Assembly: GCA_025526915.1 (NCBI GenBank)
Contig: JAHLKH010000093.1
Location: 34,102 to 98,101, forward strand
DNA length: 64,000 bases
From: Entophlyctis helioformis
Taxonomy: Eukaryota; Chytridiomycota; Chytridiomycetes; Chytridiales; Chytriomycetaceae
Direction: 5' to 3'
Shown: positions 1 to 64,000 of the stretch, piece by piece
Layout of the letters: each line of letters begins with the position of its first letter
Position numbering within the stretch: position 1 is the stretch's first letter
The notes under the pieces: generated by a model
The model's input: only the letters and a program-made list of their open reading frames with translations
Databases searched by the model: none
Told to the model about the DNA's origin: nothing
Made by a program: the position numbers and the translations under genes

Positions 1-2
1 CT

Positions 3-752
3 CTGGAAGCCGGCGGCGACCAGAATGCCACCATGGACGTCAATGTGGATGGCGATGACAGCGACGTTGATGCCATCTTTGCCATGCCGCGCGTGCCGCA
101 TGGTGTCGCATACCGCCATGCGATGCTTCGGCTGCTGGGCATTGCTGGCAGCGCTGTAGCAGTGTCGTCGGGACAGACGCCGGCACAGCACGCCGCCTTT
201 GTGGGTCAACTGCGCGACATGCATGCCTGGATCCGCCGCACGCAGGCATCAGGCGACAGCCGGACGGCCAGCGCAGCCATCGAGCCGCTCGTGCAGTGGA
301 TCGTGCGGCACCTTCTTGGAAACAGCTCGGATCTGGTCGCATATCTCGTGTGTGAAGCCCCGTCTGCGCTGTGCGAGATCCTGCAGCTGCTGTTTGGATG
401 CCACGACGCAGCTGCTGCTCCGCCGCGTCTGAGACAGCTGGCGCTGGCTGGCTTGCTGCTGATTGTGCGACACTGGACGACGACAGATGCAGGGCATTCG
501 GCACAGTACAGGCTGGACGACTGGGCAACGGATCTGCTCGCTCGCATTCTGCCTCGGCTGGCACTATTCACGCCTGCCCCACGATCGCTGCTCCGATTGG
601 CAGACAACGACGCAGACACTGCTGGGGACCACATGCAGTTGCCGCCGGCCTTTGAGGCCGTTGTGCTCGGCCAGCTGGTGCGGCTCGCTGTTGGTGGAAC
701 AGCATCGGATGCGCTCTCGTCTTGGCAGCCATTGCTCTCGAACCTGCAATGA
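3..752 (+). CDS. C-terminal part of an unidentified protein (5' end outside window)
   Basis: The frame is open from base 3 to the TGA at 750-752, giving about 249 residues. An ATG at 33 has a strong context (GCCACCATGG), but the frame stays open and coding-like upstream of it, so the gene probably starts outside the window. The product is rich in Ala and Leu and looks all-helical, with repeated amphipathic stretches such as LVQWIVRHLLG and LLLIVRHW, in the style of an ARM/HEAT-like scaffold. I recognise no catalytic motif and do not assign a family. Only 13 bases separate its stop from the ATG of the next gene on the same strand. Confidence 0.5.
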   Translation: MEAGGDQNATMDVNVDGDDSDVDAIFAMPRVPHGVAYRHAMLRLLGIAGSAVAVSSGQTPAQHAAFVGQLRDMHAWIRRTQASGDSRTASAAIEPLVQWIVRHLLGNSSDLVAYLVCEAPSALCEILQLLFGCHDAAAAPPRLRQLALAGLLLIVRHWTTTDAGHSAQYRLDDWATDLLARILPRLALFTPAPRSLLRLADNDADTAGDHMQLPPAFEAVVLGQLVRLAVGGTASDALSSWQPLLSNLQ

Positions 753-765
753 AGCGTTTTTTACC

Positions 766-1536
766 ATGCCGTCAACAACCGTCATTCTCATCCGCCATGC
801 CGAGAAGCTGCCGTGGACGCAAGGTCTGCAGCCGGGCAGCGGCGTCAAGGACTCGTACGTCGACAACCACCTGCTCTCGGCCAAGGGCTACGAGCGGGCA
901 CAGGCCTTGACCGGATACTTTCTCTTCCGCAAGGAGATGCAGGACCTCTTTGCCAGGCGTCCGCTGGCAGCCGTTGCAGCGCAAGCCGTCGACACGAGCG
1001 CAGACCCGTGGGGCCGCAGCCGGCGTCCGCTAGAGACCGTCGAGCCGCTCGTGCAGGCCTGGAACACCGCGCTGTCCGCATCGAGCCCATCCGATGCCGC
1101 CAGCAAAGTGTCTGACGCATCGCCGGCCGTTGTGGATGCCGTCGCGATGGCGTCTGGTGCACGGCGATCCGATGACGGTGCTGTGAGCAGTGCCAAGCCC
1201 CAGACGCCACACCCGCTCCCGCTCATTCAAGTGTGTAAGAAGGATCTCGGCGACCTGATCGCCTTCCTCAAGGGCGAGCCGCACCGTCTGCAGGCACCGC
1301 ACATGCCGGCATCGCTCGACGGCCGGTCGATCATCGTGTCGTGGTCGCACCAGCAGCTGCCTGCGATTGCGCGCTATCTTGGTGCTCCGTGCGAGCTCGT
1401 GCCGGACAAGTGGCAAGGGCCGCGGTTTGACGTCACGTGGGTGGTTGAGATAGACGAGGGGCAGGAGCCGACGTTCAGGCAGATGCCGCAGCGGCTGCTG
1501 TACGGCGACGGCAATGACGTGATTGCAGTCAAGTGA
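766..1536 (+). CDS. Histidine phosphatase superfamily (phosphoglycerate mutase-like) protein
   Basis: A 256-residue intronless ORF starting at the first ATG after the upstream stop. The N-terminus carries the RHG-type motif LIRHAEK near residue 8, where the His is the phospho-acceptor. An Arg follows in SRRPLETVEPLV, and a second His sits in IIVSWSHQQLPAIARYL near residue 195, matching the second catalytic His of the superfamily. About 70 low-complexity Ala/Ser/Asp residues (about 105-150) interrupt the fold. The substrate cannot be inferred, since the family includes phosphatases of sugars, proteins and small molecules. No signal peptide or membrane segment is seen, so it is probably cytosolic. 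Confidence 0.72.
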   Translation: MPSTTVILIRHAEKLPWTQGLQPGSGVKDSYVDNHLLSAKGYERAQALTGYFLFRKEMQDLFARRPLAAVAAQAVDTSADPWGRSRRPLETVEPLVQAWNTALSASSPSDAASKVSDASPAVVDAVAMASGARRSDDGAVSSAKPQTPHPLPLIQVCKKDLGDLIAFLKGEPHRLQAPHMPASLDGRSIIVSWSHQQLPAIARYLGAPCELVPDKWQGPRFDVTWVVEIDEGQEPTFRQMPQRLLYGDGNDVIAVK

Positions 1537-2949
1537 GCGTGCGAGAGTGTGTGTGGCTGTGGCTGTGAGCGTGTGGCTGCTTGTGAGTGCAGCACTTGCA
1601 GAGTAAACTGTCGCAGTCGATCGATCCATCAATGCACTTGTTCATTCACACTGCGTGTTGCATTCACGATGCGTTGCTTGCATGCAGGCTTGTCTGTGTG
1701 CTTGCATGGCAGCCCATTCAGTAGACATTCCAGCAGAGCGCAGTCCTTGCTGTTGTGGCATCCACGAGCGTGTCTGTCTGCCTTGCCAGCCTTGTCTGCC
1801 AAACACAGCCAACTACTGCACAAGCCAATCTCAGACATCCGCGCGTAGTGTCAAAACCGTGCGATCCAGCCAGCCGTCCATTCTCTCCCACCACTTCTTG
1901 TCACAGCGCAGATGAACAACTCTGAGATTCCTGCAGCCCTTTGGACCGCTGAGGCGTCCTCCAGCGTGACAAGCACGTGGTTTGCTGCCATGATGCTCGT
2001 GTGGCTTGTGAGTGCTGGCTGCGTGCTGCGTGCTGCTGGCTGTGTCCAGATATCCCGCGTGGTTGCGTGCCATATGTCGCTGTGTGTGCCAGACGCCATT
2101 GCAGACTGTACAGTCTCGGCAGTCTGGAGGGCCGCGCCAGCAGGCTGCGCGTTGCTGCAGTCTTCGTGATGAGCAAGCCAGACTGCTCGTGAGTGTGCGG
2201 CTGTTGGCGGTCACTCTGCCAGTCGTCAGTGTCCTGCATTGCCTTGTCTGTGCCTCTGCAGCAGCCGCCCTCCGCCTTGCTGCTGCTTGCCGCCGTGCTG
2301 CCGTTGCTCGCAGCCATCCAGATGCGGCGACGTGCTTTCTGCTGCTGGCATGGCAAGGCCGATGTCCGCAATGTCGGACTGGCTGAATGTCGAGCAGAAT
2401 GCGCCGTGCTGCTTTGGCGTCGCTGGGCTGGGCTGGCGGCACACACGGCGCATGCGGTTGGCTGCTTGTGGATGCTGTGGGCGATGCTGTTGGTGTCGCA
2501 CGTGCTGGTGTCCATGCGCATGCGGGCTGTGGCAGGCTGCTTGGATAGACGGCTCGCACCGACGGCCGTCCTCTGCCTGCAGTTTGGCTGCTCGTGTGCT
2601 GCTGAGAATGCCGCGCTGTGGCTGTGGCTGTGGCGATTTCGCGCTGTGATGGCGCATCCTGTTGCTGACTGTTGGCATGCTGCTGCTCTCCACTACTGTT
2701 GCTGCAGCATGAGCAGGCTGCTACCGGGCACAAGGCAAAGCCACCGCGTCTCGCTTGGTGCTCCTGGCGTCGGTCGCAGCCGCCTTGCTCGTGGCCGTGA
2801 GCATCTTGATCGCCTGGCCAGCCGCCGCGTGCTGGATCGCAACGTCGCAACCAACGAAGCCATTCACGGCATCAATGCGCTCGCCAGCAGCCGTGTGCTG
2901 ATGGCTATGTGCATGGAAAGAGCGCAAGGCTCTGCAAAGTTGGCCGTGC
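1537..2949 (+). other. 1.4-kb stretch with no supported gene
   Basis: Open frames occur on both strands, but they are Cys/Trp/His-rich on one strand and Arg/Gln/His-rich on the other. That is the usual pattern of non-coding GC-rich sequence. I see no conserved motif. It probably holds the 3' end of the phosphatase gene and the promoter and possible first exon of the kinase gene downstream. Confidence 0.4.
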
Positions 2950-3440
2950 TTGGCTGGATCTGTCTGCAGAGCAAGCAATGATGCGGCCAATGCGACACAG
3001 CACAGCACTGACTGCCACACAAACCGTACATCCACGACCTGCCATGCCAGACTCGTCAGTCTCGCCGTGATCGTCACGTCGTGGCTCGTCGCCGTCAGCA
3101 ACGCGGTCCGTTGGCTGGTCGTCACCGTCGCGTGGGTCGCTTGCCTTGCAGCTGGCGCTGCTTGGCTCGGCGTGTTCGTGGCATGGCACGCCATCGGTAT
3201 CGTCGCCTGTGGCTGTCTCGCTCTCGTCGCCCTTGCAGCCCTCTGGCTCGCTGCTGCTCGTCGGCTGCTTGCACGCATCGCTGCCCAGTCTCGCTGGCTG
3301 GCGGATCTCGCTCTTGCCGTGCTGCCGTCGGTCGTCGGCGTCGTGGACGGCATCTGGACGAGCATCGCCGACGGCAGCAGCGACCGAGAAGACGCCGACG
3401 TCGACGCCGCGAGCGATGCTGGCAAGGTGAGCAGTTACAG

Positions 3441-3483
<43 letters not shown>

Positions 3484-6209
3484 CACAGCGGGAATGGGCT
3501 GGATCGATGGCTGACTCTGGTTTGTATTCCTGAATCTCGTGCCTGCCTGCCTGCCTGCCCGTCTGTCTGCCCGGCTCTGCGGCCACTCCCACCGTGCGGC
3601 CATACGCTGCCCGCCTGCCCGCCTGCCTGTCTGCCTGCCTCCAACGCCAAGACCACCGCTCCCACCCACGTCCCGCTCCTCGTCCGCCGCCTCGACAAGC
3701 GCAACCGCCGCAACAACCGCCGCAAGCACGAGCGCAAGCGTCGCTTCGAGGCCAAGCGCAACGCCAAGCAGAGCCAGCGAGCCAGACGCAGGAACGCCGC
3801 CGTCCAATCAAACGCCGCCGACCAAGTCACGTGGTCGGTCGCGTCGCTTTCCGTGTTCTGCTCGGTCGTTTTCAAGGCAGCCGTCGCCGCCGCCGCCGCC
3901 GTCGTCGTCGCATGGCTCGCTGCCTGCATCGTCATCGTCCAGCAGTGCGCTAGCGCCTGCTCGCCTCTCGCTGCCGCCACCATCCACAGGATCGTCGACG
4001 ATGCTGCCGTCCCCATCCCGCAGTCACAAGGAGACACCGACCAACACAAGGCAGTCCTGGCAAGCAAGAGACTCGCGCGGCATGAGCGCCATGTCCATCA
4101 TATCAAGGCAGCCATCCAGGCAAGACTCGACGCCGCGGCCAAGGCAACCGCCATGCCCAGCCGCGTCGAGTGCCTCGGAAGCCTAGCCCAGGCCGACGGA
4201 CAAGCGATCCACCGCTCGCCTTCCTTGCCAGCCTCGCCTGCCTCATCGGTCTGGTCGTCGCCGTCTCTGCCGCACGCCTCGCCAATGCCATTGACTCTCT
4301 CGTCAGTGGCATCGTCGGCATCATCGGCATCGTCGGTTTCGTCGTTGGCTGTCTTGTCAGCCGCCTCTGTCCTGCCGCCACCGTCGTCGCCTCCCGCCGC
4401 GTCCGGATCGCTCGGCCATGCCCATCTCGGTGCCGGCGCGTCACAGCCGCCGAACGTCCCAAAGGCGTTCGTGCTCTCGATCACGGGCATGCTCAACGGC
4501 TCGCCATCGCCATCCTCGCCCACTGTGACTGTGGCTGCCAGCGCGTTGCTGCAGCCACACGTTCCGCCTGCCGCCGGTCTCACGGTCTCGGCCCTGCTGG
4601 TTGACTCGCAGCCAGTGCTGCAGTCCCAGCCCGCTCCAATGGCGATCGACTCGCAGCCGGCAACAGCACCAGCACCACCAGCAGCCGCACTGCCACCGCA
4701 GACACCTGCCGACGACCTGTTCTCGCGGCTTGTCTTTGTCAGGCTTCTTGGCGAAGGTGCACAGGGCCAAGTGTCTCTGCACACCGAGGCAGGCACCAAC
4801 CAACGCGTGAGTGCGCGGCAAGTGGATGTGCTGCTTGGATCCAAGATGCTGACGCTTGATGCTGGCATCCATGCTTGCTCTCATTCCCCACAGATTGCCG
4901 TCAAGATGATCAGCCGCAATGTGGGAACCGTACTCGAAAGGTACGCGCAAGTGGAGATGATGCTGGCTCAGCTGATCCAGCACCAGCACATCGTCGCGTT
5001 CAAGGCTGTGCGCGTTGAGGCGGACCACGTCTTGATCGCCATGGACTGCGTGGACGGGCCTCGCTTTGGCGGCACGCTGGCCGGCTTCCTCGCGTGTTCC
5101 AGGGGCGGTTCACGCCGCAAGGTGCGCCGACTGCCGCCACATCTTCCAGCAGTTGGCTCAGCAGTCAAGTATCTGCACGAGGTAGGCGGCGATCCATGCG
5201 CTCTTGTGCACCGGCAATGGTCCACAGTGGTTGTTGTTGCTGACTCTTTGGCTGCCGTGCTTGAACAACAGAACGGCATCTACCATCGCGACATCAAGCC
5301 TGGCAACATTCTGATGAATGATGCCGGGATGTCTTCCTCGCGGACTTTGGGCTCGCCGAGGAGTATGTCCCATGGCGGCTCACACGAGTTGCTGTGGCAC
5401 ATGGGTAAGTAGCCGCTTGCACATGCACCACGTAGCCATGATCTGCATCCCTGACAGTCATTGCATCGCCATCAATGCACACAACCTCGTCAACAGCACG
5501 CCAGGCTACATGGCACCAGAATGGTCGCCCTGGAGGAGCACGTCGGCCCAGAACTCGATATCTGGAGCATGGGCGTCGTGCTCCACGAACTGGTGTTTGG
5601 CGTCCAGCCAGCCATGGATGCCAATGGAACGCTCGAGTTCCCAGCCACGGCTGCGGTCAGTCCTGGTATGTGATCTGGTCTGCGTGTTGATGATCGTCTT
5701 GCTGCTCCTGACTTGGTAGTCGCTCACATTGCGATGGCTGTTGGCCGATGCGACTGCTGCAACAGGCGTCAAGGATCTGATCCGCAGGATGCTGACGATG
5801 GACCGGCTGGCACGTCCATCCATCGTACAGGTCATGAGCCACCCGTGAGTCGCCATGTCTGCATGCATGTCTCTCATGCTCATCGACCCAATGCTCCATT
5901 CGAGCCTGTAGCGACTGACTGTGGGCTGATCTCTGCAGGTGGTTGACTGGAGTCCCGTGAGCACGATGGTGCACCGGGACTCGGCAATGACGCGGCGGAT
6001 CGTGCACAAGCTCCAGCACCCGACAGTGGCTGGAGCTGCCAAGTCAGCCAAGGTCGCCAAGCAGTAAGCAGATTGCAATGTGTTTCGCTATGCTGGTTGG
6101 CAATGGTGACTCTGACACAATGTGCGAGGACAGTCTCACGACAGCCACAAAGCACGCGGCTGGCCGCAAGCTGTGGGTCGCGGTGTTTCAGATGGACAAG
6201 AGGATGTGA
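2950..6209 (+). CDS. Membrane-anchored Ser/Thr protein kinase, frame-broken
   Basis: Probable exons: ?-3426, 3652-4806, 4894-5181, 5272-5404, 5458-5665, 5720-5844, 5939-6063, 6134-6209; the 5' end is uncertain. The first two exons encode several strongly hydrophobic segments around a Lys/Arg-rich block, then a Ser/Pro-rich linker. The kinase domain starts near 4,730 with the Gly-loop LLGEGAQGQVSLH. It continues with AVK (catalytic Lys), HRDIKPGN, DFG, an APE segment, DIWSMGVV and ends near HPWL. The frame breaks at about 5,091, 5,125, 5,161, 5,327, 5,520 and 5,950; at each site one missing base restores the canonical kinase sequence. It is either a decayed gene or a locus with consensus errors. 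The subfamily is not clear, though the Gly-loop and catalytic loop resemble CAMK/ULK-like kinases. Confidence 0.55.
3443..3482 (+). repeat. (CA)n microsatellite in kinase intron
   Basis: An uninterrupted CA dinucleotide run inside the intron 3427-3651. It is followed by TGCC/TGTC tetranucleotide tracts at about 3,540-3,640, a repeat type that recurs in several introns of this window. Confidence 0.9.
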
Positions 6210-6550
6210 GTGCTGTGACTGGCTGTTGATTGTGATCCTCGAGACGGCGAGCTGACTCTTGGCTGCATCCAACAGCGTGTCTTCCTAGACTTGCCCGCTC
6301 GCCTTTCTCATCTTGGCCATTTCTTGGATTCAGTAGTTTACAGCCTAATGATACCCTAATCTTCAACACCGTTCGAATCCTTATGCTTCACTGTTTTTGA
6401 CCAATGACGATGACAAAGAATGATGTATTGGAGCATATCAGGAGCATCCATCGGACGGATTCGACAAAGGAAAAACAAGATACAGAGGCACAAGGAGCAG
6501 GAGTGGTGAAATGTAGGCGGCATGATCGCACATGGGGTCCGACAGCACAA

Positions 6551-9405
6551 TCACGGAAGGACTTTTTTGATCTTGAACGTGGTCGTGGTCTTGACAACCT
6601 GCGACGACCGCCACTTGGTGGTTCTGCCATCGGTTTCGGTCGTGTTTTCAGTCATGGTCTCGGTTGTTTTGTTGTTGCCGCTCTCGACTTTCTTGGTCTT
6701 GACCGTCTTGATTTTGGTGTTGCCGTGGGTGGACTCGAGGGTCTGCATGACGTATCGCACAATATCGCCGCGCTCTGACTTGGGGGCGAAGCGCCAAGTT
6801 TCGAACGGCACAGGCTCCCAGCCGCCGTGCTTGCCTGCATTCTTGGCGACTGTGACGGCCACGGACTCGTACGCCGAGTTCTTGTTGATCTCTTGCACAA
6901 ACGCAGCATTGGCCGCTTCGACTTTGCGGATGAGCGTCAGGTTGTAGCCAAAGCTGCGCGCGACTTCTTCAGGGATCGGCGGCGGCAGGATAATCTCGCT
7001 GCTGCCAGTGTCCGCAGCCGTCGTCTCGTTTGCAGGACCGCGACGGAAGTGCCGCTTGGTTCTGGCGCTTGCAGGGCGAACCGAGGCCGAGTAGACGTAG
7101 CAGAGACCAGGAGCACGCGTGTCCATGACGCGAGACACGGGAACGTTGAACGGAGCCATGTTGTCCGAGAGGCGGGCAGTCACTCCTCGGACAGGATCGA
7201 ACCCGCCGTAGGCAGTGATTGCGTTTTCAAAGCTCTGCTGCCACACGGACCAGTAGCGATCCACGTTCGCGTGGTGGACCCAGAAGATCGGGTCGTTGGG
7301 CGAGAACATGGCCTGCATGTCGCCAGCAATGCCCGTGTGCACCTGGGCATGGGACGTGCTCTCAAACTCGTTGCGGAATCGGTCGTCTGTCGTTCCCAGA
7401 TCCAGGCAAGGCGGCACCATGTGTCAGCCATCGGCGCAATAAAATGCTCAACAGAGTAGATCAGAGCCATCTGCATACAGTCGCCGTCTTGAAGGATCAT
7501 GCGGGCCATGGCCTCGGGTGATGTCCATCGGTCCATGAAGTCTTGGCCGCGCCGAATGTGGCGAGAGACACACTTGCTCGACGGGTAGTTGGTTTTCCAT
7601 CCGGCAAACGCGCCAGAGTCGATGCATCCACGCGGGTCTGCCGATCCACTCGACCCAAAGGCGCTGGCACTGAAGATGGGGGAACGCGCAGGGGCTTGCG
7701 AGTCGAGTGCCCAGTCAAAGTATGGGACGACAACCGACGAGTCGATGGCTTGCAGCGATAGTTCAAACTCGCGCAAAAACTTGCGATGCCATGGCAGGAA
7801 CTGGGGCTGTATGCGGTGATGATGGCCGTGGTGGTATTGGCCCAAGGCAGGATCAATCAGAATGGGTATTAGTGGATCATGTTTGTCTCGTTGCGGCGAT
7901 GGGCAGAATACGTACAACAACGTGCGCAACATCAGCGAAATCCATGTGTAGTGCCACAAAGTCCTCGTAGCGGTTGGCATGGCCAGCGTTGCTTGGACGA
8001 CGCTTGAGCTCGTTAACAGCATCTGTGAAAGCGCGTTGCTCACTTGGCGAAAGTTCACGCCACTCGCGACGAACAGCAGGGTTGGTGCAGCCCGTGTTGG
8101 TGTTGGCAGTCGCAGGAGTGGATGCCTTGGTATCGTCTGGTGAAGGTGAGGGTGAGGGCGGAAGTGGGGACGAAAATGGAGGCGAGGGTGAAGTCGTGAG
8201 CTGTTGAGCAGGCGGGGCAGTCGATGGCGGAGCCGTTGGAGTCTTTGTTTCGACAACAGTGGTCGTGGATGGGTCGACATGTGGTTGAATGGCAGTGCTT
8301 GGAGATTCCGACTCGTACAACGAAGTGGTTGTTGAATGCGGCGCAGGCGAATGTGAGACCAAGGCTGCAACGGTCGATGACGACAGATCAGGAGCATGGC
8401 TACCAACAAAAACCGACGATGCAATCGATGCCGTTGCGGAGGGGATTGCGTCAGTGCGACTGCTGTTGGCATCGGCATGACCAGCGCTAGTGTCGGCTTG
8501 TGCAAGAAACGCAATCGATGTGATTGACAACGACGCGGCTTGCACAAGAGCAGACAGCGAAGCAGGCAAGTGCGAGACAGTCGCAAAGGGAACTGACCCA
8601 GTTGGAGAGGCAGCGATGGTAGCAGGCGATCTTGCACTGGTTGCTTGAGAATCGCGTCCACCACGTGTGCCCCATGTGGCACTTGGTGCAAGGGCCGTTT
8701 CTGAGACAGCAGGAGCGGTCTGATACACATTTCCGTGGGCATCATGGCTTTCCTTGTCTCTTTGCTGCTGTTGCTGCTGCTGCTTCAGGTCGTTCTGGCC
8801 CTGCTCCTATCAGGGTATTGTACGTGCAACAAAGGCGACTGGGTAAGCTATCCAATGGCTGAGTTGAGATGGTCGGTTGGCGGACTTACTGCACGAACTC
8901 GGGCGAGGGTGACACTGGCCGCAATGCCGACGGCAATGAGGACGAAGGAGAGCAGGAGGACGCCCAAGAAAAAGCGTCTGTGATACCATGGATTCGATTC
9001 CTTGACGTTGACGGCGTTGCTCTTGCCGCTGTTGTCTTTTGCAGCTTGGCTTGGGAATGGGCTCTTGGCCATCGGAGTGCTTGCCGAAACCCCGCCTTCG
9101 TGGATCGGGTGGCGCGGATGTGCGAGATTGGTTGGCACCGACGCGGACATGGCCGTCATTGGAGGTGTTGGCGACGGCGGGCCTGACGAGCGGGCAAGCG
9201 AGACCTGGGGGCGCTGGCTCTGTCCAAGCCGCATGCCGTTCTGCTGCATCGGGAAGCCGTTGCTGCCACGACGACCGTGAACGGCGTCCATGTTGGCGAG
9301 CGACTCGTTGCTGTCGAGGCGAGAGAAACGGTTGTGTTGGGCCGGAGCGCTGAGTGGCGGAATGCCATACATTCCATACGCAGCTGAATCCTCGTAGTAT
9401 GACAT
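6551..9405 (-). CDS. Tyrosinase with N-terminal type II membrane anchor
   Basis: Four exons (9405-8890, 8806-7916, 7806-7479, 7386-6551), all phase-consistent, encode 856 residues. Residues 1-144 are Ser/Pro-rich and presumably cytosolic. Residues about 145-167 form a single hydrophobic helix after Arg-Arg, then come a Gln-rich patch and a Ser/Thr/Pro-rich stalk. The tyrosinase domain (about 430-720) shows CuA histidines in FVALH, ADVAH and FLPWHRKF, and CuB histidines in SHAQVH and FWVHHANVDRYW. The family is a type-3 copper oxidase that hydroxylates phenols and oxidises diphenols, typically in melanin synthesis. The C-terminus is a Lys/Thr-rich tail. The predicted topology puts the catalytic domain in the secretory lumen or outside the cell. 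The exon 1-2 junction is what links the anchor to the enzyme. Confidence 0.85.
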
Positions 9406-10530
9406 GGCTGCGGCGAGCTTGAGGCGATGGATGCAGATGAAGGTGGCTTGGCAATGAACAGCGGGTATGGTATCAATGAGCAGGCCGCAGTGGGCAGATC
9501 CGCACGGCTTTCTTCTATGCAGATATGGGATATGTGGAGAAGCGAAGAATGGACGGAGGGGACGAGCTGGACAGAGAGGTGGCAACACGGCATGGGGGCG
9601 GACGGCGGCTTTAAAGCAAGCTGGGCGGCACCAGCAAAGGATGCGCTGACAAACGCGATGCACGCCACGCAGCAATGCCGCAGGGCTGTGCAAGCAAGTG
9701 TTTGCAGCCACTCCGCTCGGGCAGGCGCGTCGAATGCCGCTGCAACACCCCCTCGCTCTGCCGGTGGCTTGTCTGGCGCGACAAAACACGGAGACGGCAC
9801 ACAGAGCGGATTCTCTTGGCCAGCTGTCGCCGACACAGAGACCAGGGCCAGCTGACAAACGCAGTTGGCCACAAGGTGGCAGCCGCAGGAGTGACCCATG
9901 CTGATTTCACTGCTCGTCACATTGCCCTTGTCCATCTATGCCGCCAGTGTCCATCGAAGCCAGCCCAGCATGTCTTGATTTGCCAGTCAGAGGAACCGCT
10001 TCTTGGGCAACAGACGACTGAAGCGTCTTTGAATGCCGTGCAAGTCAAGTTTGCAGATCCGGGGCCCAGTTCAACGCCAAAGTTTGACTTGCCCACTTGA
10101 ACGGCGGAGGTTTCCGCGTTGGTCCTGTGACGAGCCTGCGACCCTCGCTCATCTGGCGGAGAATGTGTATCGAGTTGTGAGATACTGGAAGGATTGCGGG
10201 TTCAGCGCCGGTGCAGTGGGCGTTGAGAAGCGAGATGACTGCCCTGTTGGGGTTGATGAGAGACGGTGCCCTCATCAGCGTTCTCCGCTCTGCACGAGTC
10301 CAGCGGCATGCGGGAGCGACCACGCGATGTGGGGTCAAACGCGACCCCTAAAAACCCCTGAACGACCCTCTCCCATGCGCATATTGCCAACAACCCGCGG
10401 GGTCGGGCCGCGCCGAGCGCAGCGAGAGCAACGAACCGCAGCGCACTTGGCGGACGATGGCGCTGGCATCTGATGCCCTCCCACGACCACGGGTTCAGTC
10501 CGACGTGGCCTGCTGTCTGCCGAGATCGGC
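9406..10530. other. Divergent promoter region between tyrosinase and aminopeptidase genes
   Basis: About 1.1 kb between two divergently transcribed genes. Open frames in it have no recognisable motif and I support no gene here. A TATA box lies at the right edge. Confidence 0.5.
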
Positions 10531-10537
10531 TATAAAG
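10531..10537 (+). promoter_or_regulatory. TATA box of the M28 aminopeptidase gene
   Basis: TATAAAG lies 60 bases upstream of the ATG at 10,597, at a spacing expected for a TATA element with a short leader. Confidence 0.6.
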
Positions 10538-10596
10538 ACAGGCGACTTTCCCGCAATGGCACGCCGACCAGCCAGCCAGTACTCGACATTCCAACA

Positions 10597-11851
10597 ATGC
10601 AGTTCGCTACTCTTGCCGTCGCCGTCGCCGGCCTTCTTGGCGTTGCCGATGCCCTCGCCCCCCGCCATGTGATGGTTGAGCGCCGTGGTGCACCTGCCCC
10701 TCCTACCAACCTGGCCGTCACCAGAGCTCCCGTTGCCAGCTCGGCCATCCCTGCCAACACCACCCGCCAGGCTCTGGTCAACTCGTACCTCGAGGGCCTC
10801 AGCGTCAACACGTCCAAGCCCTTCCTCGTCAGACTTGCCACCTTCCCCGACCGCTACTACAAGTCGCAGAACGGTACGTTATGATAGTGCCGATTGCAGA
10901 TACGCTGGTTCATGTTGTGGCACCTTGTAAACTGTGTGCAGATCCGGCCCGCACGTGAAGCAAACGTGCACCAGACCGGATCTGGAGTACCAAATGGCAG
11001 CTGGGCTGACACGATGGCGTCATTCTTCCTTTGGTGCCTCGGCGGCATGCACCTCGACGCTCTCCAGGCATCGATGCGTGCAAGTGGGTGCGCGACCAGG
11101 TCGTTGCTCTGCAGGCCAAGACCTCGCCCGACGTCAAGCTGAGCGTCAGACTCTTTGAGCACTCGTGGAAGCTCCAGCCGACGGTCATTGCCCGTCTCGA
11201 GCCCAACGTCGTCACCGCCAAGGACATTGTCATCACCGGCTCGCACATCGACTCGCTCGGCATGGGATCCGGCAGACCCGAGCCCAACGCCAACCCTGCT
11301 GCCGACGACTGCGCCTCTGGCTCGACCGTCGTGTTTGAGGCTCTGCGCATCCTCGTCGAGAAGAAGTTTGTCCCCTACCGCCCGATCGAGTTCCACTGGT
11401 ACGCTGCCGAGGAGGTCGGTCTCCTGGGTTCTGCCGAGGTCGCCGAGGCCTACTCCCAGGCCAAGATCGACGTCATCACGTACCTCAACCTCGACCAGTC
11501 CGCCTACGTCAAGCCCGGCATCACGCCCACCATTGGTATCCTCACCGACAACGTTGACCGTGTGGCCACCGCTTTCCTGCGCAAGGTCGTGTCCACCTAC
11601 AACACCGCTCGCCAGGCCGACACCAGCTGCGGCTACAAGTGCACCGACCACGCCTCGTGGACCGACCGTGGCTACCGCGCCGTGCTCCCCATCGAGTCGA
11701 CTCTTGCCAACGCGTTCCCGTACAACGACCGCGTCAACCGCGACGGCTCGCCCCTCGACACCCTCAACGTCATCAACTACGACCACCTTTGCGCTTCATC
11801 CGCATCTCTGTTGGCTTCCTTGTTGAGCTCTCGCTCACTGGCAAGCCCTAA
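10597..11851 (+). CDS. Secreted M28-family aminopeptidase (leucyl aminopeptidase-like)
   Basis: Exons 10597-10873 and 11068-11851. The first 20 residues form a signal peptide (MQFATLAVAVAGLLGVADA), followed by a propeptide-like segment. Zinc-binding positions of the M28 fold are visible: His in GSHIDS, Asp in AADDCASG, the Glu-Glu pair in WYAAEEVGLLGS, Asp in LNLDQSAY and His in INYDH. The disulfide-linked segment CGYKCTDHASW is typical of the Aeromonas-type enzymes. The expected role is removal of N-terminal residues from peptides outside the cell. The conserved C-terminus (LRFIRISVGFLVELS) is in a shifted frame: one T is missing from the run at 11,788-11,790, without which the reading continues to 11,984. 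With the repair the protein is 353 residues. Confidence 0.86.
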
Positions 11852-12311
11852 GCGAAAGCGGAATGCGCTGGCTCCGCCTTCCCCTTCCCCCTGCTCTCTG
11901 ATCCGATCTGTGTTCTTCTTGTTTGTCGTCCCTACAACTACAAAACTCTCCCCCCCCCTCCTGTGCCACTACTACCGCCAATGAAGAATATACTGCCCCT
12001 CACATACTGTCTTGCAGCTCTCATCCGCCACTGATCCGAATCAGACGCGACCCACACTGTGCTTTGAGCGTAGCGAGCCTTGGTACTGTCTCGATGGAAC
12101 CCAAATAGGGATGTGCTCCCACGTACGTCCTCGACTTTATTGCCCACAGCCAGTCGCATCCCTCCCGTCGACGTCAATGGCACACGGGAAACGCGCACGT
12201 CGCGTCGGTTCGCTGCGTGATTATCCAACCAGACCGCCGATGTGGTGCGGCGGTGGCGCAGTGTTGATTGTTGCGTCAGGGTACTTGAGCTGTCCAGTGC
12301 AACCACAGACG
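11852..12311. other. Tail-to-tail intergenic gap
   Basis: The 460 bases between the 3' ends of the aminopeptidase (plus) and CKS1 (minus) genes. They contain a C-run and several short palindromic stretches, and I see no gene. Confidence 0.5.
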
Positions 12312-13265
12312 TCAGCATCTACTCTCCGCATAGTGTTCCATCAATCCATGGCAAGATATGCAGCGTCCAGGAAGCCGTACCTGGAAGTCCTTTTCGCGGC
12401 GGAACAGCAGAATATGGGGCTCAGGATCTGTCAAGAGAGAGAGAGCGAGAGAGGGTCAGGTTAGGCCAGTCACGAGAAATGGTGCGCAATGCACATGGAT
12501 GTCAAAAGACGTACTGTGGATCATGTAGTGCACCCATCCAGGGCTTTGCTTGATGCCGTAGCCTCGCCACTCGTACTCCTCAAGCAGCCGTCCTGTCCGT
12601 TCCATCCACCAGCGCACGTTAGTGTAACGACCAGCCATGACATAGGGATCGCATGCAAGTGTACCTTGCGGCATCCACCTCGCTGTTTGGTGGTGGTGGA
12701 GCAGCCCGTCGTGTTTTGGAGAGGGAGGGTCAGCGTGATGGTTGACGGCCGGACGACGGCTTGTACGATGGTGCAGGCAGGCAGGCAGGACAGGACAGGC
12801 AGGCAGGCAGCAACAGGGACAAGAGCAGAAGCAAGGACGTACAGATGGGCTTGGGGACGCTGACGTGCCGATACTCGTAGATGTCGTCGGTGTACTTTGG
12901 GCTGTAGTAGATGTCGTTCTCCTGGAGGCAGGCGGCCGACCGCCGGACACAGAAGCGGACGGGCCGTCGCCAGCGGGCAAGCGGAGCCGATACACGAAGC
13001 AGACGGGGCAGTACAGGTGCGCAGACAGGCAGGCAGAGGTGAGCTCGCACTGCCGCACAGACACCCACACGCACGCAGACGGGCGGAATGCAGGCAGGCA
13101 GGCAGGCAGCCGGCAGCCGGAAAGCTCGCCAGATGGGCAGCGGATGAACGGGACGAGACGAGCGACAGCGAGACGTACGTGCTCCAAGATGTCCTGGTCA
13201 CGCTGCTCTGCTTCGGTGAGCTTCCGTGACGGCGCACGGCGCTGGCCAGCGGCAAGGTTGTTCAT
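12312..13265 (-). CDS. CKS1: Cyclin-dependent kinase regulatory subunit CKS1/Suc1
   Basis: Five exons (13265-13179, 12921-12843, 12682-12665, 12592-12515, 12427-12312) join in phase to a 125-residue protein. The Cks signature is present: IYYSPKYTDDIYEYRHV, then WRGYGIKQSPGWVHYMIH and PEPHILLFRR. Cks proteins bind CDKs and phospho-substrates and drive cell-cycle transitions. Exon 3 is only 18 nt and supplies SRWMPQ, which restores the length seen between the two conserved blocks in animal Cks1. The N-terminal 29 residues and the short C-terminal tail after DFQ are extra compared with the roughly 80-residue human form. Introns 1 and 2 contain GGCA-type repeats. The gene lies 184 bp downstream of the IP3 receptor stop. 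Confidence 0.9.
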
Positions 13266-13266
13266 G

Positions 13267-13298
<32 letters not shown>

Positions 13299-13304
13299 GT
13301 ATGT
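13266..13304 (+). repeat. (TG)n microsatellite at the CKS1 start
   Basis: A GT dinucleotide run of about 38 bases directly upstream of the CKS1 ATG, in its presumed 5' leader. Confidence 0.9.
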
Positions 13305-13449
13305 ATCTGCTCGGCCCAGCTCAGCTCTTCTGCAGCGGCTGACGGGTCGTTGTTGGTGCGAGTTCGGACAAAAGGATTCATTCCACACTTCGATGGCATC
13401 CAGCCCAGGCAGATCCATCACAGATCCAGCACAACAGATCCAGCACAGT

Positions 13450-16400
13450 CTAGTCGTTGCCGGCAGAAAAGGCAGCAGGCACGTTGAACCGAGTCGTGTT
13501 CGTGACGCTCTCGCGTGCGCTGCGTATGCCTGCCATCGCATGGTGCGCCTGCTGCGCCGGCCGCATCGCAGCAGCCGCCGCCGCCGTTGCAACCGAAGCA
13601 GCAGCAGCACTCGCAGCGGCAGCAGCTTTGGCGTTGCGCCACCGCGCGACCACGACATCCGCCTTGCTTTCCGCCATGCGCAGCTGGTCTTCGATGCGCC
13701 GCACGCGGTCCAGGTGGTCGGCCGCTTTCTGGCGCTTGAGCACACGGGCACGCTGGAGCGGGAAGAAGGAGTAGTCGTGCGCAGCGAGCATGTCGGCGAC
13801 GTACGACTCTTGCGCCGTGTACTCGGTGACGTCCTTGACCTGGAGGTGCACAAAGAAGAAGAGGTAGTGGAAGACGTTGTGGTCGGTCTTGATGTGTGCC
13901 TCAAACCCGGCCGCGTGGCGCTGGAACTCGGACGCGTGGATCGAGCAGATGAAGCACACGTTCTTCATGTCTTCGGTGATGGTGAGACGCTCGTCACGCA
14001 GCTGGCCAAACGTGTCGAATATGATACTGGGCATTGGATGGTTAGTGTCCTGCGTGCTGCGAGAGACGGCAATGCGGAGGGGGAGTCGCGCGGCCCGTCT
14101 TACCCAAAGATGACATTGAGAATGAAAATGATGACGACCAGGAAGAAGGAGAGGTCGAGAATGACGCGGCCAACAAAACTCTGGTCATTGTCGATGGGCG
14201 GCACAAGAATCTCGCCGATGCCGCCGCCAGACCGCACGCTGCCACCACCAAGGCAGCCAGAATAGAAAACGTCAGCACAACCAGCCAACCCCACCCTCGT
14301 CCATCAGCTCGACTTACGCGTAGCTGAGCACAGTGATAAAACAGTCAAACAGCGTGTGGCAATAGTGTCCTTGCTCGGCATCGAATCCCGCACGGAAGAA
14401 CACAAAGCCAACAACGCCGTAGCAGTACACAACGACCGCGCCAAGCAGCACTGTCTTGGACAGAGAGTTGGCGTTGGACGTGATGCTCGCAATGACGCCT
14501 TGCAGGATCTGGTCGCGGTAGATGTAGTCGAGCAGGTGCAGGCAGTAGAGCGGCGGGTAGAAGAGACTCAGCAGCGACAGAAGCGTCATGGCGTAGTGGT
14601 ACACGAGCCGGCTCTCCTGGCGTGCAAAGAAATGAAGCACTGCGGCTGCGTGCTCGTAGACGCGCCAGCAGATCCACAGTGCCTTGCCAGTCAAAGGGCG
14701 ACGCGTTAGCACTCGTGCCGGTGTCGCGTTGCAACAGGATAACGACTGCAGGGCTTACTGTCTGCAGCGCGGTCTTGCTCGCCAAGACCTGTTTCGTCTC
14801 GTCAGACTTGTGTGCCGACGCACGTGCATCAGCGGATGACAATTCCTGGTCCTCCATGTTGCGATGGTGCACAAGCGGCGGCAACTGGATGTACACAAAC
14901 TCTAGGGTGGTGAGGATCCAGAACCCGAGATGCAAGAGTCCCAGCATGAAGTTGGCATGCGCCAGCCACGACGGGCAGATGGTGGTGCGCGCCGTCATGA
15001 CATCCCACAGCGACTGGTTGTCGAGCGGGGCGACCAGGCACACGAGTGTGACCATATTCATGGCAAGAGAGAGCGAGAGAGCACATCGCCACCACCAGCC
15101 GTGGCCGCCGGCGATCAGCGACAGCCACGCATTCTGAGATGCGAGGTACTGCGTGCGGATCTGGACCATCATGTCCTCGGATCGCGCAACAAAGTCTTGG
15201 ATCTTGCTTTCCGGCGATTCCCTGTTGGTCGCCACATCCACAAGTCAGCATCGCCAGTGGCGCCATCCATGGACGCACGGCACGACTGTCATTGCAAGCA
15301 TACCGATTGACAGACCACAGGAAGCGGTCCTTGACATCCTTGCGAATCTCGCGAGCCATTTGCGGGATTGGAAACAACAGCTGCGTCCCCATCAGCCCAT
15401 TGACAGTCAGTCCGTGGCTCAACTACACTCGGTGCACCAGCCGTTGCCCGACTCACAAGCTGCAGCTGCTTCTCGCCATCAGGCATTGCCTTTAGGATCT
15501 CGATACGGCCCGTCTGGCTCGAGAACCACAGGAATCCAGAGGACCGCTTGCACAGAGCGCGGTTGTCGTCGGTCATGGACGGGAGGAGCGTGATGAGGAG
15601 CATCGTGTTGAGGAAACCGGCATCAAAGAGACTGGATTCCTCGTCGGTCATGTTGGTTCGCGACGGCATCGGCAGGTCAACAAACCCGAGATCGTCGGTC
15701 TTGCGTGAACCAAGCACGCATCGCTGGTAGATCGTGTCACTGTCGATCGGTGTGTGCCACGCGTCAGCTCCTGCATGCAAGCACTTTGCCGACTCCACCG
15801 CAGATGAACAGAGAGGGAGGGGAGAGGCAGAGATACTTGCGTGTACTGCAGGATCGTGACAAAGTTGAGCACGCTCGTCATCTCCCTGAAGATGATGCGC
15901 GAGTCCTCGTTCCACTCGTCCTCGAGGAGCGTGAGAAGACATAGCACCGCCTTGCCCTTGAGCTCGGCAACCTTGGCCGGCTGCGCATTCGCAAACCCTT
16001 CCGCCATGATCGTGTTGACGGTTGGCAGGATCTTGGCATTGAAGATGGCGAGCTGGTTCTCGACGCAGCCCTGCGCGAGCTCAATGAGCGTGTCAAAGAT
16101 CTGGAGCAGGATCTGGAGGTCGACGGCGCCAATGACGCCGGTAACGCATGAAGGTACGACACAATGTCATTGACAATGTCAAACGACGCCGCGTTGTCGC
16201 TCTGGAAGCGGATGTAGTTTTGCAGCGCGTAGTTGTGGCCTTCGGCAAAGAGCTGCAGGAGCCGCATGAGGTCGCGCGCGAAGCTGCTTTCGTCCATGCT
16301 GTCGTGGTCGGTCTGCGTCTCGGCAAAGAGCGCTGTGAGCGACGCGTTGCCTTGGCTGGTTGACGATACCATGCCGGCACCGCCGCTCACACTGCCCCTT

Positions 16401-19400
16401 CCTGCACTGCCATTGGCGCCAGCCGTGGGTCCGGTCGTGCTGCCTGCGACAGTGGCTGTCTCGGACATGCCAGCCGAGCTCGTGTTGTTTGCACCGCCAA
16501 GGAACAGACTGATATCCGACCGATCGCGACTCAGCATGCGCTTGATCCTGCCCTTGGTCGCACTTTTGCCCAGATCCGCATTTACTGACTGCGAGATGGT
16601 GCGTTCCATGTTACGGATCGACCGGTTGGTCTTGCGTTCCTCTGCGATGCAGCCACCAGCCAACCAGCGTGTCAGTTCAGCGCATCAACAGCCACGACCA
16701 GCAGAACACGCAGCCAAGCCAAGCCCACCTACCGCGTCGAAGATTGTGCTGGAACGTCTGCTGCGTGTCGCTCAGATGCGAAATGAACTGGCGGATATGC
16801 TCATGCACGCAGTAAAAGAACCGCTCCTCTTGCGTCGACAGCCAAAAGTCGCGGAGGGTCGCCTGGACCTGCTTGTTGCCGCCATGGAGCAGCGAGATCA
16901 TCAGGCGGGCAGCACCCTGGACAAGCGCACGGCGACGGCTCGTGAGCAGCCGCTCGGTCATGAGCGAGCAGCCCAGCTTGTCGAGACGGTCCTGCAGCTC
17001 GCGTTTCTGCTGGTCGCACTCGGCCCATTCGTCGGGCTGCATGCTCCGCGAGAGCGCGGCCTGGTCCGAAATGACCTTGTCGACCATGGTCTGCAGGATC
17101 AGCAGCGTGCGCACATCGAAGCGGTCGTCGGCCGCCATGGCCGTCTGGGTCGACAGACTGTCAACGCCCGAGGTGGCGAGCGACGAGGTGAGCGTCTCCA
17201 CATCCGCCGTGTCGACCAGATGCTCAATGAGGCTCTGGATCGCCGTGTACGATCCGCGACCGGCCTTTTTGGTGTCCACGCACTCAAAGAAGCTGCACAG
17301 GTGGTCAAACTCGGAGTCGGTGATGCGGCTGACTTCCTCGTGGCCGGCAGCCTCTTCGAGAAAGTGCTGGTAGTCGAGATTGATGCTGTCGAGGTGCATC
17401 GAGCCGCGGGTCGCGTCGTCGCGCACGTCGTGGCGGGTCTTGTCGCCCATGGACCCGTTGGTGCTGCCATGGAGCGAGGAGACGGACTGCATGCGTACAT
17501 GCCGGCGTCCATGCATGCCCTGCCCGACCACGTCCACCATCTCCTCAATGTCCTGATCAGCGGTTGTGTGGCCCTGGATGCTGGCCACCGTTGTCATGGT
17601 GTTGAGCGCGTGTGCAAGCCTGCGTTCCAGCACTTCATCAACGCACGTGACGCTCCGCGAGACATCGACAAGGCGGTCGACCAGCTGGCGCGACAGCTCG
17701 GCGGCGTCCGAGAGCCAGCTGCGCTGCTGCAGGTCGTCGGCATTGATGAGCGAGTACAGCCGGTCGATGAACGGGAGGACAGCGTCGACCACAAACGACT
17801 GCTCGTCCACGGACGCAAAGTCTCGTGTCTGCGACACCTGCTGCAGCGTCGAGCAGATATCGCCCAAAAAGTCCCACAGCCGCTGCGACTTGCGCGTCTC
17901 GTGCATGCTGAGTGCCACACCCGACGGCGCGCGCATCGAAAACGATAGCGCCGGGTTGTTCAGACGCAGGGAGCTGCCCAGATCCACGACGCTGCTGCCG
18001 ATCCCGTCGCTCACACTGCCCACGCCGTCCTTGTTCGCAGGAACGCTCACCGTCTCGACAAAACCCGCCAGCAGCTGCTCGACAAGCGGCTCAAACAGGT
18101 GTATAGACAGCAGGAAGCGCGTCGCAGCCCGCTTGAGAGCAAGCGACGAGAACGGCGACGTCATGAGCACCATGGTCTGTGTCCAGTTGAGCAGGTTCTG
18201 CAGGACCGACTGGCAGAAGCGGTTCTCGCCCTCGCCGCAGATGGCCCACAGGTCGACCATGGCGGTCTGAAACTGCACGCGCTCCGAGTCTGGGTTGAGC
18301 AGCTGTCCGAGCGACATGACCGACGCCGATCCGTGGGAGCCAGCGAATGCCGCGGCATGCGAGTCTTCAAGCCGGCGCGTGGGGCCGGTGAGCGCGTACA
18401 GCGACAGAAACGCCGGCCGTTCCTGCAGGCATTTCATGACGAGGTTCTGGTTGCGCTTGAGGATCTTGCCCTGGACCTTGACGATGGACCAGAGGAGGAC
18501 AAGCCAGTCCGCGTGGCGCGTCTGCGAGTAGTCAAGTATGCACCGGACCTGCGACTCGGTGATTTTGAGGCAGATGCCAACATTGGAGGCGAGGATGGCC
18601 GTGATGGCGGAGATGGCCGCTGTGCCGATGGACGGGGATGTGGCAATCGTTTGCACGACACTGGCGCAATGCAGGAGCATGTCGAGCTTGGCAAACACCA
18701 TCGCCTGCAGCTCGCGGTTGCCGCTCGCAAAGTCGCGCAGGAACTCGAGCGCGCACGTGAGCAGAAGCGGCAGGCTGTCGTCCAACTCGACGTTGTCCAT
18801 GCTTGCCGAGGGATCCAGCTGGCCACCAGAACCGGATGGCTGTTGCTGCTGCTGTTGAGGCGACTGGGCCGTGCTCTGCAACCGCTCAGACTCGCTGCTG
18901 CGATCCTGGTTAGGCGGCGTGTTGGCTCCAGATCCGGTATTGGCTCCATCCGACGGCAGAGCAGAGCTGTTCAAGCTATGCAGACTGCTCGTGCTGCTCA
19001 ATACACTCCCACTACCGTCTATCCCGCCGCCGCCACTCAGACTCGCAATGCTGGCAACGCTAAACACTTGCATGTGGTGGAGTGACGTCGCCGTATCGCC
19101 CATCTGCTGCGCGAGTGCCAGCGGCATGAGTGTCTCAATGAGCTCAAACACGTATGCATGCACGCTGATATTGCGCAGGATACGTTGGATGGTCGCGTTC
19201 CCCGTGGCAGGCGACATGTGACGCAGATAGGTCGGCGTGCTCTCTTCCGTGGCCTGTGCAAACGCGCCGGCATCCAGAGCCAGCATTTCGGTGGACGCCC
19301 GCTCGGGACTGGACCACACAAACACGCCGGCATCGTCAACGGCACCGTCGGCAGTGCACAGCGCACCGAGCTGTCTCAGCACCTGGAACGCCCGGCGAGC

Positions 19401-22400
19401 CGCCTTGCGGTCGTACATGCCGTGCATCTTGGCACTCGCAAGCGCAAACACGGTGATCTGCCGCTGGATGAACGTGTACGCGAGCCGGTCGTCTGCCCGC
19501 CACACGAGCAGCGACCGCCGCGCAAACATGAACAGCTCCTCGGCGTTCGAGTACACGCGATGCAGCGTCTGGAGAGCCATCTTGCGCAGCGTCGTGTCCT
19601 TGTACCGCAGCAGCTCGAGGAGGAGGCTCGTGAGCCCGGCCTCTGGCTCGGCATAGTCCGTGGACGCAAAGACGTCCTTGAGCATTGGCCCCAAGCCCGC
19701 GATCGCACCGTTGAGCACCGACGCTGCCGAGCCGCCCGACTGCTGGCGATGGTGCTGCCAGTACAGACACATGAGCTCAGCGCGCGACTCGAGCCGGATA
19801 TCAAAGAACAGGTCAATGATCCGGCAACACTCGATCTTGATGCGCACCAGGAGCGAGTTGTCGTCATTGACTTCGTAGCGGTCGCGCTGGGACCACGTGT
19901 CGCGGTCGCGCACGCGGGACCGGTTGAGACTCACGGCATGGGCACGGTCGCGGGCATCCGAGAGCGGATCAAGCACTTGTGTCACGGCCTCGAACCGCGC
20001 ATAGATCTGGTCATGGCTGCGGTAGAAGCCGTACTGCACGAGATGGCGCAGCAGCTCTAGGGTCGACAGGAGCAGTGCGTTGCGGTCGCGCTTGTCGGCG
20101 TACTGCCAGGTGTTCTCGTCGAGGAACAGACAGATCCAGGCGTCGAGGCCGATAAAGTCAATGGGGATGGGCGACTGCATGGGCTGTGGTGTGGCGTCGT
20201 GATCGTCGGCGCCGGTGTTGTGGCCAGAGACGGATGCATGGCTGCGCGTGCCGGCCAGGAAGACATAGTCCTGCAGGGCAGGCGTGACGGGGAAGACATC
20301 GACGAACATGACGCGGAGGAGGTTGCAGAACTGTGCACGCACGCCGTCGTGGATGCGTTTGTCGGCCATGCCAGCCAGACACATGGGCAGCGTGAGGATC
20401 TTGAGACGCTTGACAATGACGTCGACGCAGTACTGGTTGTGGCCCTTGCAGAGAGCCTCGAGCAGCAGCAGGCCGTTGCGGAAAAAGTCTACAAGGCCCG
20501 TCTTGTGCGCGTCGGACATGGCGTGGCAGAATGCATGCAGCGGCGTCCATGTGCCCTCGCGGTTGCTGGCGGTGCTGGATCGGCCACCGATGCTTGATCG
20601 AGCGTCGCCAGCGAACGACAGGTTGCCCGTGCTCCCACCGTGTCCTGCATTCAAGGTGCTTCCGGTGAGACCGCTGCTGTTTCCAGCAACCGAGCTCGAC
20701 GCACGCGGGCCAGCGACGCTGCCGTGCCGTGAAAACGACCGGCTGCTGTTGCGACTGCCCATGCCAGCCGACGCGTCCTTACTGCCTGCCAGTGCACTCG
20801 CAGTGCCAATGACGGGGCTGCCAAACGAGCCGTGCGCAACGCCCGACGAAACCGGCGACGCCGTGCTGCTGTTCCGGTACTGATCTGCAGCCGTCCCGAG
20901 CGGATCCTTTGCCATACGAACCATGACCTCGTACTCACTGCCTGTGCTCAGCGGATCCGACTTGACAATCTTGGCGCGAAACAGGAGCACGTCATTCCCC
21001 TGGCACTGGAGCAACCGCGCGGCAATGTACGCCTGGTGTTTGGGCACGGGGACGCCGTTGATGTGGCAGAGGGCGATGAGGAACTCGACAAACGACGCGC
21101 GCTTCTCCATCGCGAGCATGCTGATGAAAAAGTCAATCTGAGCGCTGCTGATGGACTCGATGATGGCGCGGTTGCTGGCCACGAGCTGCATGAGGGTGTC
21201 GGTGGCACCGAGACGCAGCTTGATGTGCGCAGCAATGGTGTCGAAATCGCGCGCGAGGTACAGCTGGTTGGCCTCGGAGGCCGAGATGAGAAACACCTGG
21301 AGGAGCGAGTAGATGAGGCGGAAGATGGCCTTGAGCTGGGGCTCACGGCCGCGGAGGAGCTCGTCGACGGTCACCTCGTGCTCGCCTGGGTGGATGGGCG
21401 GGCCAGAGTTGGAGACAAAGTCGTGGGCAAGCTTCTCGCGGATGATGCGGCGGGCAGCCAGACTGAACGGGATCTCGAGCATGCACACGAGCAGGTCAAT
21501 GATGCCCGTTTCACGCAAATACTGCTGGTGCACTGCCGGCCACGTTGCGCCACGTTGCGCCACGTCAGCATGAGACTGCCGACACGATCAAAAGCACGTC
21601 GACAGCAAAGATACGATGCTTACACTGGTTGGTATGCGTCTTGCGCTTGAGGGGGTCCATTTCCGGCGACCGCGTGGCGTAGTACACAAGAGCCGTCAGG
21701 ATCCGCCGCGACTTTTTCTCGCCGCGCGACGTGATGGGGAACCGGCTCTTGGACGTGGGGGTGCTGATCCGCGGCCGCATGATCCAGTACTCGAGCGGCA
21801 GGCCCATACCCATGATAAAGATGTATGCTGACACGTACTTTGGGTCGACCAGCGACACGGAAAAGTAGTCGTCGCCGCGGGTGTCGGGCCGCGCGACAAT
21901 CTTGTACTGGCGGCGGCTTTGCTGCGAGTCTCGCGTGCTGGCTCCTGGCACACGGCTGGAGTCAGTTGCACTCGCAGCGCTGTTGGCAGAGTGTGCGCCA
22001 GCAGTCGGTGCAGGCGTGCGTTTGAATGCAGCGTGCGAGCCGAGGGGCTGCGAAGGCGGCAGGTGCACCGACGTGTCGCCCGTCGACACGGACTGGACAG
22101 CGGCAGCATGCAGCCAAGCACCGGTGCGGTAGTTCTGGATGCGGAAGTAGGACGAGAACGAGAGGTGCTCGTCTTGGTCGACGTTGACGGGATGCAGCAC
22201 AAACAGGGTCGGGTCCTGCAGTGGGTCTGCGTAGAGCGGGTGGGAATCGACGAGCCGTGCACGCATGCGTTTGGTTTGCGCAGGCATGTCGGCGAGGTAG
22301 TCGGCCGCAGACTGGGCCGACGCTGTCTGTCCCAAGAACGGCGCTGCCTGCGGGAACCCAGACGGCCCAGCTGCCGACGCGGAACCCGGTCCGGCCGCGT

Positions 22401-24127
22401 TTGGCATGGGCGAGATGCGTGGCGCGGCGCCACGGATCGGGGACGTCTCGCGGCCATGGAGAGGCGTGCCCTCGACCTCGAGGTACGAGTTGGTCATGGC
22501 ATGGCGCAGCCGCACGAGCTGCGAGACGCCAAACTCGCCGCCCTGGTACTCGTTCATGTGCAGAATCTGCCAGAACGTTGCGCACGAGGTCGTGTCTTTG
22601 GGGTGCAGGGGGTTGAGCTGGTGGTACGACAGATGCACGCGCTTCTCGCGCAGATGGGCTGCCAGGTACCCTTCCTTTTCCTTGTGGTAGAAGCGCACAA
22701 ACTGGCCGGCGCGGATCCGGCGCGAGGCTTCGGGCGTGTGGTTGGCGTGGAACAGGTGGATGAGCCAGCCGTGCGGCTGGATCGCTGCGCTGGCCTCGAA
22801 AAAGCCCGACTGGCGCACATCGTCAAAGATGCGTGCGCGCTCGACCGTGGTGGTCAGGCCGTCTGCCGACTGAGGGTCGTGGCCGCCGCCGCCGCCATTG
22901 GCGGTGCTGCTGCTGCTGGCAGTGGGCTGTGCAGACGCGGGCGTGGCGGACGGCACCACGGAATGGAAGATGCGGCCGACGTTGAGGTAGTTGTCCGTCT
23001 TGACCGACTGCAGCACAACCACGTCGCGGATGCGCACGTTTTCGCCCTCGGCGCGGATGCGGTAGCGCGGCAGGATGCGGAAGAGCGACTCTTTGCGCAC
23101 ATTGGCATCCGCGCCGACGCGCATGCTGATGCTCTCGTGCGAGCACGTCTCTTTGGAGTTGACGCAGAGCACCTTGGACGAGTAGATGTTGCGCAGCTGG
23201 AGCACCATGCCGTACACGACTGTCGATCGGATCGTCCAAGACGAGTGTCAGCCGCAGGTCCATGCCGTTGCAAAGCGCAGCTGTAAAACGCGCAGATCGG
23301 CATGCAGGTGCAGATCGACATCCAGGTGCACAACAACCAAGCCCAGACACACGGCAAGAAACGCATCGCAACGTGCCTGGCTTCCCCATCAGGCGAGCAA
23401 GCTCTTCCTCGTTCTGCTTGCGCTCGGCCCGTGCCTCGCTGCGCAGATCCTCCCAATGGGCCGCATCGGCCGCCGAGATGCTGGCGGGACACGGCGCCAG
23501 CAGCGGATCCGTCTGCGTGTCAAACAGCAGTTCCTGGTCAGCGTACTGCGACGACGCCACGGCCACGCTCTTGACGCTCAGCGCGAACTTGCGGAATGTC
23601 TTGAGGCAGCCGTACTGCGACAGCGGCTCGATGCGGAACACGGACTTGAGCGGATTGTCGCAGCGCACACTATGGCCGTGGCCGTGGTTGTGGTTGTGGT
23701 TGTGGTTGTGGCCGTGGTTGTGGCCGCTGTGGGTGGTGGCCGAGGCGGTCGTGGTGCTGGCGCGGTCGCGGGCACGGGCAGCGCGGCCGGCAGCAACAGC
23801 AGCAGCGGCAGCAGCGGCCGCAGAGGCAGCGTCGGCACCGGCACCGGCACCAGCGTCGGCAAAGGCAAAGTCGGTCTCGCGAGGCTTGACGAGGCCCTTC
23901 CACGAGATGCCGCAGCCGTCGACAAACAGCGAGCCGGCCGACTCGGACTGGATGACAATCTCGTCGCCGATGCGCAGCGGCTCGTCCTGCTGGAACTGCT
24001 CGTGCTGGCCATGGCCGTGTGCGTGTGCGTGGCCGTGTGCGTGGCCGTGGGTATGGCCGTGTGTCTGATGGTGACGGTCGTTCATCCGTCTGGGCAATAT
24101 CGGCAAACCGCCAGATCCTGCCTTCAT
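13450..24127 (-). CDS. Inositol 1,4,5-trisphosphate receptor-type calcium release channel
   Basis: A gene of about ten exons encoding roughly 3,300 residues. Order of domains: suppressor/beta-trefoil region (24127 to about 23375); MIR-type beta-trefoil (about 23225-21615, e.g. LVRLRHAMTNSYLEVEG and FRIQNYRTGAWL); RIH domains in one long exon (about 21550-16726); RIH-associated domain (about 16300-15850); and the channel domain (15228-13450). Pore marks are the selectivity filter GGGIGE (14211-14228), NVIFGIIFDTFGQLRDE, and the Cys/His linker with CFIC and FEAHIKTDHNVFHYLFFFVHL. The family releases Ca2+ from internal stores on IP3 binding. His-rich tracts occur at residues 19-43 and 133-152. 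The first splice junction (about 23380/23227) is unresolved. One T appears missing near 16,143, breaking the frame. An alternative start ATG is at 24,085. Confidence 0.88.
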
Positions 24128-24160
24128 TTCAACGAGGCCAGCAGCGCAGGTCAGGTCAGG

Positions 24161-25283
24161 TCAGGCGTGCAGCGGCAGCTTGGCCGTGCGCGAAGCCGCA
24201 GCAGGAGGAGCATCGACGCTGCCGGCATCGTCAATGGCCGAGTCCAAGTCTGGCGCGCCGGCGCCAAGGACCAGCGAGCACGTCGCCACGCGGGCCTCTT
24301 GTGCGGGATCGTGCGTGATCCAGACGAGGTTGCCGCGTTGGCACAGCGACTGCTCCACAAGCCGGCACGTCTCGGGGTCCAGTGCACTCGTGGGCTCTGT
24401 CCGATCGGTCGGTCGGTCGGTCGGTCGGTCGAGGTGAGTGTCGGCTGCCAGCACAAGCACAGGCACGCTGCGTCGCTGCTTACCATCCAGGAGCAGCACG
24501 TCGGGGTTGCGCGACAGGCCGATCGCAATGGCCACGCGCTGCAGCTCGCCGCCGCTGAGCTGGTTCCACGGCTTGCTCCACGTCTCGGTGGGCAAGTTCC
24601 ACCTGTGCATGCGTTCGCTGTCAGCCACTCGATAGACCCGCAGCAGACACACTCACGCAGACACACTCACGCAGACGCAATCTTGATGGGGTCGGTCAGA
24701 TCTGCTGCTGCATGCCGCTGCTGTGCACGGAACGCCGACAGGGTTTCAATGAACTGGCTGGGCGTGCCGCTCAGCACCGGCGGCCGCTGCGGCACGTACA
24801 GCACACGCGACCGCCACTCGGGCACGCCGAAATGCGATGCATCGCTGCCATCCAAGTCAGATCTCGGAATGCCCATCGTCCAAGGCGGAGGTTTCACGTA
24901 CTGGCCGTTGAGGCACACGGTTCCGACGTCGAACGGAACGAGCTGTGCCAGACACTTGAGCAGCGTCGTCTGCCGAGGGGTGTGGGTGAGTGGTCGTGAG
25001 TGGTTGTGAGTGGTTGTGACTGTCAGCACCAGCTGCCACAGGCTGCAGGTCTACAGGCTGCGACACCGCACCTTGCCGGACCCTGTTCGTTCTCCGGCAA
25101 GTCAGCTGTGCACCAACGGCCGAGACAGGGACTGCGAGTGAGAGCCCGCAACGCACCACTGGGGCCGCGGACGGCAAGCACAAAGGGCCGCACCGAGTCG
25201 TCCAGGTGCAGCGACACCTTGTCAAACAGCGGCTGGCCATCGGGCAGACGCTTGCAAAGGGAATCCACTTGGAACGTCACCAT
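24161..25283 (-). CDS. ABC-type ATPase, FetA/YbbL-like single nucleotide-binding domain
   Basis: Five exons (25283-25157, 25082-25072, 24969-24671, 24602-24484, 24396-24161) give 263 residues. The Walker A loop GPSGSGKTTLL is assembled only by including an 11-nt exon. Also present are a Q-loop (YVPQRPPVLSG), the signature LSGGELQR, Walker B with LLLDEPTSALD, and the H-loop VWITHD. There is no membrane segment, so it needs a partner permease. The short NBD and the order of its motifs resemble bacterial FetA/YbbL and plant STAR1, which pair with FetB/YbbM-type membrane proteins; that assignment is inference. Intron 4 holds a (GGTC)n tract. The stop lies 33 bp from the IP3 receptor ATG on the same strand. 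Confidence 0.82.
24405..24431 (+). repeat. (GGTC)n tetranucleotide repeat in ABC gene intron
   Basis: Six to seven GGTC units within intron 4 of the ABC ATPase gene. Confidence 0.85.
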
Positions 25284-25451
25284 GACGAGATGATGTCAAT
25301 GAGTTGAAGATGAACGAGGCAAGTGGTTTGTATTGGGCACAATAAGATAGATAAGTTATGTTGGGATGAGATGGGCCCAGACGGCGAGATCAGCGATGCT
25401 CAGCCAGTCGAGACGCGGCGATGGGGCGATGGGGCGATGGAACGACGACGC

Positions 25452-25667
25452 TCAGTAGAGACGGCCGGTGAGCTCAAAGTTGGCGAGGTCGACGACGCTC
25501 ACGCCGATGCTGGCATCCTTGGACGACGACGCAGGCGACGACGGCGACGACACGGCAGCAGGAGGGGTTGCGGTCTTGACGCCGGCGGCAGGGCTGGCGG
25601 TGATGGCGGGAGCCACAGACGCGGGGCCGTTGTTGCGGAGGGCAAAGAGGTTGACGTTGGAGATCAT
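25452..25667 (-). CDS. Small Ala/Ser-rich protein, unknown function
   Basis: A 71-residue ORF beginning MISNVNLFALRNNGP and ending DLANFELTGRLY, with a Ser/Pro/Ala-rich middle. There is no signal peptide, transmembrane helix or Cys motif. I support it as a gene because a strong TATA box (25794-25801) lies about 130 bases upstream on the same strand and the leader between them is pyrimidine-rich in the sense direction. No family recognised. Confidence 0.5.
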   Translation of the reverse strand: MISNVNLFALRNNGPASVAPAITASPAAGVKTATPPAAVSSPSSPASSSKDASIGVSVVDLANFELTGRLY

Positions 25668-25793
25668 TGCGAGAGTGTGTGCGAGAGAGAGTGTGTACGA
25701 GAGTGCGAAAGTGCGAGGCCGAGGGCTGGTAGGCGAGTAGACGAGTGTGTGTCTGTGTGTGATGGAAAGAAAAAAGTGGGCAAGTGGCCCCCC

Positions 25794-25801
25794 CTTTTAT
25801 A
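25794..25801 (-). promoter_or_regulatory. TATA box for the small 71-residue gene
   Basis: TATAAAAG on the minus strand next to a G-run, about 127 bases upstream of the ATG at 25,667. Confidence 0.6.
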
Positions 25802-26237
25802 CCCGCTAGATCGAGGGGGGATCTGGCAGCGATCAAGGGGGGATCAAGGGGGAAGGCGAGCGTGCCGCAGCGTGCCGCAGCGTGCGGAAGTGGCTGTGAA
25901 GGCACAGCACCGCATGGATGAATTTTTGTGGGCTCTCCGTAGGCTCTGTGCCTGAATGTTGCTCCTGTTCCCCCTCCTCAATCACCCGCGTGGGCTCCTC
26001 GTGCGCTCCTCGTGGGCTCTGCATGGGCTCTGCATGGGCTCAACCACCACGTTGTGGCGAATCTGAGCACAACGCGGACGGCGGTGCGGTGATGAAGAGT
26101 GTGCACGAGGTGTGCACGGCGAGGTTGGCCGCATCGGAAGCGGACAAATGGGCCGCTCGACGGCAGAGCACACTGCCATCTCATCTCTCCTCATCGTGCC
26201 CTCATGCCACCTCACACTGCATCGCCGTTGGCCTGAC
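25802..26237. other. Intergenic region with short imperfect repeats
   Basis: It holds near-repeats built on GGGCTC (about 25,988-26,041) and on GGGGATC (about 25,815-25,850). The missing 3' exon of the SDR remnant could lie here, but I cannot identify it. Confidence 0.35.
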
Positions 26238-26712
26238 GTCGCGAGGTAGATCTGCGTGAGCGCTCCCTGCTTGGCCGTCAGCGATGTCAGGTACGACAGC
26301 GTGTCCGTGATGTATCCAAACACGGACAGGATGCCGCTGGACATGCTGTAGAGATCCTTGGGTCCGCGCATCAGCTCCGTGTGCACAACGCCCGGGTGCA
26401 GCGAGTTGACGTAGATGCCGCTGTCGCCAAAGCGCTTGTCGAGGCCGCGCGAGAACAGGATGTTGGCCAGCTTGGACTGGCCGTAGCGGGCCCACGCCGA
26501 CAGGAACGTCTCGTCGTTGATCCTGTCAAAGTTGATGCCTTCCTTGGGAGCGAACGTGTGGCCGTATGAGCTGACGTTGACGACACGCGACGGCGTCTGC
26601 TTCTGCAGCGCGGGCAGGAGCGTGGTGGTGAAGACAAAGTGGCCGACGTGGTTGGTGCCGATCTGCGTCTCGATGCCGTCCTTGGTGAGCGCAAAGGGGC
26701 ATGCCATGATGC
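26238..26712 (-). pseudogene. Short-chain dehydrogenase/reductase remnant lacking the cofactor-binding half
   Basis: One exon encodes the middle and C-terminal part of a classical SDR of the retinol-dehydrogenase/WWOX-like type. Visible are IMACPFALTKDG, the NHVGHF segment, the Ser in VVNVSSYGH, the catalytic YGQSK and the LHPGVVHTEL segment. A good 3' splice site (with CTGAC branch) precedes it. However, the 190 bases up to the divergent Pil1 gene contain no exon with the TGxxxGIG Rossmann motif or the following helices, so about 90 N-terminal residues are absent. The 3' end is also unresolved after the GTCAGG donor. I read it as a truncated relic; a distant or misassembled first exon is the alternative. 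Confidence 0.6.
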
Positions 26713-26906
26713 CTGCCGCGAGACCAGTCAGACCCGCCAGGGTACGCAGCGTGCGATGCAGCGTGCGATGGCAGGCGGATGGCAGCGTGTCAGCCGTGCC
26801 TCCATCCATCCGCACGATCCAATGCATCCAATGCCACACAGGCCTGCCACAATGAGCGTTGCGAGCACAAGATCCTTGTCCGACATTCACACGCCACAAC
26901 CTTCTG

Positions 26907-29167
26907 ATGGCGTTCCAAGGCCTCCGACGAGGCCTCGTGTCCATCAACTCGGCCGACCCCAAGCTGGCCAACCTCGTCCAGGAGGAGAAGGACGTGCTCA
27001 AGGAGCTGTCGGCCTTTACCAAGGAGAAGAGCGAAGGTGCGTTGCTGCCAGCCAGGGTGCAGTGTGCGTCCATGCACGCTGCGATGCCCTTGCCGAGCCT
27101 GGCCGGACGGTCGGAGAACGGGCGGCACGCCAATGTGGCAATGACCGACTGCCTTGAACAGCCGGCGGCCCCGGGGATGGGCACAGTGGCTGCGGATGCC
27201 CGGGATGCGACGCTGACCGCTGCCGTGGGACACACGGCCTGCAGCCAACAAGTACCTGACGCTCTGGGGCAACATCGAGCATGCCGACGTCAAGGTGAGC
27301 AGGCCAGCCCTGCGTCACGGCAAGGGCCGCTGCTGCTGGTGCTGACAGTTTGCGGTGCAGGACATTCTGGACAGGACCAAGGACATTCTCGACGAGCTCG
27401 ACACCACCTTTGCCGACTTTACGGGTGTGTGTCTGTCTGTCCGTCTGTCCACCTGCCTGTCTGCATGCCTGTATGGCCACCTACATGCCTGTCTGAATGC
27501 CATCGTGCGGCCAGCTTGACCAAGCATGTGTTGTTTGCACATCAGCCACGTCACTGGTTTGTGCTGTGCCACTTACACGTGAAGATACGCATGGTCACAG
27601 CCAGATACACGGCCTACCGCGAGAAGCTCAAGGAGATCAACCGGCGCAGCGAGACGCTACATGCGCTTCAGCAGAAGGAGAAGCATCTGCAGGAAAAGGT
27701 GGCGAGCGCCATCAGGAACAAGCGGCCGCACGAGCAGATCCAGGCCGAGCTCACGGTAGTCGAGAAGGAGGTGCTGGAGCAGGTGGCAGAGTTTGAATCG
27801 AGCAAGCGTGCGCTGCTCAAGGAGGGCCTGGACGAACAGTTTGACGGGTACTTGAATATGGGGCGGCACCTTGCGGTCATGGGCACGTTTGGAAAGCATA
27901 TCGCCAATCAGCTGCCACAGGGCAAGCTCTCGCCTGGCCAGGAGCTGCCGCTCTACACGGGTAAGCCAGAGTGTCACTGTCGCGTTGTCTGCCCATCCAC
28001 AGCCTAACGGATGGGATGGATCGGATGGAATGGGATGGGATGCAACGATCAGGAGGCGAGGTGACCAAGCAGATCTACTCTGACTTTATGAAGGAGCTCA
28101 AGGAAGTGCGGGCACGCGGCACTGGCGCAGGCGGCGTGCCGCACTTGCACCGCAGCAGCACACAGGGGTCGCTGCACGAGCTCACGCGCCGATCGACAAT
28201 CAGCAGCAGCACATCTGGAGTGGACGGAGGCGCGAACCGACGGATATCCACCGACCAGTTTGGACAGCCCATTCCGTCGTCGCCCCTGCCGCCGCCGCTG
28301 TCCAACTACGGCAGCGACACGCAGAGCATCCATCAGCCCATGTCGCCGCAGCAGCTCATGATGCAGCCGTCGCCGCCCTTTCGGCCCGTGCAGCAGCCGC
28401 CGCATGTGCCCCAGATGCAGCTCCACCAGCAGCTGCACCAGCGGACCGACACGCTGGCGAGCGATGGCGGGTACTTTCCAGGGCCGCAGACCCTGGGGGG
28501 ATCCCAGCCCATGCCGCAGGAAGGAGCATGGGCAGGCAGCAGCATAGGCGGCATAGGCGGGGGCTACGGCGGGCCCGGATCAGTGTCTGGATCGCTGGTC
28601 AATGGGCAGTCGGGCAGCGGGCTGGGCTACCAGCCGCAGTACCAGCAAGCGCCACATCCAAGCATCTCGCAGTCTCCGCCAAACGCAGCCTTTGCGGCAT
28701 ATGGGCTTGCGGGGCCGCCACTGCGCAGCAACGGGCCAGGCAGCGGCCTTGCGAGCGCGACGCACACGAATCCGATGGCCATGCAAGGCAACAGCTACCA
28801 CTACCAGCAACAGCCGTATCCGACGCAGATGGCGTACCAGGGCAACGCGCACTTGCCACCGCCACAGCACGCGTCGTCGCTGGGATCGTCGCCGGCGTCG
28901 TCACAGGGCCGGTTCATGCCGGGCCCGATGACGCCGTCGCCGGTGCTGCAGCCGCAGCGATCAATGACGATGCCGCCGCCGCTGGGGGCAAGCCTCGCCA
29001 GCAGCCTCGCCAGCAGCCTTGCAAGCAGCCAGCCGCTTCCAGGTGCGATGCCGCCGGACGATCCCGAGGGCACGGTGCGCTGCGGCTTGTGCGGGCATGC
29101 AGTGGAGAGTGCGCGGCTGGGCGAGCACCGGGACAGCAGCTGCCTGACGTATATCCGGGCAGCGTGA
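26907..29167 (+). CDS. Eisosome core protein Pil1/Lsp1 family (BAR domain) with C-terminal CCHC motif
   Basis: Five exons (26907-27036, 27245-27294, 27361-27424, 27601-27960, 28053-29167) join in phase to 572 residues. Residues about 1-230 match the Pil1 BAR domain: LANLVQEEKDVLKEL, YLTLWGNIEHADVKDILD, YREKLKEINRRSETL, a long charged coiled helix, then GYLNMGRHLAVMGTFGKHI and a conserved GEVTKQI segment. Pil1 proteins bend the plasma membrane and form eisosome furrows. A Pro/Gln/Ser-rich disordered region of about 300 residues follows. The last 30 residues carry CGLCGHAVESARLGEHRDSSC, a CxxC...HxxxxxC pattern that could bind zinc. An upstream ATG (26,852) is in another frame and not used here. 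Confidence 0.82.
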
Positions 29168-29653
29168 GCGAGAGAGAAGTGAGTGGCGAGAGAGGGAATA
29201 AAGCGAGAGGCGTGAGTAATGGCAAGTGAATGAGTGGCAAGTGATCAGGGATATGAGTGAGATAAGAGAGAGAAGAGAGAGAGAAGAGAGTGAGTGAGAA
29301 GAGTGAGAAGAGAGAAGTGAGTGAGTAGAGAGAAGAGCGAAGAGTGATCCATTTCCCCCACACCGACACCGACACGGCACGGCACGGGTTCACACCCCGA
29401 GCCCCCACACGCAGCCAATCAGAAGGCGCGGCGGTGACCGAGTTCCGAGCCGGCGACCTCGGAAGTGCACGCCTGGGCCGTGGTGGGCCGACGTGAGTGG
29501 GCAGGGCGGGCCAGCCAGGCGTGGCCTGTTCCCCACACTCTCCCTGCTCCAACGCACAGTCCCGGCAGTCCAGCCCGGCAGTCCAGTCCAGCCCGGCAGT
29601 CCAGTCCAGCCCGGCAGTCCAGCCCGACAGTCCAGCACTCGCACCCCAGTGCA
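29168..29653 (+). repeat. GA-rich tract and tandem repeats upstream of the Zn2Cys6 gene
   Basis: 29,165-29,345 is a polypurine tract of GAGA/GTGA units. 29,555-29,640 contains four copies of a unit built on GGCAGTCCAGTCCAGCCC. No gene is seen. The second block lies just before the chosen ATG, so it is probably leader sequence. Confidence 0.7.
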
Positions 29654-32449
29654 ATGCAGCCCCCGCCGCACGGTGCTCCCTCGGCGAGTCCGGCGGGTGC
29701 AGACCACCCAGACAGCGCAGACCGCTCAGACCAGACAGACCACACACCCGCAACCACGGCCCAGACAGACCAGACATCCACAGCCCAGACATCCACAGCC
29801 ACGCCGGCCGTCGACTGGGCCGACATCTTCGCCTGCCCGCTGCTCAACTCGCCGTCGTTCCTCGCCGACCTGGCCTTTGCTCCCTCGGCCCTGCCGCCGG
29901 CCCACGCCCAAGGCCAAGGCCAAGGCCAAGCCCACGCCAACGCCCACGCCCACGCCCAGTCCGGCTTGGACGCCTCCTCTTCCTCCTCCTCGGTGCTCGC
30001 CTCGGTCAGCGCCCACAACCGCAACCGCCTCACCACAGACCCCGATGCCGACCTGTGGGCCATCGAGGACTTTGGCCTGCTGTTCAACCCGGCGCTGGCC
30101 TTTGATCCCTTTGCCGCCACCAGCGCTGTCGCCGTCGCCATGCCCGACTCAATGCCCGACCCGCTGGCCGTGCACCACAACAACCAACAGCACCACAACC
30201 AACAGCATCTGCTGCCCACAGCCATGACTGCCGCTGCAGGCAGCCAGTCTGCTTGGACAGCCTCGGTCCTGGGCAGCCTGCATCCCAACAGCAGCATGGC
30301 GTCTGCTTCCTCGTCGTCGTCGCTGTCTTCGCTGTCGTCATCGCTAGCAGCCATGCCGATCGACGACTCCCTCACACTGCACCAGCTGCCGTCCAAGCGA
30401 TCGTCGGTGGACATGACCGATGCCGCAGCGGCTGCAACGTCCTCGTCCACAACGACACCCACCCCCACACGCCCTGCATCTTCCTCGCTATCGGCGCTCA
30501 CGGCGCTCACCGCCGGCCACACACAAACAAAGACCGAATCGCCCACTGCCGCCGACGACGATCCCTTGGCTGGCGCACAGCCCTTGACCGCCAAGCGGCG
30601 CAAGATTGCGCAGGCATGCACCCACTGCAAAAAGGCCCATGTGTCGTGCGAGACCGTGCGGCCCTGCAGGCGCTGTGTCAAAAAGGGCCTGCAGGACTCG
30701 TGTGTCGATGCGCCGCGCAAGCCGCTGCTCGCGAGCGACGCCAGCCCGCCCATGGCCATGGCTGCGCTGCCGATCGAGCTGGGGCTGGTGGGTGGCACGC
30801 GCAAGGGACGCGTCAAGGGACGGCCGTCTGGTGCGGTTGTTGCTGCTTCTGCTGCAGGTGCGAGCGGTGCAGGCTTGGGAGGCGCAGCGGCTGCCGTCGC
30901 CAAGTCGTGCGGAACGTGTCCGGTGCGCATCCTGCCCAAGACGCAGCTGGTCGAGGCTGCAGCCGCTGTGGCGTCCCGCAAGGCGTCGTCGATGCTGGCC
31001 GCGGTTGCCGGTGCTGCACCTGCCTCTGCGAGCAGCTGCGGCAAGCTCGCTGCAGACGCGGACGGGCCCGTCAAGATCGAGTCTGGGCTCGATGCAGGCA
31101 GCTCGGCCGTGGCTGCACAGGGAGACGCGGCTCCACCGTCGGCACCCGAGACGCCTTCGTCGGCAGCCATTCTGGAGAGCGCCATGCACGTCCACGAGCA
31201 GCACCAGAAACAGCAGCAACTGCAGCAGCAACTACTACAGCAGCTACAACTGCAACAGCAGCAGAATGGCGCGCTTGGACTTGGACCGACGGGATCCGTA
31301 GACGTGCACAAAGCCTCGGATCGGACAGCCATGGACGCAAACACTACCATACTGGATAGGCGCTGGACGCTTAGCCAGCAGCAGTTTGTGTCCATCGCAG
31401 CCAACTTTCTGCCGCAGCATCTGCCAGTCGGCTCTCCGTCGGCAGCAGCACAGCAGCAACAACAGCAACATCAACAGCAACAAGAGCAGTCGGTGGGATC
31501 GCCATTCCAGGGAATGCAACAGCAGGCACAGCAGGTCCAGCCGTGGCCGGCGTTTCCTCAGATGCAGCAGATGGCCGAGATGCCGCAGCACATGATCTCC
31601 ATGTCACGAACGCTGTCATCATCGTCGTCATCGTCGCACCATTCACACCAGCACCACCAGACAGCCGGCATGGGCAAGCTGCATCCGCCGCTGCAGCCTA
31701 AACAGAGTCCGCTGATGCCGTCGCCGCTGTCCGGCGTGCAGCCCACCATACCGCCGGGACCATCGTCGACAGAGTCTGAACAGCCAGCCATAGACTTCCG
31801 GTCCATGGGCCCGCTCGAAGCGGTCCTTGCCGCGCAACAGATCGAGCCAGGCGTCGCCACGCACATCCTCTTTCTCGTGCGGCAGCTCTCTGAGCGCCAA
31901 CGCGGTGGCCAATCCCATCTCCCGCCGCAGCTGGCTGCTGCTGCCTCTTCTGCCACTGGCGGCTCTTCTCTCATGGACAGCCGCCCATCGCTGCGGGTCG
32001 CCGACTACCCGTCGCTGCTCGCCAAATCCCTGCCGTCGACGCCGTCGGCCGTGTTCTCGCCGTCGGGGCTCCTGTACACGGCCAACGCGTCGTTTGCGCA
32101 TCTGGTGAGCGTGCCGCTCGACGACCTGGTGAGCGGGCACTACTGTCTGTACGGGCTGCTGGACATGCCGTCGATGCTCGCCGTGCTGGACTTGGCCCTC
32201 AACTACGCGCTCAAGAAGGACCCCCACTCGTTTGGCCGGTGTGTCGTGTATGCCGGCGGGAATGCCGGGCCGGACGCTGCGGGCCAGCTTGCTCAGGCTC
32301 GGCAGGCGTCAGCGACACAGCAGCAGGGCGGCAGTGGCAGTGGCAGTGGGAGTGGGAGTGGGAAGAGCTGGGCGAGACACTGTGCACTGAGCGTGTCGAC
32401 GTTCCGTGACGTGGATCTGTGGGTCGTTGCGCAGTTCATACCCGTGTAG
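29654..32449 (+). CDS. Zn2Cys6 transcription factor with PAS-like C-terminus (AcuK/Ert1/Rds2-like)
   Basis: An intronless ORF of 931 residues from the ATG at 29,654 (start chosen after the repeat block; the frame is open further upstream). Residues about 315-350 hold the binuclear cluster C-x2-C-x6-C...C-x2-C-x6-C in [17 protein letters not shown] and following residues. Long Ala, Gln and Ser/His tracts surround it. Residues about 790-925 resemble a PAS fold: [37 protein letters not shown] and a terminal [18 protein letters not shown] strand. This pairing matches the regulators of gluconeogenesis and alternative carbon use in other fungi. A Gly-Ser repeat breaks the PAS region. The target genes cannot be read from the sequence. 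Confidence 0.78.
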
Positions 32450-32541
32450 AGCATAATGAAGCGAATTGCCCATGTCGTATCGTGTTGCTTGTGGTCATCG
32501 TTCGTGTTGCGCGTTCTCTATACGATCACAAAGCGTTCACC

Positions 32542-34269
32542 ATGTCGCCAACGATGCCGCCGGGAGGGCCTGCGCCAGGGCCAAACGGGCTGGCCACGCA
32601 GCCGCTCGACACGCAGCAGGTCAACTGGGGTGAGTCGCCCGCTGCCGTCCATGGCGCGGCATCGCTCGGCCTGTGGACGCCGCCCGTCTGCTGTGCACCG
32701 TCCACAGGCCCCGCTGCGCAGCCCGTGTGCCCCGCCCTTGCTGGCGTTCTGCGCTGCTCGGCTGCGAGCCCGACACCGCTGGCCGACGCTCTCGTCCCGC
32801 CGCACCTGCGCCTGCACCGCCCGCCGACGTCTGACACCCCTGCACCCGCACACGCACCCGCACCCGCACACGCACCTCCCCCGTACACCGTCTGCGCCAA
32901 CAACGGATCCTACGCAGCCTCGGGCAAGAAGCTCATCCTCTACCACACCAACTGGGCCACGTACGGCCGCAAGTTCCAGGTCAAGGACCTGCCCATCCAG
33001 TTCATCTCGGACATCAACTACGCCTTTTTCGACATCAAGCGCGACGACGTGACCGGTGCCTTCATCCCCGTCTCGTCGGACCCGTGGGCCGACACCGACA
33101 AGCGCTGGACCGATCCGCGCGAGTCGGTGCCGCCGCTGGACCCCCACGAGGGCGCCGAGCCGCCCGTCGCAGACGGCTACTCGTTTTCGTATGCCCAGCA
33201 GCAGCAACAACAGCACCAACAACAACAACAGCAGCAGCAGCAGCCGTATATGCAGATGCCACCGCACAGACCGCCCAAGCCGTACTATGGCAATTTCGGG
33301 CAGTTCCGGAACCTCAAGTCGGTGCCGGGCATCCGCTTCAATCTCGGCCTGTCGATCGGCGGATGGACGTTCAGCAAGCACTTTTCCGACGCCATGGCAA
33401 CGCCGGCGTCGCGCAGCGCGTTTATCGGCGCCATCCTGTCGATCCTGGCCGCGCACCCGGGGCTGTTCAACCGCATTGATCTCGACTGGGAACACATCTC
33501 GCCGGGCGGCGCGTCGTATGGCGAGCCGGGCAACAGCCGGCGGCCCGACGACGGCGCCAACTTTGCCGCGTTTCTCGTGGCGCTGCGTGCGGCGCTTGAC
33601 GGCATGCCTGACCCCCCTGGCACTGGTGGCAATGGTGGCAATGGTGGCAGTGTCGGTCGCTCCATCACCATCTCTGCCTGCGTGACGGGCGACCCGGACG
33701 CCATGTCGGCGCTGCCGCTCGACACCATGAGCGAGATCCTCGAGACAATCAATATCATGACCTATGACCACGCGTCGTCGGCATGGGGTCCCGTGCCCGC
33801 CGGCCACCACACGAACCTGTACCCGACGCCCTACGCGCCACGCAGCGTGCACACGACCGTCGACGCCTACCTGGCGCGCGGCGTGCCGCCCCACAAGATT
33901 GTCATTGGCGCCGCCTTCTACTCGAGAGGGTTCAACGACACGAGCGGGCTCGGCCATCCGTCGGCCGGCCTCGTGCCCGACAGGTCGTGGGAAGACGGCG
34001 TGTGCGACTACAAGTCGTTGCCCAGGCCCGGGGCTGTCGAGTACTGGGACGATGCCGCCAAGGCGTCGTACTCGTATGATCCGGCTCGACGTGTGCTCAA
34101 TTCGTACGATACCGTCCAGAGCGTCATGGAGAAATGCAAGTATGTCTGGAACCGTGGGCTTAGGGGCATCATTGTGTGGGAGAGCTCTGGAGATGTGCCC
34201 GTGTCCCATGAACGCAGCTTGGTGGCTGCCCTGTTCAACGGGCTGGCTCGCGACCCCCGCCGTGACTGA
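32542..34269 (+). CDS. GH18 family chitinase without a recognisable signal peptide
   Basis: The ORF is open from the ATG at 32,542 to the stop at 34,269 (575 residues). The GH18 barrel starts near KLILYHTNWATYGRKF and includes FNLGLSIGGWTF, the catalytic DxDxE in FNRIDLDWEH, INIMTYDHASSAWGP and GIIVWESSGD at the end. The family hydrolyses beta-1,4-linked GlcNAc in chitin. A GTGAGT donor at 32,633 and an acceptor before 32,920 could remove the Pro/Ala-rich stretch as an intron, in phase. A run of Gln with few interruptions (about 33,193-33,244) is inserted between early barrel elements. No signal peptide or anchor is seen, so the enzyme may be cytosolic or the true first exon is missing. Confidence 0.82.
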   Translation: MSPTMPPGGPAPGPNGLATQPLDTQQVNWGESPAAVHGAASLGLWTPPVCCAPSTGPAAQPVCPALAGVLRCSAASPTPLADALVPPHLRLHRPPTSDTPAPAHAPAPAHAPPPYTVCANNGSYAASGKKLILYHTNWATYGRKFQVKDLPIQFISDINYAFFDIKRDDVTGAFIPVSSDPWADTDKRWTDPRESVPPLDPHEGAEPPVADGYSFSYAQQQQQQHQQQQQQQQQPYMQMPPHRPPKPYYGNFGQFRNLKSVPGIRFNLGLSIGGWTFSKHFSDAMATPASRSAFIGAILSILAAHPGLFNRIDLDWEHISPGGASYGEPGNSRRPDDGANFAAFLVALRAALDGMPDPPGTGGNGGNGGSVGRSITISACVTGDPDAMSALPLDTMSEILETINIMTYDHASSAWGPVPAGHHTNLYPTPYAPRSVHTTVDAYLARGVPPHKIVIGAAFYSRGFNDTSGLGHPSAGLVPDRSWEDGVCDYKSLPRPGAVEYWDDAAKASYSYDPARRVLNSYDTVQSVMEKCKYVWNRGLRGIIVWESSGDVPVSHERSLVAALFNGLARDPRRD

Positions 34270-34280
34270 TCGGATCGCCG

Positions 34281-34324
34281 TTCTCCTCCTCCTCCTCCTC
34301 CTCCTCTTCTTCTTCTTCTTCCCC
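34281..34324 (+). repeat. CCT/CTT trinucleotide repeat
   Basis: A pyrimidine microsatellite in the tail-to-tail gap between the chitinase and chitin synthase genes. Confidence 0.85.
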
Positions 34325-34531
34325 GTTGTCCGCCCCGCTCGTCCACCAGTCTTGCCTGAATGTATCCAAACGCTTGTCCATCCATCCCATCATGACGACA
34401 CTGCATGTTTTATTGCGTCACACATGGAGTTATTCAATAGTGGTGGTGGTAGTGGTGGTGGTACTAGTAAGAAAAATGAAAAGCATGAGAATCAGACACA
34501 CAGACAGGCACACAGACAGACGTCTGCAGCA

Positions 34532-37500
34532 CTACAGCTCGCCGCTCAGAATGCCGTCGATGCAGCGGTGGATATACTCCTTCTCCGACGACAGGTCGAC
34601 GCCAAAAAAGGTCGACAGCTGCTCGCGCACGCTCTTCTTGGTCACCTTCATGAGATCCGTCGTGGACAGAATGTGCCGGATCTCGTTGAGGATCTCTTGG
34701 TCGGACGGGAAGCCGGGCGTGGGAGTGCGGCGCGCGGCAACAGGGGCCGGCGGCACCGCAACGAGCGACCGGTTCGCCGCGTCCATGCCCGGCCCTCCCA
34801 TGGGCATCGTGGGCTGCATCTGCTGCTGGTGAAAGGCCGCGCGGTTGGCGCCGAATGCAGAGCCCGTGACCGATCCAGGACCGCCGTACGCCGAGCCTCC
34901 CGAGCCGCCGTAATTGGACTCGGAGTACGCGGTGTAGGCTCCGCCCGCGGTCGGCCGCAGGTGCACAGACTTGTACGTGTTGCCAGACACGTACGAAGAG
35001 ACAGAGTGCGCATCGTCGTGCTCGGAAGACGCCGGCTTGCGCTGCGCCTCGTAGTCGGCCCACTTCATGAGCGGCACAGAGTCGGGGTCGAACCACTCAA
35101 TCTCGCTGATGGGCTTCTCGACCGGCTTGCCCTCGTCGAGCACCGTGCGCGTGTTGCCCCACGAGAAATCGTCAAAGTGCCAGAACGAGTACAGCGGGAT
35201 GTAGAACGAGAAGAGCGGGATCGCGAGCATGTACATGACCATCCATCCAATGTGCTGCCACTCGGTGCGGAGCAAGAACACAACGACCTGGAAGCCGTAC
35301 ACACAGGCAATCATGATCATCGAAATGACGGGGAAGTTGGTCGTCTGGTCGGTAAACACCAAGTAGAGAAGGTATCCGACGTAGATGAGCGCCGAGGGCT
35401 GGATAAAGGTCGCAAGCAGGTCGATAAACACCACAAAGCGCATGGACAGACAGCAGAAGCCGCAGAGCTCCTTGAGCTTGAGCAGCTCAAACAGGTTGTG
35501 CACGGTCGAGTTGATCCAGCGACGGCGCTGCGAGAGAAGCACGGACCATTGCTCGGGTGCATACGTCTCGCACTTGGCATCGGGCGTGAACGTGGTCTTC
35601 ATGGCAGGGAAGTGCTTGAGCAGCAGCGTCGTCAGGTATCGATCCTCGCCGAGATGCAGCAGGTTCTTGAGGTGCAGCGTGTCGACCGTGTTCTCCGAGT
35701 AGTCCACGAGGACACCAGGCGCAACCAGGATGGGAACGTTCTTGGGAGAGCGGATACGGTAGATGGAGAAACATCCCGGCAGACAAGTGACGGAGCCAAA
35801 GAGCGACTCGAATGCCTTGGCGAGGTGGTGCGAGATAAAGTACTCGTACACCTGGATCATGCTGGTGTAGCTCTTGCGTTCGTTGGCAATGTTGGTCTCG
35901 CCACAGGCACCCATGATGCGGCCGTCGCGAGTCATGTGCGTGACGAGGTAGTTGAGCGAGTCCGTGTGCACTTGCGTGTCGGCGTCCACCATGAAGACAA
36001 ACTCGTAAAACGCCGGGTCGACACCAATGACGTTTTTCATGTGGTGGTAGATCTCGAGGTCGAGCGGGCACATGGCCAGGTTGAAGTGAACGCGGTTGAG
36101 GAAGCGCATGAGGATGAGCTGCGAGTCGCGCTTGCCACGGTTGCCGGGCTTGGTTCGCTCCGACGGCTTGCCGACCTTGACAATCACAATGAATGGCACC
36201 GTGTGGCCGTTGATCTCGTACAGTCCAGAGTAAACCTTGGCCATGTTGAGCTGCGCGTTACCCTCACCGAGCGACTGGAATGCAAGCGAGTCGGGGTCGA
36301 CCGAGGGATCCACGCCCAAAATGTCCAGCACAATGCGCGGCGTGGGGCGGTCGTTTCCAGAACCAATAATCATGCCTGGGTAGAGTTGATCGTCAGTACG
36401 ATAGCCAGCCAATGGATACGATGCCAGCTTGGCAAGACGAATAAAGCAGACAGGTGCATACCATCACAGATGATGAACAGGAGCTTGTGCTTGTCGTCGT
36501 ATCCAAGGTTGGAGAGCGAGTCGATGGTGCGGCGCAGAGACACTTCGCCTTCCGTGTAACAAGGCACTTGGCAAATGACAAACTTGTCAGAGTCTTCGGG
36601 CTGGCGCTTGCCAGGGAACTGCAAAGCGGCCAAGAACTTGAAGCCAATGACAGCAACGAGAATAGCCGAGGCACCGAGCAGGATATAGTTGGGAACAACA
36701 CACTGGATATCCTGGCGGTGATCCACCTTGCCGACGTAAAAGAGGCCGTTGAGACACGCCATGACACGCTGGTGCTGGCCCGGATCGCGCGATCTGAGGA
36801 ACTCGAACAGAGGCGTCGAGTCTACACCGGCGGTTGCGGCATTGCGGTCGGTGACGTTCTTGAAGTACTCGCCGAGGAAGAAACTGTTGATCTGCGACGG
36901 ATTCAAGCCGGGGTTGTAGAAAGGCGTGACTTCGTAGATGGAGTCGTAGAGGGTCAAGAAACGGCGTCTGCCTTCCATGGCAAGCGAATGGTGCCCTTGT
37001 CCCAGACGACGTCGCCCTTGCGGTTGGGGCGAAGCGTGGCGAAAAAGTCCTTGCCCGTGTGCGGGTACCACTTGGAGTCGGTGGCAATGGGCTCGCGCAG
37101 TTGGAATCCAGGAGGCTTGACAAAGTTGGGGCAGTACGTCCCCCAGGCATCGTTGGAGTCGCGGGGGAACATGATGGACGTGTCCTGGCCAAGCACACGC
37201 GTCTCCCAGTACTTGATGCTGGCACTCTGTTGGTCCATGTAGGTCGACACGTGGTTCTCGACGATCTTGGGGATGTAGTAGTACGAGCCGTACATGTAGA
37301 TGGACGCCTTGGGGCCTTGGGTAAAGAAGGCGCTGATCTCACCGGGCGACATCTCGTTCTTCTTGGGGCAGAGGACGAGACCGAGGCCGACAATGAAGAA
37401 CAGGATGGACGCGTTCATGAGGAAGATGAGGAAGCAGAGCGCAACCTTTTCGCGCCAGGCGATCTGGCGGCTCCAGTCGCGCATGCGTCCGCAGATGGAG

Positions 37501-40500
37501 AGGAACGGCGGGATGCAGCAAAAGGTTGTGCCCCAAGCGAGCGACAGCCAGCAGCAGCGCGAGCGCGACATGGGCTTCTTTACGACAGGCGGCGGCGTCT
37601 TCTTTGGCTTCATGTTGCCCATCTCGACATCGTCCGTAGCACCACCGCTGCGCGCGGCTGCGATCCGCGGTCCGCCAGTGACGTTTTTGGACACGTCGCC
37701 AGCATACTCAAACTCGGAGTCGTAGTGGCTCGCATTGTCACTTTCGGCAGCGACCGAGTCGAGCGAGAGCGACGTGCGGAACGACTGGGTGCCGATCTGG
37801 TCAAAGTTGGAAGAGAACATGCCGTCGACGGCTGCGTTGACTGCAGGGTTGCTCATGCTGCGCGTGGCGTCGCCAAGAGGCGTGTTGGTTCCCGAGACGC
37901 GAGGCGTGCTCCCATTGGTCGCGGCCATACCAGAGGCGGCGGCGGCGGCCTTGCGTTCGGCATCCTGGGTTTCCTTGACGCGCAGCTTGTCCTCGAGCCA
38001 CTTCCACGACGTCTCGCTGAGGAAGATGCTCGTGTTGCCAATCAGAGCGTCGGACTTTGTCCAGTTACGGTAGCGGTACAGCGACTCGCAGGCAGCCTTG
38101 GGATCGCGCTCCCACATGGACACAACCGACTTGTACCTTGCGACAAAGTCTGCGTGCGACTGGATGGACGTGTACAGACTGGCGGGGTTGGCAGCAAAGT
38201 CGGCCAGGTGGAAGTTGGCGACCTGGCGCTCAACAACGCGTTCGTCGACCTTGCTTCCCGCAGCGCCGTCAGACGTCTTGATGTGGAAGATGAACCACGC
38301 CTGAGACTCGGCAATGGTGTCGATGATCTCGGACATGGAGCTGCGGAACTGGAAACGCACAAAGTCGGGCAAAGGCACAAGTCAGCAAGGTGGTCGTGGG
38401 GTGTGCACTAGATCTAAAGAGCCAGGGCAACAACAAGGCGACATACCGCGTGGCCGACAGTGACAGACACATCGAGGGACTCGTCCTCGTCGTCGGAGCT
38501 CTTGAGCGTCTTCTTGCGGCGCAACGAAGGGAAGCGGCCCTTGTTGTTGGCAGAAACGACAGTCTGGCCGTCGCGCGCCGAAGTGCGCGTGTTGATGAGC
38601 TTGCTTGAGAAGATGGTGCGCAGAAACACGTTCGAGGTGCCTGGCTGCTCGGGGCTGCCGCGAATGAGCGTGACAAAGTCGGACTGGAGCACATCGCTGT
38701 CCTGGTCGCGGAAGCCGCGGACGTCGTACTCGACATTGCCGCCAAAGTGCTTGACGCCAAAGGCGTGCGACATCTTCTTGGAGCTGCTCGAGACCATGTA
38801 GGCCGAGTCGTGGTGCACCTCGTAGATCTTGGCAGCAATGGCCTCGTCGGTCGTGGGACGGACGGTGTGGCTGTCGATGATGGGAATGACGCCTGTGCGA
38901 GGGCCGGCCAGCATGCTTAGAATGCCGTTGTTGCTGGGCACGTTGACGGGGAAGGGGATGTCTTGGGCCACAAAAGCGTCGCGCGGGACCGTGAAGATCT
39001 CCGTGGCGGCGTGGGCAAGCAGCTGCTCGTTGGCGTAGTTGGCGAGCAGGCGGTGGAAGTTGTTGTCGGCCATGTCAGCTCCGCCCATGCCAGGCGCATC
39101 GAGGAGCGACACAAAGTTGGACCAGTCCGTCTCTGGCTGGCACAGACGCTGGTTGATCTGCTCGACGATCCAGCCAAAAGCAACGCCGTAGAGAGCGTGT
39201 GCAAAGGCATCGCGTTGACGTGCAGCGCCACTTGCGTCGAGGAGGGCGGCGACCACGTCCTTGCCAATGTAGCGCGATCGCGAGGTCAGGATCGTCTGTA
39301 AAGCCGCCGCGGGGATGCCGAGCATGTCGGCGACCATCTGCAGCTGGGGCATGTTGCGGACGGTGCACGTCTCGCCCTCCTTGATCGTGTCGGCAAACAT
39401 GATGTTGCCGAGATGGAGGATGGCAGCGAGCAGCTGCCAGAGCTGCGTCTGCTGGCGACGGCCGACGCCGAGGGCCTTGAGGTTCTCGCGGATCTCGTCA
39501 AAGGCAGGCGCACCCTTGCCCTGCGCGCTCGAGGGGGTGCGCATGCGGGTGTTGTTGAGGAAACGGAAGTGGGCAGCGTCGGACAGGTGCCACTGGACAC
39601 GCTCGTCATGGGAGGCACCGTCGAGCAGCAGATAGAAGATGTGGAACGAGTGGCCGCCGTCGGCCGGGCCCGACACGCGGCCCTTTTCGATGAGCGTCTC
39701 GATGAGCTTCATGCCGACCATGCGGCCGGCGGGGTCAAACTGGAGCTCCGAGTAGCGGACGAAGCAGGTGGCGCTTGGGTTGGACGGGGTCGTGGCGCTG
39801 CCAAAGGCGGAGAGGACCGAGTCGACCTTGAGGATGTTTGACTGCATCTTTGTCTTTTTCTTTGAGGCCTTGCTGAGGTCGCACAGGCAGCGCATGGCCA
39901 TGTGGTGGGACTCTGACTTGCCCGAGCCCGACTCGCCGCTGTGGAGGGGATGGCGTCATTTGCAGGTGCGAGCGGGGGTGGCCGAGGTGGCACCGCACGC
40001 AAGCCAGGGGCGAGATCGGGAGGTGCACACACGATGCGGGGTGGCGTGGCGTGCAAGCACAGCAGCGCACAGCAGGTGGCCGCAAATGGCCGCAGATGGC
40101 GGCAGGTGGCCGCAGGTGCCATTGAAGGAGATGCGGAACAAAGCAGCGGGACGGGGGACAAACAAACAGACAAGGCGTGAGACAGCCAGACAGACAGCCA
40201 GACAGCCAGACAGCCAGACAGCCAGGGCAGGGCAGGGCAGGGCAGGGCAGGGGAATGCACAATCCATGGCGGCAGATGGAGGGCGTGAGACAAGTGACAG
40301 GGCGTGAGACAGGGCAGCGTGAGACAGGGCGTGAGACAAGAGACACCAGCGTGAGCCAAGAGACAGCAGCGAGAGACACGGCAACGACGTACATGAGCAC
40401 AATGGCCTGATCCAGCTTCTGGCGGGCCATGTGGGTGTAGGCCGAGGCGGCCACGCCAAACACGTGCGGCGGCTGCACCGTGGCCTTTGCATTGGGGTTG

Positions 40501-40934
40501 GTGGTTGTGGGCAGCGCCTTGGCCGTCTCGGCGTAGTCCTTGGAAGCAGCGTCGGAGCACTTTGCGAGCGCGCGGGGCGGCCGCACGGCGACGAGCGAGC
40601 GATGGCCGACGCGAGTGTACGGCTCCTCCTTGGCCAGGCGCAGCAGCAGGTTGGCTGCGACGACGGCGGGGGACAGCGACGCGGGCTCGCTGGTGCTGGC
40701 TCTGCTGGTGCTGTTCCTGTTGTTGCTGTTGTTGCTGTTGTCGTTGTTGCCCAGCGAGACTCTTGTCGGCGATGCCCTTGACGACAGCGGCGTCGACCGG
40801 CCGCCAGCACCGGCTGCAGGCGCAGCGTCGGGCAGCAGCGCAAAGAGGTCGTCGACGGGCTCGAAGCCGTCGGGCACCGGCCCGCTGCCCGCGACGGCAG
40901 GGGCGTAGATGTTGGCACGGCCAGGGCGGACCAT
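34532..40934 (-). CDS. Chitin synthase with N-terminal myosin-like motor and C-terminal DEK domain
   Basis: Four exons (40934-40393, 39938-38447, 38348-36462, 36375-34532) encode about 1,921 residues. The motor region shows the P-loop GESGSGKSE and HLGNIMFAD, but its switch I ([10 protein letters not shown]) and switch II (LLDAPGMGG) are degenerate. Two membrane helices follow (about 37,590-37,370), then a cytochrome b5-like segment. The catalytic domain has [21 protein letters not shown] and QRRRWINST. Several helices and a DEK C-terminal module ([13 protein letters not shown]) close the protein. The class V/VII arrangement is fungal; the enzyme polymerises UDP-GlcNAc into chitin at the plasma membrane. 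The 454-nt first intron is full of short repeats. One T appears missing near 36,956, where the frame breaks at AVS/LTLYDS. Confidence 0.9.
40185..40250 (+). repeat. AGCC/GACA and GGCA-type repeats in chitin synthase intron 1
   Basis: Short tandem units (GACAGCCA, then GGCAG) fill part of intron 39,939-40,392. Confidence 0.8.
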
Positions 40935-41500
40935 TGCTGTGCGAGAGGGAGAGCGAGTGTGTGCGAGTGTGTGCGAGTGCGAGGGAGAGAGTGTGAGCGA
41001 GCGTGTGTTGGCAAGCGAAACAGCCAGATGCACACGGCTCGTTGTTGGGCAGACGGGAAAGACGCGGCGGTGCGGGTTGCCAGCAAGTGGCGGTGCGCGT
41101 CTGCGGGGCTGTTTGTTTGTTGCCGGACGGTTTGTTGTCGGGGTTGGCCGGGCGAGCCTGGCGGTGCTGGTCTGTTTGTTTGTCTGTTTGTTGTCTGTCT
41201 GTTGCCTGGCTGTTGTCTGGAGCCTGCTGGCCGTGGATCTGGCCGTGGATCTGTGGCGTGTGTGCACAGCTGTGGATCTACTGGCTGGCCGTCTGTGGAT
41301 CTGCTGGCTGGCTGGCGGGCTGCCGTGCACAATGGCACGCGTGCGACCCAAACACAAACAGACGGGCTGTCTGCAATGCCTGCCATGCCATGCCATGCCA
41401 TGCGATGCCATGCCATGCCATGCCTGCACAGCTGCCAGCCCAGCCCATGCCATGAACGCCATGAACGCCGCCGACCGACCACCGCGCTTCCCGCCGCGCC
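40935..41500. other. Divergent promoter region with TGCCA repeats
   Basis: About 570 bases between the chitin synthase and BRAP2-like genes. They contain GTGTGC-rich sequence near the chitin synthase start and eight to nine ATGCC/TGCCA units at about 41,386-41,426. No gene is supported here, although a long frame runs through it. Confidence 0.5.
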
Positions 41501-44192
41501 ATGCATCTGTACTCGATCCGCATTCAACTCTTTCCTCGCCCGAACCACCACAGCAACAACCACAGCAGCACAACCACCACCAAGCCCGCGCCCGGCCCGT
41601 GCCCGACCTCTTCTCGCTCTCCTCCAGCGCGCTCTCTGCGCCTCGCTGCACAACCGCGCTCGCTCCCGCCGCCGGCTGCCCCCCGACTTGGCCACAACCC
41701 GCCTCGCCAACTTTCCGCTCCTCAAGCCCTCCGGTGCCTCCAGTGCTGCTGCAACGACCCCCGCCGCTGCCGCCGCTGCCGCCTCTTCCGCCTCTTCCGA
41801 CACTGCTGCTGCTGCTGCTGCTGCTGCTGCTACTGCCGCGGGCAGACCCCTGGACTGGAGACTCGGCAGCATCGCCATCTTCTGGTACGACTTTGACGAC
41901 AGTGACAACGGTGACAACGACAACAACCCTGCGCCATCGTTTGGCCCTTCTGCACAACGCTCCATGAACGAAGCCAGCGTGCACACGGACGAGCCGTCCG
42001 ACAGCCACGAGAATGCTGCCCACAGCAACAGCCCCAATGGCAGCAGCAATGCCAGCAGCCCGCCCACGGCTGCCTCTGCTCCCTTTCCTCGCGTTCTGAC
42101 CAGCGGCGTGTTTGTGCCAACAGACGCGAACCAGGGCTTCCACGCCGGCGTCCTGCATCTGTATCGCAGCCGCTCCGAAGTCTCTGATCACCTCGCGTCT
42201 GCGGCTGCCATCGCCAGTCAGCACACTAACGCCACAGCCGGATCTGCTGCCACACCTGCAACCGCACTCCAACCAGACGCCTCTTCGCTCCTCGGCACGA
42301 TCGTCGCCGTTCTTGCCGTCCCTCTCCACGTCACACCTCAGGACTTTCTCAAGCTCATGGGGGCTGCTCGCAAGTCCATGACGCATCTCCGCATCATCCG
42401 CGACTCGCTGCCAAACAGATTCATTATGCTTCTCAAGTTCAAGTCGTCCAAAGCAGCGTATCGCTTCTACTCGGACTACAACGGCCGGCCATTCAACTCG
42501 TTCGAGCCAGAGGTCTGCCATGTCGTCTTTGTCAAGTCGGTCGAGTTTGACTCGTCTGCTGTGCCGCCATACGCGTTCCCGCCGGCCTACGACGGCCCCG
42601 CCACCGCGTTCTTCCCTGAGCGGCAGCCTGGCTGGCGTCAGCAACACGCCCATCAGCAAGACGCCTCCGAATCTGGAGCAGCTCCCACATCGCAGCCACT
42701 ACTGGAACTGCCGACATGCCCAGTGTGTCTGGAGCGCATGGATGCATCGGCGACCGGCCTCCTCACGATCGTCTGTCACCACACCTTCCACTGCAGCTGC
42801 ATCATGAAGTGGGGGGACTCGACATGTCCCGTCTGCCGATACTCGTCATCGCGCGACGACCCGCCACAAGCTGCATCTTCATCGTCCGCTTCTCAGACAC
42901 CTACATCGCTGGCACCTTCTGGACAGCCAGACGGCAATGCCTGCTTCGAGTGCGCTTCGCAACGGAACCTGTGGATCTGTCTCATTTGTGGCAACATTGG
43001 GTGCGGGCGGTACGTCCAGGGACACGCACATAAGCATTTCACAGACACGAGCCATGTGTACTCGCTCGAGCTAGAGACGCAGCGTGTCTGGGACTATGCT
43101 GGCGACGGGTATGTGCACCGTATCATCCAAAACAAGGCCGATGGCAAGTTGGTCGAGCTTCCGCCGCCGCTCACTGGACCGTCCAGCAGCAACGCCAACG
43201 GCATGGCTGGTGGCGGCATGGCGTCCAGCGGCCATGCACGGCACTTTTCAGACGGCGGCGCGCGGGGCGGAGATGGCTTCTCCAGAAGCCATAGGAGCAG
43301 CAGCAACGATGTCGGATTTGCCAGCCGTGGCAATGGAGTTGGCAAGGATGACTCTCGCCACAAGGCGGATGGCGATCCTGATTCAGGATCTGGGCTCCGC
43401 TACTCCTCGGCACCGGGATATGCCGAGTCGTCGTCTGCGGCCGGATTCTCATTGTCGTCGTCATCGTCGTCATCTGCGGCACAGCAGCAGTACCTCCGCC
43501 CTCGGCGCGTCATGGGCCTGGACACGCTTGACCCGAATTCGGGCATCACCGAGCACGATGCGGCCATTGCTGAAAAGGTCGATCTCCTCGGCACGCAGTA
43601 TGCACATCTTATCGCCTCGCAGCTTGACACGCAACGCAAATGGTACGAGGGCCAAATGTCCAAAGTCGAGGTGCTGGCCGCGGAGCATGTGTCTCTCCTG
43701 GACGCGCATCTGTCGGCCGCCCGCAGCGATGTCTGCAACCTGTCTGCTGAACGTGATGCGCTCAAGGCCGAGCTGGACAAGGCCGACCGCGAGCGGAAAG
43801 CGACGGCCAAGCGCATCGACAAACTGGCTGAGCGAGTCGACAGCCTGCATCGGCAGGTGCAGGAAGAGCGCGCGATGAGCACGGGGTTACTTGATCAGCG
43901 TGCACAATGGCTGCGGGATGTCGCCGAGCGGGACGCGCGGCTTGCTGCCAAGGATGCCGAGATTGCGGAGCTCACGGAGCAGGTGCGCGACCTCATGTTC
44001 TTTGTGGAGACACAGCAGAAGCTGCAGGCCGATCAGCAGCTGAGTGATGAGTTGAGAGAAGCGACAGTGGTCGGCGTTGCTGCAGCGCCACAGACGCCAG
44101 CTGCCGGCAATGGATCTGGATCTGGGCTGGGTCTGGGACTGGGTCGCATCGGCGCAAGGGCAAGAAGAGATGAGGTTTGCTTGCTGTTATAA
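41501..44192 (+). CDS. BRAP2/Etp1-like RING E3 ubiquitin ligase
   Basis: The likely start is the ATG at 41,501, encoding MHLYSIRIQLFP, which matches the family N-terminus. The rest is read in another frame from about 41,730, so the frame must change once in between; an undetected intron or an indel is possible. Domains in order: BRAP2 RRM-like domain (DFLKLMGAARKSMTHLRIIRD, RFIMLLKFKSSKAAYRFY), RING-H2 (CPVCLERMD...CHHTFHCSCIMKW...CPVC), UBP-type zinc finger (CFECASQRNLWICLICGNIGCGRY and GHAHKHF), a Ser/Gly-rich linker and a coiled coil of about 150 residues. Family members bind ubiquitin and act in signalling (BRAP2/IMP in animals, Etp1 in yeast). Confidence 0.83.
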
Positions 44193-44283
44193 AGGGCGGT
44201 CGCCGAGTCTGCCTGCCTGCCTGCCGAGATGCGGCGTTCTTACAGGGAGGAACGCCGAATTCCATCTCTGCCATTCACTCTCA

Positions 44284-45990
44284 ATGGGACCGATGCGGAC
44301 ATTACAGCAGCAGACGCAGCAGACGCAGCACAAGCACAAACACCACAAGGCAGGACATGCCGCCGTGGCAGCCAGGCGAGAGACTGCGCCAGTCACGCTT
44401 GTGCTTGCGCTAGGCGTGGCCATTCTAGCGCTGCTCGTGGCGCAGGGAACTCTGTCGTGGGTCCAGGCAGCCGGCCTTGTGGTGGTGGTGGTGGCGGCCA
44501 AGTCGCTCGTCAGCGGCAACAGCAGGAAGGCCGTTGCAGAGCCGACGGCCGTGCACTGGACCACCCGCGCCGTGTTGCCACAGCAGCAGCCACTGCAACC
44601 ACAGCAGCAGCAGCCACCACAGCAACCACAACAACCACAAGGTGAGCTCTGCATGCCCGTGACGGCACACGCTGCACACGCAGCACACGCTGCCGCTGTG
44701 GCCCCTCGTGCGCGACCGGAAGCGCGCCGTGCAATTCCCCCGCCCCGGTCGGCTGACCCAGCTTGCCTTGACTTGCCCGCCCATTCAACTTCCTCGTGCC
44801 ATGCTCGCTGCAGCCCCCGCATCCGCATCCGCATCCGCATCCGCCGCCATGCCCGCCGCACCCAAGCCTGTTGCGCCGCCCGCCGACCCATACGCTGCCG
44901 ACCTGGCCGCCCTCGAGCAGCGCTTCGTGAGCCTGTGCGACATGGACGCCGAGCCGGCCGGACCCAGCGCATCGTGCCCGTGGCAGGCGGTGCTCGAAAA
45001 GACCAGCGGCGACTTCTTCATCTCGGTGCAGCAGCGCAAGGGCAATGACTTCTTCTTCCGGGTCGTCATCGACCTGCAGGGCACGCCCGAGGATGCCTTT
45101 GACGTGCTCGCCGACATCGAGGGCCGCCCCGCCTGGGACGACATGTGCGAGTCGGCCGGCGTCATTGCCGAAGTCTCGCCCGTCACCAAAATCCAGGTGC
45201 GTGCTGGGGACCGCCTTAAGCTTGGCCGGCCGCTGTTGTCACGTGCGGCTGGTTGTGCTGCTGCTGCTTGCTGCTGCTCCTTCTGCTGCTGTTGTACTGA
45301 CCCATCCCCGCCCATGCCGCCCGTGCCGTCGGCCTGCAGTACATGCGCACAAAGGGCGTGTGGCCCACAGCCCCCCGTGACGCCCTTGTCGTTGCGTTTG
45401 TCAAGAGACTGTCCGATGGCAGATACCTCAACGTCACCAAGTCGGTCGACTCGCACCCAGACTATGAGCCAGAGTCGGGCGATGTCCGCATGCTGGCCAA
45501 GATTGCCGGCGTGCTCGTCGGCCCGCATCCCACAAAGCCCAACTTGACCCGCTGCTACCAGCTGGTCGACGGCGATCTGGGCGGCTGGCTGCCCAAGAGC
45601 GTCGTCAGCGTCATCACCACACAGGCATTCCCCGTTGCCATGCGCAAGGTCAACAACATGCTGCTCGCCATCAAGTCGCCCAAGACCGTGTCGGACATTA
45701 TCACAGACGCCGAGACGGTCGAGCCTGCTGCTGCTGTTGCTGCTGCGCCATCCGCGATCCCTGCTGCTGGTGCACCGGCACCGGCAGAAGCGTCTGATGT
45801 TGCAATGGCACCTGCGCCTGTGCACGTCAAGACAAGCCATGCGGTGGCCAAGCGCGCCAAGCCCGCTGCCCTTGCAAAGAAGTCGCCCATCGACACGCTC
45901 AAGTTCATCCTGCGCATCCTCAAAGACGCCCAGCCTGTCATGGTGTTTGTCATGTTCCTCGGTTATCTTGCCCGTCTCTTCCGTAGATAA
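44284..45990 (+). CDS. START-domain lipid-binding protein with membrane segments at both ends
   Basis: Exons 44284-44641, 44814-45196 and 45340-45990 join in phase to 463 residues. Exon 1 holds a hydrophobic double segment (TLVLALGVAILALLVAQ and VQAAGLVVVVVAAKSLV), then Gln/Pro repeats. The START domain follows (about residues 150-370): FRVVIDLQGTPEDAFDVLADIEGRPAWDDM, VWPTAPRDALVVAFVKRL, and GGWLPKSVVSVITTQAFPVAMRKV. The C-terminus has a basic patch and a final hydrophobic helix before Arg-Arg. START domains bind sterols or other lipids; the anchors suggest lipid transfer at a membrane contact. If exon 1 is wrong, an ATG at 44,801 would give a shorter 348-residue form. It starts 91 bp after the BRAP2-like stop. 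Confidence 0.75.
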
Positions 45991-46138
45991 TGCGTTGCCC
46001 CGTTCCGCTTCTTTCGCCGTGCTGCTCCTACAACCCACCCTCTCAATGAATTGTTTTTGAACATGTACCGTCGGCCGTGCTTCTTTTTATTCAGAGTGCC
46101 CGGCCCGTTTTACAGCCCGTTTTACAGCCTCGATGTGG

Positions 46139-47846
46139 TCATGGTCGATGGCGGCATCGCGCAGATGCCCGCGCCTCTCGCTTCTTCTGCCACTGCGACA
46201 CCTGGTGCTCGTTGACCGGGAGGCCGACTTTGGCGTACATGCGTCGAACGCGCTCCAATGCCCAGCTCTGCACGGCGCTCATGCCCAGCGGATCGGCGAC
46301 CGGCAGCCGCGACCACGGATGCTCGGGCACCTCCATATCCAGCACCGAAATGGCAAGCGAGCGGCCCATGGCGCGCATGTCTGCCAGCGTGAACCGGCGG
46401 TCGTCCAGCGTCGGTGCGCGAGGTATACTGTTGCGCGCAGCTCCACCGTCCCGTTGGCCTGGCGACGTCTGCTTCACGGCCCCGCCGTCGTCGCTGCTGT
46501 AGTAGGCTGACGACGATGACGATGACGATGATACAGACAGCGAAGACGAGGGGGCGGCGCCAGAGACGCTGGCCGAGAGACCAGGCACGTACGATGGGCC
46601 GGGATCACACGCGTGACGGATCAGCGGCCGTCGGTCCACCTTGCAGCCGTAGTAGTTGGCTTCGAACGTGTAGCAGTGTGCGATACCCAGCTCGCGGTAT
46701 ATGGCCACACGGCCTGTGCCGTCCTTGGTTGCTTCGATCGACCGGCCGCCGATAATGGTCGGCGTGGTGCTGGCTATGCTGGTCATGCTGCTGCTACTGC
46801 TGCTGCTGATACCCGCGTTGCTTGATGTCTGGCTGCCTGCATTCATAAGCGACCACCGTTGCTGCTGCTGGTGCACTGCTGGCACATCCCCGTTCCTGCT
46901 GTTGATGCTGCCGAGTCGCACCGGACTGCCACCCTCTTCGCCCTCGTCGTCCACCGCGTCGCCATACCCAGACGCCGCCATGCCACCGGCTCCAGCAGCA
47001 ACGCCACTGCCACTGCCACTGCCCACCATGCCCTTGGGAGCGAAATCGCACTCGCTCAAGTCAAACAGCGGACAGTTGAGGTACATGCAGCGAGCAAACG
47101 CGAGCATCGCCACCTGCTTCTCGACATCGCCATCCGACGGCCAATTGCCAAACAGGAAGCAGCCGTACTTGTTCGCATGGCCGTGCAGGTCAAAGTAGTA
47201 CTGCACACGGCCAGCCGCCGCCATGACGCGCGTGACGTAGGTCTTGGCAGCCCAGATGGTAGGGTGGATGGCAGGGTCCGGGTCCACGTACACGCGGTTG
47301 AGGTTGACGCCACGCAGGTCGCCGCGGTAGTGGCCCCGCACCACGCCGTCCGGGTTGAGCATCGGCACAACTTTAAAGACAAAGCGCGACCGCAGGAGCG
47401 CGGCGCGTGGGTCGGTCGACAGCAGAAAGTCCATGAACCCGTCGAGCATGTAGGACGCGATGGTTTCGGCTGGGTGCACGCGGGCGGTGATGTAGACGTA
47501 CTGTTTGCCGCTGAGCGGTGTGTCGCCAACGTGCAGCCCGAGTGCGTTGGTGGCGGCTGCGTTGGAGTGCTGCAGCTGCTGCATCTGGAACGCCTGTGCG
47601 CGTCTCGACGGGTCCTTGTTCGGGAACAGGCCGTCGTAGCCGGGCTCTTTGTGCGGCAGCATGCCATCGGTGGACGAAATCGTAACCAGGTCGAGGCTGT
47701 GGCCGTCGAGCGAGTTGACGAGCACATCGCGATGGAAGTAGATAGACCGTGCTGTCGCGGATGCCGCTGCTGCTGCTGCAATGGATGCTGGAGACGACTT
47801 GCTCTTGCTAGATTTGGCGTTGATGCTGGCGGCTGACCCATTGTTA

Positions 47847-47878
<32 letters not shown>

Positions 47879-49300
47879 ACCCATGTTGCCCATGCCGCCA
47901 ATGTTGCGATCGCGCGACTGTGACTTGGCCAGCCGAGGAATCATGCTGGATTTCCTGCCTGCTGCCGATTCTGGTCTGCCCAAGCGTGCATTGGGTGCAG
48001 ACGAGTCCGGCCCAGACTTTCCCTTGCCTCGCCTGCTCTTGTCCTGCGAGTCGGGCTCTCCAAGATCCGCTTCCGGCCCATTTGCCAAAGACGTGCCAGA
48101 TGCAGCCGCAGGCACCGTGGACGAGAGTCGAGCAGATCCAAAGATGGTGTCCAGCTCAGCCAGACGCCTCTGCAAGTCCGAGTACGAGTATGGGAGACAG
48201 TAGGCAAAGTAGTACGTGCCAGGCGGCGCAGGCGTCTGCCGCGTGCCGATCCTGGCAGCAGCGCTGGCTTGGGGCAATGGCTGCGGCGACACAGGATCAG
48301 ACGCGATAGTGAAGATAAAGTTGACCTGCAGGGATCCATCCTCGGACAGCTTGGTGACGGGCGTTGTGGGGATGCGACGCCACACGGGCTCGGACGCGTG
48401 GCGGAACACGGGCCGCAGACCCATGCCAAACAGCTTCTTGACCTTGTTGAGGCTCATCAGACGGAACTCGATCGTTGTGCTGGCAGCATCCTTTGCACCG
48501 GACGACGATCCGCTGATGGCGCTGTTGCTGTTGCTGGGCGAGCAGGCAAGAGGGGGCCGGCCATTGGCGGAGATGCGTGGCGCAGGAGCCTGGGCTGCCG
48601 CAGACTCGCCGCCGACACGAGCCGGCTTGCGACGGGGAGCATAGGTCATCTCAAAGTGGAACCATGTGCGGTTCTTGGTTGGCGTCTCGGTCTCGAGCCC
48701 ATCTGGCCGGGTCCAGAGCTGGAACACGTAGTCGGCAACGGGCGACGGCCGGTTGGCGGTGTTGCCACTCTGCGATCCCGATGCGGCCGATGGTCCTGAT
48801 GGCGACGCAGCAGCAGCGGCAGATCCAGACGCTGATGCTGCCGATGACGGCTGCGAGGGCAGGGACGACGAAGCCGGCGATGCAGCCACCGACAGCGAGC
48901 CAGAGCGTGGGATCTTGGCTGTCTGCGCGGGGCCAACCGAGGAAGTTGAGCTGGAGCGGGAGAGGGCAGGGCCGGTGGTGCCCTCGGCGGGTCTGGCCGT
49001 GGGATGGTGGCGATGGCGTGCCTGGCCAGCAGCCTGGCGATTGGCAGACGTGGCGAGCGGCGTCGGGTTGCTTGCGCCAGCGGGCGACGCCTTTGCGGGG
49101 GATGCTTTTGGCAAAGCCGCTCCATCGTCTGAGCCGCCCGTTGGCGCTGCGAGGCGGGCATCGGGGGCAGCGTCGCTGTCGCTGCCAGTGGCGGCTTCTG
49201 CTGCTGCCAGCGAGCCTGCGGGGCCGAGGCTGACGACGGACAGCAGATTGCCCGAGTCAAAGTCTGACGCAAACGAAAAGTCGCCAATGACGGTGCGCAT
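46139..49300 (-). CDS. Cytosolic carboxypeptidase of the CCP5/AGBL5 type (tubulin deglutamylase-like)
   Basis: An intronless ORF of 1,053 residues. The start at 49,300 is chosen because MRTVIGDFSFASDFDSGNL matches the family N-terminus. An N-terminal CCP domain (FQLWTRPDGLETETPTKNRTWFHFEM, FRLMSLNKVKKLFGMGLRPV, YYFAYCLPYSYSDLQ) precedes the M14 catalytic domain. The latter has the zinc motif RVHPAET, MLNPDGVVRGHYRGDLRGVNLNRVY, the third ligand in DLHGHANKYG, and the catalytic Glu in CYTFEANYYGCK. CCP5 enzymes trim glutamate side chains from tubulin, fitting an organism with a flagellum. Three low-complexity insertions, rich in Ser and Gly, interrupt the catalytic domain, including a (GCT)n-coded Ser run at about 47,848-47,880. 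Confidence 0.87.
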
Positions 49301-49401
49301 GGCCGTGCGTGTGCGAGTGTGCGTGTGCGTGTGTGTGTGCGCGATGGCGTGCGATGTTGTGTGTGGATCGGGCAAGCCACTTTCCAAAACACGTCGCGAT
49401 C
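49301..49401. promoter_or_regulatory. Compact bidirectional promoter region
   Basis: Only 101 bases separate the start codons of the divergent CCP5-like and CDKN3-like genes. The interval is a GT/GC-rich run with no TATA box. Both genes must share this region for initiation. Confidence 0.55.
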
Positions 49402-51171
49402 ATGTCGTCGCAAGCGTTGGCTGCGACTGCCGGGGCTGCCGGGGCCGCCGGGTCCGTCGGGTCTGTGCGCGGAGCGGCTGCGGCCTCTGCTGCTCTGGAG
49501 GGCAGCACCACGGGCAGCGCCACGGGCAGCAGCCGTGCACTCGCGGGCGGCACCGCCACCAGCAGCCGGCTGGGCTCGCTCTCGAGCATTGCCGGGTCGG
49601 GCCGTGTCGACCTCGGGCCGGTGCATGCTGCCGCCCACGCTGCGGCCTTACAGCAGGGCCACGAGCCGCCGCGCACGTCGGCCACCCACCCCATCAACAT
49701 CAGCTGGATCCTGCCCGACGAGCACCTCGAGGCCAACCTCGGCGCCTCCAGCCGCTCTGCCCCAGCTGCTCCAGCTGCTCCAGCCGCCCCAGCCACCGGC
49801 GCTCCATCGGCAGCACCGGCCGGCAGCTCGAGCACCGACAGCAACGCGGCCGCGCTCAGACAGCCGCCGAGCCTGTATCTGGCCCGCTTCCATGCGTGGA
49901 TGTACGCCTATCTGCCCAGCGATGGCCTGCCGCCGCCCGCGCCTCCGCCCACTCTCGCCGCTCGCCAGGCTGCCTCGGGCGGTCAATGGCCGCCCCCAGC
50001 CTCGTACTTTAGCATCAACATCAACACGGTCGGCTACGCTGGCCCTCAGCCCAGCAACGTCAGCATGACCAACAAACGCGGATGGGATGCTGCCAACGCT
50101 GCTGCTAGCGGTAGTGGTGGCGACGACCCATGTAAGCCATGCTGGCACCGTCTTTGTCGTTTCTTCCTGTTCTCTACTGACTCCCGGCCGCCCTCTTTGT
50201 TCTGTTGCGTTCCTGCGCTTCCGTGCCATGGCTGTGTGGTTCTGGCATCGCTGGGTCGGATGCGGATCTGGATCTGGATCTGGATCCCGCATGCATGCAT
50301 TGTACCGTGTTACGGCGGCTCCTTCCCCAGCAGCCTTTTCGGTCGTCTCGCTGCATCCTGCGCGCGAGGAGATTGAGCAGGTCGAGGCCGGCCTGCTGGA
50401 CCCGCAAGGCATTGTGTTCGAGGCGGGCGATGCGGATGGCGTGCCTGGGAGCGTTGGGGGCAAGACAGGCAGCGGCAAGGCTGGATCGGCGTTTGGGCTG
50501 GATGCAGGCCGCCGGATCCATGGCAACTTTGCACTGAGCTCGTGCCCCGGCAAAAAAGTTCGCTTGGACACTGGTCCCGTCAATGGACGAGGTAAGCTGC
50601 CGTCCACGTTCCGGCATTGACGGTGAGGGGGCGGGTCGCTGACATGTGTATATATGTGTGTGTGTGCTATGCCATGGAAGCCATGGTGTGCCGTGATCTG
50701 GCAAGCGACTTTTCCAGGATCGCGTCGTACGGCGTGCGCACGCTAGTCTGCTGCCTCAACGACGCCGAGCTCAGCTACCTCGGCTCTCCCTGGGAAGAGT
50801 ATCGCGACACGGCACACCGCATCGGTCTCGACGTCATCCGGATACCCATCATCGAAGGCGCAGCCCCCGACTCCATCACCGACGTTGAACGCGTGCTGGA
50901 CGCGGTCGACTTGCGGATTGCCAACGGCGACTCGGTGCTCTGCCACTGCCGCGGCGGCATTGGCCGTGCGGGACTCATGGCCTGCTGTTTCCTCATCCGC
51001 AAAGGCTACTGCCGGACGGCGGAGGAAGCGATCCGGTTTGTGCGCCGACGCCGGAGCCCCAAGGCCATCGAGACGGTCTTCCAAGAAGACTTTATTGCGC
51101 TCTACCAGGCCTGGACGGATGCCGGCTGTCCGGACCTCACGAAAGCGGACGCAGCAGCTGCATCCCAATAG
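49402..51171 (+). CDS. Dual-specificity phosphatase of the CDKN3/KAP type
   Basis: Exons 49402-50131, 50331-50591 and 50681-51171 join in phase to 493 residues. The phosphatase domain is at the C-terminus (about residues 310-490). It begins NFALSSCPGKKVRLDTG, as in CDKN3, and carries the catalytic loop HCRGGIGRAG (Cys nucleophile and Arg). SPKAIETVFQEDFIALY follows, like the CDKN3 C-terminal helix. CDKN3 removes the activating phosphate from CDKs, which fits the presence of a CKS1 gene in the window. The N-terminal 300 residues are Ala/Ser-rich and mostly disordered, apart from an ordered-looking segment with WILPDEHLEANLG and LYLARFHAWMYAYLP, whose role I do not know. Confidence 0.8.
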
Positions 51172-51407
51172 CCGTCCACTACCCTCCTTTAGTTTCCTGT
51201 GATTGATTCTCTCTTTCTCTCCGACCCGCTTCTTCTTCTTCTTCTTGACGAGCCTTGCTGTGGTTCTCTGCATCTCTTTCTGCCTGCTGCGGACACTGCA
51301 TAAACTGCCACCGTCTTGACGTATCCCGACGCGCATGGACGGATACATGGATCGTGGGATGCAAAGGGAGGGTTGTATTTGAACTGGATGCCACGATACG
51401 CCACGGC

Positions 51408-52743
51408 TTAAAAGTCAAAGTAGACGAGCGCAGTGTCCTTGGACCAGGCAGCCGTGTCACGGGTGGTATCGATCGAGTGGTACTCGATGTTGCCGTCCGA
51501 GAACTCGTGGAGACGCGCGTGCACATACACGTCGCCGCCGACATGGATCTTGGCAAAGTGCTGGAAGCCGTACTCGACCTGGTGCACGGCAGCCTCGACG
51601 ACGGTGTACGTGGTCAGCGTCGACGGCAGACGGTCGGCGACATTGGTCGAGTGCTCCTCGTCCGTCTTCTTGAGGTCGCGGATCTTGCGGGCAATGTTGT
51701 TCTGCTCGCCGGCGCAGTGTGAGTGAGTGAGTGAGTGAGTGAGTGAATAGGCGTCAAGAGACGACGAGTGAGAGCACGGCGGGCCGTACCTTGATCATGT
51801 TAAACATCTGTACTTCCTCGGCCGACGGAGCGTGGAGACTGAGCTTGATGATCGACGACACCTTTTCAGAAAAGTCGGGACGCGTGCCGGTGGCCTCGAG
51901 GTGTGCGACGCAGGCCTTGACAAAGTCGTCCTGGTCGTGGGATCCGTCGACGAGCGGCGTGTTCTGGAAGCCCGACTTGGACAGCACCCACTTTTCAAAC
52001 TTGGCCCACTCGTAGCCGGCGCCGGGCTTGTTGACCTCGAACTGGAGCGCAGTGACGGTCAGCACAAACTTGAACGACGACTGCGTGATCTTGATGGTGC
52101 TGTTCGGCGGAGGGGCCAGAGGGGACGCAGGCTGGAGTCAGCTGGGACGGATCCAGAGCGGGCGCCTATGAATGCAGATGCAGGATATGCATGTGCAGAC
52201 TTACCCAGGGTTGGCAGCACCGTCAAAGGTGTGGTACTCAATGGTGCGGCTCTGTTTGCGGTCGGCGGTTGTGGTTGTGGTGGCGATGCAATGCGTCAGC
52301 GGCGAATGGCAGTGAAGGCGTGCAGGGCAAAGCCAAACCCGCTCACCGTGCCGTCAGTGAGGTGCACAACGAGCTGCGCACGGACGGTGCGGTCCTTCTC
52401 GGCGAGCGCCTTGGCTGCAGAGCAAGAGGGACGGTGTGCGTGCGGCAGCGAGTCAGCAGCAGCCAGTAGCCAGCGACAGAGCGGCACAGCGTCGCAGCAA
52501 GGCGAGACTCACCGCTGGCGTCCTTGGAGTTCTTCTCCTCAAAGACGGCGCTGCGGACTGTGCGAGGCGGCCGCAGTTGGTGGCGCACCAGACGGGGGCG
52601 GGGGTGCAAGCGGCGCAGATGAGCAGCACGAGAGGGCGGGTTGTGTCAGCGGGGCTGTCTTGCGCAACGCCGGCATGTGCGCCTGCATGTGCACCTGCAT
52701 GTGCACCAGCAGCGGCTCACTCACTGTAGACGGTCTGTGTCAT
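51408..52743 (-). CDS. Small protein with stefin/cystatin-like C-terminal domain
   Basis: Six small exons (52743-52725, 52557-52513, 52414-52347, 52251-52205, 52099-51790, 51704-51408) join in phase to 261 residues. The last 70 residues resemble stefins: AVHQVEYGFQHFAKIHVG, VYVHARLHEF and a terminal LVYFDF, parallel to QVVAG, KVHVG and LTYF of the cysteine protease inhibitors. The canonical QVxAG is only QVEYG. The N-terminal 160 residues (beginning MTQTVYIRSAVFEEKNSKD) are soluble, mixed alpha/beta and not recognised. Exon 1 is only 19 nt of coding. Intron 5 contains a GTGA repeat. The family call is tentative; the gene model itself is well supported by splice phases. Confidence 0.6.
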
Positions 52744-52973
52744 GGCTGTAAGAGAGTGGTTGAATGAGGGGTGGGCAATAGGGCGAGGGAATGCCGGCAA
52801 ACCGCCGGCAAATGGCCCGACATTCAAACAATTACCAAGCGTTTTGGAATTGGATTCGTCGCAAGAGGCGTCGAATGCAAGCCAGCACATCACACGATGG
52901 AAGGTTCGAGTCAGCAACGAGCATGCGACGACAGGCGGGCGAGGCACATCCACATGCATGAGGGTCTTACCTT

Positions 52974-52994
52974 TCATTATTATTGAAATAATGA
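52974..52994 (-). other. AT-rich hairpin just beyond the Fanzor stop codon
   Basis: A perfect 8-bp inverted repeat (TCATTATT / AATAATGA) with a 5-nt loop, 15-35 bases downstream of the Fanzor stop at 53,009. It sits in an AT-rich patch that contrasts with the GC-rich surroundings. It could be a transcription end signal, the transposon right end, or part of a guide (omega) RNA, which in TnpB/Fanzor loci overlaps the 3' end of the gene. Confidence 0.45.
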
Positions 52995-53008
52995 TGTGAT
53001 AAGTGACC

Positions 53009-56000
53009 CTATTGGTCGATCAGGAGGTGCCCTGATTCAAAGTGTTGGTAGTCAAACAAGTCACTGTGTGGGATGCAGGTCAAGTGACTTGAGGGCAGGC
53101 TGTCTGCGTGCTGGTCACTGCTGGATGACGGATGGACCGTGTCTTGAACGCTGCTGTACAGCACGTCTTGAATACCACAGGACGGCAGCATGATCTGGTC
53201 CCATGAGGCCACATGTGACTTGAAGGGAAATGGAGCACGACTTGCACGCTCCTGGATGTCAGCCTGCATTCTTGCAATGCCTGCAAGGTACTCTGTCGTG
53301 GCTGGATCGTCACAGGCTGGCGTGTGCGTCAAATAGAGCGGTCGTTGTCCATAGAGCAGATGCCACAGTGCGACCATCCCGATGTTGGTGGCACCAAGCA
53401 CGTCTCGGTGGTAGACGGTCTCGCAGTCTGTGCACTCGTAGCGTCGCAGGTTGGTGCGGTTCTCATATGGGATCCGCTGCTTGCACTGCGGGCACATCTG
53501 GCTGGTCAGGTTCTCGTTGCAGCGGTAGATCTGTGTGTGTGTGTGTTCATGATCGTGTGGTCAGTTGGTGCACAGATGGATGGATGGATGGACAGCGTGG
53601 CATATCCAGACGCACATAGGCATATCCAGACGACCGCAGATGCCTGATGAGAAAGTTCTCAAACACAGCGTGCCGGCCACCTTGGCCTGTAAAGTCAATG
53701 CCAAATGCCCAGACAACAGGAATGTCCTTCTCTGTTGGCTTGTCACAGCGGCCTTGAGACGCAGCAGATGCGCGCTTCCAGTGGTCGATCCTGCCAGCTT
53801 CATGATGCCCTCAAGAGCGTTTCCGCGAATAGACATGCTGTTGCTGCGCTTGGTGAACCGCTTGGCCTTGACCTTCTGTGGAATGCCATGCCATGCCATC
53901 CAGTGCATCAGCAGGCATCAAGCAGCATGGCGGCCATGCAATGGGCATCCAGAAACAGAGAAAACATACCCGTGCATTCAGGAATGGTGTGCAGTACGCA
54001 TGGCAGCGCAGATCCCAAAAGGCTCTCTCGCCAGGCTTGACGTTTGGATCGGCATGCTTTGCTGTCTTGAATGCAATGGCCGCCTGGATGTCGGATGCCT
54101 TGGCATATCGATTGTTGAGCCTGGCACAAGAGGCAGGCACTGTGAGTTGATCTGGTCAAGAGTGCGTGTGGCAGAGTCATTGCATGCATACCACCGCTGA
54201 AAGATGCGCTCAGCATGTGCCATGCCAGAGGAGAGCACGTAGTTGGACTCGAGCTTATACGAAAAGTCTCTGAGATCAACCAAGATGCTGGACGCGCCAT
54301 ACAGGTACCGCTGGCCCCAATCAAAGCTGACAACGCGAACAGTCTGGTAGCCCTTGTTGGTGAACAGGTTGTTGGCTTTGATGATGTCATGCAGTCGCTG
54401 TGAGGCGTAAAAGTTGCGCTTGCCCTGTCATGCCATGGCATGAGTGAGGAATGTGGAATGCATGTGCACCAATGCGCGAGTTTAGCATGCAAGTGGCTTA
54501 CAGGATTGGGCGTGTATGGCTTGGTGGCTGACGGGTTGGCTGGATTGGCGGCTGTGGATGGCATGTCAGTCGGTGTGGACAACAAGTGCGCGTCTGGATT
54601 GGCACAGCAACTCACATGTGCCATCAAGGCCATCATCCAAGCCATCATCCAAGCCATCATCCAAGTCATCGTCATCATGAGCAACCCACGGCTGCTCGCC
54701 TGAAGACATCAGATTGGAGTATGCAGAGCAAGGCAGCAGTCAAAATCCATGTGTGCACCAAAGCATTCAAGCATGCCACATACAGCAAGGCGACTCTGGA
54801 CGGTTTGTGCAAAAGTCCAACACTGTCTGGCAGATGCTGTATCCATCGGTCTTGATGCTGCCTAGTCTGACTGCCTTGGTTGGTCGTGCTGGTGGCAGAG
54901 CATCAATCGCAGCCTGAATGTGCTTCTTGCGCTGCTCATCATCCAGCTTGAGACAATCAGCTTTGAGCATTGCCATGGCTGTGGCATCTGCTTTAGCCTG
55001 GGCATTAGCTGTGTCCATCTCTGTCTTGGCCTCAGCTGGCGTTTGGAAGCGACGTGTATCCGAGGCGAGTCCAGGGAGGAGGATGTCGAGGATGGCCAGC
55101 TCCTTGCTTTTGCTGAAGGCCTTCTCAATTGGGTCATTTGGCAACTTAAGGGCCAACTCGGCATCATTGTAGCCTTGGAACACAGTGCAGTGTTAGCATC
55201 AAATGGCATTGGCATGGCATAGACAAATGTGACCTACCAAGTGCAGCCAGGAGCTGCTCTCTCAGTGCTTGGAGGACAGCATTGTCCTTGGTGGGTACGC
55301 GATCCTTCTTTGTCCCCATCACAGCCCAAAAGAGGGTGGCCTCTGTGATGAGGACAAAGGGGTCGCAGCTGGCTGGCTCTGGGCATAACTTGATGGCTGT
55401 GCCACCTGCAAGATCACAGAGCTCCTTGAACTTACAAATGTCCGATGTTGACATGCTGCGCACAATCGCCTGAATCAGATGCAGCTCTTGTGGGATCTCG
55501 ATGGTGTCCCCATCCTGTGTGGCTGGTGGTGTGGCTGCGAGGCATCTGTGGCAGCAGTCTTGTCCTTTGGCCTCTTGGATGTGCTGCCATCAGTGGCCAG
55601 CAGCAGCTGTGATGCAGTCCGCTTGAGACTCAGGGCAGGAGGAGCGACATCCTGGGCAGCGTCCTGGGTGGCGTCCACACTCTCTTGGTTGTTGATGGGC
55701 CCCTTGCACCTTGCTCTCTTGCGTGTCGGTAGGCTGGATGCAGTGTCCATGGCAGCAGTGCGCTTGGCGACCTTGGTGGTCTTGACTGGCTTGAACATGG
55801 CATTGACCCATGCCGCAATCTGCTCGGAAGTTGCAGTGGGCATCGCACGGTGGGCCGCAATCGACACGAGCTTCGACCGGCTTGAGATAAAGTGTGTAGC
55901 AAGTGTGCTGCTCACCTCCCTTGCCAGGTTGCTGAAGATCTGGTGGTCGCAAGCCCGCACAAGGTGTTGACAAGCCGTAAGGCACAGCTGCCTGCTGTGT

Positions 56001-56986
56001 GTCGGCCTGCTGTGCATCGGCTGGGAGCAAGCTTGCCCACCACATGTCTAGATGCCGCGCACGAGTCTGCTGCTTCTTGGCCGGTCGACGTGCGCCTGCC
56101 TTCATCTCGGCCTTCCGTGTGGTGGTCTGCATTGCGCCTGCCTGTTGCGCATCGCCAGTGTCCATGTCGGCCTTGATCGTGTCAGCTGGTGGTGCAGCTT
56201 GGTTGGTCATGCTGGCCGGCTTCCAGCTGCGGTGGATCATGAGCTGCATAACCGTAACAAGCCATGCGTTGAGCTTGAGCATATCCACCCGTGGCTTGGC
56301 CATCTGCTCGCCTGTAAGGACAAATGAGAGGTGCCGCAGGATGCAGGCTACAGATGTCTGGCCAGCAGACTTGCTGGTGATGAGCATCGACAGCAAGTCA
56401 TTGGGTGTCGGCACTGCTGGTGCTGCTGGTGCTGCTGGGGCTGCTGGCTTCTTGGGCGTCTTGTGCGTCTTTGGCTCGTCAGGCTTCTCAAAGAGACAAA
56501 GCTTGAGTGTCGTTCCTGCTGATAGTTGCACTGGTGACCCAAACGAAGGGAGCTTGCCCTTGCGACTGTACTGACTTTGGCCGTACATCACATGCGCAGT
56601 AATGTCCGTCTTGAGGATGCATGGGCCGGCCATGAGTGCGTTGCCAATGTCGTCAAGGTCCTTGAGGCTATCAAGACTCAGAAAGCAATGCCCGCTCTGC
56701 TCTCCATGGGTCCACTCGTATATGTGGTACATCGGGGGAAGCGGCATGTCCGGGTTCAGATCAAGAAGCTCCTCCAGGATGGCGCCAATTACAATGAGTC
56801 CAGCATGGCGTATGCCGACGGTGAACGAGTAGATCCGCGCGATGATGTCCTCAATGAGTTGGCAGCGTGTCCAACCCATCGGCAACCTGCTTGCATGAAC
56901 ACCAAAGACTGGGGCACTCTGCAGGTGACTTGACAACATGTCCTGCACACCATGCCAGCCTGCAAGTCAGTACATGCAAAGCCATG

Positions 56987-57033
<47 letters not shown>

Positions 57034-58902
57034 AATGGCAATCCTGCCACTTACCTTCAGAAGCACTCGCATGCCAGGATGGTCAGGCATGTCCTCTCCA
57101 TGTTGATCCGGCACGTCCTCATTGTGTTGATCAGATGCATTCCCCTTGGCTTGTTGCACTTTGCCATTGATGGCTGCAGCGAGTGTCATGAACCATCCTG
57201 TGATCGTGCGGCCCAGCTTTTCGAGCTGCAGATGCAGTGCAAATCGACTCCCAGCAACCCATCTGTGGCATAACATGCATGTCAGCAAGCATCTTCAAGT
57301 ATTGCAGTGTGGCATACACAACTTACGTCTTGTCGCTCTCTGATGCAGCTGTTTCAGTCTGGCGGTCTTGCCGGTGTGCACTCTCCTTGTTGTTGTCAAT
57401 GGTCTTGTTGATCACAGCATCTGCAGCTTCCTTTTTGCGGTTCTTCTCGTACGTGGCCTTCCTGGTTGCTGAGAGTAGGAGTTGTGCCTGTTGAGGTCCA
57501 ATGCACCATCAGCATTGTGTGCAATATGTCCAAAATCACAAACAGTGCATGTGGACTGACCGTTGTCTTGTTGTCAGCAGATGGATCAACATACAAGACC
57601 TTGCTGGCAGCCACGCGAGCATGCTCATTGTGGGAGGGGCCAACTGGAGTGGATGCATCCAACTCAGCCTGTTGGATGTAAAATCAGTGACTGTGCAAAG
57701 TCAACACATCCATACACAGCAAGCAAAGTTGAAGACATACAGCAGATCGCTTGAGGATTGATTCCAGAATGGCAACTGCATCTTCCCGCTTCTTGCCAAG
57801 TGTTGACAGATGGAGATCAGGCAGGCCGTGATCCATGGGATGTGTCAGGCGTTCCAGCCACTTCAAAGCCTTGATCTGTATGTCCACAAATTTGGAGAGC
57901 TTCTTCAAAGAGATGCCTGTCCGGTGGTGGTGTCGACTCTTGCATCCACCTTCCAAAAGAGTGGTGCATTCAGACAAATGTGCTGTGAGTACAGAGTGTG
58001 GCATCATCCAACAGCAGTCTCAAAGTACCTGGCGTTGCTGTCTTCCTGAATGGTGGATATGCAAGCTTGTTGAACTGTCTGCGCAGCTTTGATGCAACAT
58101 CCTGTCCAACAAGCAGTGGATGAGTGGGATGTTTCAAGGCAAGGAATGCACATGCATCCAGTCATGCAACAACATACATGTCCATCACGAATGATCTTAT
58201 CTCCTTTGTTGAACTCGGTGTGCATTTCTGCTGCAGGAGACTTCTTGCATACAATCCCAATGAGCTCTGCACTGGCTGTAGTACTGGGCCGCCAGACGGG
58301 CTTGCCGGCTGGTCTCGGGGCAGTGAGTATGCACGCAGGGGAACGGCGGGCAGACGACTGCAAGAACGGGGGAAACCAGAGCGGCCAGTGCGGCCCGACA
58401 ATGTCTGTCCGGTCACGTGGGTCACGTGGATCATGTGGATCACATGACCGCGACCGAGCATCCGTTACACTGGCTGTCTTGCTGATCTCTGCCAGAACGT
58501 TGCGGCCAGTGAATCCATTGGTGTTGCAAGCGACGTGATCTGCTGCGTGTAACAGAACACAGTCAACAGCAACTGGACATCCCTTGACTTGTTCCAGCAA
58601 AGTGTTGAGTCGCTTGGTGTTGATGATGCCTTCGACTTGCTGCTTGACATCTTCCTGGGAGAGATGGACAACATCAGGGCCTTGCTTGCCTTGCCGGGCC
58701 TTGGGGTGAACAAGAATACAGTCGCGATGTAGCCGGCAGCTGCATTGCAATCCAATCAAACACAGAATGCCAAGTCAGTCATACAACACACACCAAGCAA
58801 TGGCATGCATGTGTACCTTGTGGTGGTTGTGCCAACAGCTGTGCTGCTGTCAATGGCATGTAGGGATGGACAGTCAGTAGAGTGTTGTGCATGCAAATGC
58901 AT
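53009..58902 (-). CDS. Fanzor (eukaryotic TnpB-like RNA-guided nuclease) with long N-terminal extension
   Basis: Fifteen exons, all phase-linked: 58902-58817, 58739-58178, 58101-58029, 57982-57741, 57668-57561, 57487-57327, 57262-57055, 56942-55238, 55173-54784, 54699-54616, 54551-54502, 54424-54192, 54120-53970, 53875-53616, 53530-53009. The C-terminal part is TnpB/Fanzor-like: an IKTDGYS segment (exon 55173-54784), RuvC-I Asp in VVSFDWGQR (54,320-54,322), a four-Cys zinc ribbon (CPQC...CTDC, 53,420-53,494), and RuvC-III HRDVLGATNI (Asp at 53,402-53,404). The RuvC-II Glu is not identified. The roughly 1,100 upstream residues are unassigned. Frame breaks: one base missing near 55,521 and 53,748, one extra near 55,991. 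The chain may continue upstream into the XPG-like module. ATG 58,902 is the first possible independent start. Confidence 0.75.
54631..54666 (-). repeat. 12-bp tandem repeat inside a Fanzor exon
   Basis: Three copies of CATCATCCAAGC (plus strand), encoding repeated Leu-Asp-Asp-Gly on the minus strand in exon 54699-54616. The repeat keeps frame and is probably a flexible acidic linker. Confidence 0.75.
56986..57033 (+). repeat. (GGCA)n tetranucleotide repeat in a Fanzor intron
   Basis: Twelve near-perfect GGCA units in the intron between exons 57262-57055 and 56942-55238. Confidence 0.9.
58277..58469 (-). mobile_element. Solo LTR inserted in frame in a Fanzor-chain exon
   Basis: A 193-bp element bounded by TGTA...TACA and flanked by the 5-bp direct duplication CTGGC at 58272-58276 and 58470-58474. 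On the minus strand it starts TGTAACGGATGCTCGG and ends CAGTACTACA, matching both ends of the LTR at 60375-60631. It lacks that copy's internal tandem duplication. The element plus one target duplication is 198 bp, which is 66 codons, so the host exon stays open across it. Confidence 0.88.
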
Positions 58903-58925
58903 CTGTGCCACAATGCCATGACCAG

Positions 58926-60171
58926 TCAAACAAAATCTTGCCTCTGCGCTGGTGCATCACCAGATGGGCTGCTGTGACTGGATGGGGATGTGGTCTCACC
59001 AACAGAGCTTCCTGATTCATCGTGGTGGACAAAAACGCCAAAGGCGTTCAGGAAGCTCTTGGTGAGGGCCACACCACCATCCAGCAACAACAGATCCTTG
59101 CAGTATGCATCCTTGATTGCATTTGCAAATGCAACTGCCTTGTCGCGGTCATGGAGGTGGGCACAGTAGTCGACCGGCTTGATGCCTGCCTTTCTGGCTG
59201 CGGCCTCGACAAACTTGTTGATGAACTTGACAGCGGCAGGTAGACCTTCCATGTCATGGGAGTGGCAATGTGCATTAGTCATCATCACAACATGGATGGC
59301 AAGCAAGAGCAGAGTCATGCAATGAACATACCTCGCCCGTAGCAATCATGATAGTCATTCTTGGCCATGGAGGCGGCCAGCTGACATGCCAGGGGGAAGT
59401 TGTACAACCGTAAGGCTGCTGCAGTAGATGCAGCGCCACTGTAGTTGTACAATCGGACCTGGCTGACATGTCCCTTCTGCATGCATGTCAGGATGACAGG
59501 GCAGCATCCAGTACAATGCACAGCCAGGTCCGAGTCCCCAGCAATGACAGCCATTGGCATGCCATTGCTGGGATGCAGGTTGTCAGCCATTGATCATAAA
59601 CAACAGATACCATGGTGATGAATACCTTGGCTCGCGTGCATAGAAGGCAGCCTTGCGGGCGATGCAGACATCAGACTCGTTGTCACACTGATGGACAGTG
59701 TGTTGCGACGATGGGCCAAGGATTGCCGCGATTGCCTCAGCAATGTTCTTCTTGTCTGACCGTGTAAGAGTGAAGGAGCCAAGTAGTGCCTTTCTCTCCT
59801 TCCTGCAGCATCAACTAAAAGTTAGAATCATGTGTATGAAGCACAAAGAGGCAGACATACCAAGACAAACGTCCAGACCGTCCATGCTTGCGGCGCCAGT
59901 AGATGGATCGCTGGATGGCAGCCACTGATTGAAGTACTCGAAGAGCACGGCTGCTATATGCGCGCTTGATTCCCGTCTCGGCAAGCCTGCCATCGACATG
60001 GAACTGTAGGACCCGCCCGTCACCGACCGACTTGAGAAACGTCTTGAGAACAGGTGCAACGATTGTCACCCACTCATCAACAGACGACGGCCGGTGGAAA
60101 GCGGCCAGCCCACGTAGCGGTCCGTAGAAGATGCTCAGTGCATCAACATGTATGACACTGGATGCACTCAT
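58926..60171 (-). CDS. XPG/FEN1-like (PIN superfamily) 5'-nuclease module
   Basis: Exons 60171-59861, 59802-59626, 59567-59332 and 59245 to the TGA at 58926 give about 350 residues. Acidic positions of the XPG/FEN fold are visible: HVDALSIFYG at the N-terminus; VLQFHVDGRLAETGIKRAYSSR, like the N-region Asp-Gly with basic residues; CDNESDVCIARKA, like the internal EAEA block; and AVIAGDSDLAV (59,528-59,536), like the SxDxD block. These enzymes cut flap or branched DNA, or act as RNA nucleases. The TGA at 58,926-58,928 directly follows an A/T run. Adding one base there keeps the frame open into the following Fanzor exons with natural sequence, so this may be the N-terminus of one fused protein. 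The 5' end may be cut by the retrotransposon LTR. Confidence 0.68.
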
Positions 60172-60374
60172 GTGTGGTTGCAGTGGTGGTGGTGGTCGTG
60201 GCGGTTGTGGTGGCAGTTGTATCCGAGGTGCCGGTAGAAGGGCTGGCCGCTGGTGCAGAGGAGGTGGCAGCGTATACAGCCGACGGAAAGCTGGTGGCCG
60301 CAGAGGTGCTGGTGCTGTCAGAAGCGACGGCAGATGGGGTAGAAGAGGTGGTGGTGGCAGCAGAGGAGGCAGTG
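60172..60374 (-). other. Ser/Thr-rich coding-like stretch between the XPG-like module and the LTR
   Basis: On the minus strand this is an open, Ser/Thr/Ala-rich frame running up to the LTR border. It reaches the XPG-like start one base out of frame (near 60,172). It looks like the interrupted N-terminal extension of that protein rather than a promoter. Confidence 0.4.
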
Positions 60375-60631
60375 TGTAACGGATGCTCGGTCGCGGTCAC
60401 GTGATCCACGTGACCCACGTGACCGGACAGACATCGCCCGGCCGCGTCCCCCGCTCTGGTTGCCCCCGTTCTTGCAGTCGTCTGCCCGCCCTTCCTCGCG
60501 TGCATACTCACTGCCCCTGCAACCAGGTCCGTGCTTATGTCTCAATGAAGTCGTCTGCCCGCCCTTCCTCGCGTGCATACTCACTGCCCCTGCAACCAGC
60601 CGGCAAGTCCGTCTGGCGGCCCAGTACTACA
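60375..60631 (+). repeat. 5' long terminal repeat with internal tandem duplication
   Basis: A 257-bp repeat, TGTAAC...CTACA. It contains a 50-bp segment present twice (about 60,478-60,527 and 60,549-60,598) with a 21-bp spacer, which accounts for most of the extra length over the solo LTR at 58277-58469. E-box-like CACGTG repeats lie near its start (60,398-60,424). Confidence 0.85.
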
Positions 60632-60728
60632 GCAAGAACCCCCCTTTCGACGCCGTCGGCCGCCGTTCCCCGCCGCCGTCGATCGATTTTTCCGTCGATT
60701 TTTCCGTCGATTTTTCCGTTTTTTTCGG

Positions 60729-63188
60729 ATGGCCGTCGAGCATTCGCCCAGGGCCTCGGCTCACTCAGCCGCCGCCCCCTCGGGCACCGACCAGGACCTC
60801 CTCGGCGAGGCCTCGTTCGATACGGCCCCCTCGTTCATTGATGCCACCCCCTTAAGGTTCCAGCGCCGCCTCGACCCTGCGGGTACGTCGTCTGTCTTGA
60901 TGGCCGACTCTGCTCTGGGCGTGTCTTTTAGCGCCTCAGCGGCGCACCGCCAATCCTCGGCCGACCTGTTGGGCCGCCACGATGCGGGTTCCGGTCGGCA
61001 CCAAGAGGCGTTCCTCTCCAGCACGCCGGCCGCCCAGCCGGGCGCCGCAAGCCGCCCTGAGCAGCCTGGCACCACAGTCGATGACTACATGATTGCGGAG
61101 CTGGCACGCCTTGGCACGGTGACATTGGACACCGGCCGCGCACTCAAGGCGACCACATCATCTGCGGCCGCTGCCCACGCAGCCCTCAACGATCTGCGGC
61201 TTCAGCTGCAGTCGGACCGCGACATGGCCGCCAGGCAGGCCGAGGCCTACTCCAATGCCATCCAGCTCCACCACCAACGCATGGTGGCACTCTTTGACTC
61301 CGTCGAGGCCAACTCAGAGGCCATACAGGGCTTGCAGAAGAGCGTCGCCAACACGTCGGAATCCGTGATCGCACTGGAGCAGGCCCTCTCAGATGCCGTC
61401 GCCAAGGCCACCAGAACGGCAAACGCCGCGTTGGCGCAGGCCTCAGCCACAGCCGCCCAGCAGACTGCGCATTCGGTCCAGGCGCTTGGGTCCTCGGTGG
61501 ACTCGCGTCCGACCCTCGCGTCTGGATCCTCGGTGGATGCCCGCAGCCCTGCCAAGCTGTTTGCAGACAACCTGGGCAGCAAGCTTGTGCCATTCCAGGG
61601 CTTTGTGATGGTTGAGGGTTCGATGGACGTCGATTGGACGGCCACCCACGCGGCTTTCAAGCCGTTCGCCCTCGCCATCGAGATGGCTTATGGCAACACC
61701 TGCGAGTCGCTGTCATGCACCTCGATTCCCATGCCGCGGATCTTTGGGCAGCTCCTGAATGCCTTCCAGGGAGCCGCGCTCCAGGAGGTCACCACCTGGT
61801 ACATCGACAACAAGGCCGACGCCTTGTCGTTCACATTCGACACGTTCCTCGAGCACCTCCGGTCGACTTACACGCACCAGGACTCGGCCCGGATCAGCGC
61901 CAAGGCCAAGCTTGCCTCTGACTTCCCGCCGCTGTCGTGCCACGGCTGGGCCCCCCAGGACTGGGTACCCCGCGCGGAGGCGCTGTTCAAGGTTGCCGGC
62001 CACTCGGAGCAGCTCAAGATCGACTTCATCCTGGGCCGCCTCAAGGCGACGCCCTCGGAAACGTTCTCCTCGTACGCGGCCATCCGGGATTACCTCATGG
62101 CCCTGCACACGCGGAAGGCCAACCACAAGCAGTCAACCGCGCTGGCCACTGCTGAGGCAGCCGCCGCCAAGGCCCTCGAGCCCAAGTCGAAGCCCAGCCC
62201 GAGCAAGACGGCTGCCACGCCGCCGCGTTCTTGGAGCTCCTCATCGCCCAAGGCTGCCACCCCTGCGCCCTCTGGCAACAACAGCGCGTCTGAGACACGT
62301 AGGGCTGCCTCGCCCGCTGCGACAGCCGACCATGCCAGCCGATCGCCTAGCCAGCGCCCGCCCCACTCTAAGGTCGGGCGCATCGCGGCAAAGGCCAAGG
62401 CACCCGGGTATGTTCGCTCGCCCCCTCTGGCTCCTCCTGCCCCTGCGGCCAAGCACGCTTCGGCGGCTAAGCCTGCAGCCGTGCGTAAGCCCAATGCTGA
62501 CACCGAACCTCCATTGGTCCCTGCCCGTGACGACGGCGCACCAGCAATGGCTCCGGCTCGCGGTCGCTCGAAACCGTCTCGTCGTTCTCAGACGACGGGA
62601 CCCAGTACAGCGACGCAGACGAAGAAGAGTGACCCTTTGGGCGGTGTTGCGAATAAAAAGATGCCCTCTGTGGCCCCTGATCACCCTGTTTGTCCTGTGT
62701 TGCCGCCGTCGCGACTGAAGGAGGGGCACCTGGCTCCTGTGAAGCCCATCACAGAGAACCGGTGCACCTTCCCTGTCTTCTTAGACAATCGCAGCGCCAG
62801 CGTCCTGGTGGACACTGGCAGCAGCGCGAATCTAGTGGCTCGCCATTGGTTGGATGCCAATGGCCTGCTCGCCGCTGCCCGGCCGTTCACCCGGCAGGCG
62901 GTGACTCTCGAGTTTGCCAACGGCAACTTGCAGAGACTAGATTCGGAGGTCTACCTCACGCTGGCCGACAGATCAGCTGCGGTCAGCCAGGTGCGGTTCC
63001 TTGTCTACGATGGTGTGGATGATGTCATCCTGGGCATGCCATGGCTGCGCACCACCGCGGAGGCGTCATTCAACTTCCGTCGCAGTGTTTTCCGCTTCTC
63101 AACCGAGTCGCGCCCCCGATGTGCACCACATCTGGCAGCATGCGGACGCTCTGCCGTCTGCTGTCCCCCACCACCGGCCGCACTCTGA
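60729..63188 (+). CDS. Retrotransposon Gag-protease polyprotein
   Basis: An 819-residue ORF from the ATG at 60,729. The N-terminal 90 residues are Ser/Pro-rich and a coiled-coil region follows (about 110-260, with IALEQALSDAVAKATRTANAA). A capsid-like domain holds LQEVTTWYIDNKADALSFTFD and SFDTFLEHLRSTY-type helices. A basic Ser/Pro/Ala region comes next; no CCHC zinc knuckle is seen. The C-terminal 150 residues form an aspartic protease: VLVDTGSSANLV (catalytic DTG), then VDDVILGMPWL. The ORF ends shortly after the protease while the downstream frame is +1 relative to it, with overlap from 63,001. Confidence 0.85.
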   Translation: MAVEHSPRASAHSAAAPSGTDQDLLGEASFDTAPSFIDATPLRFQRRLDPAGTSSVLMADSALGVSFSASAAHRQSSADLLGRHDAGSGRHQEAFLSSTPAAQPGAASRPEQPGTTVDDYMIAELARLGTVTLDTGRALKATTSSAAAAHAALNDLRLQLQSDRDMAARQAEAYSNAIQLHHQRMVALFDSVEANSEAIQGLQKSVANTSESVIALEQALSDAVAKATRTANAALAQASATAAQQTAHSVQALGSSVDSRPTLASGSSVDARSPAKLFADNLGSKLVPFQGFVMVEGSMDVDWTATHAAFKPFALAIEMAYGNTCESLSCTSIPMPRIFGQLLNAFQGAALQEVTTWYIDNKADALSFTFDTFLEHLRSTYTHQDSARISAKAKLASDFPPLSCHGWAPQDWVPRAEALFKVAGHSEQLKIDFILGRLKATPSETFSSYAAIRDYLMALHTRKANHKQSTALATAEAAAAKALEPKSKPSPSKTAATPPRSWSSSSPKAATPAPSGNNSASETRRAASPAATADHASRSPSQRPPHSKVGRIAAKAKAPGYVRSPPLAPPAPAAKHASAAKPAAVRKPNADTEPPLVPARDDGAPAMAPARGRSKPSRRSQTTGPSTATQTKKSDPLGGVANKKMPSVAPDHPVCPVLPPSRLKEGHLAPVKPITENRCTFPVFLDNRSASVLVDTGSSANLVARHWLDANGLLAAARPFTRQAVTLEFANGNLQRLDSEVYLTLADRSAAVSQVRFLVYDGVDDVILGMPWLRTTAEASFNFRRSVFRFSTESRPRCAPHLAACGRSAVCCPPPPAAL

Positions 63189-64000
63189 CATCGTGGTTAC
63201 CATGTCGGACATCCTCGCCCATCCGGACGAGTACGCGGAGCTGGTTTATGTGGATGACCTGCCTGAGGACCGTGAGGCAGCTGCCGATGCGCGCCTTCGC
63301 GTCGCGGCTGCAAACGGCCTCACCCCGGACGAGCTGAAGGAGAAGTACCCCTACCTTCCAGTCTGCCCGGACGAGGAGACGCAGAAGGCATTCATCGACT
63401 ACTACGAGGTCTGCTGCCCGCCGCAAGGCCGTGCGCACGACTCGGAGTTCGAGATTGCGATCCCTTTCATTAAGGATGCGCAGCTGCCGCCGCGTCGTGG
63501 CCTCAAGAGACTGAATCAGGATGCATCCATAGCGCTCAAGAAGCAGCTGGACGAGTGGTACACCAAAGGTTACATCCGCCGCTCGTCATCGCCTTTGGGC
63601 GCCGGCACGCTCTTTGTCCGCAAGAAGGATGGTTCGCTGCGGTTGGTCATTGACTACCGCCGGCTTGAACAACATCTCGGTGAAGTTCCACAGTGCCGAT
63701 CCCGGAGATTGAGACCCCTCCGTGATAACTTGGCAAACAAACCCTTCCGCTCGATGCTTGACATCCGCGAGGGCTTCCCTAACATCCGTGTTAAGGCGGA
63801 GGACCCAGTGGAAAACTGCGTTCTCCACCCAGTTTGGTCACTTTGAGTTCACGGTCATGCCTTTTGGGCTGACCAATGCTCCGGCTGTGTTTACACAAGC
63901 CATCCAGTCGACGCTCAATGAGCTGCTGGGCACGTGCGTCTCGGTGTACATGGACGACATCTACATCTACAGCGCGACGTACAAGGAGCATATCAAACAC
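63110..64000 (+). pseudogene. Retrotransposon reverse transcriptase region, partial and frame-broken
   Basis: The first part reads in the +1 frame relative to gag-protease: an acidic linker, then LPPRRGLKRLNQDASIALKKQLDEWY and LFVRKKDGSLRLVIDYRRL (RT block 2). After about 63,665 the frame changes at least three times before MPFGLTNAPAVF (about 63,858) and the catalytic YMDDI (63,947-63,961). These breaks make this copy unable to give full Pol as written, unless they are consensus errors. Integrase and RNase H would lie beyond the window. Confidence 0.75.

Follow-up and report, generated by a model that had tools for sequence, protein, structure and literature searches.

The window (64,000 nucleotides of Entophlyctis helioformis, assembly GCA_025526915.1, contig JAHLKH010000093.1) carries on its minus strand a chain of exons that runs from a module with HVDG and GDSD motifs (60171) to a zinc-ribbon end of the Fanzor type (53009), whose C4 zinc ribbon matches PF07282 with 41.7 bits in the window piece and 42.4 bits in the protein of another genomic copy, C2 (cut-off 26.3). 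The chain as such confirms the sequence-only reading of this DNA, whereas its count of eighteen exons with 17 compatible introns has to be revised: relatives support 19 exons separated by 18 introns, and the additional intron is the one spanning the TGA that lies between the two modules (Table 1). The exon borders of the 19-exon model are those common to the genomic copies, and the window splice sites are mostly shared with four of these. The pieces of the linker and middle part (exons 6–12) that were tried matched no Pfam family.

Table 1. Features of the locus (window positions).
Feature	Position	Strand	Basis
XPG/FEN-like module, exons 1–4	60171–59861, 59802–59626, 59567–59332, 59245–58942	−	Borders common to C2, C50 and others
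GC–AG phase-2 intron between modules (predicted), TGA inside	58847–58941	−	Donor column 25/25, spliced frame open 21/25, P0003 sequence
TGA, intronic (predicted)	58926–58928	−	TGA in 18/25 copies
Exon 5, small linking exon	58817–58846	−	Copy comparison and P0003
Linker and middle part, exons 6–12	58739–58178, 58101–58029, 57949–57741, 57668–57561, 57487–57327, 57262–57055, 56942–55238	−	
Exons 13–19	55173–54784, 54699–54616, 54551–54502, 54424–54192, 54120–53970, 53875–53616, 53530–53009	−	PF07282, motif test, alignment
RuvC1 (DWG), exon 16	54424–54192	−	
Alternative glutamate, zinc ribbon, final D and TAG stop, exon 19	53530–53009	−	
Solo LTR (TGTAACGG...TACTACA) in exon 6	58277–58469	−	Flanked by GCCAG at 58474–58470 and 58276–58272
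Second copy of the solo LTR sequence, inverted, at the truncated left edge of the element	60375–60636	+	
Gene 3' flank and transposon right end (...GCCCACCCCTC)	52766–53008	−	Candidate place of a guide RNA

In the window, the element is present as a defective copy: a solo LTR sits in exon 6, exons 12 and 18 have single-base losses, and the left end is gone. Exon 12 lacks three single bases, between which an in-frame stop lies, and exon 18 (53875–53616) lacks one, so that the window DNA contains no single open frame. The LTR of exon 6, like the loss of the left part, had escaped the sequence-only reading; it is not present in other copies of the element, and the genome holds at least 70 sequences that match it. 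Together with the GCCAG repeat it amounts to 198 nt and keeps the frame of exon 6. The left part of the element is missing from 60374, the point where the inverted LTR starts.

The joint between the two modules

The sequence-only reading had attributed the TGA between the modules to the slip of a single base. In 25 aligned genomic copies of the joint, this column reads TGA in 18, CGA in four and TGG in three, which rules out a base lost in sequencing. A splice donor is found at one column in every copy (GC in 21, GT in four) and, used with an AG acceptor, it gives a predicted spliced frame that is open from the XPG-like to the Fanzor-like module in 21 of the 25; taken as exon, the joint stretch closes the frame in 20. 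Four joints (C427, C162, C95 and C17) do not splice in frame, and they count against a one-gene reading. The predicted intron measures 95 nt, as in P0003, a deposited partial protein (gene model) in which the joint is already spliced and the modules are joined; it would measure 98 nt with the next AG. As predicted from these copies, the TGA (58928–58926) sits within an intron and is not a missing-base artefact; since it is intronic, the missing base can no longer serve as the reason for a fusion. Note that the donors at 58999 and 58960, paired with an acceptor before 58838, would also skip the TGA in phase, but these are absent from divergent copies.

The same intron could yield two products, an XPG-like protein alone when it is retained and, putatively, the fusion when it is spliced. 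This is possible, albeit not probable: the weak GC donor of 21 copies, soon followed by a stop, would suit such an arrangement, as would the deposited models of each kind, P0003 and P0002, the latter of which ends at the equivalent of the TGA and by itself counts against a fusion; however, chance alone predicts stops within introns, and C82, C224, C40 and C182 have no TGA at this column.

A repeated family and its ends

The gene had been taken as single-copy; it belongs to a high-copy transposon, one copy of which (C2) contains an unbroken 19-exon gene for a protein of 1,871 aa. The genome searches for both modules covered E. helioformis as the one eukaryote genome. Among the 150 Fanzor matches listed, the XPG module lies upstream on the same strand at 81 places, with a spacing of 4.8–5.7 kb at 64 of these; it lies downstream at none and on the other strand at four. 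The 69 places without an XPG partner among the matches listed, where some contigs end, count against a fusion.

The elements are about 10 kb long, with termini GAGGGG...CCCCTC, and have target duplications of 7–10 bp at seven of 11 independent sites, of 6 bp at one and none at three. They thus display the defined ends, repeated copies and target duplications of a DNA transposon. At the right end, similarity stops within the region corresponding to 52766–53008 in eight of the ten copies whose right end was inspected; the consensus of this end folds with a z of −3.8 and has no match in Rfam. The left-end pieces tried gave no Pfam match, and no transposase was recognised among them, which counts against the favoured reading.

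A family in which the fusion is ancestral and which is now decaying as a whole, with no active protein today, might also leave such remains. The window copy, with its single-base losses and LTR insert, would be in keeping with this, and so would C50, C121 and C6, whose frames are interrupted when the mapped exon borders are applied, although a mapping fault may also explain this. We consider general decay rather unlikely, because C2 is intact and because the XPG exons have Ka/Ks values of 0.12–0.27 between copies (with Ks saturated in distant pairs); by this measure, the copies show the XPG module to be under purifying selection.

Identity of the two putative nuclease modules

Seven acidic residues, D10, D60, E147, D149, D175, D177 and D235, are invariant in all six XPG-like modules compared, and their order matches what we take to be the active-site carboxylates of FEN1. 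The name XPG proposed by the sequence-only reading is borne out by these motifs and not by any Pfam XPG model at its cut-off; we use it as a motif-level call, which the residue order and the profile evidence weakly suggest. An unrelated fold with XPG/FEN-like motifs would be consistent with several results: the window and C50 modules match no Pfam XPG model, a PDB sequence search with the module gave no match, genome searches with XPG_I and XPG_I_2 had none of the transposon copies among the matches listed, and a four-module profile reached a probability of 1.3% against 1.9% for the best of 20 shuffles. Such a fold nevertheless appears unlikely to us, given the invariance of the seven residues in the presumed FEN1 order, the score of a six-module profile against known members (26.6, E 0.0065, probability 5.8%; maximum of 21.8 in 100 shuffles) and the nature of the two best Pfam matches of P0002, XPG_I_2 (13.9 bits, cut-off 24.2) and 5_3_exonuc_N, both below cut-off. 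The AlphaFold model of P0002 has a mean pLDDT of 39.

The C-terminal module is, as judged from its domain match and motifs, a RuvC nuclease of the TnpB/Fanzor kind, with guided cutting as a putative activity. The motif D-X(125,275)-[TS][TS]XX-C4-X(5,50)-RD, as it stands in the available text of PMC3627910, occurs in C2 as the D of DWG, 188 residues and TSQMC..C...C..C...RD, and the alternative glutamate precedes the zinc finger by six residues (ENLTSQMCPQC). At RuvC1, the available part of Yoon et al. 2023 (PMC10711439) describes DPG as near-exclusive in Fanzors; DWG is found instead in all five sequences compared (window, C2, C121, C6 and P0001). The label Fanzor therefore needs a qualifier, despite the alternative glutamate that speaks for it. 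Neither module found relatives in viral scans, nor did the RuvC part in one prokaryote-genome scan, and a protein search at fused length gave no match among the 8,000 candidates scored.

A probable fused two-nuclease protein and its relation to known systems

Altogether, we favour, with a probability of roughly 80%, a reading in which the locus represents one defective member of a high-copy, ~10-kb DNA transposon family of E. helioformis, the main gene of which would encode one protein, an XPG/FEN-like module and a RuvC module of the TnpB/Fanzor kind joined by predicted splicing of the TGA-containing GC–AG phase-2 intron, with guided cutting and flap trimming as its presumed activities. The single XPG–Fanzor gene thus outlives the argument first made for it, since the conserved splice sites, the intact C2 and the deposited gene model support it. 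Two genes in one transposon, the first for an XPG-like protein of 347 aa that stops at the TGA and the second, downstream, for the Fanzor-like protein, would accord with the TGA in 18 copies and with the end of P0002, but are highly improbable: only 13 of the 25 copies have the ATG at 58902, and in 20 the exon-5 frame is closed when followed backwards over the joint, which rules out the pair 23 bases apart once offered as a fallback, the donor column is conserved throughout, P0003 joins both modules, and no other Fanzor start was found among the ATGs tested.

In the fused protein, the RuvC module may be guided by an RNA made from the right end of the element and would cut the flanking or empty site that this guide names; the XPG module would trim flaps or branched DNA, and the element might in this way be kept or copied at the cut site. 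It is a good deal more speculative, and in our view very doubtful, that the element spreads by its own two-nuclease protein, with the RuvC module cutting the site named by the right end, the fused flap nuclease processing the break, the fusion replacing a transposase or homing enzyme, and the weak GC–AG intron setting the amount of fused protein. If true, a fusion of a flap-nuclease-like and an RNA-guided module, kept by purifying selection and present at well over 100 places of a single genome, would amount to a two-nuclease RNA-guided machine of natural origin, and it opens direct tests of how RNA-guided nucleases aid transposon persistence and of whether end processing is built into the protein.

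The N-terminal module resembles the nucleases FEN1, XPG and EXO1 in how its catalytic acidic residues are ordered and spaced; unlike them, it falls below the Pfam cut-offs, resides in a transposon and is fused to a RuvC nuclease. We found no earlier description of an XPG or flap nuclease paired with Fanzor or TnpB in the literature on Fanzor, a scope outside which DOI 10.1126/sciadv.adk0171 falls, and the available parts of three accounts (PMC3627910, PMC10711439, PMC10432273) describe one RNA-guided nuclease per protein. The Fanzor1 prototype, from a eukaryotic transposon of Spizellomyces punctatus (Bao and Jurka 2013, PMC3627910; Saito et al. 2023, PMC10432273), shares with the Entophlyctis protein, as far as those texts are available, the TnpB-type RuvC and C4 zinc ribbon with the motif given above, a DNA transposon as carrier and a chytrid host. 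It is, however, encoded by a single ORF and 633 aa long, and its element measures 2.1 kb and has TA duplications (PMC3627910); the Entophlyctis counterpart has 1,871 aa encoded in 19 exons and an XPG-like module at its N terminus, in an element of ~10 kb with duplications of 7–10 bp. The Ealt TnpB-family DΦG proteins, in the available part of Yoon et al. 2023 (PMC10711439), likewise combine the alternative glutamate with DWG at RuvC1, whereas the Entophlyctis protein is eukaryotic, intron-rich and fused. Finally, the viral Mariner element PGv-1, as described in the available text of PMC3627910, also has a second nuclease beside Fanzor in one element, there as a separate GIY-YIG protein and in Entophlyctis as a fused XPG-like module.

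The intron between the two modules

The XPG/FEN-like module (exons 1–4) and the Fanzor-like RuvC end belong to one spliced coding unit, which is repeated in the genome. The intron joining them was delineated in an alignment of the window with 24 copies chosen to cover subfamilies (n = 25, a non-random sample). All 25 display a splice donor in one column, 13 bases ahead of the TGA position (GCAAGT in 19, GTAAGT in 3, and GTATGT, GCAAGC and, in the window, GCAAGA in one each), and many copies retain a branch-like CTGAC sequence, plus an AG downstream of the TGA. This count was made without requiring an AG acceptor; under a stricter test that does require one, an open in-phase path leads into exon 5 in 21 of 25 copies, with the acceptor at a shared place in 19 and at another AG, upstream, in C395 and C5 (copies are named by contig). 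The four copies without such a path have a shifted exon 4 (C427, C162 and C95) or are interrupted by an LTR (C17). The other six copies close to the window share its donor and TGA. Independently of the copy alignment, the deposited gene model P0003 contains ...GDAPAQSSTAVGTTTTSCRLHRDC..., the spliced junction of the modules.

Retention of the TGA-containing intron is possible, since the product of a paralogue, the deposited protein P0002, ends at the TGA equivalent. A separate downstream Fanzor gene, the fallback of the sequence-only reading, is disfavored: the ATG that it requires is present in only 13 of 25 copies. As to the lost base blamed for the TGA in that reading, it is contradicted by the same column in the copies (TGA in 18, CGA in 4, TGG in 3 of 25), and the stretch, translated as an exon, closes the frame in 20 of 25.

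Gene structure and copies

The minus-strand chain proposed earlier does exist, but the form supported by the copy alignment has 19 exons, not 18. Exon borders were taken from an alignment of the window with four genomic copies (C2, C50, C121 and C6), in which splice sites mostly fall in identical columns. C2 reads as one open frame of 19 exons and 1,871 residues, every phase being compatible and the DNA uncorrected; C50, C121 and C6 do not read through when the aligned 19-exon borders are applied, nor does the window copy over its 19 exons. The latter displays four single-base losses in exons (three in exon 12, one in exon 18), none of them found in C2, with a stop within exon 12 and a frame broken from exon 18 onward, as well as a solo LTR in exon 6 (+198 nt, in frame) that is not in the other copies compared. 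Taken as assembled, the window copy has very probably lost its function as a gene.

Features with coordinates, in the window unless stated otherwise
Feature	Position	Strand
Exon chain (19 exons in the supported form)	60171–53009	minus
Donor of the joining intron	58941/58940	minus
TGA	58928–58926	minus
ATG that a separate Fanzor gene would need	58902	minus
Introns 14–17	54615–53876	minus
End of similarity, right	52766	
LTR takes over from the element	60374	
LTR and 879-aa ORF	60375–63188	plus (ORF)
LTR stretches in C121	109–301 and 1708–1900 of the C121 segment	

The window gene is a member of a family, not a single gene. In the 29.57 Mb searched (482 contigs), of which the window is C93:34102–98101, XPG exon 4 gave 149 matches, merged into 142 places, and the Fanzor end gave 167, of which 150 were listed. 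Among the matches listed, 81 of the 150 Fanzor places are preceded, at most 15 kb away and on the same strand, by an XPG place, at a spacing of 4.8–5.7 kb in 64 of these pairs; an XPG place lies downstream in none of the 150 and on the opposite strand in four. The 69 Fanzor places outside the 81 have no such upstream partner among the matches listed, and contig ends may also cut pairs. Protein searches with the two modules gave four matches, all from Entophlyctis helioformis, a chytrid in the family Chytriomycetaceae. The XPG part is under purifying selection: Ka/Ks in its exons is 0.12 (C2–window), 0.18 (C2–C50), 0.27 (C2–C121) and 0.17 (C50–C121), Ks being saturated in the last three comparisons, and 0.28–0.63 in the other exons.

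Introns 14–17 are more similar among copies than exons 14–17 (mean pairwise identity 0.94–0.96 versus 0.72–0.90 in 22 copies), the opposite of the usual pattern; introns ahead of them diverge far more (five copies). Mosaic exchange or an intron function might account for this.

Ends of the element

At the right end, similarity stops at ...CCCACCCCTC, or at most three bases away, in eight of the ten copies compared there. On the left, C2, C331 and C57 have in common about 3 kb that the window copy lacks, ending at a G-run ahead of TAATTGATTTCG. Placing the left end at GAGGGG yields 12 pairs of left and right ends, counted as 11 independent sites because C14 and C331 have the same flank. Direct repeats of 7–10 bp are present at seven of the 11 (C264, C38, C178, C3, C14/C331, C121 and C95), a raw count in which some repeats sit one or two bases off the element end; C13 has a 6-bp repeat, and C103, C1 and C2 have none. 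The end-to-end distance is 9.7–10.3 kb in nine of the 12 pairs and longer in C121, C14 and C3. The element was mobile in the past. In the window its left part is absent: the element is cut off where an LTR begins, and a search there for the left-end sequence found none. The solo LTR in exon 6 is a second copy of this LTR.

The LTR and adjoining ORF of the window, whose product matches the aspartyl protease family PF13650 (E 5.7e-6), are probably an LTR retrotransposon. In C121 and C312, as in the window, this LTR immediately precedes the XPG start, which may reflect a preferred insertion place or a duplicated segment. Twelve copies lose similarity just after TATCGGGCC, about 50 bp short of the window-type right end (alignment judged by eye); a second type of element, ending differently on the right, thus carries the same gene end. 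The left 0.7–2 kb of the element is a stretch common to C2, C57, C38 and C1, with opposite-strand readings; C103 and C264 have only its outer 0.7 kb in common. Five exact pieces of the left part had no Pfam match, and no transposase was recognised in the element.

The two modules and known nucleases

Seven acidic residues are invariant across six divergent N-terminal modules, in the same order as in FEN1. A six-module profile scored 26.6 against host EXO1/FEN1/XPG pieces, versus a maximum of 21.8 for 100 column shuffles (stated probability 5.8%); a four-module profile was beaten by one of 20 shuffles. All Pfam XPG models stayed below cut-offs on this module, the matches listed for XPG_I and XPG_I_2 across the genome include no transposon copy, and structure prediction gave no usable fold. 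Altogether, we consider it likely, at roughly four chances in five, that the module is XPG/FEN-like.

By analogy with TnpB and Fanzor biology, a guide RNA would be transcribed across the right end and on into the flank, and guided cutting of this flank or of the empty site would be followed by copying back, the fused flap nuclease perhaps cleaning up displaced strands. Compared with column shuffles, the alignment of right ends has the better fold (z −3.8; 22 copies, 50 shuffles), but 12 rows extend into 3′ flanking DNA; a structured RNA would fit this result without being proven by it.

A literature search found no paper naming both Fanzor and XPG, one Fanzor survey lying outside its coverage, and a protein query of the length of the fusion gave no relative among 8,000 candidates scored, in a database that may cover eukaryotes unevenly. 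The RuvC end matches PF07282 above cut-off and TnpB models below theirs; it carries the Bao and Jurka motif (PMC3627910), its glutamate is at the alternative position, and by motif it may work like a Fanzor. According to Yoon et al. (PMC10711439), DPG at RuvC1 is near-exclusive in Fanzors, whereas the E. helioformis module carries DWG. Because the motif and the alternative glutamate are present but RuvC1 is DWG, the module is Fanzor-like without being filed as a strict Fanzor, and is assigned to the TnpB-family proteins of the Ealt type with D{Phi}G.
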